Origin: Enoplosus armatus
Taxonomy: Eukaryota; Chordata; Actinopteri; Centrarchiformes; Enoplosidae
Assembly: GCF_043641665.1 (NCBI RefSeq)
Contig: NC_092189.1
Coordinates: 9,502,833-9,566,832 of the forward strand
Direction of reading: 5' to 3'
DNA: 64,000 nucleotides
This document shows, piece by piece, positions 1 to 64,000 of the stretch. A program made the translations under genes and the position numbers. Position 1 is the stretch's first letter, and each line of letters starts with the position of its first letter. The notes beneath the pieces are model-generated. The model worked only from the letters and a program-made list of their open reading frames with translations, was not told the origin of the DNA and ran no database searches.

Positions 1-654
1 GATCCCTATGGGGACGTTTCTGTCTGTATTGTGTTTTGATATGGGAGAAATATTCTTCCTGATATTATGTTATTGCTTTCAACCAAACTGGCCTTGGATT
101 CAACAGAAATATGACCTGGCTGTGCTCTGGTAAACATGGCTTATAGGAAAGACTGAGGACACAAAGATTCCCTAATGAATATCCCCAACAGACAAAGAGT
201 TGGCCTGCATGTGTTTTGTATGTCTGAGTGAGAAAGATGTGGCACAGGAGTTCACACACAGTGAAAAAGGCCAAAGTTGCATCCACAGTGAGCTTGAACC
301 AGAGTTTAAAATACAAACCATTCTTATATAATATAAACCTCAAACAAACATCTGTTCAGACACAAGTGCAGTTTCAGTTGCACAAATAAAAATGTACATT
401 TATTGTGACAATGTCTTCAATATGTTACTGATAGGGATTATGACATGATTTTGTATGAAGACTCATAAACATACACACTCACACAACACACACTCACTTC
501 AGTTAGCTTGTGCCAGAGGCGCACTACAGGGACCGATGGTGCAAAATAATAAGACATTTTCAGTGATTAATACCCTTCTCTTTCAGCCAGTGGAAAACTG
601 ATGCCTATACTCAATCATGTCCTGAATCTATTAGAAATTATTGATTTTTTTTAG

Positions 655-785
655 GAAAGACAGAAGGAGAGAGAGAGAGACAGACGGAGTGAGACAGAGT
701 GAAAGGTAGAGAGAGATGACGATACAGAGATGGAGACAGAGAGAGAGATGAAGACAAACAGGGAGAGAGGAGGGGAGAGAAATAG
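655..785. repeat. GA-rich purine tract
   Basis: An imperfect purine-rich tract of GAGA blocks with AGACAG interruptions runs through this interval. It produces spurious serine/leucine-rich open frames on the minus strand. Nothing else supports coding. Confidence 0.8.
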
Positions 786-1684
786 ACAGCACCAATAAAG
801 TTGTTGTCTCTCATCTGTAATTGGAAAATTCGATGCGAACAAATGCGCCTAACTTTTCTCATAACTATTCTTGAGCCAGCTGACAAGTTTGGCAGAAGTT
901 TGAGGAATGCAGTGTGGTTCCTGCAGTGTGTCTGGCCTTCGGGAGCGCAACGTCTGTGATGTGACCCCTTATCTTTGATGTCGACCGTGTCCTGTCTGCT
1001 GTGGCAGTGACGGATGTGGAAAGACAAGAGCGGAGTGGGGAGATTCGCTTTCAAGGCAAAGCCATTCAGTGAACTCAACAACAGAAGAATGGGTCAGAAT
1101 TCAGAGTGCTCAAAGACTGACAGGTCTCCTCTTGAATCATAGAAATCGAAGTCAGACCATGTCCGGAATCCCCTTTGTTGGAGAGATGAATTTACCCTTA
1201 AAAAGGAGCTGGTGGAAGTGTGTGGACATGTGTGTATGTGCGTGTGTGTATAGGTTTGGTTGGTAGGTCAACTTTTGATTTTAATTCTTACAGACAAGTA
1301 TGGCATTTCATGTTGCTGCCTGAGCCCTGACGCAGTGATTCGATGACAGCTTTGCTCTGATGTGCCCCGTCTTCTGTTTTTGCCATTGCCTGTTCTTACC
1401 TCACCGGATACCACATATCTGCAGATACATTACTCAGTGCTCTGAAATAAGTGAGCCACAAAAAAAAGCTACTGCAAAGACTCTATGGAGGTCTGGCCCT
1501 CCAGGTTAGAGAGCAGGGTTTCGTCATGTTTAAGGACATGAAGACAACACGAGCTCTGGTTGTTGTAAGTTTCAGGACAAAGACACTAAACATGGTGAGG
1601 TCACCAGGCACCACAGATAAACCCTGCAGTCTGTCCGTGGTGCTGTCCAAGTGTTTGATAATTCTTACAGTAATGAACACAGTT

Positions 1685-2095
1685 CCTCTATTCCTTACCT
1701 TGACACTACCCCCCCTCCTCTCATTTCAGAGCTTGCCACTCCCACCTGCTCTGCAGTAACCCATTTTTCCCGCCATTTCCCAGATCACCTGACTTCCTCA
1801 TCATTTCTCCATCCCCTCATTACCCCCTAATCACCCCCCACTTCCACTCCACTCATCTATTGCACTTTCCTGCCTTAGCAGTCCAGCCTTTTACCCTTCT
1901 TTCCTGCTGCCTAGCCCCTGCCCTGTTTACCTGCTTGTTACCGACCCCAGCCTGCCACTCAGACTCTGCCTTTCCCTCTCCCCCTCCAACCTGGTATTTT
2001 GTATGTATTTTTGCCTGCTGTCCGTAAACGTTCCAGATTCAACACTGATCTGTCTTTTGAGTCGTGCATTTGAGTCCTCAGCCATTTACTTCGCC
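1685..2095. repeat. Pyrimidine-rich possible retroelement end
   Basis: A long C/T-rich strand asymmetry closes with a TTTGAGTCGTGCATTTGAGT-type segment and then CCTGACA. This resembles the downstream part of teleost LTR or LINE ends. No matching second end or target-site duplication was found, so the assignment is weak. Confidence 0.3.
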
Positions 2096-3027
2096 TGACA
2101 GTCTGTCAAAATACAGATGACTGCTCGCTTCCATTGTTTTTTCGGATTTAGGTCCACAATAATAAATCAGTGCAAGAGCTCTCTCTGAATGGAGTTGTAT
2201 GTCAACAGTAAAATAGCAAGCTGCAAATGACCTTAAATAGATGATAGATGATCTCAGGTGTGCCATAATAGAATGTGAATGGGAGGCAGGGGCTCCACCT
2301 AGGTCACTATGTTTGGTATGTCTTTATCAGGTAGTAATGCAGCAGGAAGATTATTCAAAATGTACCAGTTTTTAAATGAAAAAAGGAGATGTATTTTCCC
2401 TCCCTAAACCACAAAAGGAGACATTTTGATCTATTTGTTTCCATCTGTTTAAGAGAAACACCATTTCACTGCTTATCCATCCAGTTCAATAAGCAATCCA
2501 TCATATTGGAAAGAGTAGAGATAGTGACACGACGCTTTCTGCCACATTGAATGTATGTCTAGCAATGATTAGTCTGTCCAATACATGTGTGAGACATGTG
2601 TATATATGTATGAGAATGTTTTTGACTTTGACAGGATGCATCTGTGATGACTATCTGCAGTTTAGTTTAGTATGTACAGAATAAATTATTTACCATATGC
2701 ATCACTATAAATTTCTCAGGGCAGTGTGAATGAAACCGAAGCATGTCTCTGTTAATTACCTTTAAAGGCCAGTTTATGGACTTAAATTACTACTCCAGCT
2801 GGGGCTATTTTACCCCTGCAGTTTCTCCCGAAAACTACAGCAAAGTTGCATCAACTTTTTAGGTATGTTGATGCAAAATCGATTAAAATCTGGTGTACAT
2901 GTATCATTTGTAACCAGGTTGTTGGATTTACATACTGTGAATTACTTGGTGATTTTTTGTTGGTTGGCACTTTGCTCATGATGTATCAGAACAAGCTGAT
3001 TGTTCTTAAATCATCAGGTTGTTGTAG

Positions 3028-3052
3028 AAAAAAAAAAAAAAAAAAAAAAAAA
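3028..3052. repeat. Poly(A) run of about 25
   Basis: An uninterrupted run of A sits in otherwise ordinary sequence. It could be the tail of a decayed retroposon, but no recognisable body precedes it. Confidence 0.85.
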
Positions 3053-3487
3053 TGGTGTATATCATTTAAGCAATGCTGCCACAGAGGTTATGCTTTTACT
3101 CCTATTAAAATATAAAAGGATTTTTATGAAATACTGTAGACAGGTAGGCCCCACTCCAAGGAACAATTGATTCATTTTTGGCCGTGATCTGGAACTTGAA
3201 TTTCCTCCAGTACATAACATGATATAACATATTGATTTTAAGTCATAACTATAAAATATACAGATATAGAGATTTGATTCCATATCCTAGGGATATATTT
3301 GCAAGGCAAATAAATTACTTTAACTTGCCTCTGCAATTTGTGACAGGAATGACAGCACGGAGACTGAAGTCTGTGTGCTGCCATGTCCAACAAAGTCAAG
3401 TATGCTGACGAGATTACATAATGGCAATATTTACAGCTTGTATGACCTGACATCACCCGCCTCAGTACCATTCAGATTGCCTTAATA

Positions 3488-3610
3488 CAGAGGTTTTCAA
3501 ACTGTGAGGCGCGACAGTTTTGAGTTGTGGGGGGACGCAGAGGAAGATTGATTTGGCTGCTCACCAACACGGTCAGCAGTAGGAGCTGCAGCAGTTGCTG
3601 TGACACACAG
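3488..3610. mobile_element. hAT-like element terminus, partial
   Basis: The interval opens with CAGAGGTTTTCAAACTGTG, the form of many hAT-family terminal inverted repeats, followed by a GGCGCGACAG and GGGGGACGCAGAGGAA segment usual just inside such elements. No matching inverted end was found nearby, so this is a one-ended remnant. Confidence 0.5.
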
Positions 3611-4922
3611 CTCATGGAGTCAAATAAGGTACCCGATTGCCACAATATGTGTTTAAAAAAAAAAAAATAGCACTTCTTAACTTAATTACTCAATCAACTC
3701 AAACATACAGACATGTTACACTTGTTTTTAATGTAGATTCCATCATAAATAAATGTCCATAAATCCACTTAGAAATCATAGAAAAGAGACTTAAGACTTA
3801 AGTATTCTTCAGCATCAAAATAATCCAGTTATAGTTGTTTATACATCCATGGGCAAACAGGAACTTTTAATTGCTAACTCTGCATATTTTTAATGGCATC
3901 AAATGCTGCATTATGGCAGAGCATGTTGGGGGGGGTTGTACATTTGTCTCTATTTTGTCTGACGTGCCGCCCCTCTGTCTTAATACATTGTAGTTGAGTG
4001 CACATTCTGATATCCATCGTTCAGTCAAGGACAGCCACTGCAGACAATTGGAGACTGTTCACCCTGTTCACTGTGAGAGCAACTAATGGAAAAATAATGG
4101 TGTGTATCGGATTCTCTCTTTTTTTCTATATTGGGTTCATTTTACCCTCAGCGTGGCTATTATGAATTCCTAACTCAACACCTTTGAGCTTTGATTAAGA
4201 GAAGATAGCCATCAACACAGCTGTCATACTCCATCCCCTCTATTGTTGGTTGAATGTCACCTCCTTTAATTAGCTCCCAGGTTGGGAATCAGCCATCTAT
4301 TTTGTGGCCAGACTTGCCTTCTAACCTGCAGTCCAGGAGGGAGACCAGATGTTTCTCTCAGAATGATTAACTCATGAGACTTGACTGGTTTGTGATGGAG
4401 TACCCTTTAAGTGTTCATTGTTATATTTTCTTTTACCAAGCTGGCAGACCATGTAACTTTGCCAAGATAGTTTCCCCTGGTTTGCTATACTATAACTGGA
4501 CAGAGGCAAGTAAAAAAAGCCTGTTAATAACTGTAAACATTTAACGTAGTTTAACTCTCATAATGTTATGTGTTCAAAGGTAACACATAGCACACCACTG
4601 TGATTCCACTGTGATTCAAGTTGGCAGAACAAAGAGTGATGTGAAGTCGTTTGATTACACTAACAGTATAATTGGTCATCAGCCAATCAGACTGGGTGGC
4701 CATTGATCAGCCAATCACACTGATTACCGATTTTAATGTCCACTGAGGCAGCAGGGTATCATTCTCGATACAAAGGACCTAACAATCCTGCAAAAACAGA
4801 TTCTCTTTAATCCTCCCTTTGTCTGTTTTCTACAAAAGTAGCCACAGATGCACTTCAAGAGCGAATTCTAAGAATTAAACTGTTCATCATCATCATTATC
4901 ATCACTTCATTGGGCTTAATCG

Positions 4923-5298
4923 TTAATCCTAAAGTACCTGTAGGAGTGTTTGACCACTATTAGCACTGTGGAGCAATGTTTTTCTCAGAGGGTTTAGTTT
5001 AGTTTGTATTGTGCATGAGGGTGCACATACATGGGCGATGCGATACACACTCAGGCCACTGCCAAACGTAGCAATATGGCGACAAATACAGTGAAGAAGA
5101 TGCCTGTTTGCTAGCTGGATGTTGGATGTAAACGATGCGCAATTTAAACAATTTAAGAAATGGGCTTTGCAAATATTTTATGAGGAAATAGATTCAACAT
5201 GTTTGTTAGACCTAAAGAATACACAGTGTGTTTCAGTGAAAACACTGAATGTAAACTTAACTTTTTGTTTACAAGGAAACTCTACAGGGCACCTTTAA
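4923..5298. mobile_element. Non-autonomous DNA element (MITE-like)
   Basis: The left end begins TTAATCCTAAAGTACCTGTA. The right end closes with CTACAGGGCACCTTTAA. These are degenerate inverted repeats of each other, flanked by TTAA-like sequence. The internal segment about a CATGAGGGTGCACATACATG motif matches my memory of a family common in percomorph genomes. It has no coding capacity. Confidence 0.6.
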
Positions 5299-7090
5299 CC
5301 CAGTTTAGACAGTTTAGTTTGATTTTTAATGTTTGATTAACATAGAGATGTTTTCACAGTGCTCAGAACCATCTCCTCCCACAGTGCAAACGTTTATTGC
5401 CTCAAGGACAAAACACACATAGAGTCTTAAGGATATAGTGTGTACAGTAAAATACTGTACATGCATGTGTGTGTTGTGTAAAGATAAACATATGCCTATA
5501 ATATCCCCAAACTTTCATCTTGGCAGGCCACAGTCACACACACTCAGACAGACAGACAGACACACACAGATACACACACACACTGACATTTATTCATTGA
5601 CATTTAAATAAATTTGGCCTCAGGGTCTCAGGGAACATTTGGATCCATAAAGAAAACCCCAAATGGCAGCTGTCATTTACTTACAATTTTTACAAGTAAA
5701 ATTGTCAAACAGCTCTGACAATATAAAGGAGATCCATGTAGCTTATATTTTTGCCACGGTCTACAAAATATAATAAACCACAGCAGATGTCCAGTAATTG
5801 ACATGCCATCTGCGCCAAAGGAAATCTTATTTATAGCGAGATGTGCTTGACAGTGAAGTGACAACTTTATGAGCACCACCAGGAACTCTGTGGTTCATGT
5901 TAGGGCTCCAGAGCAGGAGACTTTTCAGTCCTTTCGATCTATATTTCCCTGTGGCCCTGTGGTCTGTTAGTGGGATTTCACAAGTGTCAAGATCAGATGG
6001 TTTGTGTGATTGTGTGTGTGTACATGGCTGTATGTTTTAAGCAGAACAGAACAGGTGTGCCTCTCCATACTCTCTGCAATATTCAATAATTACAAATTAA
6101 CATTCATCAACATGCACATGAAAGCCACATTTAGAAGGCGAATAGTACTCGGCTTGTTACCTAACCCACCCGCCCCCTCCTCTCTCTTTGTTAACAGCTC
6201 TCCTGGTGTGTAAATACCAGTCTGGTGATTAATGGTCGGATGTAAGTCCTGTTGTGTCTCTGTCACATCATCTATCATACAGCCCAGGATGACCACTAGC
6301 AATGACAAGATGAATGGGTCTGATAAACCGGGTCTGGTTGCCAGTTAATAAGCTAGCTAGAACTGTTCACCTTTTGTTATTAGTTATGCCTCTCTAGCCA
6401 GAAATGTGACTCCCAAACCCCAAAGAATGGGCTTCTTTGTCAGCTCTGCCTCTAGTTTTTGGCACATAAGCTCATGTCCTGTTCAGATTTGGTTTACACT
6501 CTTTTGCTTGGTGCCATATTTTCACGTATGTGGTTATTAGTTCTGTGCCCAAGTTCAAATGGCATTGTTCTCACCTGTCAGAATGAACCAAACGGGAGGA
6601 ATAAATGCTCCACGGTGTGATTGAACTGCTGCAGACATGACTAGTGCGAACATGCCCTCAGGGCGCTACAAGGAAGCACAGCGTAATCAGAGAGCCAACA
6701 CATTACATCTGGAGCTGAATCCACATACCTCAAGGGCATGCCCTGCCCTTTCTGAAAGGCTGCGCTTTTGCTTTTTGCCACAACGGGGCACTTGGCTCTC
6801 ACCTTCACAGGCCCAGCCCGGTCATCACCCAGACTCTTCTCCCTCCTGGTCTCCAGTGGTGAGCTGACCTTCTCACTAGTCCAAAGAGCAGAGTCACACC
6901 CTTTCTTTGATTGTAGGCTAAAAAGTCAGAGGTAATGCACCCTAATGTTCATGTCTGCTAGTTAACTTATCTCCTGTCTCATAGTTATAAATAGTTTCTT
7001 GTGTCTTCATACTGTATCTAATTACAGTACTGTTTGCTGTTTGTAGACATACTTTTTACACCCCAATCATTTATATGATTGGTAGCTAAC
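5299..7090. other. Intergenic, no gene seen
   Basis: This holds a short CA/GACA-rich microsatellite (about 5.53-5.59 kb) and otherwise unique-looking sequence. Open frames are all under 80 codons and lack splice-site or motif support. Confidence 0.55.
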
Positions 7091-7742
7091 ATAGACTGTA
7101 TAAAAGAAGTGGACGTAGCCACCGTGACGTCACCCATTGGTTTGTAGACTGCCACTTTGAAGCCTTTGAAGAGTTGGCATTTTGGTCATCACTATCTTGC
7201 TTTTTTGGAGCCAGAAGTGACCATATTTGGATGAGAGGGTGGAGCTGGGGATCTGAGAACCCGAGGACACTATGCACTCCTACCTATACCACTTACCTAG
7301 CTGCTAAATGTGTAAAGTGCAAATATCACTTCTAACAAAGTTATCTTGTGAATGTACTTACCAGAAGAAATGTCTTTTAGTACAACCGAATGCTGCTATC
7401 CTGGTTGACAGTTAACGACTTGTCAATAACAAGGTAGCCACGGCCTAAAGCATAACCTGCTTTATCATCTATTTTACTTTAAATGGGAGCATTATTTACA
7501 AAATTAACATCATGCTGTATTGAAGAAGACTTGAAACCAGCAATTGAGACCATAAACTCATTAGGAAAATGTTTAGTGAGGTAATAAATAAAGTGAGAAG
7601 TAGGGTCATTTTCTCATAGACTTCTATACAATCTGACTTCTTTTTACAACCAGTGGAGTCGCCCCCTGCTGGCCATTAGAGAGGCAGGCTTAAGGCACCG
7701 CCACATTGGCTTCACTCTTCAGACCTGGCGGTTGGTGCTTGG
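7091..7742. mobile_element. Teleost interspersed repeat, near full length
   Basis: The left part starts ATAGACTGTATAAAAGAAGT and runs through a GACGTCACCCATTGGTTTGT motif. The right part contains CAGTGGAGTCGCCCCCTGCT, then GGCCATTAGAGAGGCAGG. These are hallmark ends of a highly repeated non-coding element in spiny-rayed fishes. The TATAAAA and TGACGTCA motifs inside it belong to the repeat and should not be read as a gene promoter. Confidence 0.7.
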
Positions 7743-8899
7743 TTGCTTATAATACTGTTTACATACCAAAGTATATTTTACTGTTTTCACTGCAGGGCGC
7801 TCTGAATGAGAACATCACTGAGAAGGTCATTTTCTCAGACACAGCCATAGAAAACATAAGATTCATAAGCAATGTCCTCTTTATGTCTCATAAATCACAC
7901 AATAATGATCTATATACAAGAGGCCTGTATGTTACATAATATGTGGAAAAGTTCACTGTTCAGAACGTCATCCCACTGTTAAAAAATTGCCTTCAAGTTG
8001 CCTGTTTGCGCTGGACTAGCATTACCTGAAGTCTCTGTGTTATTTGTAGTAATTGGTGATCTTTACCCTGCGTGAACCTACTGAGTTTATAAATTGTAAA
8101 GTAAACACCCAATGTAGCTCACCAAACACAGAGGTCATCAACAATCTGAGGGATGCAGTGAAAAATGATTAATAAGAGCTTTGAAAGAATTTTAGGTCCA
8201 TATTCAGGATTCACATGAGGTCCCGGGGTAATTCTGGTCCAGTGTGAACAAGGCCATAGTCCAGCAATTCTGAGCACCTCTACTTAGGATTGAGGTTCAA
8301 CTAAGTCCACTGACGTTCCCGGAGGTCATCTGTACAGAGCCGGCTGAGCTGGCGGATCCTGGACGCTATGCTTGACCTCCCAGCAGTCTGAAGTAATTGG
8401 CAGTCGGAAATCTTACCTCTCATCTACAATAGGATGGGTCTGTGCTCAGCATAAAAATAACATCTCCTCCATTTACACTTCAGAACACACTGCTCCGGGT
8501 GTCACTGAGTGAAAAAGAGAGAGAGTGAAGGGCAGAGGTTTGTTTGCTTGTATTTTTTCTCTACTTACACGATTGTGTGTTATATAATATTTATGCATAT
8601 ATATTTATATAAAAGATAATATAGTGAGTTTATCATGGTCCTCCCCCCTGGAAATTCATGTACATGCGTGAGGAACTTGACTTTATGTGTTGCTCTATTT
8701 TGAACAGTTGTGGGAGGTTCATAGTAACCCGAAGTTAAAAAACATGCGGTCATTATCTTTTTTCATATCATACAAATCATCACTATGTTATTTTGCCGAT
8801 ATTCTTGTATCGTTTATTCAAAAGAGAAAAAAGAGAATAAAAAAGTAATTATTGGACGTCAATACCTTTCCATTTTGTTCATAACAGACCTGTATTTTC

Positions 8900-9185
8900 T
8901 AACAATTAGCATGTTAGCATCATGACCTTTGCATGCTAGCGTACAGTCTTAATTTAATTAATGTTAATGGATTTGGTTGTTAGTTTTAGAGGTGTCCTGG
9001 CATTAAATGTTTGACAAGTGAAACTTTAGACATGCTGGTGGTCTTAGGTGAAAAGTCAGATGATCAGATGTCATTAGCACTCATCCTCTGTGTATCATGA
9101 ATGTCTGTCCCAAATTTAATGCTGATCTATCCTACAGTTATTGAGATATTTCATTCTCGACCAATAGTTAATGATCACCAGTCAA
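8900..9185. mobile_element. Interspersed repeat fragment (gene-lacking family)
   Basis: The segment includes TAGCATGTTAGCAT, then AAAAGTCAGATGATCA, ATGAATGTCTGTCCCAAATT and a CAGTTATTGAGATATTTCA stretch. I recognise this order from an abundant teleost non-coding repeat. The fragments at 21.29 and 35.39 kb appear to belong to the same family. Confidence 0.6.
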
Positions 9186-9885
9186 CAACGACCACCCCCA
9201 AACCTTAACCAAATGGTCAACACAAACCACAACATTTTTCCTTAGAAGACAGTTTTATTTTTATTTTTCAAATGCACCTTAGACATCTTATACTTAACAA
9301 TAGTGGGTGTAACAGTGCCTGCGACTGCTATCCCACAGTATTATATATAAACTAGAGTGCCATATGAGTAAATCTTATTGAAAACAGTTCTAAATGACAT
9401 TTTAAAGCCCCAAATTAACATTATGTAAAGGAAAAATTCAGGGGAATTTGTGTATTTACTTACTTTAGAGTTAAATAACATCAATACCTCTGTCATGATG
9501 CATGGAGCAGGAGCTGGGAGGTGATTAGCTTAAAATAAGACTGGAATCAGGTGAGAACCCACATAACTTAATATGTAGATATAATCATTTATGGTTTATA
9601 AGCCACAGGTTCCTGATATCTGCTCTGCAGTATGTGTGCTCACCTACTGTACATGTAATGAAGATATGAAGATATGCCACCTGTCTACACACACCTTTAC
9701 ATATGACTGAACAGCACAGCTCTCTCTGCTGTTTATTTATTCAGTTAAGTCGGGTCTCTCTCCGCAAGTGACCTTGTCGCTTTCACATCTGTCTCATTTC
9801 ATGATGATCTCTGCCATCACACCTTTCACATTTGCACACAAAAGGACCACTGAACTATTCACTCTGCACCTTTTTTTTTCTAACC

Positions 9886-9943
9886 CCCAACACACACTCA
9901 CACACACATACACACACACACACACTGAGAGAGAGAGAGTAGA
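9886..9943. repeat. CA then GA microsatellite
   Basis: A compound dinucleotide repeat in which imperfect CA units are followed directly by GAGAGAGA. Confidence 0.85.
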
Positions 9944-11989
9944 ACCCCATTTCCATTGACACATTGCGGCTTGCAGTATGCATGACCAACCATGCCATTA
10001 TCTCAAGGCAGAAATAATTTGAATGTCAGATGTTTCGTCAGGGAGCAGAGATTTTTCACCCTGTCTTAGACTGTGGAGTTGCGGTGCGAGTGTTAAATTT
10101 AGTCCCTGTATGAAAATTACAGCAGTGATGGGGAAGATCTGACCAGGAAAATGAGGCTTGTGACTTATGGTTGTACAGATCAGCTTTTTAAAATGTGATG
10201 TGTTATCCCAGTTTTAAGATCGTTACAGCAAAGTCCTATTATCTCTGCTAATGACCTCATCATTCAAAGTGAACAAGCTTTATTCACTCCCCTCCAGATT
10301 CACAGAACAAAAGGCCAGACTGGGCAAGGGGGATTTTTTTTTACAACAAGCCCACAGGAAATCATCGACCACTCACTGCTACTTCTCGAGTGCTATTGAG
10401 TGGGAAGTTGAAGAAGCTCACCGCACAGTTACACAATCTGTTTCTTTTCAGCTTGCCTCAGCTGGAATGACGGAGTAGGAAAGATGTTTTCGTCAATTGA
10501 AATTTAAGAAAATGGCCACTTTGGGCAAAAACTCCCTCCAGACAAAAATGTCTTGACCAGAAACATAAAACTGGGAAATTAGGATTTATATATGGCAACT
10601 ATTGTGCAAGCCTCCATTTCTGGTGCTCCAGCGAATGTCCTCCTGACTGAATGCAGACAATTCCCTGGACAGTTTGGCAGATGGGCAGCACTTTGGAGGC
10701 AATTGGTTCCCTTGAACCAATGGTTGGATTGATCACAGTAAATAGTGAATTCTGACCTTAGGTTTGGTACCCAGGGAACTGTGCAGTGCTGGGAAATATA
10801 AAAAAATATCTTTCTAGACACAGGTTAAAGGCTGGCGAAATTCAACAGAAAAAAACTAGACGGCTTGACTTTCACTTGTGCGCACCTACAGGTTTTGAGA
10901 TTGACAAGTGCATTAAACCCTCAGCAATCAAACAACAGGCTCCTTCAGCTGTTGGCTCAGCGGGACAGAGAACAAAAAGGCTGAAGTATCTGATTAGACT
11001 GACTGACACCACAACACAGGTTAGCCAACACACCAGGGATAACCTGTTTACAAAGCTCCGGCCGCAACGGTGTAACTTGACTATAGCAGTGTTACAGTCA
11101 GCCAAAACAATGTTATGAGACAGCTCCGTGGGCATCAATATTTAACCAAGCAGGCTGGCAGACAAAAAAGAGCTTGTCCTGGTTTATCTCTCCCAGGGGG
11201 GGTCAGGCACTCCAGCTGACTAACTGCATTACATTATATGCAGAGGTGTAATTTACACCTTATTCATTTGAAAGCACTCATGGAGGAGAGAGTGCATGTG
11301 CCCAGATGTGCCTTTCGAACCATCAGGGACAACTAAGTGACCTCTCTGCTTAGCTCCCATGTGTGCACAATATTGTGAATAAAACTCATATTGTTGACAC
11401 ACTGTGGATAAATACTGTATGAATTCACAGCTGGCAATAGTTATAACAGTAACAGTAATGCTTTTTTATTGTCTTACAACAATGTGCTGCAGAGTGTTAA
11501 AAGACCTTGAAATCACAACACAGGCATACTGCAATATGCACGATTCGCTGCTGTAATATTTTATGATCAATAGCCTCAGGGTGTCTTGTCTGAATGAAAT
11601 GTTTACCTTTCAAATGGAATTTGTAATTCATTATGCAAACATGCTCTTGGTGTATCGTACGCCTAGATAAACTCCCGAAAAGTGCATCTCTTGCAAGTGT
11701 CAGTGAGAAAGCTTTGCAGAATATGGGTGCTGTTACTGTAAGCGTTTTCCATTTGCAGCATAGAGGAGTTCAGATCACACAGTATGTGACAGCTGTATTT
11801 GTGTGCATATACTGTTCCTGATTTCCTTTGGTGCCTAAATGGAACAATTATGTGTAAATGTATGTGATGCATGTTCAGTGTTCAGAAGCACCCTGGCAGA
11901 TTCAAGTGTGCTGATGGATTTAAAGTCCTGCTTAATTGGATGGAGAGAATTGATGGTCTTGTCTCTCAGTCAAGTGAGTGGGTAGTGCT

Positions 11990-12018
11990 AAACACCCCCC
12001 CCCCCTCTCTCTCTGACA
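11990..12018. repeat. Poly(C) plus CT run
   Basis: A short run of C followed by CTCTCTCTCT. A simple repeat with no further structure. Confidence 0.8.
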
Positions 12019-14485
12019 TTTTAATGCATTTCCATTCCAAATGTTGTACATTTCTTCCAAAAGCGCTGCTTTAATTGTGCACTTCAACCTGCCCTCTGTC
12101 TGTCAGAGGCAGAAAGAAAATGCCACAGACCACTTGCTGCATGTCAGGTTATCATGAAAGAAGCTCTGTGGGTGGATTAACATTTTGTATATTTACTTCT
12201 CAGAAAGAAATTGGCGGTCGCCTTTGTCTGTATAGAAGACATTTCCATCATGACGATTTGCTTTGTTCCCCAGTTACATTTATGTATGTGAGACCAAAGT
12301 CTACATAGAGCTGTATGTCTACTGAATGGAGCTTATTGAAGCAGTTTCCTCCAGTGATACAGAATGTGGACACCTGAGTGCGGAGTACTCTGAAAATCAC
12401 ATGAAACATGATCTTTTATTACAGCTTGAGTTGGCAGAGAATGAGGCAGAGGTTCAGAGAGACAGAGGAGAAGGAGTCAGACAGATGACACAGAAGCACA
12501 GAGAAAGAGACGATTAATCAATAAAGACAAACTGTGACCGAAAACCTAAATAACCATGCTCTCTGTGTTCCACCTCATTCTGAATGCAGACGTGGATTCA
12601 AGCCATCTGTGTTTATATGCAGACGCCATATGCTTGGGATGGCAGGGAGGGTACAGATTCAGATTGAGCAGAACCAATCTGAGGTAGATGTAAACAGGGT
12701 AAGTGGGGCCGTGGAGATGTACCTGCTTGAACTGATTGAGTCAGGAACACGCAGAGGCACGTGAGCCTCGCACATAACCAGGACGTTAATAGTCTGTCCA
12801 TGCCTTATGTAATGGAGTATCGTGATTGACATCCCTGCAGCCGTGACATTAGGGCCACAGTATTTAATCAAATACCAGCCGAATATACGATGCCCACAGA
12901 TGAACGGGGCCCCAGAGGAATTAGCTTTATTATTGGTCACGAAGGACGAAAAGATGGAAAAATGGCCGATGGACTTGATTGATAGAGGAAAAGAGGAAAC
13001 CAGAAGCTTTCCAGTTCAGAGCTATACCTCAGACTAGTAATGCACTGTTCACCATGGGTTCCAGGGATTGGGTCATGATTTGTTATGATCAAATCAATAA
13101 TTTACAGCTTGAAAACATAGAGCACACTATTCCACCAATAATAATAATATATGTACTCCAAAGTCTTGGCTGGCTTTGACTTTAGTTCATCTTCCTTTGG
13201 GCTGTGTTCAGACTGAAAATAGTATTGTGCGAGGGGCTGCGTTGGTGTTGGCATGTTGCTACAGATACAAAGATGAAATAGGATCAAGGTTGAATAATAC
13301 ATCCATCCATCCTAAAACACTGCACATCAGTTTATACTATAAGACAGGATTTTATAACTTTCCTGTTTTAAGTAGATCTTTTATTTTCCTTATAGTTAGA
13401 CCGATCTGCCATGTTGTTTCACTTCATTCATTCAGCCTGACATTGTGTTCCTGTCAGCAGATTTCATGTTTTATAGCTCTGTTTTTGGTCTCTACCAGCT
13501 CCTGAGGGAAATCTCTTTAGCTGCTAAATACTCCGCCAGCTAGTCTCTAACTGTGTCTGCCTGCTGTTTGATGCTGAGCAAGTAGTGTACAGTGGGTTCT
13601 TTGCTGAAAACAGCTGCCTGCTGTGGCCAAAAACAAGGCTATGAGGGCAGTGGGAGTGAGCAAACACAGTAAAGCTGTGCGCTGAACAGATAAACAATGA
13701 GCTGAAACTCACTATAAAGGTCAAGAAGAGATGCAGTTTCAGGTGAAAATTCTCTGTAGCTTTTACATTATCACATTATTTTCACATTGTTATTTGATAC
13801 ATTGTAAATATTGAAAATATCAATTATAGCCGCTTTAACGTTTCTCACATTATGAAATGAATCACATGATCACAGAAATATATCAATTTAAGACTCGTTA
13901 TTTCTCTAACAACTTCTACAGCTGGGTCAATCTCAGCCACACTTTCCTTGTCACTGGTTTTCATGAATGTATCTACGTAGCTAGCAAGCTATGAAGGAAG
14001 ATGACATCCCTGTTCTTAATACCACCTACTAAGTTCTGATTAGTCAATTGTTTCTAGCAACTGGGATAAAACAGCCGTCAATGGGCTCATTACTAGACCT
14101 ATATGAATTGCTGAACAAACTGAAACAATGGGTGGCGATTCAGAGGTGTGGAACCAGTTTAGGTCACATGAACAATCAACCGGAGAGGTTAGAGTGTGCT
14201 TGTATTTGATATTGATCACATTGTTTTTAAAGGCAGTGGTTTGTCAGATGATGTTGCATTGTATTGTCACAGAAGTTGAGCCAAGCGGAGCCAAAAGTTG
14301 AACTTGGCTCAACTTAAGCTTCTTCATCCCCTGCTGTGCCAATGCAGTGGTCTCATTGAAATTAATGAGGGATTTGTGGTTTTTGACACAGTGCTGTTGT
14401 CAGCCTGAACACGGCTTTAAGCTGCGTGTGCTTTATGTTGAACCAGCCAGCCGATGAGTGGAAGTCAAACTGCATTACCCAGTAA

Positions 14486-14585
14486 GGGGAGTTCCATCTG
14501 AGAATCCACACTGGAGAACTTCACTTCTGTCTGGTGCCTTTGGTTGGACAAAGTTTTTTCAGACAGCTCCAACACGGGGAGCAAG
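14486..14585 (+). pseudogene. C2H2 zinc-finger relic
   Basis: One reading frame gives FHLRIHTGELHFC followed by VGQSFFRQLQHGEQ, with a stop codon immediately upstream at 14483-14485. RIHTGE at 14501-14518 is the conserved linker between tandem C2H2 fingers, and the following C, F, L and H fall in the expected order of a finger. The second cysteine of the CxxC pair is missing and no further fingers follow. I read this as an isolated, decayed piece of a zinc-finger gene, either a retrocopy or a dispersed exon. It is not a working gene. Confidence 0.45.
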
Positions 14586-15109
14586 TCTCCCACATAGAAG
14601 TGACTCAGTGAAAGAAGAAAAAAAGAAAAAAGAAAGACATTCAAAATCTTGTCTTATTTCAACACACACACACTCACATTCACCCCTGACTGCACTTTTC
14701 AACTTAAATACTACAACTAAATCCAGCCACAGGGCCTCTAGAACACTGACCATTAGGTAGGTGTAGTAAGAACATACAGTATTATAATAAAGAGGCCTTT
14801 TTTTATTTGTGCATGCAATAATGTAGATGTTCAACCTTGCAGCCATGTCTGTGTTTTGTTGTTTCTCCAGATCCTATTCAGTCAGCCTATATTCTCAATC
14901 AGCAGGCAAAAAAATCAGTGATTGTTTGCAGGTGCAAGTTATGATAATCGAATTTTGCAAAATGAATCATAGATGAATGTCAAATGCACCTAAAATAAAG
15001 TATGACTTATACTTTACACTCTTTTTCTTAGTGGCAGTATATTTTTCTAAGTTATCATAGGTTTGTCACAAAACAATCACATGAGGAGCAGGACGAAGAG
15101 AGCTCAAGT

Positions 15110-15480
15110 TCAGCCAGCATTCTCAAAAAATACCTGTTCCTGCACTTTTTTCCCCTCTGCTGCTAATTCAGCCCTAACACAGACTGCCAGCAGCACTTTT
15201 CCATCACTGTGGAGGACATAACGTCCAGTGTTTGTACAGCAGTTTAAGAGAAAGGTCACAAAGAAGAGGGACTTTCCATCACCTGTTGAAGCACTTGACA
15301 CTTGCCCCAATTAGATAGTTCCCAAGATGGATGGTCACCTAAGGCCCTCATCACCCCACCTGTGACAAGCTGTGCTGTGGAAAGACCCCTCTCAGCTGTC
15401 TGTTGGATATAAACAGGCATCATCAACATGAGACACATAGGCTGAACACTCTCCGAAAACTGACTAATTCATTGGACTAT
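15110..15480 (+). pseudogene. hAT transposase C-terminal relic
   Basis: Around 15340-15480 one plus-strand frame reads ALITPPVTSCAVERPLSAV, then W-I, a stop, and GIINMRHIG. This follows the hAT dimerisation signature (small hydrophobics, P-V-(S/T)-S, A-x-E-R-x-F-S) at the C-terminus of hAT transposases, with two internal stops and a Phe-to-Leu change in the ERxFS core. The upstream part to about 15110 may belong to it but is too decayed to align. It is a dead transposon fossil and I could not place its ends. Confidence 0.5.
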
Positions 15481-15817
15481 AAAGAAATAATGCCAGTAAT
15501 CTGTCATCAACATCAAAGGAAAGCAATTTTCATTCTTTACCTCCTGTAGTTCCCATTATTGTTTATTGGGCATATTTTTTAATGGAAACTTAATGGGTGC
15601 AGTTGTATTTAATGGTGCTATTTCTGCGACCCTGAAAGGATAAGCAGGTATAAAAATGGTAGGATAGATGTTTCTGCGTCTGCTAGGTGTGTGTGGTTAT
15701 TCTGCCGCTGTGCCAGGTTGTGATGCTGTCATGTCCATTCGTTGTGTTTTTACTGCTTGTCCTTTGGTTCTTGTGTATCTTTACATATGATTTAATGCTG
15801 CAGCTGTTGTGTCTTCC

Positions 15818-15820
<3 letters not shown>

Positions 15821-15862
<42 letters not shown>
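15821..15862. repeat. (TG)21 microsatellite
   Basis: An uninterrupted TG dinucleotide repeat of about 42 bases. Confidence 0.95.
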
Positions 15863-15863
<1 letters not shown>

Positions 15864-16365
15864 TTATCGTGGTGTGCCAGGCTAATACTGCCATGTCCAC
15901 AGACAAATATATACTATATCGTCTGTGGACTATATAGTATACTGTTGTTCTTTTGTTTTTGTTTTTTTAGATAGTTCTGGTTGCTACCTGTGAGGTTACC
16001 TCTGTTGTTTTGAGGTCAACACCAATATCAGTATTTGAGAGTTAAAAAAAATATTTTGAAGATCCTTTGAAGTATCACCTACATTTTGTTATTAAAGATG
16101 CTGATGAACATTTTACAGTTAGGGTCTTGTCAGTGCTTTCTGGTGGACAAACTGTGTGATGGAGACACTGTTTATAAATTACATCAAATATATATTTGAC
16201 ATTTCTGTATTGCAATTTCCTATAATTACTTGACGGCACACACGTTCATACCGACATATCTGTCATAAGCTAAAATTGCATTATTGGCCATGCTGATGTA
16301 TCAGTCAGACTTTACTAATAATGGCCTAATGGCTAAGATAGCATTCAGAGGCTAATGGACCTAGA

Positions 16366-16634
16366 TAGGGCTGCAACAAAGAGCTAGTTTTATTATTGAT
16401 TTAATCTGTTGTTTATTTCTACTACTACTAGCCAAAATATATTCAAAAACATTAAATCCTTATATATGAGAAGCAGGAAAATGTCAATGTTTAGCATTTT
16501 TACTTAAAAAAAAACAACATAATTGCAACGTCTCTGGTTTGACTCTGGCTGTCTACTTTTGTTGCATGTCATCTCTCTCTCCACATTTCATCACTATTGA
16601 ATAACTAAGTGATTAATCGACTAATCGTTGAGGC
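16366..16634. mobile_element. hAT-like non-autonomous element with nested SINE piece
   Basis: The left end is TAGGGCTGCAAC and the right end contains GATTAATCGACTAATCGTTG followed by AGGC, a degenerate inverted match to the left end. This is the form of a very common teleost hAT-type element. Inside it, about 16530-16592 carries a GGTTTGACTCTGGCTG and TTTGTTGCATGTCATCTCTC segment typical of a tRNA-derived SINE body, so the structure is nested. Confidence 0.6.
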
Positions 16635-18983
16635 ACAAGTTTTGAACAGGCTCATTTCCTGTGAACCCACCCAACATATGACCTTTGGTTGCACTGGTGA
16701 CGCTCACAACAACATGGTGCTTGTTAAGCTGTTGTGATGATTAACTTACAGGCCCGAGGTGCAAGTACGCGCTAAACTCTGTGATGGTCTTGATTTGTGT
16801 GATTTCAGTCTCAATAGATCTGATTCAGATGTAGAAGAACGTATGCTTACAGCCAGCAGCATATAGGCCTATCATTATTCAGAACATTACTTTCTGATGA
16901 CAGCCTGAAAAGTTGCTTTTGCCTCTAACTGTTACCATAAATCAGGGAAAAGCTTTTACGTTTCATTATGGGATGGAGGCATTATCCATCTTTTCACTGG
17001 GTTCAGGTTTGTTGTCTGGTCTCTGCTTGCTTAAAAAAAAGAAATATTTAGATTGTCTTTTATCAAAACTAGTAATGTTTAAAGTGCTTTCTCTCTTTGA
17101 AAGTGTCTAGTAGGGATAATGAAAATATTAAACTTTTAAATCATCCCTTCGCGTTTGGTCAAAAAATTATATTATTATTATCTATAGTTCAAACATTTAT
17201 TGCATTTTTGTGTGTGGTTCATTTAAGTTCACCCTGCCTGTCCTCAAACTAACAAGCTGCTACAGTCACTTAGTAAGAACAGGAGACCAATCATCCCCTC
17301 TCTGTGTATAGTAATAGATCACTGCGCTGATGCTTCAAACCGGAGCAAAAGACATCCCACGGAGGTCAGATCTCATCTAAATCAGCTCTTTAGGGTTTAG
17401 CTTCACTCACTAATTGCTTCCTTTAGCCTAATATATAAAATCAGGCCCGTAAAACAGTCCAAAATAAATGCTTAGTTCATTATATGAGCTTGAACTTTGC
17501 TGCAGGTTTTAATGGTGCCCTCTTGACTCTGCCAAGGTTTTCATTTTGCTTTGATCTTTATCTCCCCAGGTACCAAACAGTGTGTTCAGAATCCTGTTCT
17601 TCAACAGAGAGTTTCCTGTAAAAATGCCTCTTTTTCTGAGATATCAAAGCAAGCAGAACATGCCATCAATCATTTGCTTAAACCCTTAATCATCCAAGCC
17701 CACGAGTCCATTAAAGCTAAAATTACTCCTCAACTTCACTGATGTTGTAGATATAACGAGCCCTTACAGCATGCTTTAGTTCTGCGATGCAGTTTAGTCA
17801 AATAAAGCAAACAACCACTACAGGGCTTTAATTTTACACAAAACTCTATCAGATTTGAGGGAGAAAAAAGCTATTATAAATCTTATTAACCACTTTTGGG
17901 GCTAAAGCTTTTGTTTTTCTTTTTTCCCATTTTGTAATTAGCTCTCTGAGCACAAATTAAACTATTAATGTGGAAAGCCTCAGTCAATTAACTGCGATTG
18001 CAAGAGCGAAAACAATGACCTTTAATCATTACACAATGTGCCGTAACTATTTAAAGGCCCTGCAGTTATGTTAGTAATACAGACAGTCAAAGTCTGTTTT
18101 GGAGGTTGCTGCTTTTGTTTGGGTGGTTTTGGTAAAAATCCTGCCATTTCATCAGCATATAGGTTTGTTGTAATTAATTATTTGCCATCCAGAGCAAATT
18201 TGAGATGTTGATGCAAGTAGACTGAGCATTAACAGTCAAAACATCTCCAGCGTGTGCAACAGTGCAGCTCAAGCATAACATTAGGCATGAAAACATTCAT
18301 TTTCCATGATTTTTACACATGACTGCAATTCTCTCTGGTTTCTCTGTTGTGCTGTGATAACACATCTTCCCTTAAATCAGCCAACAGTGTTTACAAAATG
18401 AGTTTTAAGAAGATATTTTACGAGTAAAAAAAAACTCTTCCACACTTTGAACGATTGCTTTATTGACCGCAAATTCATAAATACGTTAATCTCGGTTTAT
18501 GTTTTGCAATATTTTGACCATACATTAACTTTAGTTCCCTGTTGACCACTGTACACTTGCACAGAGTGAGTGAACTAAAAGCAACGCATGCTGTACTGTT
18601 CTCTGCTTGTTCAACCCATATATAATGAGTAAAAATGCCCCTTTAAATGGAGGTGAAGGAGTCAGACACTGAGCACCATTATCAGAGACACCAGTTTCTT
18701 TCTGAGGCCAACTAAAACGAGCACAAAAGAGTGACAGGGTGCTGAGAGAAGATAAGGTGCATTCTCACCATCTCTCCAATTTACAGGCCTTGAGAATAAA
18801 AGGGAGGCTGTGGCTCTTATATTAAAGGTTTAAAAATGGAGTGGCGCTTTTATTTCTTTTCCCCCAGACCTCATTTTATCAGCTCTGATCCCGATGGTGC
18901 AATTGGTTTCAAGTACAAAAGTGTCTCTGCCCTCACTCGTGTGTGTATGTGTGTGTGCATGCCTTTATGCATCTCTACTCTTT

Positions 18984-19006
18984 GGTGTGTGTGTGTGTGT
19001 GTGTGC
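18984..19006. repeat. Short TG microsatellite
   Basis: A TG dinucleotide run of about 22 bases. Confidence 0.9.
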
Positions 19007-21290
19007 ATAATAAGAGCATATGTATTACTAAGCTGTTTGTGTGTTATATAGACCTTCCTCTGATTTGATAGGACAGTCATTACTGTGAGAATAGAGGGTC
19101 AACTGGGAGACTTTCCCCAGCGAAGGCATTGAAGTGTAAAGAATAGAAGGAGGATGAGAACATTGCTTTGAAACTGTTAATACCTTCGGGGGAGAAGAAA
19201 GTTAGAGAGTGTGAGAGAGAGCCGCTGTGATAAATAAGCCTGGCGTTTGAGCTAAAGACATGCTGTCTTCAGGGTTAAAATGAGAGACCATGCTTCTGGC
19301 GATAGGTGACATTTTATTGATCTGCAGCCAAGTTGGAGCTAAGCAGGACATGAGTGAGGTACCGTTATGTGATTGGACACTCAAATTGTGACAATGACAG
19401 ACTTTTTCCCACCGGGTCTTCATCTCCTCCTCCGTGTCTGTCTTTCTATTTCTCTCCTTTTCCCTTTTTCAAAAAAAAGTTCCAGAGATGCAGGAGACGA
19501 GAGTGAGCTGGGGAGGGAACCACTGTTCGCTTTAATGGAGATCTTTGATTAATCTGCATCCACTCCTGTGCCCAAGGGTCAGCCATGCTGGTTTCATTCG
19601 GTACGTGCCATCTTGTCTCCCATGTGCACACAGGTTCACACAAACACAGATGCACAGAGAAAGAAAAAAGAGAAAAAAAGGTGTCCTACTCTCTTCTTAG
19701 AGGCAGGGACCTTGAGACAGCCGCTGTGAATGGCAGAAAAACAATGAAGCACTTTTCGTCCTCCAGTGAAGAGGCGTTGCCAGGCAGCAGGAGCATGACG
19801 TTGTTACCCGCCAGGAGTAGCTGGGAGGGGCGGGATGGTGCGAGTGTGTTTGTGGGTGTGTGAAAATGTACAGTAGGTCTTTGGCGTTCAGGGGAGGTTC
19901 TCTGTGTCGGACAACCTCGAAACACATGTATATAAGCCTTTATGTCTCTGTATGTGTGTGAGTGTGTGACTATTTCTAAATGTGGAGGCCAAGATGGAGG
20001 ATCTCTCTGCAAATCTGCCCCAGAGTCTGGCATCATTGCTTTTAATGAGCACTTGAATCCCCCATGCATTCCATTTCGAAAAATCGATATTGATTTCAGG
20101 GTGGAGGGACAAAGTGAGAGAGTAGTGGAGAGACACGGCAAGTAATGCACCACTCTTACCTAAGGACATATTGAAGAAGCGTTAGGAAATATTCTTCGAT
20201 ACAGTGCTGGCTATGGAACCTTAATACTTTTTACATTTTGAATGAAATATGTCCGTAGCCAGGGACATATTACAAATTATAACGTATAACATAATTATAA
20301 CATATTAAAATATAGATAATATAATATTTATTCTCGGTAGTCTGCAGAAGGCTTTGAAATTAGTATTTGTCATTATTTAGACCATCGTGTCTTAAACAAC
20401 ATTTTTTTATAATATAATTTATATATATATAAATATATAATGCTCATAATCAGAGCGCATTTTATGAGCAGGCCTTCTGTGACATTACCCACCGCAGGGG
20501 TCGGGGTCATCATTCCTCAATGCCCAGGAATTTTGTTTAAGAAGTTCAGCAGCCAAATTCACAATTTTAAAGGTCTATGATGAATAAGTATGGTTGATCA
20601 GCATACATGCCAACCTTCAGACATCATAGCATACTTCAGGGAGATCAACTCAAACCAGGGTGTCTGGGGATCTTCCCTCAGAAAACTGTTCATTTCAGAG
20701 ACTTTGTTCCTGCATTTTAGTGAATTTATGGAGTAATTTTGTTGCCAAAATGTGGAGTCGGGAGGACAGGGGGGAAGAAACAATGGGCCTCCCAGGAGAA
20801 TCTGGAGGGCTGGAAAGTAAGTACATCTACAAACAGTAACATTGTATAAAAAGTAAATGAAGGAGAAAAACACATTGTTCAAAAACAGTGGATCCCGCAG
20901 GATCATTTTGTCCAGAAAACAAACAAACTAAACTAGAAAGCCAGCCTAGAAATAGAAGACATGGAAAGAGTTCTTAGCTGAACAATTTGTTTTGATTTGT
21001 CATATTTTTCTTATTATTATCATTATATTATTATGTCAGAGGTGCTTCCACACATATTTACTGAAGAGACTACAAAGGTAAATTCATCTTCTGACACCTT
21101 GGCAGCTAAATTAAGCTATTAACCAATGGTATTGTCTGATGAATAAGAGCTATGATAAATACCAATGCATGATGCACTGTTGCAGCATAACGCATTCATT
21201 AGATGATAGCATGTCTAGCCTCTCTGCTGGACTTTAACTAGCCTAAATGATTTGTTGCAACAAAGCTCTCATTTGCATGGCTGTAAAGTC

Positions 21291-21350
21291 ATTTTCATTA
21301 GTTTTGCAGGTATTTAAACCAAAGCATTTAATGAATTGAAACCTTGTCCT
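21291..21350. mobile_element. Short interspersed-repeat fragment
   Basis: CATTAGTTTTGCAGGTATTT followed by AAACCAAAGCATTTAATGAA matches one edge of the repeat family also seen at 8.9 and 35.4 kb. Only about 60 bases are preserved. Confidence 0.45.
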
Positions 21351-24300
21351 GATAATAGCGCTAGCAGTTTCTAACTGTATTGGGACTGTGAGTTACTCAG
21401 TACGTGGCTATGACACACGTCAGAGCAGAGAAAAAGCCTCAGTCACTCCTCTATAATCCTCCAACTCCTCACTGGCTTCTCCTCTCTTAAATACATTTTG
21501 TGTATATATATTACGTACATTTTTTTTATCTCTCAAATCACTAATGCTGTATAGCTGTTATCGGCAGCAAAAACCAATTCAGGGGATTTGGAGTTGTTGC
21601 CTTTTAGCTCACTGCGGAAGACTCACAGTGACACTGGATGGAGTAATAAGGAGACAAAATGAGAAATGAGAGAGAGACAGACAGACATCATAAAAAAATG
21701 GAGAAAGGAAAGGATTATGATAATATGTGCTAATTTTGTGTTAATTCTCATTCTGAAGACTGTAGTTCTCCAGTGTCACAGCATCAACTCAGAGCTGATT
21801 TGTGCAGCTCTATCTCCCTCAGTCTTATCTCCTCACCACTCCTCCACCTTGTCTGACTCCTTCCAAAAATCTTCTCCCCCCCGCTCCCCTCCCTCCTTCA
21901 ACTGTTTCTCTACTCCCCTGTCTGTCACTTCCTCTGGTACTGCAGTGCCTCATGTTAAATGCAAACTCAAGAAGGTAGAGGGGTTGTGTTATGAATGATG
22001 CTAATGTCACTGGGTCGATGTAAATATGTATTAGGTTGATCGACCTTCACCCTTAGATTCCATATGTTTTCCTGCTATGTGGTTATGATGCAAGCAGAAT
22101 AAACAGTGCAGTCTGATGATATCAGTGTGATTATACTCGCAATCAAAGTCTGCACAGTGGCAGGAACATATGTGGAATACTAATTTTATTTACAATAAAG
22201 TAATACATATTTACCTGCTTTTTTTCACCAAAGGTTATTCAGTTTCATCAAAAGTTGTTTGGTTTCCATGAGCTCCACACACAAATGCATCTTTATCTAT
22301 CATCCACAATTGGCCATTATATACAATATGTATATCAGTCTGTATGTTAGTATATGTACTTCATATATTCATATAGTACATGTGGATACTATAATCAGAA
22401 TATTAAGAATGATCCCACAGCAATTTACAGATAATGTATTATTAAAATTCTTTGTTCCGAAGATTAAACATAGCTTTCCTTATTTTGGATAGATCAGCGT
22501 ACAGTATGTGGTCGAAACGGACCATGAGAGAATTCCACCTTTTAATCTGTTTTCAAAGACAGAACTGAATCAAAGCCAAGGACAAAATTTACTCAGAAAT
22601 GAAATTGTTTTAAAAGAAGCTTTGAGGATTTTGCCCCTTTAGAAACTACAAGAACAGAAGTGGGAGCCAGATCTGATATCATTTTGGAAAACATTTATTC
22701 GGTCACATGAAAGAAATAGATAACAGCTGCACAGACAACTTCAAAAAATACAAATGATTCATAACTGAAGCTTAGCCATATGTAAGTAATCGTGCACAAA
22801 CATTTAATTTCCATTACAAAGTAGCAAAAGGAACATAATGTCTTCTCCTAAAGTGGTATACAGTACCTGAGCTGTTTTTGGTGAATAATATTTCCTGCCC
22901 TTACACCAACGGACTTTTGAAACATTTCCAGAATATGATGTGATTACAAGCAGGGGTCGTCAAGGTGTGACAAACTGAGCTGAGTTTCACTGCGTGATTG
23001 GATTTCTGGGAGAAATTTCCGGTTAGATGAAGAACACACTCACACAAAATACTGTGATACTGCACTCTGTTGCCAAAAACATTCACACAAAACAGTAATG
23101 ACAGCTCATAAAAAAAGCGTAACTGGCTTACCAACAGGACATAGTGTCGCTCAAAGTGTGATGAGCAGAGTAGATTTGTTGAAACTGCCAGTTTCTTCTG
23201 AAGATGCATCACAAAACAAGGAGTTGGAGGGCTGGTGATGAATGGGAGAAGAAACTGCTTTCAGAACACTCCCATTATTAAAAGAAGTGGCACCATTCCT
23301 CTGAGTTTGCACACTGTTTTATAGACTGATATCTCTTATGATTGTCCCTTCCAAAACATTTTGCATGGTGGAAAAGTAAAATAGTATGCTGACTCTCTGC
23401 TTAAGCCTTGTGAGAAAATAAGGCCGAATCCAGCTTCCCACATCAGATTTGGAAGATGACTCATCATATAATGTGATGTTGAGATTTGCAGGTGTTGAGG
23501 GGTCTATAAAGAACCTCCCTAACCAGAGAGTCCCATTTATAAATCATCTCTAGCTGGATGATAGTGATGTGAGATCTTTGTCCAGGTGCTCTGCAGAAGC
23601 TCTGAAAAAGTGGTACAGAACATTGTCTGTGCTCCTGAGTGACATGATGTATTAGAAGTATTAGGTGAGCTCTCCACAAGGTTGAGGGAATTTGCTCCAA
23701 AGGCTTAGTATTTTTCTTCCCCTGGTTGAGATGTATGACGATGGTGGGCTTATCCCCCACTCATGATTAGAGGAGAAATTCATCTCAGACCTCCTGAAGG
23801 CTTAATAAACCAATGATTTCTTCAATACAGCTGCCCTCTTTTTTATCTCTGGGATTCTAAAACATTTTCAGATCACCTCCCTGGTCCTGGAAAAAAAAAA
23901 AAACTTTGCAGGAGGTTTTGTTAAAACAACCTTACAAGGGAAAGCCCCAGCTGAAGAAGAAAATGAAGGCAATACATCCACTAAATGCCATAGAGACAGG
24001 TTAAGTTAGTGGGGAGACCTGCAGAAAATAAATCAAGGCAAAATACTTTTTCGAGACACTGTGATGAGTCGTCTTTGGTTTTTGTATTGTGTATTGTGGT
24101 CACGGCTGGAAAAACAAGATCATCCATCGTGGTAAGCACAGAATATGATTAAAAGTTGCCTTGCCCTTCAGATAAATCTGAAAAGCTCTGTGAAGCTCGA
24201 CTGAGATCAGTTTTGCGATTTTCAAAGATTCCAAAATCTAAGGGGTGGACATGTTTTTTTAAGAAAGTCTTCCAGCTCCACTGATGAAAAAATGAAGGGA

Positions 24301-25083
24301 AGCAGAAAAAGGAGAACAATCTGCCATGGCATATTAACAGCATGAAAGAGCAACACTCTTCCTCTGTGTCACATGGCAAATAGCAACAGAGAGGATGGTG
24401 ATATCAAATAAACTGTTCTGTAAACTTGACTGCTGGTAATGTAAGAATATCAAAAGTCTTTCCTGATCAGCAAGTATGAAAGGAAAACTTTAATCTAAAT
24501 GTAATGTTGTATCATTTGGTATTTCATATCAACCCCGGTGTTACAAGTCCCTGGCATTAAAAATGTACTTGCTTGGGCAGTATCAAAATTTCAATCTAGA
24601 ACCAGTTTCAAGTGCCTGAACATTCAACACTGGAATATAGTGTTGTATTCGTAGTGCACAGCCAAGAAAGGTCTCGGCCACTTTTTGAATCAGAAAACCT
24701 TTCAGAAAGCCTGGTGTTGCCCGTCCCCCCCCCCATGACTCTGAGAAACCTTGACTCAAAGCTGTTCCTCTCTGCTGCACATCACCTACTCCCTCTGGAC
24801 GCTCCCACCACTCTGCTGTCACCACATGCTCTATTTCCCCTCCAAATGTGAATACTCTCAATCCCTCTGTCTTCTGTACCGCTTAGTGACAAGTGTTTGT
24901 GTGTCCGTGTGTGCGTACAGTATTTGTACACTTGTGTATGTGGTCTGCATGAATGAATAGATGTGTGTAGTCAATGTTTTCTCTATTTCCCCTGCAATTA
25001 AATTGACTCCTACAGAATTCCATTAGTATCCATTTCAGGGAACAGTTTTACTGTTTCTGACATCTTTCCTAGTACTTGTTGGG

Positions 25084-25127
<44 letters not shown>
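25084..25127. repeat. TG microsatellite with GC end
   Basis: A G6 run leads into a TG repeat of about 40 bases ending in GCGCGC. Confidence 0.95.
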
Positions 25128-25130
<3 letters not shown>

Positions 25131-26827
25131 GTGAGGCTGGGGCTCTCTCATGAGGAGCAGAGGGAACAGTGGGACTGAACGTCAGACATTTTGGAAAGCT
25201 TCCAATCAGATACAGTGCAATACCTTGCTTCTTCCCCCTCAGGCTTGGTTGACATTTAATTTCTCTATCCCGGTGACCAATGCATAAAAGAAAAGGTCCT
25301 GCTGCAATTACAGCCAAGGTCAGTGCAGTGGAGTGTAGTGTGCTGTGATGTTAAGATGTTGAATGGAAGCTTTTATGGCATCACTATTCTGTCGTGCATA
25401 CACATACACACTAGTATGCGCACAAAAGGCAAAGGCAATCGTCATTTTGTTCAAACAAAGACATTATTTTTATCCTATAGAAATATTTTGCAGAGGCCAA
25501 AACCTTCTTTGAATTCACAAATGTAATGCAGCGTTTCTCCTTCGTCAGTCGGGATGTTTGCATATTTAATTTAATCCATTTATAGCTATTTCAGTCAACT
25601 GGCATGGAAGCCATGCATGTCATGAATTCAGCCTCCTGCTAATGGTTTTAACGTAATGATGTGGCTTTACTGTGACAGCCTGATAAATATGTGGGATTGC
25701 ATGTTCATTAATGACCTGTCAGTCAAGGAGAAGCGGCACCGCAGCAACCACAGGTCTACACAACAAACATGAGCTAAACACACACATACAAACAAACACA
25801 CAAGCACCTACGCACAAACACTCATACATGCAGATATGAAAGCAATCAATGTGTGCAGTCATTTGTCCATCCATCTCTTGCATGGCCATTAGCATGGTGC
25901 CTCTCTGCGTGCAGATGCTGTTTCACTCTAATCCTGCCAAAGCGTTACATACCAGCCTAGCCTAACACCTAGCCAACTGAAGCAACAGAGCAATACCTTG
26001 TTATAACTTCAGCTTCTTTTTTTTTTTTTACCCCCCAATTACTGCAGCTCTCTATCCTGCCAACTTTCTTTCTCTCTCTTTCTCTCTCTCCTTCCAGCTC
26101 TTCTTATCCTCTCTCCTCTCCTCTCTCATTTTGTTCCCCACTGGGCGCTCATTAAGAGCTTACCTTGGACTCATGCCTGGCCAGAGACGCTGCCAGTCAG
26201 ACTGGAAGTAATTGTACCTGTGAGGTGTAGCAGCAGTCAGCCACCACCAGGGGTCGGTAGTGTGTCACAAAGTATTTGCCTTTTCTATGAAGTACTACCA
26301 AGCTCAAACTGCCCACAAAATAACTTAATGATGATAATAACTCTCATGTTTTAGCAGCAGATGGACTGACTGAATTAATTAATTGATTAATCATTAATGA
26401 GGATCGCCTTTTCTCAAAAGCATTTTTTTCCCTGTGTTTTCTTGCAAATCCTGTCAGTCAAACTCCCGTCCCAAGCAGCCACAAACATGAGTGACAAAGT
26501 AAGTGAGGAGGCTGTTGGGAGAAGGGTGAAATCAAACTGTACGCAAGGTAACATGGGAGCGTGGAAGTCAGAAGGATGGAGCAGATGGCAGACAGATGGA
26601 GGCGGGAGGGCAGAGAAGAGAGACGTAGAGAGAGAAGAGAAAGGGCAGGATCGAGGGTGAATCCATCAGTGTCTTCCTGTGAGGCATGACAGAGTGCCGG
26701 ACAGCTAGATGGATGCCTGTAGGTGTGCTCACTGAGGGGCAGAGCAGGTGGCTGTTCATTCCTCCATCTTTTGTTGGATTCACCTGGATGCCTCATTGAC
26801 ACATACGCTGACACAGCACTGGTACCG

Positions 26828-26833
26828 CACACA

Positions 26834-26877
<44 letters not shown>
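26828..26877. repeat. CA microsatellite
   Basis: A CA repeat of about 50 bases with one interruption (CAAACA) near its left end. It yields spurious long open frames on both strands. Confidence 0.95.
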
Positions 26878-26878
<1 letters not shown>

Positions 26879-29800
26879 ATGCTTCCCGCCACATCTAGTC
26901 ATAAGTGCTTAAAATTTACAGCAAGTCCTGCGAATAGAAGAAAAAAAGCAAGAGCACACAGCAGAAGGGCAGACAACCACAGCATTGTTTACAATAGGAT
27001 TAATATCAATGTAATGCTGGACAATTTCAGGGCTTCACTCGGTCAGCTATCTTAAATGGAAGTTTACACATGCATAGCTTTTTCATAACAGCAATCACTC
27101 TGGGGCAGAGCCCAAACAGGTGTAACATGAGTGAATACACAGCTCTGATAATGCTGTGGTCTCTCAGCGGAGTGGATGCAGAGACAGAAAGAGACAGAGG
27201 GAGATAAGTTGGGGAAGAAGTCGAATGCTGAGCAGGTCCTGCCAGAGGGCTGTGAGCCAATATCCGTCACCGTGGCATTAATTATATTCTCTATTCATTA
27301 GAGCCCACCCTGGGGACCGCAGTTATTAGACGCAACCCAATTAGGCCTGCGGTGAGCTAACGATGCCGGGCCGGGGCTAGGGGCAGTGGGACGAATAAGA
27401 AAACCTAGAGGGTTGCAGAAGTGCTTCCACCAGCCCCCTTTTCTGGGAGTGGGAGGACTCAGGAGCAGATGGAAAAAGGATGATGTAAGAGGACATGTAA
27501 TCTTACAAGCCGTATCCTCAAAGAAATCTATTTTTTTTCTGTTATTCTCTTTGAGTATATGTGAGAGAAAAATGAGTAGGGTTTATCTTTTGTGGAATAT
27601 TCATGTGAACGAAGGCTTGCATCAGAGGATAAGGAGAAAGAATAAATTACAGAAAATCCCCTTTCCCGTACTGCCATTGAAATTTGCACCAGAAATAAAC
27701 CTCTTCAGAGACAACAACTCAGTGACATATCGTGAAAGCATGATGTTGATATGATGGACATGTGAATGTGTGTGTGGGACAATGTCTTAGATTGTTTCAT
27801 CTCATCCTGTAAACCCTGGTGCATCCGCACACTTCAGAGATTCTTTTATTGCTCAAAGAAAGCTGCTTGGGAAAAGTTACTGTCTCATGAAAGACAATGA
27901 CATCTTCTACTGCTCATTTTTAAGGTCCTACAAGGATACAGTGGAAGTCAGACAGAGCCTTAGTATTGAAGAGATAATACCTCATCTTTATGATTTGGTG
28001 GAGAGCTTCCAGATCTAGATGGGCATTAGCAGATGAGGGGAGTTTTACAGTCCGTGTCGCAGCCTGGCTGTGACTCTTTATAACGTCACATTTTGTCTTA
28101 ATGTATATTTCATGATGACTGAACTTTTAGGACAAAATTGGTCTTTGAAATTAGGAGCCAGCAGGCGCAGATCAATTATCTCCTGTTCTGATGTTAGAAC
28201 ACAACAATGCTTATATACCATATTGATCTTCTGGCAGCTGTCCTCTCCCAGCTCACTATCTTCTCTTTCAGGTTATCTTTCTTTTCCTCTGCCATGACGG
28301 CTGCATGTGCACACGTGGCTGCCCTGGATCAGGCAAAGCAGATAGGCTGTTATGGTTGGGGGTGAGGTGAATCAATGTATCAGCACTTCTTTGATGCAGA
28401 GCCTGTTTCCCTATAGCGTGTCTTTGGTTGATTAAGCACATCGACTGGCCTGTCAGCCGGCTGGAGGGATGGCCCACTGCAGCACTCTGTGGCATCGCTT
28501 CTCCAACATCTCTGAGCCTTCGCTGGAGGCTAAGAGGTAAAGGCAACACTGTATGTGTGGTGACGTCAGCCCAATAAATTTGACAACTCAGGAAAGCATG
28601 TCTTCATCTCCTCTGTTTTCCCTCCTCTTCACCCTTTGTACAATATACTGCCTGAAACTCCTCTTCCCCACTCTATATCCTGCAGCCTTCTCCAAGCTCC
28701 AAGACTAAACAAGCTCACTATCCATGGCTATAGCCGACCCATTTGAATGCTAAATAGATGGTCATATTCTGTAATTGCCTCGGCCTGTTCATTCCCCATT
28801 ACTGAATTAATCGTTTTAGACTTCTCTCCTTCTCTCTCTTATTCCCTCTGTCTCTCTAACTGTCTCTGTCTCTCTGAGGGTGAGCTGATGTGTTGATATC
28901 GATGACTCCCTGACTACGGTGCATGCATGGGCTGATAATGCACTTTTCCCTCCAATCTAATCCAGCTAATGATCCAGGGATTTCATATTCATTAGACAGC
29001 ACACAATCATTTATCATTTCCCAGCGCTCCCACATAAATAGTCATATCGGCTTTGAGTAAATGAGGAGCAGGCAAAGGCAGAAACTAACTGTCTGGAACC
29101 TGAGAGGTATAATGCCCCCATAAACTATATCAGGCCCAAAGCAGGTATTTGTCTCACAGAATCATTATCTGATTCTCTGCAAATAAACAAGTGAGTTTCC
29201 CCCAAAACTGTCGACGCAATAAGTCCCATAGTGAATATACACTAAATGGCTGTTTTCACGTGTCCTCTCACACGCGACTGGATGCAAGGTGTTGTCGCGT
29301 CAACACATCTGGTCCCTTTGGATATGTTAACTACAGGCAGACCTTAAGGTTTCATTTAAAGGGGCACACCATCGATTGTACAAAGTCATAGTTCATTTAA
29401 TCGTCACAGGGAGCGCTCAGCCGGTGATAACTGTTGTACAATGTGATTTCATCATTATCACGGATTGGTTTTGGAGACTACAATTTTATAAGAAAAGGTT
29501 ACAAACTCGACTTTAAAAGATGAGGGCATTTACCAGACAGTGAGGTCCTACATAAAGATGTTATTGAGTTGCATTAAAGGAAGTGTAGGATTCAGTGTTT
29601 TTGGAGCTCAACCCACACAAGGGACTAAAGGTGGATTTATGCCTACAGCAACTTTAGATGCCACATGACAACCACAAAAACTGTGATTGCTCAGCTTTGG
29701 CTGCTTGTTTTCTCTCCTACAAGTTTCTAATGATAGTTGATAGTGAAGACAGCATTAAGCACGTTGAAGAAAGGCTCAATAATCATCTCCTTTTCTGTAA

Positions 29801-30625
29801 CACACATTTAGCAAAGATATTTCCACTGCAAATCCTCTGCTCGCTGTGATCACCGCTGTCTGTGACCGTATATGAAAGGACGTAAATACAGAAATTGCAC
29901 GCCATGTTTAATCTTCTATTTGTTGAGAAGACAGGGCGACCTTTCCAGTCGTCCCTCTATAACACAAAGTAAATGAAAAAATGTAAATGCAGTTTCTGTG
30001 GGGAATATAATTAAAGCTTGATAAAGCATGATCATGTATAATACATCCACTGGGCACTATCACTGGCTGATATCCAATACTGACCTATAAATCAAAACCT
30101 ACACGGGGGTACTTCTGACAGGACCGCCGTTAACCTCAAGTGTCAAGTATAAATCCAGTTTAAAAGTCAGGTATTTCTATCTATGCAGCTTAGATTTTGA
30201 TAATTCTTTTTAAATCTACCAAGTGACCCAACCATATAGAAGAGGAATACTAAATCTGTGGGGTACCCCTTTAACACCAACCTTGTGAAACTGGTAGATT
30301 CTCTCATTGCCCTCCGTGGTTGTCTTACAGGAAGTGTGATTGTTGGCTTGTTTGTTTTTTCCTTTGCCAACTGGATTTCAATTGAACACAAATAGGATAT
30401 ATGTCTTTCCTTATCCAAAAGAGAAATTAAATATGATCTGTGCAAACAACTCTCAAGTTGTTTAATTTAATAATCTTAACTCTGTAGAATTTGCCATTAA
30501 TTTCTTCCTTTCTTTCTTCTTTTCTATCACATTTGATGAGGGGAAATTACCATATTTTTTCACTTTCTCTTTCACTGCATACCGTAGGCTGATCTTCAAA
30601 GTATTCACATGCACCCATACAAGCA

Positions 30626-30643
30626 CACACACACACACACACT
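30626..30643. repeat. Short CA microsatellite
   Basis: About nine CA units. Confidence 0.85.
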
Positions 30644-33600
30644 GAAGAAACACATAGTGGATTACAGATGGATTTGATATAGTGTTTGCTTTCAGTTGGG
30701 CCCTATGTTAATTGATCCCATTGATTCTGTCAGGCTAATCCAGAGCCTGCGGAATCACAGCCACCCCGCCCCCTTCACCTCACATCCCCACAGACCTCAG
30801 TTCATTTTCCCTTAGGCAACACACACATACCAATGTAATGTGCGGCATACAAATACATATTTCACAGGTCATGGAACTCCTATTTACTTTATTCCTACGC
30901 CATAATGGCCACACGCTGTTCTGAAATTGGAATTTCTGTTGTCTCAGCAATGTGCTGCTCTATGCGTTCATTCATATGGCTGAGCAATTGTAATGCAATA
31001 AGGGGCCGGCCAGGGAATATGACATATCACATATGGTAACCTCATACGACTGCTGGAGAGATTAGCTCTGCAGAATAGAGTTATGAGAGTGTTAATTGTC
31101 GTGGCCAGGGTGAAGTCTGCAGGTGAGGATCAATACTTGGCTCAGTTGTTCATAAGGTCACGTCGTGGTCCAGTGATCAGCACATGAATGACACTGACTG
31201 ACTGTCTTATGGCTGATTATCACCTGGTTCAAACTGTCAGTGTCCGATGGCAGCTCTGCTCTCTGTGCCCAGGACGAACTTCACAGAGGAAGTACATACT
31301 AAAGGTTAAAATTACAGAGCATGGAGTCATGTGAGGATTGTGTGGGAACAACTTAAGAAAACACATGCAAACAGACAGAAAATTAAAAGAGTATCCTCTC
31401 CAATTTGGCAACACATGCGCAGAATTTAGAATAAATGTGTGAAAACGGCCGGGACATGTTTGTTATTGCCATGGTTTGTGACTAATGGAGTTACTGAAGT
31501 CGGCTTTCTGTAAGTGCTGTTGGAAAATGAGCTAAAATGGAAGTTTTTTCGGTGGGACAACAAGCGCTTCCCAGTCATGTCCAGACACTTTCAGTGTCTC
31601 CTGGAAATGGTTTCTGTTGTTTGTCTGTGCTATTTGCAGCCTTTCTGTATTTGGTCATGTTTTCTTACTTCTTTTTAAATGCTGTGTTGTCAAATCTGCT
31701 CGTGCTTTGTCTATTTGCTTTCTTAAGCTGCAATGTGTTGAGCTCTCAGGGCCACCGTAGAATATGCTACCAATATGGTGATTGATTCATATTTTTGCAG
31801 CCATTCCAGTAAAATGCTACAGTAAGTGAAGAGTGAGAGGTTGTAAAATATACCCTGTGGTCCTGAAATTCTACATTGCCAAGAGTCTATTTTTGGTTGA
31901 TTCTTTGCTCTGACATCTTTCCAGGTACCTTGATGCTTTGCATGTTCAATACAACCCCTCCGTCTCTCCCTCAGTTCGACTCTCCAGCTCTAAGCCGGCG
32001 CACAGATTAGGTGCAGGGAGATGTGGAAAATGAAATCTTTCGGATGCAGCCTTCTGTGATATTGCAAACTCCTGCGGCCCTCACACCTACACACACACTT
32101 TTACCTGTACAATATTTTTTATATGGACACACACACTTGACAGATTTGTGTGTTGATGGATGTTTGTGTGACTGGGGGACTCCTTCATCTCCCTCCGCAA
32201 GTCAGTGTGATAGGCAGAGCTACTTCAGCACAGCACCATTTCTAATTGAATGAAAAAGATCCAGGCAGCATTTCACTGTAGCTCTCCCATTGCGCTGTGA
32301 TTGTGATTCACAGTGGAAGCAGCAGAGGAGCACAGTGCTGCTCCATCTTTTTGTCACCTGTTATAATTTTTACAGCTGATAAATAGGGCTCATAAATACC
32401 CGGTGGAGATCCAGGCCAGATATGCAAAGTGTTTGGCTCTCATTCCTCTGTCCTGCTGGAGAAATAAAGGAGAAAAGAAAGAAGGAAGGACAGAAAGCCT
32501 GAGGAAAGAGAAAAGAAAGAGCAAGGAAAAAGAAATGATGGAAGTTCAAAATGAAGAGCGAGATTACACAAGGAGATAATGATGGACCTGGTCGGGCTGC
32601 AGATTTAAGGAGACCAGATTAGATTTACTCCCCAACAATATAATGTAGACAGTGAACCGGGGCTTTAATGTATTGAGTCATGGCCGGGCAGAGAAGAGCC
32701 ATGTTCAGATTGTCTCTAATGAGCTCACCCATGTTGAAGTGCAAAGAAGTGTGACATTAATTTTTAATGGGAGCATTAAAAGCTTAGTTAATGGAGAATA
32801 GTGAGCATTTGTGATTAACTGGCCAAATTAATAGTGTCACATTAAAACTTTGCTGAACCCAGTCTGCCTTCATTTCTGTATCACAGGGCTTTCCAGATGC
32901 AGTCAGAAACTAAAGTCCCTGTGTTAACAGTATGGAAGGAACATATCAGCCAGGCTCACTGATGTGTTTTTAATAGTTTTTGGACAACAATGGACCTCTA
33001 TATCAGATGGAATAAGATATATCAGGCTTAGGCTACACAGACAATATTTGTTAGCAGGATCAATTTATTGTTAGTTCTGGTCTTTTCATGGGATTTGGTG
33101 ATAATAAGAAAAATATGAAATATAATAAAATATATAATAAGTACTCCACCAATTTAGCATTGCTCCCCTCTAACATTGTCAGACTCATGATGGACGGCAG
33201 AACCAGAGGTATCATCTTTTTTATTCCATGTATTCTTCTTCGTTGTCAAAGATTTCAGATTTCATGCAGCTCCCTGTGGAGCCAAAAAACGCTTTATACA
33301 ACATTTTTCACATATGCAGTAGTACTCCCAAAGACCTGCAAACAGGCTTTGATGTGTGAAATCGATGGAGTTCCTCTGTAAAGCTCTTATGCTACTAATG
33401 CCTCTGGAGGAGGTTGATCGGTTATAGAGATCCAAAGTTATCACACTTATAAATTCAACCTTCATTGTTCTGAATAGCACGTGACACAATAGCTGATCCC
33501 TCTCTGTGAGCCCTTGTACCTGCCTGCCTGTTGACAACTCGAGCTTTATCTCTAACAAAAACATATTTCACAGTCTCTTTTGACAGTCACTTTGCACCAA

Positions 33601-34037
33601 TCTTTTTTCTTGTCTGTAAATCTACAAAGGTCTGTGTGCATTTTGTTGTTGTGAGATAGTACCTTTAAATGTGTAGAAGAGTGGTGCACCATCAATATCA
33701 ATTTAGAAGTGCTGTTTTCTTTCTGTACAACTATCTTCTATTTTCCAATTACACTGCCCACTTAATAGGCTCCCTGTTTGTCCTCCTACTGTTTATGCCA
33801 CCCAGTGCAGAACATTTCTGATGAAATGCAGCAAGCCGCTGAGATACCTGACCTTACTCAAGAGAATTTCAAAGCTGGAAACAGCACGAGCTTGCTTTTA
33901 AACAAACTCCTTTTCATGCTAATCTTACCAACAGGGGAAGGCAGAGCAAGCCACCAGATGCTTGACTATAGAGCCTTTTATATTATTGACAGCTTCTGCA
34001 TTTAAAATGGCCTTCAGTTGCTCTAATGTTTTTTGCC

Positions 34038-34039
<2 letters not shown>

Positions 34040-34088
<49 letters not shown>
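34040..34088. repeat. CT microsatellite
   Basis: A TC/CT repeat of about 49 bases with a single T insertion near its right end. Confidence 0.95.
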
Positions 34089-34490
34089 ATTGCTTCTTGT
34101 ATTCTTATGTGATGCACGCAAATCAGCTAATATATATGTTCAAAATATACTTAATGTGACAGTGTGTCGTGCATAGGAAACAAGTTTGTTACATAGAACT
34201 GCTCTTTGTGGATCTACGTGGAATTGACTCTCAGTCTTTTCCTAATCAAAGCAGTTACATATAAGCAATTCCACTGCACTGGTCCCATGAGAGCAGTAGC
34301 ACATACATTAAGCACTAATTAAGTACTTTGAATGTGTGTTTGTGTGTATGCACGAGGTTGTGAGTGAATGCAAGCTTGCATGCATGCTGCCCTGTGTGTC
34401 ACTTCCAGGTTGAGGCATTGTTAAGTTTTGACAGAAATACTCCAGAGCCTACACTTCCACTCACACGCTCACCCACAGTCATGCGACTCA

Positions 34491-34491
<1 letters not shown>

Positions 34492-34528
<37 letters not shown>
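34492..34528. repeat. CA microsatellite
   Basis: A CA dinucleotide repeat of about 36 bases. Confidence 0.95.
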
Positions 34529-34530
<2 letters not shown>

Positions 34531-35390
34531 AGTGCCCATTTATTTTGATAGTTCTTAGCTGAGACATACACAGATGCTCTCAGTCAATGAATCTGTAACA
34601 GTTGGTCAAACTCAATCATTGACCCTGGTTGAGTCGGTCAAACTATTGCAGCTGGAGATTTAACAGGTGAAGCTGTTCGGTTAGAGTGGATCTGCAGAGA
34701 GACCAAGTGCTTAAGAGTCTAATTTGGTCCAATCCAGTTCAAAAACCCAGACTTTCTCCTTTTAGCTGCTGATGAAGAATTCAGTTCAGGCTCGTACAGG
34801 GGGAGCAGTAACCCAGGAGAACTATCCACCTCTCAGTCGTCCTCACTCCATGGGACACTCTCTATTCCTCTCCACAATCTCCTGTTAGACTAAAAATCAA
34901 TCCCCTCGTGGAGCAGCATCCCATTTGTCCTTGGCTTTGACAGAGGCTTGGGTCAATAAAGGCACTGCATCGCTACTCCCTCGTTGGGCCTCCCAGCAAA
35001 GCCTCTGCTTGGCACAGCAATACGTTGACTGGCGTCCATGATAGATGGCATAGGCATGTGAATGGAATCACTGGAGCAAGTCGGAGCCACTGGGCAGCAC
35101 TGACACATTTTGTTGCCTCTCCCGCTTTTATCTCATGGTGGTGCATCAGATGGTAAAATGACAGCAACTTTAACTCAGCCCTCTGGATACTACAGTAGAC
35201 AACAGCACTCTAAATCTTAGTTTATTTTTACTTTTTCCACCACTGTAAAAGCTGTTTGCAATAATCTACTGTTTCTGTCTGAATTTAGGTACCAGGGTCA
35301 GTCATTTAATGGAAACAATTTATTTATGACTGCTATACAATCTTTTTCACTGTTAATCAAAATACCACATAGTTAGTTAGTTAGTTTGTT

Positions 35391-35665
35391 TTTAGCCACA
35401 CTAGTGGCTCTAGGATTGCAATTTGTTGGTCGGTCCACCACTTTGGTCCGAACGGAAATATCTCAACAACTATTGGATGAATTGCCATGAAATTGCCATC
35501 AGCTTCAGCTGTACTTTGTGTTGTGTGCTAACACTTATGTTAGTTTGCTAATGTGCTAAACGAAGATGGTGAATATGTAAACATTATACCTGCTAAATAT
35601 CAGCATTGTCACAAACATTGACATTAGCATCTAGCTCAAAACACCACTGTGCCTAAATACAACCT
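35391..35665. mobile_element. Interspersed repeat fragment (gene-lacking family)
   Basis: The order CACACTAGTGGCTCTAGGAT, TCGGTCCACCACTTTGGTCC, AAATATCTCAACAACTATTG, GGATGAATTGCCATGAAATT and a TTAGTTTGCTAATGTGCTAA segment is characteristic of an abundant teleost non-coding repeat. It is likely the same family as at 8.9 kb in the opposite arrangement. Confidence 0.65.
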
Positions 35666-36190
35666 TAAGACTTAAGTCTTGTCATGCCAAACACTTTGCC
35701 CATCCCACATGGGATTACAAGATACTGTTATATATCAAAAAATGAAAATGACAACGTTAATTCTGAAGGAGTTCTCTGAGTTAACAGTTTGAGTCAAGCA
35801 TAAGGGCTGTATTATGTGTTGCTCTGCTTGTGTCTTGTTTTTCTTGTGGCTGGTTTGTAAAGCAAAAAACAGCCAGCGGTGGTGCTGATACAGCAGATTG
35901 TGAGCTGTAGTTCCCCCAGTAAACGCACGGAAGTGAAGCGATGTGGTTCCTTTTGATGAAAAAAAACAAATTTTCCAAGTTTTTTTTGTGGTAAATTTGT
36001 GTCTTTAATGTTTTCTGAGTTTATTCTCTGAATATTGCCCCCCTCCCCCAGAACTGTTTTTAAAAACTACAATGGCCCTAATAAGCTGTCGCTGTATCCT
36101 TTCATGCAACATGTTTATTTGCAAAATTTCTAAAGAATTGTGCACCAAATAAATAGTAAAATAAATTAAATGAAATAAATGAATATATTT

Positions 36191-36690
36191 CTGCTACTTT
36201 ATACTTCCCTCCACTACAATTCAGAGGCAAAAATTGTACTAGTTATTGTACTAGCTACTTAGTTGCTAGTTTCTTTGCAAATTCAGATATAACAATAATA
36301 CAAAATATGATACATGAATATCAATAAATTAATTATGATGTATTTCTATGGGTTAAGATAAGACTTTATTGATCCACGGGGGGATTCACAAGCTATCAGT
36401 ATATAAAGTCATATATACTTAATTAGAATTAGCTCCACCTTAACCAGCTGCAACATTAAAGTGATGAACACATTAATACATCAATAATGATAATCGAATA
36501 ATATAATATACCATATTTTGAAATAAGCAACAATTCATAGTGAATACTTTTGGTATTTTAAGAATATTTTGATGCTAACACTTTTGTACTTTTCATTGAG
36601 TGACATTTTGAATTCAGAACTTTTACTTGTAAGTATTGTAGAGTATTTCTACACTGTGGTAAGATCTGAGTGCTTCTTCCACCACTGTAT
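36191..36690. mobile_element. Teleost interspersed repeat, near full length
   Basis: The left end CTGCTACTTTATACTTCCCT and right end GCTTCTTCCACCACTG bracket an AT-rich body containing ATTAGCTCCACCTTAACCAG and CATTAAAGTGATGAACACAT. This is one of the commonest repeats of spiny-rayed fish genomes. A short foreign insertion interrupts it at about 36356-36392. Confidence 0.65.
36356..36392. mobile_element. 5'-truncated retroposon tail nested in repeat
   Basis: About 35 bases containing GACTTTATTGATCCACGG and then GGGATTCACA lie between two halves of the 36.2 kb repeat. TTTATTGATCC is the shared 3' tail of several teleost LINE/SINE groups. AAG stands at both edges and may be a short target duplication. 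Confidence 0.45.
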
Positions 36691-37390
36691 GTACAGTATG
36701 TACACACTCACACATATATATATACATTACATAAATTGTTATGGTTTTATTGTTGTGTCTACCAGGCCCACAAACATTGGGTGAATAACAAAAATACACC
36801 ACACAAGGGTTAAAAATGCTGACAAGTCACTGGTAAAGGCGCAGGAGATTTGTCTCTATTTACCTTTGAAATCTCAACATTAACTATGTGAGAACAGCTG
36901 GATATTTACATCTGAGCCACTGAACTGCAGCTCTTCTTTTTGCCATGTGGTGCCTATTTCTAAGGCAAATTCTTCACCACAAGTGGCCTTGAATCTCTCG
37001 GACTCAGCCGTTGGAGGAGAACGTGTAACAAACGAGGTTGGAAAATTAATTTCCTTAGTTTTAATAAAAGACAGCTTAGCCTGACTAAGAGGAACATAAT
37101 TAACAGAAATCCTTTAATTTTCTTGATTGTCCCTTGGATGAACATGTGATTTACTAATTAACCTGCTGCAGCCCACTTCCCTCAATCCCAGTAATGAGCA
37201 GACTGGTGAATGCAATCAGCCTGACCCTATCATTATTTGTCATGAATAAATGTATGCATTACCATTATTATCAATTACATGTCCTGCAATATGTAATCAC
37301 GCAGAAATTATGCATATCTATTCAGCTCCCCGGTATTAGCTCTTTCCTGATTTGCTCATTTACAAACATAAGCTCCCAACACACAGACAT

Positions 37391-37391
37391 A

Positions 37392-37422
<31 letters not shown>

Positions 37423-37432
37423 GCACTTCCTG
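37391..37432. repeat. CA microsatellite
   Basis: An imperfect CA repeat of about 40 bases. Confidence 0.9.
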
Positions 37433-37802
37433 CACTGAGTGGAGTTTCCCACATTCTCCACATGATGTCAAAAAAAAACAACTTGACAACTGAGTAAACA
37501 TTTTGAGTGCTGTACAGTCAGACTGTGCAAGGTACAATACTTTTAAACAGTTCACCAGAGTGGGGCAGGCCCTCTTTAGCATGAAGCTGGAACAGAAGTC
37601 AGTGTCACTTCCTATTCTCATAACTTTGCATCATGTGGCTCTTGGTCTCGGCTACTTCCTCTTTTGCTACGTATCAATGCTGACGACACTATTTACTTTC
37701 CACCACATGCTCAGCGGAGACTTTATGAAGAGAAATCTTTCCCCCATGTGCGTAGCGGCGCTTTAATTTTTGCTCTCAGACTTCATGAAGATTTGATCAG
37801 CC

Positions 37803-40701
37803 ATGGATGGAGATGTGCTGTCTTTGTCGTCTTCCTCATCATTATCATCCTCATCAGCGGCGGGAGCACAGAAAGATACTCCACCAAAGAGTGACAGCAG
37901 CCTCCCACAGAACCAACAGGAACACAAATCAACTGAAGAATTATGGTATGTATGTTCCACATTTCTACGCACTGGGGTGGACAGAAAAACAGGAACACAT
38001 AATAGTATAATCTGTAACAATCTAACATAGCAATACCACCAACTACAGCCTTAAATAATGCCTTAAGGTTAAATCAACGCCTGAGTCAACGTTGTTTAAC
38101 ATTATACAGTAAGTAATAAGGTAGTATTTATCCCTGTAATTGTGTCCGCCCCATGTTTTTACCAAGCTTCCTTAAATATACAGTTTCAGACGAGCCTCAA
38201 TCGAGCCTATGTTAGTCTCTGATCATTATCTGTAATCTGTGAAATTCTAGAAACCCACAGTATGGATAAATTCAGTTCAATCAGAGGAGGAATAAAGAGT
38301 GACTGCGGAGTTTCCCATGTGGCCATAAAGATGTAGGCTTCGGCTCATCATTTCACTGATACTCCATCAGCTAATAAAATGAATCAATTATATAATGTCG
38401 AGCCATCAACCTGAGATCACTTGTGTATATTATGGTCATTTCTTGTATATTTAAGTGACTAATAGTCATGGTTCCTAATGTGGGCACACTTGGTAAATGC
38501 CGTGACGACACTACCTACACTAATCAGCCTTAAAATAACCATGTTGAAATAGTGAAGTTCCACACTTCTCTCCTCCGTAAGGGGATCCGACTGTGGCCAT
38601 CGACCGGTTTGCACACAGAAATGTATCCAGAGTGATATTTGTCAGGATTGCCATGAGCAAGAAGGGAAGATATTATCTCCCTCTTTATCATATGCCATGA
38701 CAGGGAATTACCATATTGCTGCGGGAAGCAGTGGCATTTTGGTGTCCTTCCAAGACAGCAAACGATTGAAAACTTTGTGAAACTGGGTCACACAGTGTGT
38801 ATCGGCTGTCAGAGGAGCCAAAAGAGAAAAGGCTCTGGATCAAGGAGACATGGAGCACGGTGTGGTCCCAATAGGACGGCTGAATCCACAGTGCTGACTT
38901 GCCAAGAAGGGGTATTGGATGTGGGTATGTTAGTATTTTGTGCTCATACTGGCCACTAAAATTAGGCTCCATTTAATTTGTTTCAGCTTCTGCCTTCATC
39001 CTACACTTCCCAAACTGCAGAACTGTTGGTTCTGTGCGGATGATTCACTCATTAGTGGTTATAAACAGCCTTCACTAAAGCTCTCTCCAGCCTTGTTGAA
39101 CCCAGAGGGATGACAGATGGTACAGAGTGTAGATTTAGACAAATATTTTGACTCTGGGTAAACTTTCCTTTTATGTAATAACCCTTTTTGATTATCTGAT
39201 GAGGCCATGTAGGCCTCACAGAAACTGCAGTGTATCTATAGCAATGTAATTTGTGATAAAACATTCCTCTATGATAATATCTTTTCTGAAAAACCTTTTC
39301 AGGAAATTGTTTTGAGCTTCACAACAACTCATTTAAAACTTTATCCAGGGGTTTTGAGGTGTTTTCTTGAAGAAATAGTTCAACAGTTTGGGAAAAACGT
39401 TAATTCCCTGTCTTGCTGAGATTTAGATGAGAAGATTTATACCAGTCTCGTGTCTATACATAAAAAAGTATGAAGCTACAGCCATCAGCCGCTTAGCTTA
39501 GCTTAGCATAAAGATGAGTGGAAACAGCTATCCTGGTTCTGTCCAAAGGTAGCAAAATTCACCTATCAGCACCTCTAAAGCTCACTAATTAAAACTTTAT
39601 ATCTTGTTTGTTTAAAGTTGTACTAAAAATGCGTCTTGTATTTTGGGATTTCACAGGGGATCATCACTGTGAGGTTGCCAGGCAGCCAGTGAAAACAAAG
39701 AAATAGTCCCACAGATAACCCCTTGTAAAACCACAACTGGGTTGGGGCTTTTTTGTTGTTTGTTTGTTTCCTGTCCCTATGCTAAGCTAAGTTAACCCAC
39801 TGCTGGCTGTAGCCTTACATGGAACTGACAGACATGACAGTGGTATCTTATCAGTCTTCTCATTTAACGTCTCAGAATATAGAACTTGCAAAAAAGTCCT
39901 TATATGTCATTTTGGCATTAAAATAGACCTGCATCTTCCCATTTGTACTGCCTTGACCTGGCAATACAACTCTCTACAACAGAGTTAAAGCACTGGTTTC
40001 CATATAGCAGGACACAGTACGTAAATGGATGAAAGCATGTGTTTGCGGGGGAGTTTAGCCTTAAGGAGGATGAGAGGTGATCACAGATTGTGATTCTTTA
40101 TAGTACTTAGCTCTCTGAGGTTACAGCAGTCCTACAGTTTGTTTGTGTGAAGAAGCTCTGGGGGCTACACGCAGTGCTGTGTTCTTCCCTGAGCAGATTC
40201 CCCCCTGGGCTTCAGATCTCCGCTGAACTCCCCCTCAGCTTTTCCTTTTAGACTGCAGACCTCACAACAGGGCTGCTGGAAAGGAAGCTAGTTCGACTAA
40301 TTAATCTTTGCAAATATTTTCCTTTATCTACGTGGTTCAACAGAAATCAACATTTTCCAGGGATCATCACCCACATTGTTTCCAGAGGCTATCGATATGC
40401 AAATACATCTGATAGTAAACAGAGATTTTGATTGGCTGGGATTCTAGCTGTAGAGAAATGCACTATTCTGTGTGTGTGTGTGTGTCTGAGAGCATAATGT
40501 GACTGTGCGTGCGTGGGTGTGCATAATAGCTCCGATTCGATTCTCTGTAAGTGCACTCTATGCGAGTAGGTGTTCAAAAGTACTCTGACGTTCTTTTGTG
40601 CGCACATGTGTTTGCTTATTAATGGAAATCCTCTGCTAAAGTTCTTCATCATGACTTTATTTATGGCACATTGTCTTTCTGTCTATCTGTGTAAACCGTA
40701 T

Positions 40702-40758
<57 letters not shown>

Positions 40759-43286
40759 GACCGAGGATGTGAGTCCAGTGGGTGACAGGCTGCTGTCTAC
40801 CGAGGAGCAGGTCACTCTGATCACTGAGAGTATGACAGTCACCTCCACTGACCAGGAGAAACTGCTGCTGCTCAACAAGAACACCGAGCTCCGCAGAGTC
40901 AACAAAGAGGTACAACGTCACCTTAAACCAGTGCAGATTCTCTACAGGTCCACATTTGTATTGCTGATGCTGGCAATTACATTTAGTTCTCTCTGAAAGC
41001 CAGAGGACTGTGGGCGTTGTGTGAAAACTGCTGCTCAGCTGTGAAGAATCATCATTAAAGTTACATTTTTCACAATTATACAGCCTTTGCTTCTTGATTT
41101 TAATTAGATGCTGCTTTATAAAAGGAGAAAGAGACAAGGTGAATAGATTCTCTCATCTGATGTAAACCGTGATGTATTTAGAGAGCGCGTGAGTAAAGAG
41201 TGAAGTGTCTCACTTCACTGACCTAAATTCACTTCCTGATGCCCAAGTTGTCGTGGGGACAGACTGAGAATGACGGCAGTTGTGATGAAATAAATGATGC
41301 TGTCAATGGCTGCCGTGGAGGCCATGGCACTGATGATTATGTGATGATGATGGTGTGTTTACAGCTGATGAAGCTGAATGAGGACTGGGACCAGGTGTAC
41401 CGCAGTGCCACGCTGGGTCTACAGCACAGAATGGAAGCTTTGGAGCTGGAGAACACTGCCATCAAACAGCTCAACAGCAGACTGCTGCTCAAAGTCGAGC
41501 ACCAGCAGGTAAACACACAACAATACTTCAAGCTTGAATATGGGAAGTGTAAATGTATGCGACCGATGGCACACAAAAGTGGGATACAGTATATGGAAGT
41601 TATGGTGTAGCAGGTATAGATGTGGTTGACGTGTGTGAGGCTTACTGCTGTGTTTGGGATGGCAGAGTGCAAAGGAGTACTATGAGCAGGCATTGATGCA
41701 GGAGCTGAAGAAGAACCAGGACCTGCAAGAATACATCAGACTGCTGGAGAGAAGGATGCACCACCCAGACAATGACTGCACACCCGCTAAACAGGTATTA
41801 TACCCGGCAGTGAGAAGAAGTACGCCCTATCAGTTTATACATTTTCATTTCTGTCAATATCCTCTGATCTCCAGTATTGTTCATCAATTTGCTTTGTGTC
41901 TTTTACTAAAGGGCAGCTTCAGTGCTGTGGTATGCGGGCCGGTGTTGTGCCCCACCAGTAATCCTCCCAGAGGTCCCAATCTGTCTCCCAGTCACGTATC
42001 TGGATACAACCCCTCATCCTCCTTTTTCCAAGCTTCTTCCAGCCCAGAGGCAGGGCGGCAGGGAAAAAGCCAGATCAGCAGTACCCCACTGGGAGCACTG
42101 GGAGACTCCCAACAAGAAGTGCAGGATCTAAAAGAACAGCTGGAGGCACTGAGATGTCAGGTGGGCTGCTCTCTTCAGCACAGCATCAAAAAAATGTTCC
42201 CATTTCCGATGTGATGAGAGCAGAACTGATGTCAACTCACTGTTGCCAGGGAAGGATTTGCTTGATGCTTAAACTTGAATTAGACGGTGAACTGTGCCAC
42301 CAAGTGGTGGCTCCGTGCTATTCTGAAATGTGTTCACAGCGCAATAAGAAGTATCTGCAGATCACAAGATATGGTTCTGATATTGGCTCACTGCCATATT
42401 GATGTCTTATGTCAGCAGACCCAGATTTATGAAGCAGAATATCAGACAGAGCATGACGACCACAAACACACACTGCAGGAGAACCGGAGGCTGAGGAAGA
42501 AGAGGGAGGAGATGCGCCAACAGGTGGCACTACTACAAGAACAGGTACTGTTTTACACATGCTGTGCACATGCACTTGCACACAAATACACACACACACT
42601 CACACAGACATACACAGGCACATTCACACTTACACATACATTATTAAATGTATCTGTAGTCTAATCTTGACCCAAAGCTAATAAAAAACTGATGTGCAAC
42701 TCATGCAGTGCTGCAATTACTTTGTTAATCGCATCAAACTAGAGACTTCAATGTCATGTTGGATTGGTTAAATGTGGAAAGTATGAGGTAAATATGGTTA
42801 AATATGGAGTGTACGGGTAGTGCAGTAGGAGTTTAAACATACTGTTGTAACCATATCATCTAAAATAATATATTTAAGAACAACTCCTCAAAGGCCCTGA
42901 TGAGATATTCTCACATCTCCTCCAAGGCTTTAAAATAATCTGTTTTGACAAAATATGGGGATGAATCCGCTTTGAGCTGCTCGCTTAAAGATGTGCTTGT
43001 CACTGGAATCCCATGTTTTTTTCTGATTTGACTGTCTGTGGTTCTGACATTGTTACAGCTCAAGGTTTATGAGGATGACTTCCGACGGGAGCGGTCTGAC
43101 AAACAGATGCTGCAGCGGCTGTTGCTGAAGAAAACGCCTCCAAACAAGGACCCTGTGCTTATCCACCGCTGCAATAATGAGCAGCAGCCACCAGGAGGAG
43201 ACAAGAGGACACAAAGTGGAGATAAAAGAAAACAGCACCACCCGCTCTGCCCCAAGCACCCAAACAGGGACAAAGAGTCAGACTGA
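37803..43286 (+). CDS. tnip3: ABIN/TNIP-family coiled-coil ubiquitin-binding adaptor
   Basis: Seven coding exons join in frame to 389 aa: 37803-37945, 40759-40909, 41365-41508, 41666-41794, 41912-42160, 42419-42544, 43059-43286. All are GT-AG; only the first junction splits a codon. The start lies in AGCCATGG, a good Kozak context. The protein opens with a Ser-rich acidic tail, then predicted coiled coil throughout. NEDWDQVYRS (exon 3) and AKEYYEQ (exon 4) resemble the A20-binding AHD1 region of TNIP1/TNIP3. VYEDDFRRERSD at about residues 317-328 is the UBAN core that in this family binds linear or Lys63 polyubiquitin. Known relatives restrain NF-kappaB signalling together with A20. The motif form fits TNIP1/TNIP3 better than TNIP2, but the exact orthologue is unresolved, so the symbol is tentative. 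The protein is shorter than TNIP1. Poly(A) signal at 43618. Confidence 0.85.
39368..39890. mobile_element. Interspersed repeat in tnip intron 1
   Basis: The left part has GAAATAGTTCAACAGTTTGG, then TTAGCTTAGCTTAGCATAAA, GCTATCCTGGTTCTGTCCAA and CAGCACCTCTAAAGCTCACT. The right part has ATGCTAAGCTAAGTTAACCC and CTGCTGGCTGTAGCC. The TTAGCTTAGC and GCTAAGCTAA blocks form the inverted arms. This is a very common percomorph non-coding repeat inserted within intron 1. Confidence 0.7.
40704..40755. repeat. (TG)26 tract forming the intron 1 acceptor of tnip
   Basis: A pure TG repeat of 52 bases is followed directly by CAG and then coding exon 2 of the TNIP gene. It occupies the position of the polypyrimidine tract, and no run of pyrimidines stands between it and the acceptor AG. 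Confidence 0.95.
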
Positions 43287-43617
43287 GGGGCTGGAGAAAA
43301 TCATGCACACAGTAAATTTAAGTTTTAAATGTATGAGTTTCAACACGGTGAAATGAATGTCACTAAATGTGTCGGAAACGCTCATACAAAGATTTTTACT
43401 GACTCTCATCGGGAAAAGCAGCATAGCATCATGACAGGTGCTCCAATGAATCTACTCCACATGTAAAATTGGACATGAAGTTTTAGCGCTCCATTTTTAA
43501 CACTCATTAACAGCACTTTTATCTGATTAATGTAGAGAAAAATTGCATGTAGTTAATGTTCATGGAAACAGCCCAATATGAGCAAATCTGGAGTTAAATG
43601 CATCGTTCACCCTTCCT

Positions 43618-43623
43618 AATAAA
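43618..43623 (+). terminator. Poly(A) signal of tnip gene
   Basis: AATAAA lies 332 bases after the TNIP stop codon, the first such hexamer downstream. Others follow near 43.79 kb in AT-rich sequence. Confidence 0.6.
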
Positions 43624-44381
43624 AACAGGTTAAAGTTAATTTGTAGATTATAGTCTAAACTGTTTATCTGTGTATTATGTGACAGAAACAGTTGCCAACT
43701 TTGGTATCTATATATATTTAATATATCTAGTATATCTCACTCTAATATATCTCCTTCTCTAAAGTTAATTCTTTTTGTTTACTCTATAATAAACTATTTT
43801 ATAAACTATAACTAGTCAGATAATAAAATAAATAATAATAACTGATCTAAGCATGCTGGTGGTTTGTAACCTGCTTCAACGTCTTTGTTGTCAGCTTATT
43901 CCTAATTATTGTTTCATTATTTCTTCTTTACGTAAGTCTGTAAAACAATTTCTTCTCAAAAGTCTTGGCTCATTAAATCAGCAAACCACACCCAGTAAAA
44001 CTCAAATAAATGTGTTTGCAATGACATCAGAAGGTAAGACAAGGAAGTTGCATTAGTGTGGGTGTCCCCGAGAACAGCTGTTACTGTAAGCAGCAAATGA
44101 TTTCCTCTGTGTGTGCTGCTGAGTTAATGTGTCCTAATGTTTGCTCCGGTCACTATATCTGAACTGACACATATGACCACACAACAGGCGTGACACTGAT
44201 TGATGAGGGGTTTTCCTCTGTAAATGTTATTCTTGGAAAGTTCCTCTCAGAGACTGTAAAAGATTGTTTAACCTGTATTAAAGCACGCGACATTAAGTGC
44301 ATTTAGTAAAACACTTCATAATTGTCCATACATTTGTTTTCATTGGGTTCATTTAGTCATTGATTTATTGATTGATCTAAT

Positions 44382-44382
<1 letters not shown>

Positions 44383-44416
<34 letters not shown>
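44383..44416. repeat. CA microsatellite
   Basis: A CA repeat of about 34 bases. Confidence 0.95.
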
Positions 44417-44417
<1 letters not shown>

Positions 44418-44674
44418 ACACTGTATAAAATGAGAATGACGATGGTGGTTTCGAGTAATTGTGAAGGAAGTTAAGATGTTGACGCTGCTGACTCTTGGCC
44501 ACACGCAGACAAACTTTGTCCTCACACAGTTTTCAGAAAGGGAAGCTGACATTTCGTTTATACACTACTCAGACCTCCTTCCCTATTTATAAATCAAAAT
44601 AAAAGCACCTAGTTAACAATTAAAGGACTGTACAAAAATGATCGGGCCATGGGGGTCAGAAAGGGGGAGGGTTA

Positions 44675-44677
<3 letters not shown>

Positions 44678-44718
<41 letters not shown>

Positions 44719-44740
44719 TATATATATATTTTTTTTTTTG
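44678..44740. repeat. TA microsatellite plus poly(T)
   Basis: A nearly pure TA repeat of about 50 bases ends in T10. The tract is self-complementary and could extrude a cruciform. Confidence 0.9.
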
Positions 44741-45243
44741 ATTTGTTGGGAGAGCAGCGGAAGGGTGTTTCAGTTTTATCTCATTAGAGAGAGAGGCCCC
44801 CAATTGGGGAAGGGTGACTAACTTTTTATTATATTTTATAGGAAAGTTTAATATAAGGTTGTGATGATTGGGAAAGTCTAGCAGAATAATGAGTTACTGT
44901 GCACCAGCACCAAAAATATATAACTTCATATCTGCACATCTCTTTCCTGGTAGTAAAATGTGACGTTAGCCCTGCAAATGGAGATGACATAAGCCTGGCC
45001 TGTAGCTCCTGAAAAGAAAAAGAGAAGGTTTCATGTTACTTTAGTTAATAAACATCTTTGAATGGCCCACCACACCTGGACTGCACAGCAGTGCAAAGGT
45101 GCGTCACGGAGAGGGTCATGGGTTTTTCCCATTCATTTTGTTTTCTTGTGGAATGTATAATCAGATGTGATATTATCATAGTACATAGATAAATTGTAAG
45201 ATATGGACAAAGGAAGTAGAGTTCAAGAAGGTGGCCTGAGCAG

Positions 45244-45250
45244 TATATAA
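45244..45250 (+). promoter_or_regulatory. TATA box of the PhyH-type gene
   Basis: TATATAA lies about 30 bases before a purine-rich 5' leader that ends at a good donor (GACAG then GTATGG) at 45316. This implies a short non-coding first exon of roughly 45275-45315, spliced to the first coding exon near 46.07 kb. Confidence 0.6.
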
Positions 45251-46128
45251 CATCTGCCACAGAAGATCTTGAGCTCAGACTCGCAGAGAGGAGGAGAAGA
45301 CTGAACAGCAGACAGGTATGGAGACAATATTATACTTACTGCAATAGTTATAGTTAATACTGACAGGTGTAGTTACTTAGATGAAGATTTTACATGAAAA
45401 AATATTCAAATGTAAAACTATCAACAGTGTATATCATTTATTAGGTAATTAGATGTAACGCCACCTGGATCAGATAAAACTCTGAAATACTGTTTATGTG
45501 TTAATGCAATCATTTTCAAGAGTTCTCTTCTCACTTCTCTTTCTACCGATTTTACTGTGTTACGTTTATTTCTTTTATTTGGGTAAATTATGAATGACAG
45601 GATTTGACAGATTTCTTCGCTGTGGTTTTGTCAAGTTTACCTTATAAGAAGGCTTTAAGTCAGTTTTGCATCGCTGCAGGTGGAGTGTTGATATTTCAGT
45701 CACAGGGTCATGGAGGCTAAAGGACAGATTTCAGTCTTCACTAATGCTCTTTTCCTGACCTGTTTTAGTCAGCAGATCATATATCTTAACAAAGAGACTC
45801 TTAACATGGACAGTAGACTGGTTCACACAGGCACTGAGGTGTATTCAACAGGGTTATATTGGTGTTACAGGGCAGGCAGAACAAGGTGGTGCATTAAATG
45901 TGGTTAGATGTTTTTCCCATCAGGCCCGGTGGGCAGGGAATGCTTACTTTTTATGTTTGTATAAACAACAAAAATTCAACTTGTCTCGAACACTAGATGG
46001 AAAATACAATCTTAGACAGAATATATTAAACTTGCCTTTCTCTCTCTCCACCACCACAAACAGTATCTACCTTATAGATTTTGGAAGCAGAAGACCTGAG
46101 GCGTCAGCAGCGAAACAGTCAAAGAGAG

Positions 46129-47553
46129 ATGTCTACATCCGCGGCTAAACTGCAGGAGACCTACAACCATCAGGGCTTCCTCTCAGCGCTGCCTGTACTG
46201 AATGATACTGAGCTGAGGGAGGCCAAGCGTGCCTTTTCTGAGCTGGAGAAGGAATTTGGTAAGCACCACTGGAGGGTGAAGGAGGATGAGGAGGGAGGGG
46301 ATAAAAAGAGGACACGAGTAAGTCAGGAAAAATATCAGGAATGTGGTTTCTTGTTCGAAGTGTGACCGTCTTGTTTCTTGTTCCACATAGATCTAAATTG
46401 AATAATATATGATGTTGCACTGTTTGTCAGTGAATGGGTATATTATGTGTTCCCAGGTGAAGACTACACCCAGTACAGCCTCCACAACGTTCACCGTCAG
46501 TATCCATGGGTGAGGGGCCTGACCAAACACCCTCAGATCTTACAAGTGGTCAAAGCCATCCTGGGCCCTGACGTCATCCTGCTGGACTCCCGCTTCATCT
46601 GTAAATACCCAACACTCAAACCCAACGTCCAGGAGAGCGAAGAGGGAGAAACCAAACCTGATGGGAACGCTGGACTCCCATATGTGGCCTGGCATCAGGA
46701 CATGAGGTGGATTTACATGCTGGAAAAAAAAATGCTGAAAGGTTTTGTTTTGCTTTGTTTCGTCTAACTATAATTGTTTTGTTCACAGGTACTGGGGTAT
46801 TGCTGGTGGCCCTGTTCTCTCTGTGTGGCTCGCTTTAGATGACTCACTGAAAGAGAACGGCGCCCTTCGGGTCATCCCAGGTACCTCAGCTACTCATTTA
46901 TGCTTCTCATGCAGGTTTATGCCTTTAGCCACTGTCCTGGTTGGACCTCAGCTAAATAAAAGCAGAGATGTCTCCACGGAAAGCTTTTCTTGACTCCCAC
47001 CAAAGACTATAAAAGATCTTTTTTCTTTATGTCCTGTAGGTAGCCACTGTGCTGGCATGTTGCCCCATCGCCTCGCCACCCGCCCTGGAAACATGTTGTC
47101 AGTCAATCAGGAGATCCTAGAGGAGCTGGTGCAGGCAGATGAGGCTGTGCTTTGCCCTCTGGTAGCTGGGCAGATGTCTGTAAGTTTATTCATTTGTTGT
47201 CAGCGATGACAGTATTATGAATACGTTTGAGTGCAATACAAGGTTAATTATTTAGGATTTGTTTCAATAGATTCATGATGGACTCCTCGTCCATGCCAGT
47301 GATGCCAACACATCCCAGAGGAGGCGCTGTGGGTTTGTGATCCGTTATGTTCCCACCTGTGCATATCCCATACAGGTGAGACAAACATGAATATAGATAT
47401 ATTCCTTTATTATGATGTATAATTTCACAGTGTCAGACTGATCCTGATTCTTTCTGTTGCCGTCAGGATCCTGATCGCCCCAGGAAATTCGATGCGACAG
47501 TACTGGCCTGTGGAACGGATCAGTTCAATCATTTTACCAACAAAACCACATGA
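46129..47553 (+). CDS. PhyH-type Fe(II)/2-oxoglutarate dioxygenase
   Basis: Six coding exons give 267 aa: 46129-46258, 46457-46706, 46789-46880, 47040-47179, 47271-47375, 47467-47553. The fold is phytanoyl-CoA dioxygenase-like. The iron facial triad is visible as H123 and D125 in AWHQDMR and H212 in GLLVHAS. R223, eleven residues after the distal His, is placed as the 2-oxoglutarate-binding Arg, the same spacing as H264/R275 of human PHYH. NTSQRRR and the downstream RYVP strand also fit the family. No peroxisomal targeting signal is evident: the C-terminus is TNKTT and there is no PTS2. The substrate cannot be told. The compact form resembles bacterial small-molecule hydroxylases and the fish and invertebrate proteins often labelled hypophosphite-dioxygenase-like, more than mammalian PHYH or PHYHD1. 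The intron 3 donor (GTGGAT) is weak. Confidence 0.9.
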
Positions 47554-47732
47554 ATACTTCCTTGATTATTCCGACTTGCAAGAACAGCTACTTGTACACT
47601 TTACAGGGATATTTCATACTTGGACCAAATATCTATCTATTCTATCTCTATATTTGATATAATCAAAATAACAAAAGGGCAGGTTTCTATAGTTTGTACT
47701 ATGTTGTATACTGTGAACTGTGAACATCAATT

Positions 47733-47738
47733 AATAAA
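47733..47738 (+). terminator. Poly(A) signals of the PhyH-type gene
   Basis: AATAAA stands 180 bases after the stop codon; a second AATAAA is at 47916-47921. Either could be used, giving a 3' UTR of roughly 0.2 or 0.4 kb. Confidence 0.6.
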
Positions 47739-47939
47739 ATGTTGTTTTACTGTTCAGAATGTGTGGACATTGTATTGTGACATATATAGATTTAAATGGA
47801 CTGTTTCAAACGGCTTTAAGGTAAATGTCAAAATAACCTGCCACCTCAGTGAATCTCACTGTTTCTATCTAACCAGTTAAAGTTTGCAGAATATTGAGGA
47901 CTTTTGTACAGCATTAATAAAGATAAATCAACATATTGA

Positions 47940-48829
47940 AATATGATCCAAAAGTGTGGGTATGTTCTTTATAATTAGGATTTGGTCACACAAATACAAA
48001 ACTCTTCAGTCATTGAGGCACAAACGCAAATCTGTAAAATATCTAGCTATGATAATCTAAGTTAAGTATGTGTACTTAAGTCAATGAAGTGACTGAAGAC
48101 TTTACATTATAATGAGGTGCATTAGATTCATGCTGCACCACATTGTCATAAATCAAGACTGGACTCAATAAATGTATTATTTCTTACCCAAAGCACTGTT
48201 CCACTTCAAGTTGGTCATTTTTACGTATTTAATGCACAAACGTTGTCAAAATGTAGCACAGTGCACTGAATGATGTTCAGAGAATGTCCTGTTCTGGGCA
48301 ACACTGATTTATTGATTATTGTGGGGAAATGTTGTTTTACTTCATACAAGAGGATTCCAGAAATAAGGAGGAACAGTTTTAACAATACCAGAAGCAACAA
48401 CTGTGAATGTGTTTCAAAGATTGTGTGTTGTTGGCATTATTCAAACCTCACCAGCAAACAAGCCAAAGGAAAACCAGCGCTGCCTGATCCAAAGTTAGAT
48501 GTGTAGATCACCTAAACATGAAGTCATGTGTGTGGGTAAAAATGTTTATTGCCTCTTCACATGCATCTCCATGCTGGTCCTGCTTGGCTGATATACAGGT
48601 AGAAACCACATGGATGTCTGAAATTGTCAAAATGTCGAAATTTACAGAGACACTTCAGTTGGCTTAACAATAATCTGCCCTGTGTAATAAACCACTCAGT
48701 CATGCTAGGTATGTTAGGTACAAACACGATATACAGTATATATTACAATATAATAGTATGTTGTGAATTATTTCATTGTTTTATTTTGATAAAGAAAAAC
48801 ATTGCAAAATTGTAATTTGTAGAGTAACC
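47940..48829. other. Intergenic between convergent genes
   Basis: About 0.9 kb lies between the 3' ends of the PhyH and ES1 genes. It is AT-rich, with no gene or recognisable repeat. Confidence 0.6.
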
Positions 48830-48835
48830 TTTATT
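48830..48835 (-). terminator. Poly(A) signal of the ES1-type gene
   Basis: TTTATT on the plus strand reads AATAAA on the minus strand, 142 bases beyond the ES1 stop codon. Confidence 0.6.
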
Positions 48836-48976
48836 GAAAACACATATATATGATATAACATCAGACGGATGCTCAGGGAGAAGTGCTATAACTTGATTAA
48901 ACTCATAAAGAAGATCACAAACAACTGGTTTTAAAGTAAATAAATACAAACATCCATCTATGTAATTAGAGACTTC

Positions 48977-50072
48977 TTAAGCCAGTTTCAGTGTCTCCTT
49001 AACCATGACTCCTATTCCATCAAACACTTTATGAAAGGGAGCATTGCACATGAACGCGCAGGTGGTGACCAGCTTGTTTTTGACATCGACGTGGGCTTTG
49101 TCCACGTCCGTGTTGACATGTTTGCAGCCCATCTCCTTCACGGCACCTGCTGTCTGAGCATATGGCCACCTAAAGACAGAAAGCGAGGGGAAGTTAGAAC
49201 TGTAGATTGAGATTTTTTTTAAATATATATATATCGATAGACATCTGATGAAGACAAAATATTTTACACACTTTTCACACTCTTTGTCCTGTCCCACAGT
49301 GAGCTCGCAGCCAGGCAGGATTTTGGCAGCAAGGATAGGGGAGATGCAGCACATGCCCAGAGGCTTTCCGGCTTTGTGGAAAGCCTTGATGAGCCTCTCT
49401 AGATGTGGCTGGATGGTGCAGTCCTTATTCTTCACTGCCCAGTCACTCAGGTTCTTAGCCACGCCAAAGCCCCCTGAATGAGAATACACAGGATTTGTTT
49501 AGCATATCACAACAGTGGATGTGAAAAAACTAAGAGAAATGTAAAATATTTTACTCTATGGCATCTATCTATGGCCTAACCTGGGATGATGGCAGCATCA
49601 AAAGCAGAAACGTCTAACTTGGCCAGATCAGTCACCTCACCCCTGGCGATGCGGGCGCTTTCCTGCAGGATGTTTCTTTTCTCCTCTGTAGGTTTCCCCT
49701 CACAGTGATTTACAACATGCATCTGATCTGCATTTGGAGCAAACATCTGCACCTGAAATGAAACACCAGCATGTGAGACTTTCTATATCGGACCAGCCTC
49801 TGCAGCTAAGGATTGTGGGATCTTTGTAGAGTTGTTATTAAGGCTAACTGTATCTTAGTGGGTCAGGTTTATGACATTGCTTTTGTTTTGCTAAATAAAT
49901 GTAATGTAGATGTGAAAGTTCCCTCTAAATGGGACATTTTCTTCTCTTCTTTTCTTGCCCTTACTTTTGCTTCGGCCCGGCTCAGATGGACGAGGACAGC
50001 AGAGGCCTCGTGGACCTCTGTGCCGTCATAGACTCCACATCCTGAGAGAATAACTGCAACACGCTTCACCAT
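48977..50072 (-). CDS. ES1/GATD3-type DJ-1/PfpI family protein
   Basis: Four coding exons on the minus strand give 224 aa: 50072-49965, 49752-49581, 49473-49272, 49169-48977. The N-terminus [17 protein letters not shown], the [15 protein letters not shown] segment and the LGMCCISP nucleophile elbow (Cys135/Cys136, the latter aligning with the Cys of bacterial ElbB as I recall it) identify the ES1/ElbB branch of the class-I glutamine-amidotransferase-like fold (GATD3 in mammals). ElbB-type proteins have been tied to glyoxal or methylglyoxal handling; the role here is unknown. The translated part starts at the conserved first strand, in CACCATGG-like context, and lacks the mitochondrial presequence of vertebrate mitochondrial ES1. 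A non-coding exon (about 50590-50524) precedes it and contains no ATG. It is therefore likely a cytosolic paralogue. Confidence 0.9.
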
Positions 50073-50614
50073 GGTTCCTCTGAAACACACACATAAAGCA
50101 CACACGTTAATCTACACTCTAAAGATATATGGATTATATAGACAGCATAACTTTATTTTTATTTGACTTATTTGTTTCCCTATCAGATGTGAAGAGCACT
50201 GCTCCTGAGCCACCTGTTGAACATGTTTACATAAAAGATTTATAGAGCCAGGTGACAGAGGAGTACCAGGAGTGCTGCTGCTGCCAGGTAAAGTGAGCCG
50301 GTAAAGAGAAGTTACAGGAAGTGGTGCGAGTCTGCCGCGCAAGACTGGAAAATGATATGTATCAGATGTATCAGACACTTCATCTTTTCCCTCATGCATT
50401 TTGCAGTGCTACTTTGTATAACACTACTGTCTGACACCAACACGTGTTTGCTCCTAAAACATCAGGAGAAAGCATTGGTTAAGTTTAGATTTTAAAAGTG
50501 AAGACATTGTAGATAGATCTCACCTTGTTTACGTACGTAGGTGTCCTGGCTTTACGCTGTGTGTGATGGAGCTGCTCAGCAGAGGTGTGCTGGCTGAATT
50601 CTGAGTTCAGACTC

Positions 50615-50620
50615 TTTATA
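50615..50620 (-). promoter_or_regulatory. TATA box of the ES1-type gene
   Basis: TATAAA reads on the minus strand about 30 bases upstream of the inferred non-coding first exon, whose donor (CAAG then GTGAGA) lies at 50523. It is divergent from the TATA box at 51235. Confidence 0.6.
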
Positions 50621-51216
50621 GTCCTGCTGCCCGCCTCTCTGTCTCCTCCCACCACCTGCTGTACAAAACGCTGACATCATGCAGCCTGAAGGTAACCAGG
50701 AACACTGATGAGATAAAATGCTGAATCATTCCTCTCAGTAACTTAGTTATCAATTGACAATAAAAGTGACACAACAAGGAAGCTTTTACATTACATAATT
50801 AGTTTATTTTACTGAACACATTTACATGCTCTACTTTTTCATAGATAAAGATGCATGAATAACTAGACCAAATACATACTGGAAATATAGACATGTGTAC
50901 TCAGTGTGGTATAATATGAATGTCAGTCTTGTTCTTATTTGCATTTTATACATAAACTACATAAATCATCAGATTTGTATTATTAAAATTTTACTAGTGG
51001 AAAATTAAAAATGAAATTATGATCGTATTAGCTTAACACAAGTGTGTGTTGATATTTAGATTAAATTGCTATTCAAAAATATTACATATTACATACTACA
51101 TGATATCTCTTATCTCAATATCACATGCAGCAGCCTGTGTTTCCTCTGCTGTGACGGACCTGTCACGGATTTTCCCCGTGAGGCGCAGCTTTTCTTCTCA
51201 GGTTTCTCCTGCGTGC

Positions 51217-51240
51217 TGACGTCACACGCAGCCGTATAAA
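51217..51240 (+). promoter_or_regulatory. CRE-like site plus TATA box of the fusion gene
   Basis: A perfect palindromic CRE, TGACGTCA, at 51217-51224 stands ten bases before TATAAA at 51235-51240. The start codon follows 36 bases after the TATA box, so the 5' leader must be only a few bases long or transcription starts unusually close. Confidence 0.6.
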
Positions 51241-51275
51241 GCGCCGCCTCACGTCCTCAGAAACCCACTCGCGAT

Positions 51276-54200
51276 ATGGCTCAGCTGCACTCTCTGCATG
51301 TGTCCGTCGGCATCCTGGGCATCTCTGGCGGTAACCTTTCATTTTTATGATTTTTTTGCAGCAGGCAGTCGCTTGCCGTTGTAATTCAATTCAATTTCAA
51401 TTTTTATTTATATAACTATTTGTTTTAAAAACTAAAATAATGACTAATGGTCTATTAGAAACCAACTCTGTGCTTATTAATAATTAAATGTCATGGTAAT
51501 ATATGTGCTAAAAAATAAAGGGACATATTAGTTTGGTATCAAATTTTAAGAAGCATGTTCAAGTTTTAAGCTGTAGAAACTAAAAACTAAAAGGTAAAAC
51601 TCTACTGCTAATATCAGAAAACAACTCTATTCTAAAACCAATCATACTGCTGCAGATATTTTTATTAAATTAATAATTAGCTACATAAAACATGTAATTA
51701 CGTGAGGAAATTAGATAGGGAAACTTCTCGGTGTCTTACTACCCAGGCACCTGTTCTGCAAAAATCACAGTCCTTTTCATCAAAATGTTAAAAAATAAAA
51801 ATGCTGTTAATCTAGTTAATGTGTTTTCTGTTCTGACTTATAGGTTCCCTCCTGCTTTTGGTCAACAACTATGCCAGCTCACCTGAAAAAGACTTCATCC
51901 CCCATACTGCACTGGGGATTCTGCTCCTCGTCATTGCAGCCCTCTTAGCTTATGCAGGTTGGTTTTGATGAAAGCTAACCACAGGTTTAGTTTGATTCAT
52001 TCATTTGTAGCATTGGTTGTATTTGTGTGTAAAAGTCATAAACCTCTCTCCTCTGTTTACTCTCTGTCTCTCAGGTATCCGTCGCAGTCTGTCCCACGCC
52101 CAGCTGTTCTCCTCTCTGTGTCTCACTGTCTCTGCCCTGTGGTGTGGTTCGGGTCTGGTGTACATCCTGGTGGGGCAGGGGGTGCTGCAGCCCACAGAGC
52201 TGAGATCCTCTCTGGTCCCAGGCCTGGCAGCAATTGCCTTAGCCCTGCTCGTCATAGGCAGCGTAGCAGTCGTGGCAAAGAAAGCAGTTCTGTTTCTCAT
52301 AGCTATTGGCATTAGCTTAGCATGTGCCCATCAAATCGCAGGTTTGTCAGCTGTAGGTTTTGATCAGTCTGCCACAGCTGCTAACTACCTTCTTGTCTGT
52401 CTGGTGGGTGTTTACTTTGGTTCTGGACGCCTGCTGTCCACCGTCACTCGTGGTAAAGTGGAGCCTCCAGGAACGGGCCTGAAGAGGAAAGCTGAGCTGA
52501 AGGCAGAGCAGAACCAGGGGTGTAGTGATGCCGTGTCAGTAGGTCTGGTGATGAACTTGCTGTCTGCCTCTGTGCTAGCCTGTCCTCTGTTAGGGGTGGT
52601 CCCCCGGCTCTCCATCGGCCATGTCCCCTGGCTGTGGACAGCTGGAGTCTTCCAGCTTGGCATGTGTGTCCTCTTCTACCGAGCCATGGACACACTAGCT
52701 GCCACGTTTTACGGCTTCACTGCTCTGCTGAAATTTGCAGAAGGCTACAGCGCTCTCCTGTCATTCTACTCCATTCAGCCTTTCTCCCCTGTTCCCTTCC
52801 CTGTTGTCTTCTCCGTGCTTTTCTCCGTCTTGGCTCTGTTCAGTTGTCAGAAGAGCTTGCTGGAGGGGCTCTACCAGTTGTTCTTTGCAGCTTACTGTAT
52901 TGCCATTGCAGCCCAGCCTCAAGGCTTCTTCCAAGGAGGCACGCAGGGTGTGCAGGGAGCTATATTTGTAATCTCTGCCGGCATGCTTTTAATTACCACA
53001 TTCAATATGGTCGCTACTACAATGATTCCCACAGGGCAAGGCTATTTCAGTGCTTTAGTAACCAGGATACAGGGTCTTACTCTCAGAGCCCATGATAAAG
53101 AGCTACATGCACCTCACCTGGGCTACTCCAAGTATGCAGATGCAGAGGTGTTAGGCCACGCCTGCAGTGTGCTGGCTGCTTTTGCTGTCACAGCCACCGT
53201 TGCTGACAGAAATCCTCTGTCTGTGCTGGTTCTGCCCTGGGTGGTGGTGGCTGGAGGGGCACTCCAGCTGCTCTGCGGCTCAGTAGCTTTTGCTCGAGGT
53301 AAAACCTTCGAAAGCACAGTTTTTATTCTCTACGGGGTGATGTGGACAGTGTGGGGGTTGACACGATACGGCGGCCTGTACGGTGAAACCAGAAGCTTTA
53401 ATGTGGCTGTGGGGATCGTTAGCTTCATGATGTTTAATATTTTAGTGACAGCTGCAGCGCTGTTTCTAAATGTCGCCTGGTTTGCCTACGCCCTTACCTT
53501 CCAGCTCATCCTTATTAGCTTCCTGCTGGATGCACTAGATGCACTGCCTTATGGTTATGACATAGGAGTCACCATCATCTTTGGTCTCGTCAGTTTTTAT
53601 TGCTTCCTGGCACACATTTTCAACGGCACCTTCCAGTCCCCCCAGATCCCCTTAGGAAAACCTTTAGTCAAGCTGAGTGGGGTTGGTGGGGGTGCAGATA
53701 TCTGTCCGCATGTACCAGCCCGTAAAGCCACGTCTGTCCAGCAGATTGCAGGTGAGAATCTGTTAAAGAAATCTGTGTTGATTTTTTTTTTTAAATACAC
53801 AGTTGTTTCCATACTTGATGTGAGCGTCATTTTTCTTCTTCTTCCATCTGCAGAAATCATGAAAAATGGTGGCATATGTGGAATGCCTACTGACACCGTC
53901 TATGTGCTGGTGGCAGCTTGCAACAGGCCCGACGCAGTTGTCAAAGCTTACAAGTGAGTTTCCACTTTCATGAGTGTGCCCTCATCTGCGTTCACTTACT
54001 GATTCAGTCTCATTACTCTAATTGCTGTGCTGTTGACTTCAGGGTAAAGAAGCAGGCCCAGGACCGACCCATGTCCCTGTGGATCTCCTCCATCAAGCAG
54101 CTGGAGCTGGTGCGTCACCTGCTGAGCCCTCTGCTCCTGGACTTCATGGAGGCTGCGTGGCCCTCCTCCATTAGCATGGTTGTACCCAGAGGTAGGTGTG

Positions 54201-55104
54201 CATTTGTGGATGCATGTTCCTGTGGGTGCCTGATGTTGCATGGCAGGGGTTTTATGAGCATCATATTGGTTTCTTGTCTCGCACAGGCCCGTGGATGGAC
54301 ACCTTTGGTTTAGGAGACGCTGCCAAACACATAGGGACTCCACAAAGCATTGCTATCAGAAACCCAGACTGTTCTGTGGCAACACACCTCATCAATCTGG
54401 TAAGGGCTGTGGAAAATAATCCTTACATGTCTCAAAGTGAGTGAAACTGGTCAGCAGGCCCAAACAACGTGAAAACAACAACCTTTTTCTTGCAGGTGGG
54501 GCCCATCGCTGTAACCTCAGCCAACCCTACAGGCGAGGCAGACACAACTCACCACAACCAAGTTTACGCCAAGCTGGGTGACAAGGTGCAGACAATACTT
54601 CAGCGATATTAAACACAAGAGGCACTGCTGTTCTTATTTTATGCACTAAATTACATGTGCATTTTTCTTGGTTAGGTGGATGGAGTGTTGTGTGATGGAG
54701 CCTCCCCAGAGAACATTGCATCTACTGTGGTTGACTGCACTAAGATTGAAACAGGGCATATTGGTTTCTTCAGAGTGGGTCTCATTCCTAAATCTAAGGT
54801 AACAGCAATATCCCTTCTCTTTCTATTCATTCTGAATGAACACTTTCAGTTTAGTGTATGCTTGAACACTAATGTCCGCTGCTTTTGCTTGTGTGCTTTG
54901 AAGGTTCTTCAAATCTTCGAGGAGGTTCAGAGGCGGCACAGACAGGGGCAGACGAATCTTGCTTTTGAATATGATCTGCAAGATGCACAAAGGGACAAGC
55001 ATTCAGGAGAAGACGACACAACAGAGTCAGGAAGAGGAACTGAAAGCTCAACACCATCCACAGTTTCACCTGAACAAGGTCCAGACCTCAGAAATGGGTC
55101 ATAG
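51276..55104 (+). CDS. AceTr-like multi-pass membrane protein fused to YrdC domain
   Basis: Nine exons give 873 aa: 51276-51330, 51844-51957, 52075-53751, 53854-53953, 54043-54191, 54287-54399, 54496-54585, 54676-54798, 54904-55104; all GT-AG and in phase. Residues 1 to about 600 are very hydrophobic, about 18 possible membrane segments, most of it in one 1,677-base exon. GGALQLLCGSVAFARGKTFE (from residue 450) followed by a small-residue helix matches the core of the GPR1/FUN34/YaaH acetate-transporter family; weaker versions start near residues 57 and 247, suggesting three tandem units. Residues 616-807 are a YrdC/Sua5 domain: PTDTVY at 627-632 and SANPTGE at 744-750. In true YrdC enzymes this fold makes threonylcarbamoyl-adenylate from Thr, bicarbonate and ATP for tRNA t6A. 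Here the K-x-R-P signature reads KKQA (652 region), so that activity is doubtful. A hydrophilic acidic tail ends the protein. Poly(A) signal at 55267. Confidence 0.85.
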
Positions 55105-55266
55105 TATCAATTCACTGCCAAATGTACACAAAGAGCTATTATTAAACGACAAACCCACGTTTTATGGTGGACAGATGGATGTTTTTATCATGTTTTTTTA
55201 TTTCCACAGTATGATGCATATATTATATGCACACAGACTCAGACTCAGTTGTAACATGACTAACTG

Positions 55267-55272
55267 AATAAA
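55267..55272 (+). terminator. Poly(A) signals of the fusion gene
   Basis: AATAAA lies 163 bases after the stop codon, with another about 27 bases further on, in a strongly AT-rich 3' end. Confidence 0.65.
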
Positions 55273-55329
55273 TGTTATGTCTGTACTGTATGTAATAAAT
55301 TTTATTTTTTATTTATATTGTCTGCAGTT

Positions 55330-56050
55330 TTGTCCGGAAATTGTAGTATTTTAAATGTACTGGCCATGCACTGTATATACTTTTTATGATAAAATATATT
55401 ATTGACTGTGTGTTTTACTCTGTTATATGAAACACGTTAATTTTACAGATCACTGCCCAATATGAAAGTTACCTGGTTGCTCTGAAACTGCACATTGAGG
55501 GCAATATAAACCCAAAGGAGTAGATGCATAATGAAACATAAACACATAAAGTATAAACAACTTAATAAAGTTGTCAATTATAATGTGCTTGAACTATTTT
55601 GAGACTTTCATACTTAATTTAAAGCCCCAACACACCCAAAGTCCACCCACACAGATGTCTTCACTCATGTTGCCTGATTAGACCTCTTCTTCTTCTTCTA
55701 CTGTGTGAGCGTGACAGACTGTGCTTGATCGAAAGCTACGGCAGCACAATTACACTTTCAATCAATCACATCAAACATACAGGATTTTTCTCTTGTCACA
55801 AAGGTGAGATTTAAACATATTTATTCATAAAAATGGAATCATTGTAAAGGTAAAATGTGAGTGGACCCAGCACTGAGACAACTTGAAATCAAATCATTTA
55901 TTAACTATTTAGATTTTATATTCATATTTCACTTATATTTATCATGTGGATTATGATTAAGGTTATTGATTGGTCAAAGGGTTTTACAACACCCTATTTC
56001 ATAAAGGTCACAAAGCACGCCTTTTAGTGCAACTGTGGAGATTACCTGAA
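55330..56050. other. Intergenic, nothing recognised
   Basis: AT-rich sequence between the fusion gene and the repeat cluster. No open frame or repeat identified. Confidence 0.55.
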
Positions 56051-56051
56051 T

Positions 56052-56600
56052 TTAAAGGACAGGGTCACAGTTTTTCAAGTCTGTCTTGAAACAGTAGTCA
56101 GGTGCCCATATGAACACTGAAACAGGTGTTGCCTGCTGTAATCATTCCTCCTGTTTGTACTGGCCATTAAGAAACCCCTTCCTAATGGACCTTCTGTGTT
56201 GTGATGGGGGACAAAATCAACGGCCCTCTTTCCATGCAAAAATGTGTTTATATGCTAATATGCTTTAAAGCTAATATGAGGCTTCTGAAGTCAAGTGGAT
56301 ATCTTCCAAAGGTACAGTCTATTTCGTACAAAACTCCCTCTGTGTGTTTCTCTGGACAGTGTTCTCCTGTTGAGCTGCAGTGGAAGTCATTTGGAAGTCT
56401 GAAGCTTCAGGTACACTTACAATACATTTTTGCTTAAAACAAGGACTGTGGATTTTGTCCCCCATCACTTACATTAAAAGCACATTAGAAAGGCATCTTT
56501 TAATGGCCACTATGAACAGGAGGAATGATTCCAGCAAGCAAAACCTGTTTCAATGTTCAAATGGGCACTTGACTATTGTTTTAAGACAGACTTCTGTGAA
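56052..56600. mobile_element. Foldback element with ~180 bp inverted arms
   Basis: The left arm (about 56052-56230) holds AAGTCTGTCTTGAAACAGTA, CAGGTGCCCATATGAACACT, AATCATTCCTCCTGTTTGTA and GATGGGGGACAAAATC in order. The right arm (about 56440-56600) carries the same blocks reverse-complemented, including GATTTTGTCCCCCATCAC and AGGAGGAATGATT. Arms are imperfect, roughly 80 percent alike by eye. It begins TTAAAGGACAGGGTCACAG. This is a non-coding DNA transposon (MITE or foldback) of a family common in percomorphs. Confidence 0.75.
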
Positions 56601-56810
56601 CATATGTTCATTTCATTTTCTAAACTTTGTTCAGGTGCGATTGAATGTAAATGGGAGTTGAGCCCTGTCTGTTATGTTCAGAAAGTGGCTTTAAGGTGTT
56701 GGGAAAGATGTTGACTAGTGGCGTGGGGAAATTCCATCGTGTCATTTTTTTGATTAACAATGCAGTGAAGATTAGGGTTACATGTAGAGATGGGGAAAGG
56801 TGAATTGTCA

Positions 56811-57110
56811 ATAGGTGATAGTCAAAATTAATCCAAAGTGTTGACATAAGAAATGCCTTCAATAAAGAACCTAAACCTTCTCATCTCCTGCAGAAATCTG
56901 AAGCAAACATTGTTGTTTGCTGATTATACGTAAGTAAACGCCCTTACGGTATCTGTTTTTCTTAAAATACTTCCTGACTCTTACTCAATGGAGATGATCA
57001 ATCCTTTTTTATGTACTTCACCTGACAAATAGATGAACTATTACCAGGAACCAGGCCGAGGAACTAAGAACCATACAGACCATACAACATTGTCTTTCAG
57101 GAAACTTTTT
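56811..57110. repeat. Older diverged copy of the 2.35 kb repeat start
   Basis: ATAGGTGATAGTCAA, AAAGTGTTGACATAAGAAAT, TCTCATCTCCTGCAGAAATC, ACTTCCTGACTCTTACTC and GAGGAACTAAGAACCATACA recur, with drift, in the unit beginning at 59.28 kb and again at 61.61 kb. This copy lacks the YrdC exons. The 1.7 kb after it does not match. Confidence 0.65.
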
Positions 57111-57449
57111 TATTTCCTTTTTATTTGGGGAGCTGTTGAGTAAACAGGCTGTCTGGACTGAAGACTGCAGTATGTCGTCTGCACACTGTCAACCACAGTG
57201 ACTAATAACCCAGAGCCTCAGACTCTAACCTCTCACAACAGTGATTTTGTCAGACGGGGTTTGGGTATTTATGTGTGCCAGCACTCGTAATGCATGTGTA
57301 AATATATCTGTGTGCATGTTGACTGTCCAACCAGCAACATTTTCAGACGCTGTGCTGATGTTTTTCACTGCCACCAGAGGATCACTGAGCATCTTGTTCT
57401 CTGCATGACTACACTCTAAGCCTTATGCTTGGGCCTCCTTCAGGAAGTA

Positions 57450-58000
57450 CATGGAACAAATGATGAGTGTTGGTAATGTTGCTCCTTATAAGTAATTCAT
57501 CTATTATTTCAAGCCTAATGAAACTAGGGAAATGGTTAATATATCACCAATTCAACCCTGATTTGGTCTCAATCTGCCAAAAAACAATAAAACTGGACAT
57601 ATTCTTACTGATTCATGCAGCTGTTTTCCCGACCCACTCATTTCCCCTAACTTTCGTCTGCTGCTTACTGTTGTCATATGCATATTCTTGTTCTGTTGCT
57701 ACAGCTGTTTTCCTTTCTTTGCCTGTTTATCTCACTGCTTGTGTTTGCTACTCTTGTGCTGTTGTTGCCTGATGCTGTGTGTGTTTGTTTGCTAGACTGC
57801 ATGTCATTTATTTAATGCTTTTAGTTTCATGTAATGCTTGCTGTGATTTTATGTAAGTAGTGTTTGTGTTGAAATGTTTTCTGGATGTGTGCCGCTGCCT
57901 TTTTAACATGTGACATCTCTTTTTCAGCCCCTACTCCCTCAAGAGGCTTTTGTCAGGCCACCATTGTAAATAACAATTCATTGTTAATGACTTGACTTTT
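57450..58000 (+). mobile_element. Possible LINE 3' end
   Basis: T-rich sequence closes with GAGGCTTTTGTCAGGCCACC then ATTGTAAATAACAATTCATT and GTTAATGACTTGAC, similar to the 3' tails of teleost non-LTR retrotransposons. No reverse-transcriptase motif is visible, so any element is strongly 5'-truncated. It may account for much of the interruption between 57.1 and 58.8 kb. Confidence 0.35.
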
Positions 58001-58810
58001 TTTTACCCTTTTCCACTTGACTGTGGAGTGTTTCCTGGTAATGAGTAACTCAGTAAGGACCTATATTTATTCTTTAAACAGGGGAAACCCTAAAGATATG
58101 TTTTCCAGTGAAGGTTTGAGATGCTTTCACAGTGACATATATGAAAAATGTCACAATTACAACAAGAAGGAAAATCAAAGGATGTTTCCTGACAGTTACA
58201 GATGAACATCAATGTTCATGCTTTTTAAAATGATGTGTGAGGAGAATAATTTACTTTAATGAAAGCATTGGTTTTTATGATATTCTAAAGAGGAAGTTTT
58301 ATATAAAATATTTCTTTATCATTGCATATATCTTTCTCTTTCATAGTGCAGTAACAGTACAGTAATATTTTTTCTGATTACATTTAGAAGTTATATTATT
58401 TCTGTGATTGAAATTACTACATAAAGCAGAATGAATATCTGATGAGAACACACAAAGTAACTAGACATTCTGCCAATATTGTACTCTCTCTTTTAGTCCT
58501 GTCGGGAGAAGCATGTTGAGCTGTAGTCTAATCTGCCCGAAATCAATCGAGCAGATTTTGTGAGTGTTACTGTATCGTCATAAAACAGTTCAGCTCAGCT
58601 TTGTTGGCAAACCACACACCACAGAAGTTTCAGACAATTCAATGAACAAAAGAGGAGAAGTGATGTATGTAATTTAATCCGCAGCACCACAACCCTGGAA
58701 ACCTTCTGGAAAAGGCCTGAAAGTTGAGCTTCTTGAACAAAAGAGTTGCTGTTTTGTTTCTTTTTATTCTGCACGTGCATAAAAACACCACTTACAACTA
58801 ATGCATCTAA

Positions 58811-59262
58811 AACATGTGAGACACACTGACTCTAACCTCTCTTTCAGAATTGCAGCACTGTATCTGAACCTTGACTTACTACATAACAAATAATGCTGCA
58901 TAATAGCCTAACACACTAATGAGCATAATGGCATGGCACATGAATGGAAAACTAATTTGAAACTCAAGTCAGCTCTCGACAGGCTGTTAAAATGACAGGA
59001 GTTAATTATAAAGGTTGTAAAAACAGTGCAAAATTGTTAACTTTTGTTTACTAAGGATGGCAGTGTGGATCTGCATGTAATTCTTTCTTATGTATGTGCA
59101 GGTATGTCTTTTCCCATCAAAAGTGTTTCGTGTGTAACCTTTCCATTTCAGTACAAAGTGTTGACAAGAAATGCCTACAGAGGGAATCTCAAGCAGAAAT
59201 CTTAAGCAAACCTTGCTGTTTCCTGCTTATCATTTGGTTATGTCATATGCTTATTAGGTGAC
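58811..59262. repeat. Diverged partial repeat units left of the recent duplication
   Basis: 58811-59155 matches 59640-59985 with visible drift (for example TCAGAATTGCAGCACTGTAT versus TCAGGATTGCAGCACTTTGT, and a shared CTAATGAGCATAATGGCAT). From about 59155 a new short unit begins with ACAAAGTGTTGACAAGAAAT and repeats the CTTAAGCAAACCTTG segment before the recent copy starts near 59277. Confidence 0.65.
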
Positions 59263-60220
59263 ACAGGTGGCCGTTGGACGTGACAAAGTGCTCACAAGAA
59301 ACGCTCTTTGCTTCCTTTCTCTTGACTAAGGAATCTAAAACTCCTCACCTCCTGCGGAAATCTTAAGCAAACCTTGGTGTTTCCTGATTATCATTTGCTT
59401 GTGTCATATGATTATGACTGCTTATCATGTACGTAAATGCTCTTACCATATCTGTTTTTTTAAATACCTCCTGACTCTTGAATTATCTGTTATTGTTGAG
59501 GAAACTAGATGGAGATGATTAATCCTTAGATGAAACAAATTGATAAACTATGATCACAAACCAGACTGAGGAACTAAGAACCATACAGGCCACACAATGC
59601 GGTTTTGTCTTTCAGAAACTTATGAAATGAGACTCAGTGACTCTGACCTGTTTTTCAGGATTGCAGCACTTTGTCTGATTCTTAATTTACAATATAACTA
59701 ATAAAGCTGCACAATAGCCCAACAACCTAATGAGCATAATGGCATCACACATGAATGAACTGATTTGAAACTTAAGTCCACTCTCATCAGGGTGTTCAAA
59801 TGGCAGGAGTCACTTATAAAGTTTGTAAAAACACTGCAAAATTGTTGAGTTAACCTGTGTGGCTGTAGGGATGGCAGTGTGGCTCTGTCGTTAATTCCTT
59901 CTTGGCATGTTCAACAAAGGTCTTGTCCCATCATTTGGAAAGTGTTTCCTGTGTGACCTTTGCATTTCTGTGCCTGCTTAGTAATGTGTGCACCTTGTAG
60001 TTAGGTTTCTATTGTCTTGCCTGTTCTTGTATTTTATTGGTGGGACCCATTAATTATTATGCTGGTGGAAAGAAATTCAGCAGGTTATGTGAAGACAACC
60101 AGCAACAGTGGACTGCTATTTCAATCTGGACAATGTATTTTCATTTTGGACACTGATTTCAACAGAGTTTGTGTTTGAAAAATATTTTACAAAACATTTC
60201 TTCATTGTAAATCAAAAGCA

Positions 60221-60350
60221 AGCATCCTGGTAGCTTAGTGGCTGAGACGCACACCCTGTACAGATCACTATGTCCCAATTCCATCAGGTGGCCTTTGCAT
60301 CCCATTTTCCACATTTCTTTCTCCTCTTGTTTCCTGTTACGTCATACTCT
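60221..60350 (+). mobile_element. Decayed tRNA-derived SINE
   Basis: AGCATCCTGGTAGCTTAGTG, GCTGAGACGCACACC and a TGGCCTTTGCATCCCATTTT segment followed by a C/T-rich tail match a tRNA-derived teleost SINE with eroded A and B boxes. The same insertion is present at 62569-62698, so it predates the duplication. Confidence 0.55.
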
Positions 60351-60453
60351 AAAAAAACTTGTTACAAATGAATCAATTGAAACTTATATTACTCTCTATA
60401 TATATATTCACTTTTAGGACACAAACGTTGCACAACATCAGTCAAATTCATTG

Positions 60454-60459
60454 TTTATT
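60454..60459 (-). terminator. Poly(A) signal in left copy
   Basis: AATAAA reads on the minus strand about 460 bases beyond the stop codon of the duplicated last exon. The equivalent in the right copy is 62804-62809. Confidence 0.5.
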
Positions 60460-60918
60460 TTCACAGAATTATTCAGTACAAGAATACCCAGCGAGGTGAA
60501 ATACACACAGTAACAGTCGTTTTCTGTTTCGCCCTTAAAATTGACATAAGTGTGAAATTAATGTCAACATACAGTAATATTCAAAGGTATAAATACATAT
60601 TTATAGAATCATTAACCATTTACAAGTCATTTCATAAATATATTGTTTTAACTATCCCAAATATCAAAGCTCTTAAAGTTTTGTTTTGATACAGCTGAGA
60701 AACAGACAAACAAATGGTTATTTTATTGCAACATATGCAAGGACATCCACAGTTCTAAACATATACAACCAACAAAAGCTTTCACTCAGTCTTTCTCATA
60801 TTATTCATAAAGTGTCCCTGCCATTGTCGAATGGAAATGGGGAAGCTGAAGAAGCCGATCTTGTAGGGAACCAGGCATGAAGAGGCGCTCTGAAGGAGAG
60901 AAATGAGACACGAGACAA

Positions 60919-61592
60919 TCACACCATAGTGCTTTTCACTCTGTCAAAGATCTGCCGGACTTTCGCTGCAGGGACACAGCCTTCCCTCACAATGGTGATG
61001 GTCCCTGTGGACAGAGTAAGACAGGCTTGAGTTAGAAAGTGCCTGTTTAAATACATAAAGATTTAATGAGAATGTAATGGGAATATTCCTGCGTTTTACC
61101 TTCATCAATCTTCAGGCAGTTGACCACGGTAGAAGCTACAACTTCATTTGAGTCCCCGTCACACAGAACCCCTTGGATCTTGTGTCCCAGTCGCCTGTGG
61201 CAAAACAGATGGTGGGGGAGGGCGTGTGAATGAATGTGTGTGTAGTTGCCATCCATTGACAGACAATAAATGACACATTTGTCACTCACTGAGATTAATC
61301 TGCTGTAGAAGGACAATAAATACTATCATAGGTCAGATCAGATCACTACAAGCAGTTTACAAATCTCTCCAAACTGAAGCGTGACACGGTACGTTGTGCA
61401 TCGGAGAAATAACAGGAAACATGGGGACTTGAATACAGTGGAGTTCTGTGAAGAGACACTTACTTGATGACCATACTGTGGTGAGTGCTGTCCGGCTCTC
61501 CGCTGGGATTGGCTGAGGTAATAGCAAGGGGTCCAGTGATGTCACATAAGTGGCCGCTCGCCATGTAGTCATGATGCTGTCCTTGGTGCCAA
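60919..61592 (-). pseudogene. Truncated YrdC gene 3' copy
   Basis: This is the left duplicate of the last three exons of the YrdC gene entering from the right edge. The final two exons (61194-61100 and 61004-60919) are intact and encode IQGVLCDGDSNEVVASTVVN and the C-terminal helix ending in a stop. The third-last exon (about 61592-61464) is cut off at its 5' side. Relative to the right copy it has lost 13 bases net, shifting frame just before the SANPSG nucleotide-binding segment. No upstream YrdC exons lie between it and the right copy. It could not encode a complete domain alone, although its two intact exons could be used by read-through splicing. Confidence 0.8.
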
Positions 61593-62568
61593 GTTTTGTC
61601 ACATGATAGGTGATAGTCAACGTTGACGTGACAAAGTGTTCACAAGAAACGCTCTTTGCTTCCTTTCTCTTGACTAAGGAATCTAAAACTTCTCACCTCC
61701 TGCGGAAATCTTAAGCAAACCTTGGTGTTTCCTGATTATCATTTGCTTGTGTCATATGATTATGACTGCTTATCATGTACGGAAATGCTCTTACCATATC
61801 TGTTTTTTTAAATACCTCCTGACTCTTGAATTACCTGTTATTGTTGAGGAAACTAGATGGAGATGATTAATCCTTAGATGAAACAAATTGATAAACTATG
61901 ATCACAAACCAGACTGAGGAACTAAGAACCATACAGGCCACACAATGCGGTTTTGTCTTTCAGAAACTTGTGAAATGAGACTCAGTGACTCTGACCTGTT
62001 TTTCAGGATTGCAGCACTTTGTCTGATTCTTAATTTACAATATAACTAATAAAGCTGCACAATAGCCCAACAACCTAATGAGCATAATGGCATCACACAT
62101 GAATGAACTGATTTGAAACTTAAGTCCACTCTCATCAGGGTGTTCAAATGGCAGGAGTCACTTATAAAGTTTGTAAAAACACTGCAAAATTGTTGAGTTA
62201 ACCTGTGTGGCTGTAGGGATGGCAGTGTGGCTCTGTCGTTAATTCCTTCTTGGCATGTTCAACAAAGGTCTTGTCCCATCATTTGGAAAGTGTTTCCTGT
62301 GTGACCTTTGCATTTCTGTGCCTGCTTAGTAATGTGTGCACCTTGTAGTTAGGTTTCTATTGTCTTGCCTGTTCTTGTATTTTATTGGTGGGACCCATTA
62401 ATTATTATGCTGGTGGAAAGAAATTCAGCAGGTTATGTGAAGACAACCAGCAACAGTGGACTGCTATTTCAATCTGGACAATGTATTTTCATTTTGGACA
62501 CTGATTTCAACAGAGTTTGTGTTTGAAAAATATTTTACAAAACATTTCTTCATTGTAAATCAAAAGCA

Positions 62569-62698
62569 AGCATCCTGGTAGCTTAGTGGCTGAGACGCAC
62601 ACCCTGTACAGATCACTATGTCCCAATTCCATCAGGTGGCCTTTGCATCCCATTTTCCACATTTCTTTCTCCTCTTGTTTCCTGTTACGTCATACTCT
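62569..62698 (+). mobile_element. Decayed tRNA-derived SINE (right copy)
   Basis: Copy of the SINE at 60221-60350, carried along by the tandem duplication. Confidence 0.55.
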
Positions 62699-62803
62699 AA
62701 AAGAACTTGTTACAAATGAATCAATTGAAACTTATATTACTCTATATATATATATATTCACTTTTAGGACACAAACGTTGCACAACATCAGTCAAATTCA
62801 TTG

Positions 62804-62809
62804 TTTATT
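62804..62809 (-). terminator. Poly(A) signal of the YrdC gene
   Basis: AATAAA reads on the minus strand 460 bases past the stop codon at 63269. It is part of the duplicated unit. Confidence 0.5.
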
Positions 62810-63268
62810 TTCACAGAATTATTCAGTACAAGAATACCCAGCGAGGTGAAATACACACAGTAACAGTCGTTTTCTGTTTTGCCCTTAAAATTGACATAAG
62901 TGTGAAATTAATGTCAACATACAGTAATATTCAAAGGTATAAATACATATTTATAGAATCATTAACCATTTACAAGTCATTTCATAAATATATTGTTTTA
63001 ACTATCCTAAATATCAAAGCTCTTAAAGTTTTGTTTTGATACAGCTGAGAAACAGACAAACAAATGGTTATTTTATTGCAACATATGCAAGGACATCCAC
63101 AGTTCTAAACATATACAACCAACAAAAGCTTTCACTCAGTCTTTCTCATATTATTCATAAAGTGTCCCTGCCATTGTCGAATGGAAATGGGGAAGCTGAA
63201 GAAGCCGATCTTGTAGGGAACCAGGCATGAAGAGGCGCTCTGAAGGAGAGAAATGAGACACGAGACAA

Positions 63269-64000
63269 TCACACCATAGTGCTTTTCACTCTGTCAAAGA
63301 TCTGCCGGACTTTCGCTGCAGGGACACAGCCTTCCCTCACAATGGTGATGGTCCCTGTGGACAGAGTAAGACAGGCTTGAGTTAGAAAGTGCCTGTTTAA
63401 ATACATAAAGATTTAATGAGAATGTAATGGGAATATTCCTGCGTTTTACCTTCATCAATCTTCAGGCAGTTGACCACGGTAGAAGCTACAACTTCATTTG
63501 AGTCCCCGTCACACAGAACCCCTTGGATCTTGTGTCCCAGTCGCCTGTGGCAAAACAGATGGTGGGGGAGGGCGTGTGAATGAATGTGTGTGTAGTTGCC
63601 ATCCATTGACAGACAATAAATGACACATTTGTCACTCACTGAGATTAATCTGCTGTAGAAGGACAATAAATACTATCATAGGTCAGATCAGATCACTACA
63701 AGCAGTTTACAAATCTCTCCAAACTGAAGCGTGACACGGTACGTTGTGCATCGGAGAAATAACAGGAAACATGGGGACTTGAATACAGTGGAGTTCTGTG
63801 AAGAGACACTTACTTGATGACCATACTGTGGTGAGTGCTGTCCGGCTCTCCGCTGGGATTGGCTGAGGTAATAGCAAGGGGTCCAGTGATGTCACATAAG
63901 TGGCCGGTCACCGTGTGATCAGGGACGCGGATCATGATGCTGTCCTTGGTGCCAACACGGTCATAAGCTGGTCCCACTCCTACACAAGAGAAGTTCCTGA
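63269..64000 (-). CDS. YrdC/Sua5-domain gene, 3' exons (partial, continues off window)
   Basis: Three in-phase terminal exons on the minus strand are visible: 63979-63814, 63544-63450, 63354-63269 (stop TGA). They encode a YrdC C-terminal half: SIMIRVPDHTVTGHL, then GPLAITSANPSGEPDSTHHS carrying the S-x-N nucleotide-binding motif, then GVLCDGDSNEVVASTVV and a final helix ending STMV. The protein parallels residues 691-830 of the fusion protein at 51.3-55.1 kb (for example SANPTGEADTTHH and VLCDGASPENIASTVVD), so the two are paralogues in inverted orientation. Here one exon covers what is split by an intron there. The tail is much shorter. Whether it also carries the membrane domain lies beyond the window. 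The true t6A enzyme or a specialised relative remains open. Confidence 0.85.

What the first reader, a model, noticed from the sequence alone, without database searches (positions are those of the whole stretch)
51276..55104. Fusion of a transporter-like membrane domain to a YrdC/Sua5 domain
Nine exons join in frame into an 873-residue protein with about 600 hydrophobic residues followed by a YrdC fold. YrdC/TsaC/Sua5 proteins are normally soluble or carry a Sua5 or HypF-type partner domain; I know of no characterised multi-pass membrane fusion. The membrane part carries the GPR1/FUN34/YaaH (AceTr) core GGALQLL-G-AFARGKTFE. AceTr proteins move acetate and similar small carboxylates in microbes and are not a known vertebrate transporter family. 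A protein that imports a small acid and hands it to an adenylate-forming fold would be a new arrangement.
Basis: partly seen in the sequence, partly recalled or inferred. Interest (0 to 1): 0.88.

Follow-up and report, generated by a model that had tools for sequence, protein, structure and literature searches.

The report
Triple acetate-channel fused to altered YrdC
This fish gene joins a YrdC enzyme domain, in which one ATP-site arginine is replaced in all 141 sequences compared, to a membrane part that is likely a triple acetate-type channel; it likely moves a small acid during the response to infection, and the joined design itself is already in print.

Summary
Nine GT-AG exons (51276-55104) give 873 residues, with full-length relatives in many ray-finned fishes. 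Residues 408-582 match AceTr (PF01184), 616-789 YrdC (PF01300), both above Pfam's cut-offs. The rest of the membrane part is AceTr-like too: profiles support three six-helix repeats, well in the adjacent paralogue B and in repeats 2 and 3 here, weakly in repeat 1. Fusion and triplication are already published (PMC13316224, June 2026).

Three points I did not find there. (1) This is clade A (zebrafish si:ch211-153b23.4); clade B (.3) lies tail-to-tail beside it, an ES1/ElbB-like gene (.5) on the other side. (2) A lacks the arginine of the YrdC K-x-R motif: 0 of 141 aligned rows have it, though six other substrate residues are kept and YrdC is A's most conserved part; B has it in 17 of 19. A scores below, B just above, NCBIfam's synthase cut-off. 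(3) Four zebrafish papers list these genes beside irg1l, the itaconate-synthase homologue (r 0.86-0.90 in one).

I read A as a likely small-carboxylate channel of the infection response, possibly for itaconate, whose cytosolic YrdC domain probably senses rather than synthesises.

The parts
51276..51330 (+). A exon 1 (ATG; residues 1-18, repeat 1)
   Evidence: GT donor, in frame
51844..51957 (+). A exon 2 (residues 19-56, repeat 1)
52075..53751 (+). A exon 3 (residues 57-615), holding the rest of repeat 1 and repeats 2 and 3
52521..53081 (+). AceTr repeat 2 (residues 206-392)
   Evidence: repeat-2 profile (residues 200-392) against the merged AceTr profile, probability 80.6, E 1.3e-5, 175 columns covering 3-186 of 188; not significant in pairwise tests
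53115..53681 (+). AceTr repeat 3 (residues 404-592), the copy that Pfam recognises
   Evidence: PF01184 E 1.4e-7 on this part alone; against SatP probability 97.2, E 3.3e-11
53854..54798 (+). YrdC/TsaC-type domain, exons 4-8 (53854-53953, 54043-54191, 54287-54399, 54496-54585, 54676-54798; residues 616-807)
54047..54049 (+). Lys651 codon = conserved Lys of the K-x-R motif (K56 of P. abyssi Sua5)
   Evidence: alignment; K in 139 of 140 rows
54053..54055 (+). Gln653 codon at the place of the K-x-R arginine (R58 of P. abyssi Sua5)
   Evidence: alignment; R in 0 of 141 rows (Q 130, H 4, K 3, A 2, E 1, L 1)
54904..55104 (+). A exon 9: end of the YrdC domain and a poorly conserved hydrophilic tail; stop TAG at 55102-55104
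51235..51240 (+). TATAAA box about 40 bases before the A start codon
   Evidence: pattern scan
48977..50072 (-). Head-to-head neighbour: ES1/ElbB-like gene (taken as zebrafish si:ch211-153b23.5 by name and place)
   Evidence: NCBIfam ElbB 272.7 bits (cut-off 180); PDB ElbB/Es1-type chains, E down to 6e-54; exon joins read by eye
63814..63979 (-). Paralogue B, exon 8; the gene runs from 67032 (window numbering, on L005) down to 63269
   Evidence: ten GT-AG exons, 893 aa
63450..63544 (-). Paralogue B, exon 9
63269..63354 (-). Paralogue B, exon 10 with stop codon

Best explanation
The gene at 51276-55104 is predicted to make a membrane protein of three AceTr (SatP-type) channel repeats followed by a cytosolic YrdC domain, and it likely conducts a small carboxylate, possibly itaconate, during the epithelial response to infection, while its YrdC domain, which lacks the K-x-R arginine, likely binds a nucleotide-type ligand rather than making threonylcarbamoyl-AMP. 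Shown here: the exon structure, the two domain families, the repeats (repeat 1 of A only weakly), the missing arginine across the clade, the neighbouring paralogue B that mostly keeps it, and, in papers, the listing of these genes together with irg1l. Inferred: two chains forming one SatP-like ring of six channels (also proposed in PMC13316224), the substrate, the direction of flow, the cytosolic side of YrdC, and regulation of the channel by it.
For: Family and repeats. B repeats 1, 2 and 3 against SatP: probability 96.1, 93.4, 93.6; A repeat 3: 97.2; their scores of 51-73 compare with at most 21.3 in 49 comparisons against reversed templates. SatP is a hexameric anion channel that translocates acetate (PMC8471396); engineered AceTr proteins move succinate (PMC9409672); itaconate is methylene-succinate (established chemistry). 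Topology: of the 93 B rows with at least 25 residues in the loop between helices 3 and 4 of repeat 1, 92 carry an N-glycosylation sequon there; if that loop is outside or luminal, the C-terminal YrdC is cytosolic. Active site: 0 of 141 A rows keep the R58 equivalent, while the T33, K56, S143, N145, S181 and R195 equivalents are kept in 138-144 rows each; PMC10321239 says all these residues were required for synthesis. A's YrdC scores 111.6 bits against the NCBIfam synthase cut-off of 123.2, B's 125.7. YrdC is nevertheless the most conserved part of A: 67% of columns at least 97% identical, against 23%, 26% and 40% for the repeats, so it is kept for some use. The genome has a separate ordinary YRDC with K-G-R. 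Expression.
Against: Repeat 1 of A reaches only probability 6.1 (E 0.006, score 23.6; best reversed decoy 21.3), and B repeat 1 does not match B repeat 3 directly (probability 0.3). Joint expression is not specific to itaconate: sult5a1 (r 0.91) and si:ch211-207n23.2 (r 0.90) follow irg1l equally in the same table, so all may simply be one inflammatory programme. Of 46 papers naming irg1l, 42 do not name these genes, and in PMC9228135 another exposure lists irg1l among its upregulated genes without them. Mammals have ACOD1 (recalled) but lack these proteins (PMC13316224). No paper seen here shows that AceTr proteins carry itaconate. An arginine four positions on (R657, 138 of 139 rows) might stand in for the lost one.
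Confidence: 0.42

Rival explanations
1. Import-and-activate: the channel brings in a small acid and passes it to the YrdC domain, which activates it with ATP.
For: Fusion of channel and enzyme found in both clades; six of seven substrate residues intact in nearly all A rows and all seven in most B rows.
Against: A lacks the K-x-R arginine in all 141 aligned rows. Known YrdC enzymes activate bicarbonate plus threonine, or carbamoyl phosphate, not acetate-like acids (established knowledge, not from a call).
Confidence: 0.15
2. Membrane-tethered threonylcarbamoyl-AMP synthase: the YrdC domain, at least in B, still makes the t6A precursor, and the channel supplies bicarbonate or senses it.
For: B keeps K-x-R in 17 of 19 rows and S-x-N in 18 of 18 and just passes the NCBIfam synthase cut-off (125.7 against 123.2); YRDC uses CO2/bicarbonate as a substrate (PMC5951830, abstract start in the listing).
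Against: An ordinary YRDC gene is present in the genome; A fails the cut-off and the motif; I know of no AceTr protein shown to carry bicarbonate (not searched).
Confidence: 0.17
3. Microbial acetate uptake: A and B import acetate or other short-chain acids from microbes at skin and gut, and the irg1l link is only shared inflammatory control.
For: SatP and Ato1 carry acetate; other genes follow irg1l equally.
Against: At the SatP F17 position the five repeats of this genome's A and B that align there have polar residues (N, S, N, D, N), which suggests an altered pore.
Confidence: 0.22
4. Gene-model artefact joining two neighbouring genes.
For: No RNA-seq was available here.
Against: Proteins of similar length covering 90-100% of the query in the 120 best hits, bird relatives holding both parts, and a publication on the family.
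Confidence: 0.01

Closest known systems
Vertebrate ATO proteins with C-terminal Sua5/YciO/YrdC domain (Ghasemi et al., iScience 2026, PMC13316224)
   Same: Three tandem AceTr domains plus YrdC, about 900 residues, two vertebrate clades; this gene fits that family and is taken as an orthologue within it.
   Different: The section read and the main-text term searches give no clade-specific loss of the K-x-R arginine, no gene neighbourhood and no irg1l link (supplements not seen).
SatP / Ato1 (AceTr, PF01184)
   Same: Six-helix repeat; the C-terminal P-x-G is kept in all three A repeats and in two of three B repeats.
   Different: Three repeats in one chain; NPAPLGL only partly kept; polar residues at the F17 position; YrdC added.
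TsaC/Sua5/YRDC threonylcarbamoyl-AMP synthases
   Same: Profile family, S-x-N, the conserved lysine and the threonine-site residues; the TsaC-type Thr before S-x-N in 136 of 141 A rows.
   Different: A has no K-x-R arginine and scores below the synthase equivalog cut-off; membrane-fused.

Membership tests
AceTr / GPR1-FUN34-YaaH (PF01184) | Profile match above the curated cut-off | tested here: met
   28.4 bits (cut-off 25), residues 408-582; 31.8 bits on repeat 3 alone. Several A orthologues score below it (17.7-21.8 bits in gar, bowfin and Caloenas)
AceTr / GPR1-FUN34-YaaH (PF01184) | NPAPLGL motif in helix 1 | tested here: not met
   only L12 and G13 kept in repeat 3 (DAEVLG), G13 in repeat 2, not aligned in repeat 1; B repeats 1 and 2 keep P, L, G
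AceTr / GPR1-FUN34-YaaH (PF01184) | Carboxylate transport; hexameric ring | not testable with these tools
   structure prediction switched off; no assay
Vertebrate ATO-YrdC family (PMC13316224) | Three tandem AceTr domains and a C-terminal YrdC domain, about 900 aa | tested here: met
   repeat 1 of A weak
YrdC-like domain (PF01300) | Profile match above the curated cut-off | tested here: met
   109.7 bits (cut-off 25.1)
Threonylcarbamoyl-AMP synthase (TsaC/Sua5/YRDC) | K-x-R / S-x-N ATP-site tetrad | tested here: not met
   S-x-N and K kept, R in 0 of 141 A rows; B: R in 17 of 19
Threonylcarbamoyl-AMP synthase (TsaC/Sua5/YRDC) | NCBIfam equivalog TIGR00057 cut-off of 123.2 bits | tested here: not met
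   A 111.6 bits; B 125.7 bits
Threonylcarbamoyl-AMP synthase (TsaC/Sua5/YRDC) | Enzymatic activity | not testable with these tools
   needs a purified domain

The most novel reading that the evidence does not exclude
Clades A and B are a vertebrate itaconate channel pair, lost in mammals: irg1l makes itaconate in infected epithelium, the six-barrel ring moves it across the membrane, and in A the YrdC fold has become a cytosolic adenylate sensor that gates the ring, while B keeps a working synthase site.
Probability: 0.13. Interest if true: 0.87.

Novelty: new variant of a known kind. Interest (0 to 1): 0.58.

Why it matters
The fusion is published, but the paper that describes it says its biochemical function needs investigation. 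The residue-level split between two adjacent paralogues, one with and one without a complete ATP-site motif, and the repeated appearance beside irg1l turn it into a short list of direct tests. If A or B carries itaconate, non-mammalian vertebrates have a dedicated channel for a central immune metabolite that mammals lack, and A would be a clear case of an enzyme fold reused as a transporter's regulatory domain.

Tried and rejected
Repeat search with the shallow fish alignment alone gave nothing significant; it needed paralogue B and SatP. Pfam alone does not see repeats 1 and 2 of A. A literature search for 'GPR1 FUN34 YaaH' with YrdC returned 0 although PMC13316224 holds both words in its own spelling; it was found through SatP. 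NF-kB, AP-1, C/EBP, STAT and ISRE patterns in 50561-51276 gave no match, so there is no sequence-level support for inflammatory control of the shared promoter. The YrdC tree cannot say where the fused domain came from: the ordinary YRDC and bacterial branches are too long. PMC3695523, the paper cited for the yeast Sua5 mutants, was opened; the passages shown concern KEOPS and Qri7 mutants and K-x-R is not named in its main text, so that claim rests on PMC10321239. The ACOD1 family (PF03972) in the own genome could not be searched, machine busy.
Full report
Observation. Pfam finds PF01300 at 616-789 (E 1.5e-31) and PF01184 at 408-582 (E 1.5e-6), both above the curated cut-offs. A protein search found 386 matches at E <= 0.001; the 120 listed are 795-1016 aa long, 71-92% identical and cover 90-100% of the query; those with a named organism are fishes, including gar and bowfin. 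Many bear the NCBI name si:ch211-153b23.4. A second search, with a 411-aa query chosen so that most full-length fish proteins were outside the length limit, returned 106 proteins, all listed: fish pieces, bird relatives (Caloenas 73%, Ciconia), a salamander model (Pleurodeles, 61%, matching in the membrane part only), a second, more distant type in birds, sturgeon, sawfish and mudskipper, and bacterial-type YrdC proteins.

The paralogue. The second type is the neighbouring gene. On the minus strand, starting beyond the window end and reaching into it at 63979-63269, ten GT-AG exons give 893 residues, the fish form of si:ch211-153b23.3. I call the window gene A and this one B. BLASTP aligns them at 35% identity over 381 columns of the C-terminal part, and also aligns repeat 3 of A with repeat 1 of B (E 3e-5), the first sign of an internal repeat. 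B-type sequences occur in shark and ray, turtle, birds and frog. In a tree of 31 YrdC domains A (10 rows; support 99/98) and B (9 rows; 94/85, just under the tool's mark for firm support) are separate groups. A PF01184 search of the 580-Mb genome listed four places, of which only A and B exceed the cut-off. The other neighbour, head-to-head with A, is an ES1/ElbB-like gene. Zebrafish names .3.4 and .5 come from one BAC clone, which suggests the same cluster there (inference from names).

Three repeats. I compared profiles of the six putative repeats with each other and with 85 bacterial AceTr sequences, nearly all enterobacterial. Against SatP: B repeat 1 probability 96.1 (E 3e-9), B repeat 2 93.4 (2.5e-7), B repeat 3 93.6 (2e-7), A repeat 3 97.2 (3e-11). 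B repeats 2 and 3 match each other (94.9), B 1 and 2 moderately (58.8), B 1 and 3 not (0.3). A repeats 1 and 2 were not significant in the pairwise tests (at most 9.0). Against a profile merged from A repeat 3, the B repeats and SatP, A repeat 2 reaches 80.6 (E 1.3e-5, score 39.4) over nearly the full length; A repeat 1 reaches 6.1 (E 0.006, score 23.6) over 137 columns in register. In 49 comparisons of the single profiles with reversed templates the best score was 21.3; in the four reversed comparisons with the merged profile it was 15.6. These E-values are for single comparisons. So A has three repeats, the first inferred largely by analogy with B and from the published AlphaFold superpositions.

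Prior art. PMC13316224 (Ghasemi et al., 22 June 2026; section 14 read in full, passages elsewhere) reports vertebrate ATO proteins of about 900 aa in two clades, every major lineage except mammals, three tandem AceTr domains with a C-terminal Sua5/YciO/YrdC domain, and proposes that two chains form a SatP-like six-domain ring. Fusion and triplication are therefore not new. The terms itacon, irg1, KxR, GATD3 and 153b23 are absent from its main text; supplements could not be read.

The YrdC site. PMC10321239 (passages) lists K56-x-R58 and S143-x-N145 for ATP and T33, S181, R195 for threonine, and says all were required for synthesis by yeast Sua5. The phmmer alignments to solved synthases of matching numbering (6f89, 6f87) put T628, K651 and Q653 of A on T33, K56 and R58. 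Counting rows of the A alignment (210 rows, the window gene among them; 139-151 cover each site; isoforms, fragments and a few evidently misread models such as P0127 and P0141 are included; five B rows and 12 other YrdC rows, P0215-P0226, were left out beforehand), the arginine is present in 0 of 141 (Q 130, H 4, K 3, A 2, E 1, L 1), while T is kept in 140 of 142, K in 139 of 140, S143 in 140 of 141, N in 141 of 142, S181 in 144 of 151 and R195 in 138 of 141. In B (119 rows, 14-27 covering each site) the arginine is present in 17 of 19; the two exceptions were not examined; T is kept in 17 of 19, K in 19 of 19, S-x-N in 18 of 18, S181 in 21 of 27, R195 in 12 of 14. The own-genome YRDC has K-G-R. 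NCBIfam's synthase model scores A 111.6 and B 125.7 against a cut-off of 123.2. In the 121-row alignment the YrdC domain is the most conserved part of A (67% of columns at least 97% identical; repeats 23-40%). The domain is thus kept, but likely not as an ordinary synthase. R657 (138 of 139 rows) could compensate.

Topology and pore. Of the 93 B rows with at least 25 residues in the loop between helices 3 and 4 of repeat 1, 92 carry a glycosylation sequon there. By analogy with SatP (orientation recalled) that loop is outside and the C-terminus inside, so YrdC is predicted to be cytosolic. SatP F17, recalled as part of the pore constriction, aligns with N, S, N, D, N in the five repeats of this genome's A and B that cover it.

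Expression. Six held papers name .3.4 or .5; four also name irg1l, which occurs in 46 of 5.39 million papers. The other two are a zebrafish stim2 knockout (B with adjusted p 0.18) and a stickleback methylation study. Passages seen: S. sonnei infection.4 and .5 listed directly after irg1l among the top 50 differentially expressed zebrafish genes (PMC6980646); PFOS, the table's five named upregulated genes include irg1l (the strongest of 54 DEGs).4 and .5, but another exposure in the same table names irg1l without them (PMC9228135); nanoparticles, irg1l.3 and .5 among five hub genes of one module (PMC11140123); nonylphenol/triclosan/triclocarban, from which I copied 15 gene rows of 18 values visible in the passages: irg1l correlates with .4 at 0.90.3 at 0.88.5 at 0.86 (.4 with .5 0.87.4 with .3 0.79.3 with .5 0.65); sult5a1 (0.91) and si:ch211-207n23.2 (0.90) follow irg1l as well, the nine others range from -0.40 to 0.50 (PMC8877790). 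irg1l is 62.1% identical to mouse irg1 and is induced by immersion in bacteria, which the authors suggest may be an epithelial response (PMC3206475). That irg1/ACOD1 makes itaconate is established knowledge, not from a call.

Reading. A SatP-type ring that passes small carboxylates, listed together with a homologue of the enzyme that makes methylene-succinate, suggests itaconate or a related acid as substrate. I put about 0.7 on small-carboxylate transport and 0.2-0.25 on itaconate. One held paper has both 'itaconate' and 'AceTr' (PMC7419537, listing only).

Noticed in passing
window 60500-61592 and 62850-63955: A 1.1-kb direct duplication at 98.4% identity copies the 3' end of paralogue B, leaving a partial second copy of its last exons; recent duplication or assembly artefact.
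   Followed up: partly
L005 (G000:C16:9563000-9572999) and window exons: A and B share none of their intron positions in the aligned repeat-3/YrdC region (A at 616, 649, 699, 736, 766, 807; B at A-equivalents 490, 518, 553, 589, 651, 706, 761, 793), odd for adjacent paralogues.
   Followed up: partly
L006 (G000:C15:7920000-7929999), about 4397-5763: Ordinary YRDC gene of this genome with an intact K-G-R motif.
   Followed up: yes
proteins P0333 and P0336, P0197: Distant relatives of unknown organism (37% and 29% identical to B repeats 1-2; 56% to A's C-terminal part, with Leu at the lost-arginine position), possibly early-branching animals.
   Followed up: no
proteins P0208 and P0328 (Acipenser sinensis models): B-type YrdC models also carry an immunoglobulin V-set domain, likely annotation chimeras.
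   Followed up: no
window 50073-51275: Head-to-head region of 1.2 kb between the start codons of the ES1-like gene and A, with a TATA box close to A's start; no common inflammatory motif matched in the part scanned (50561-51276).
   Followed up: partly
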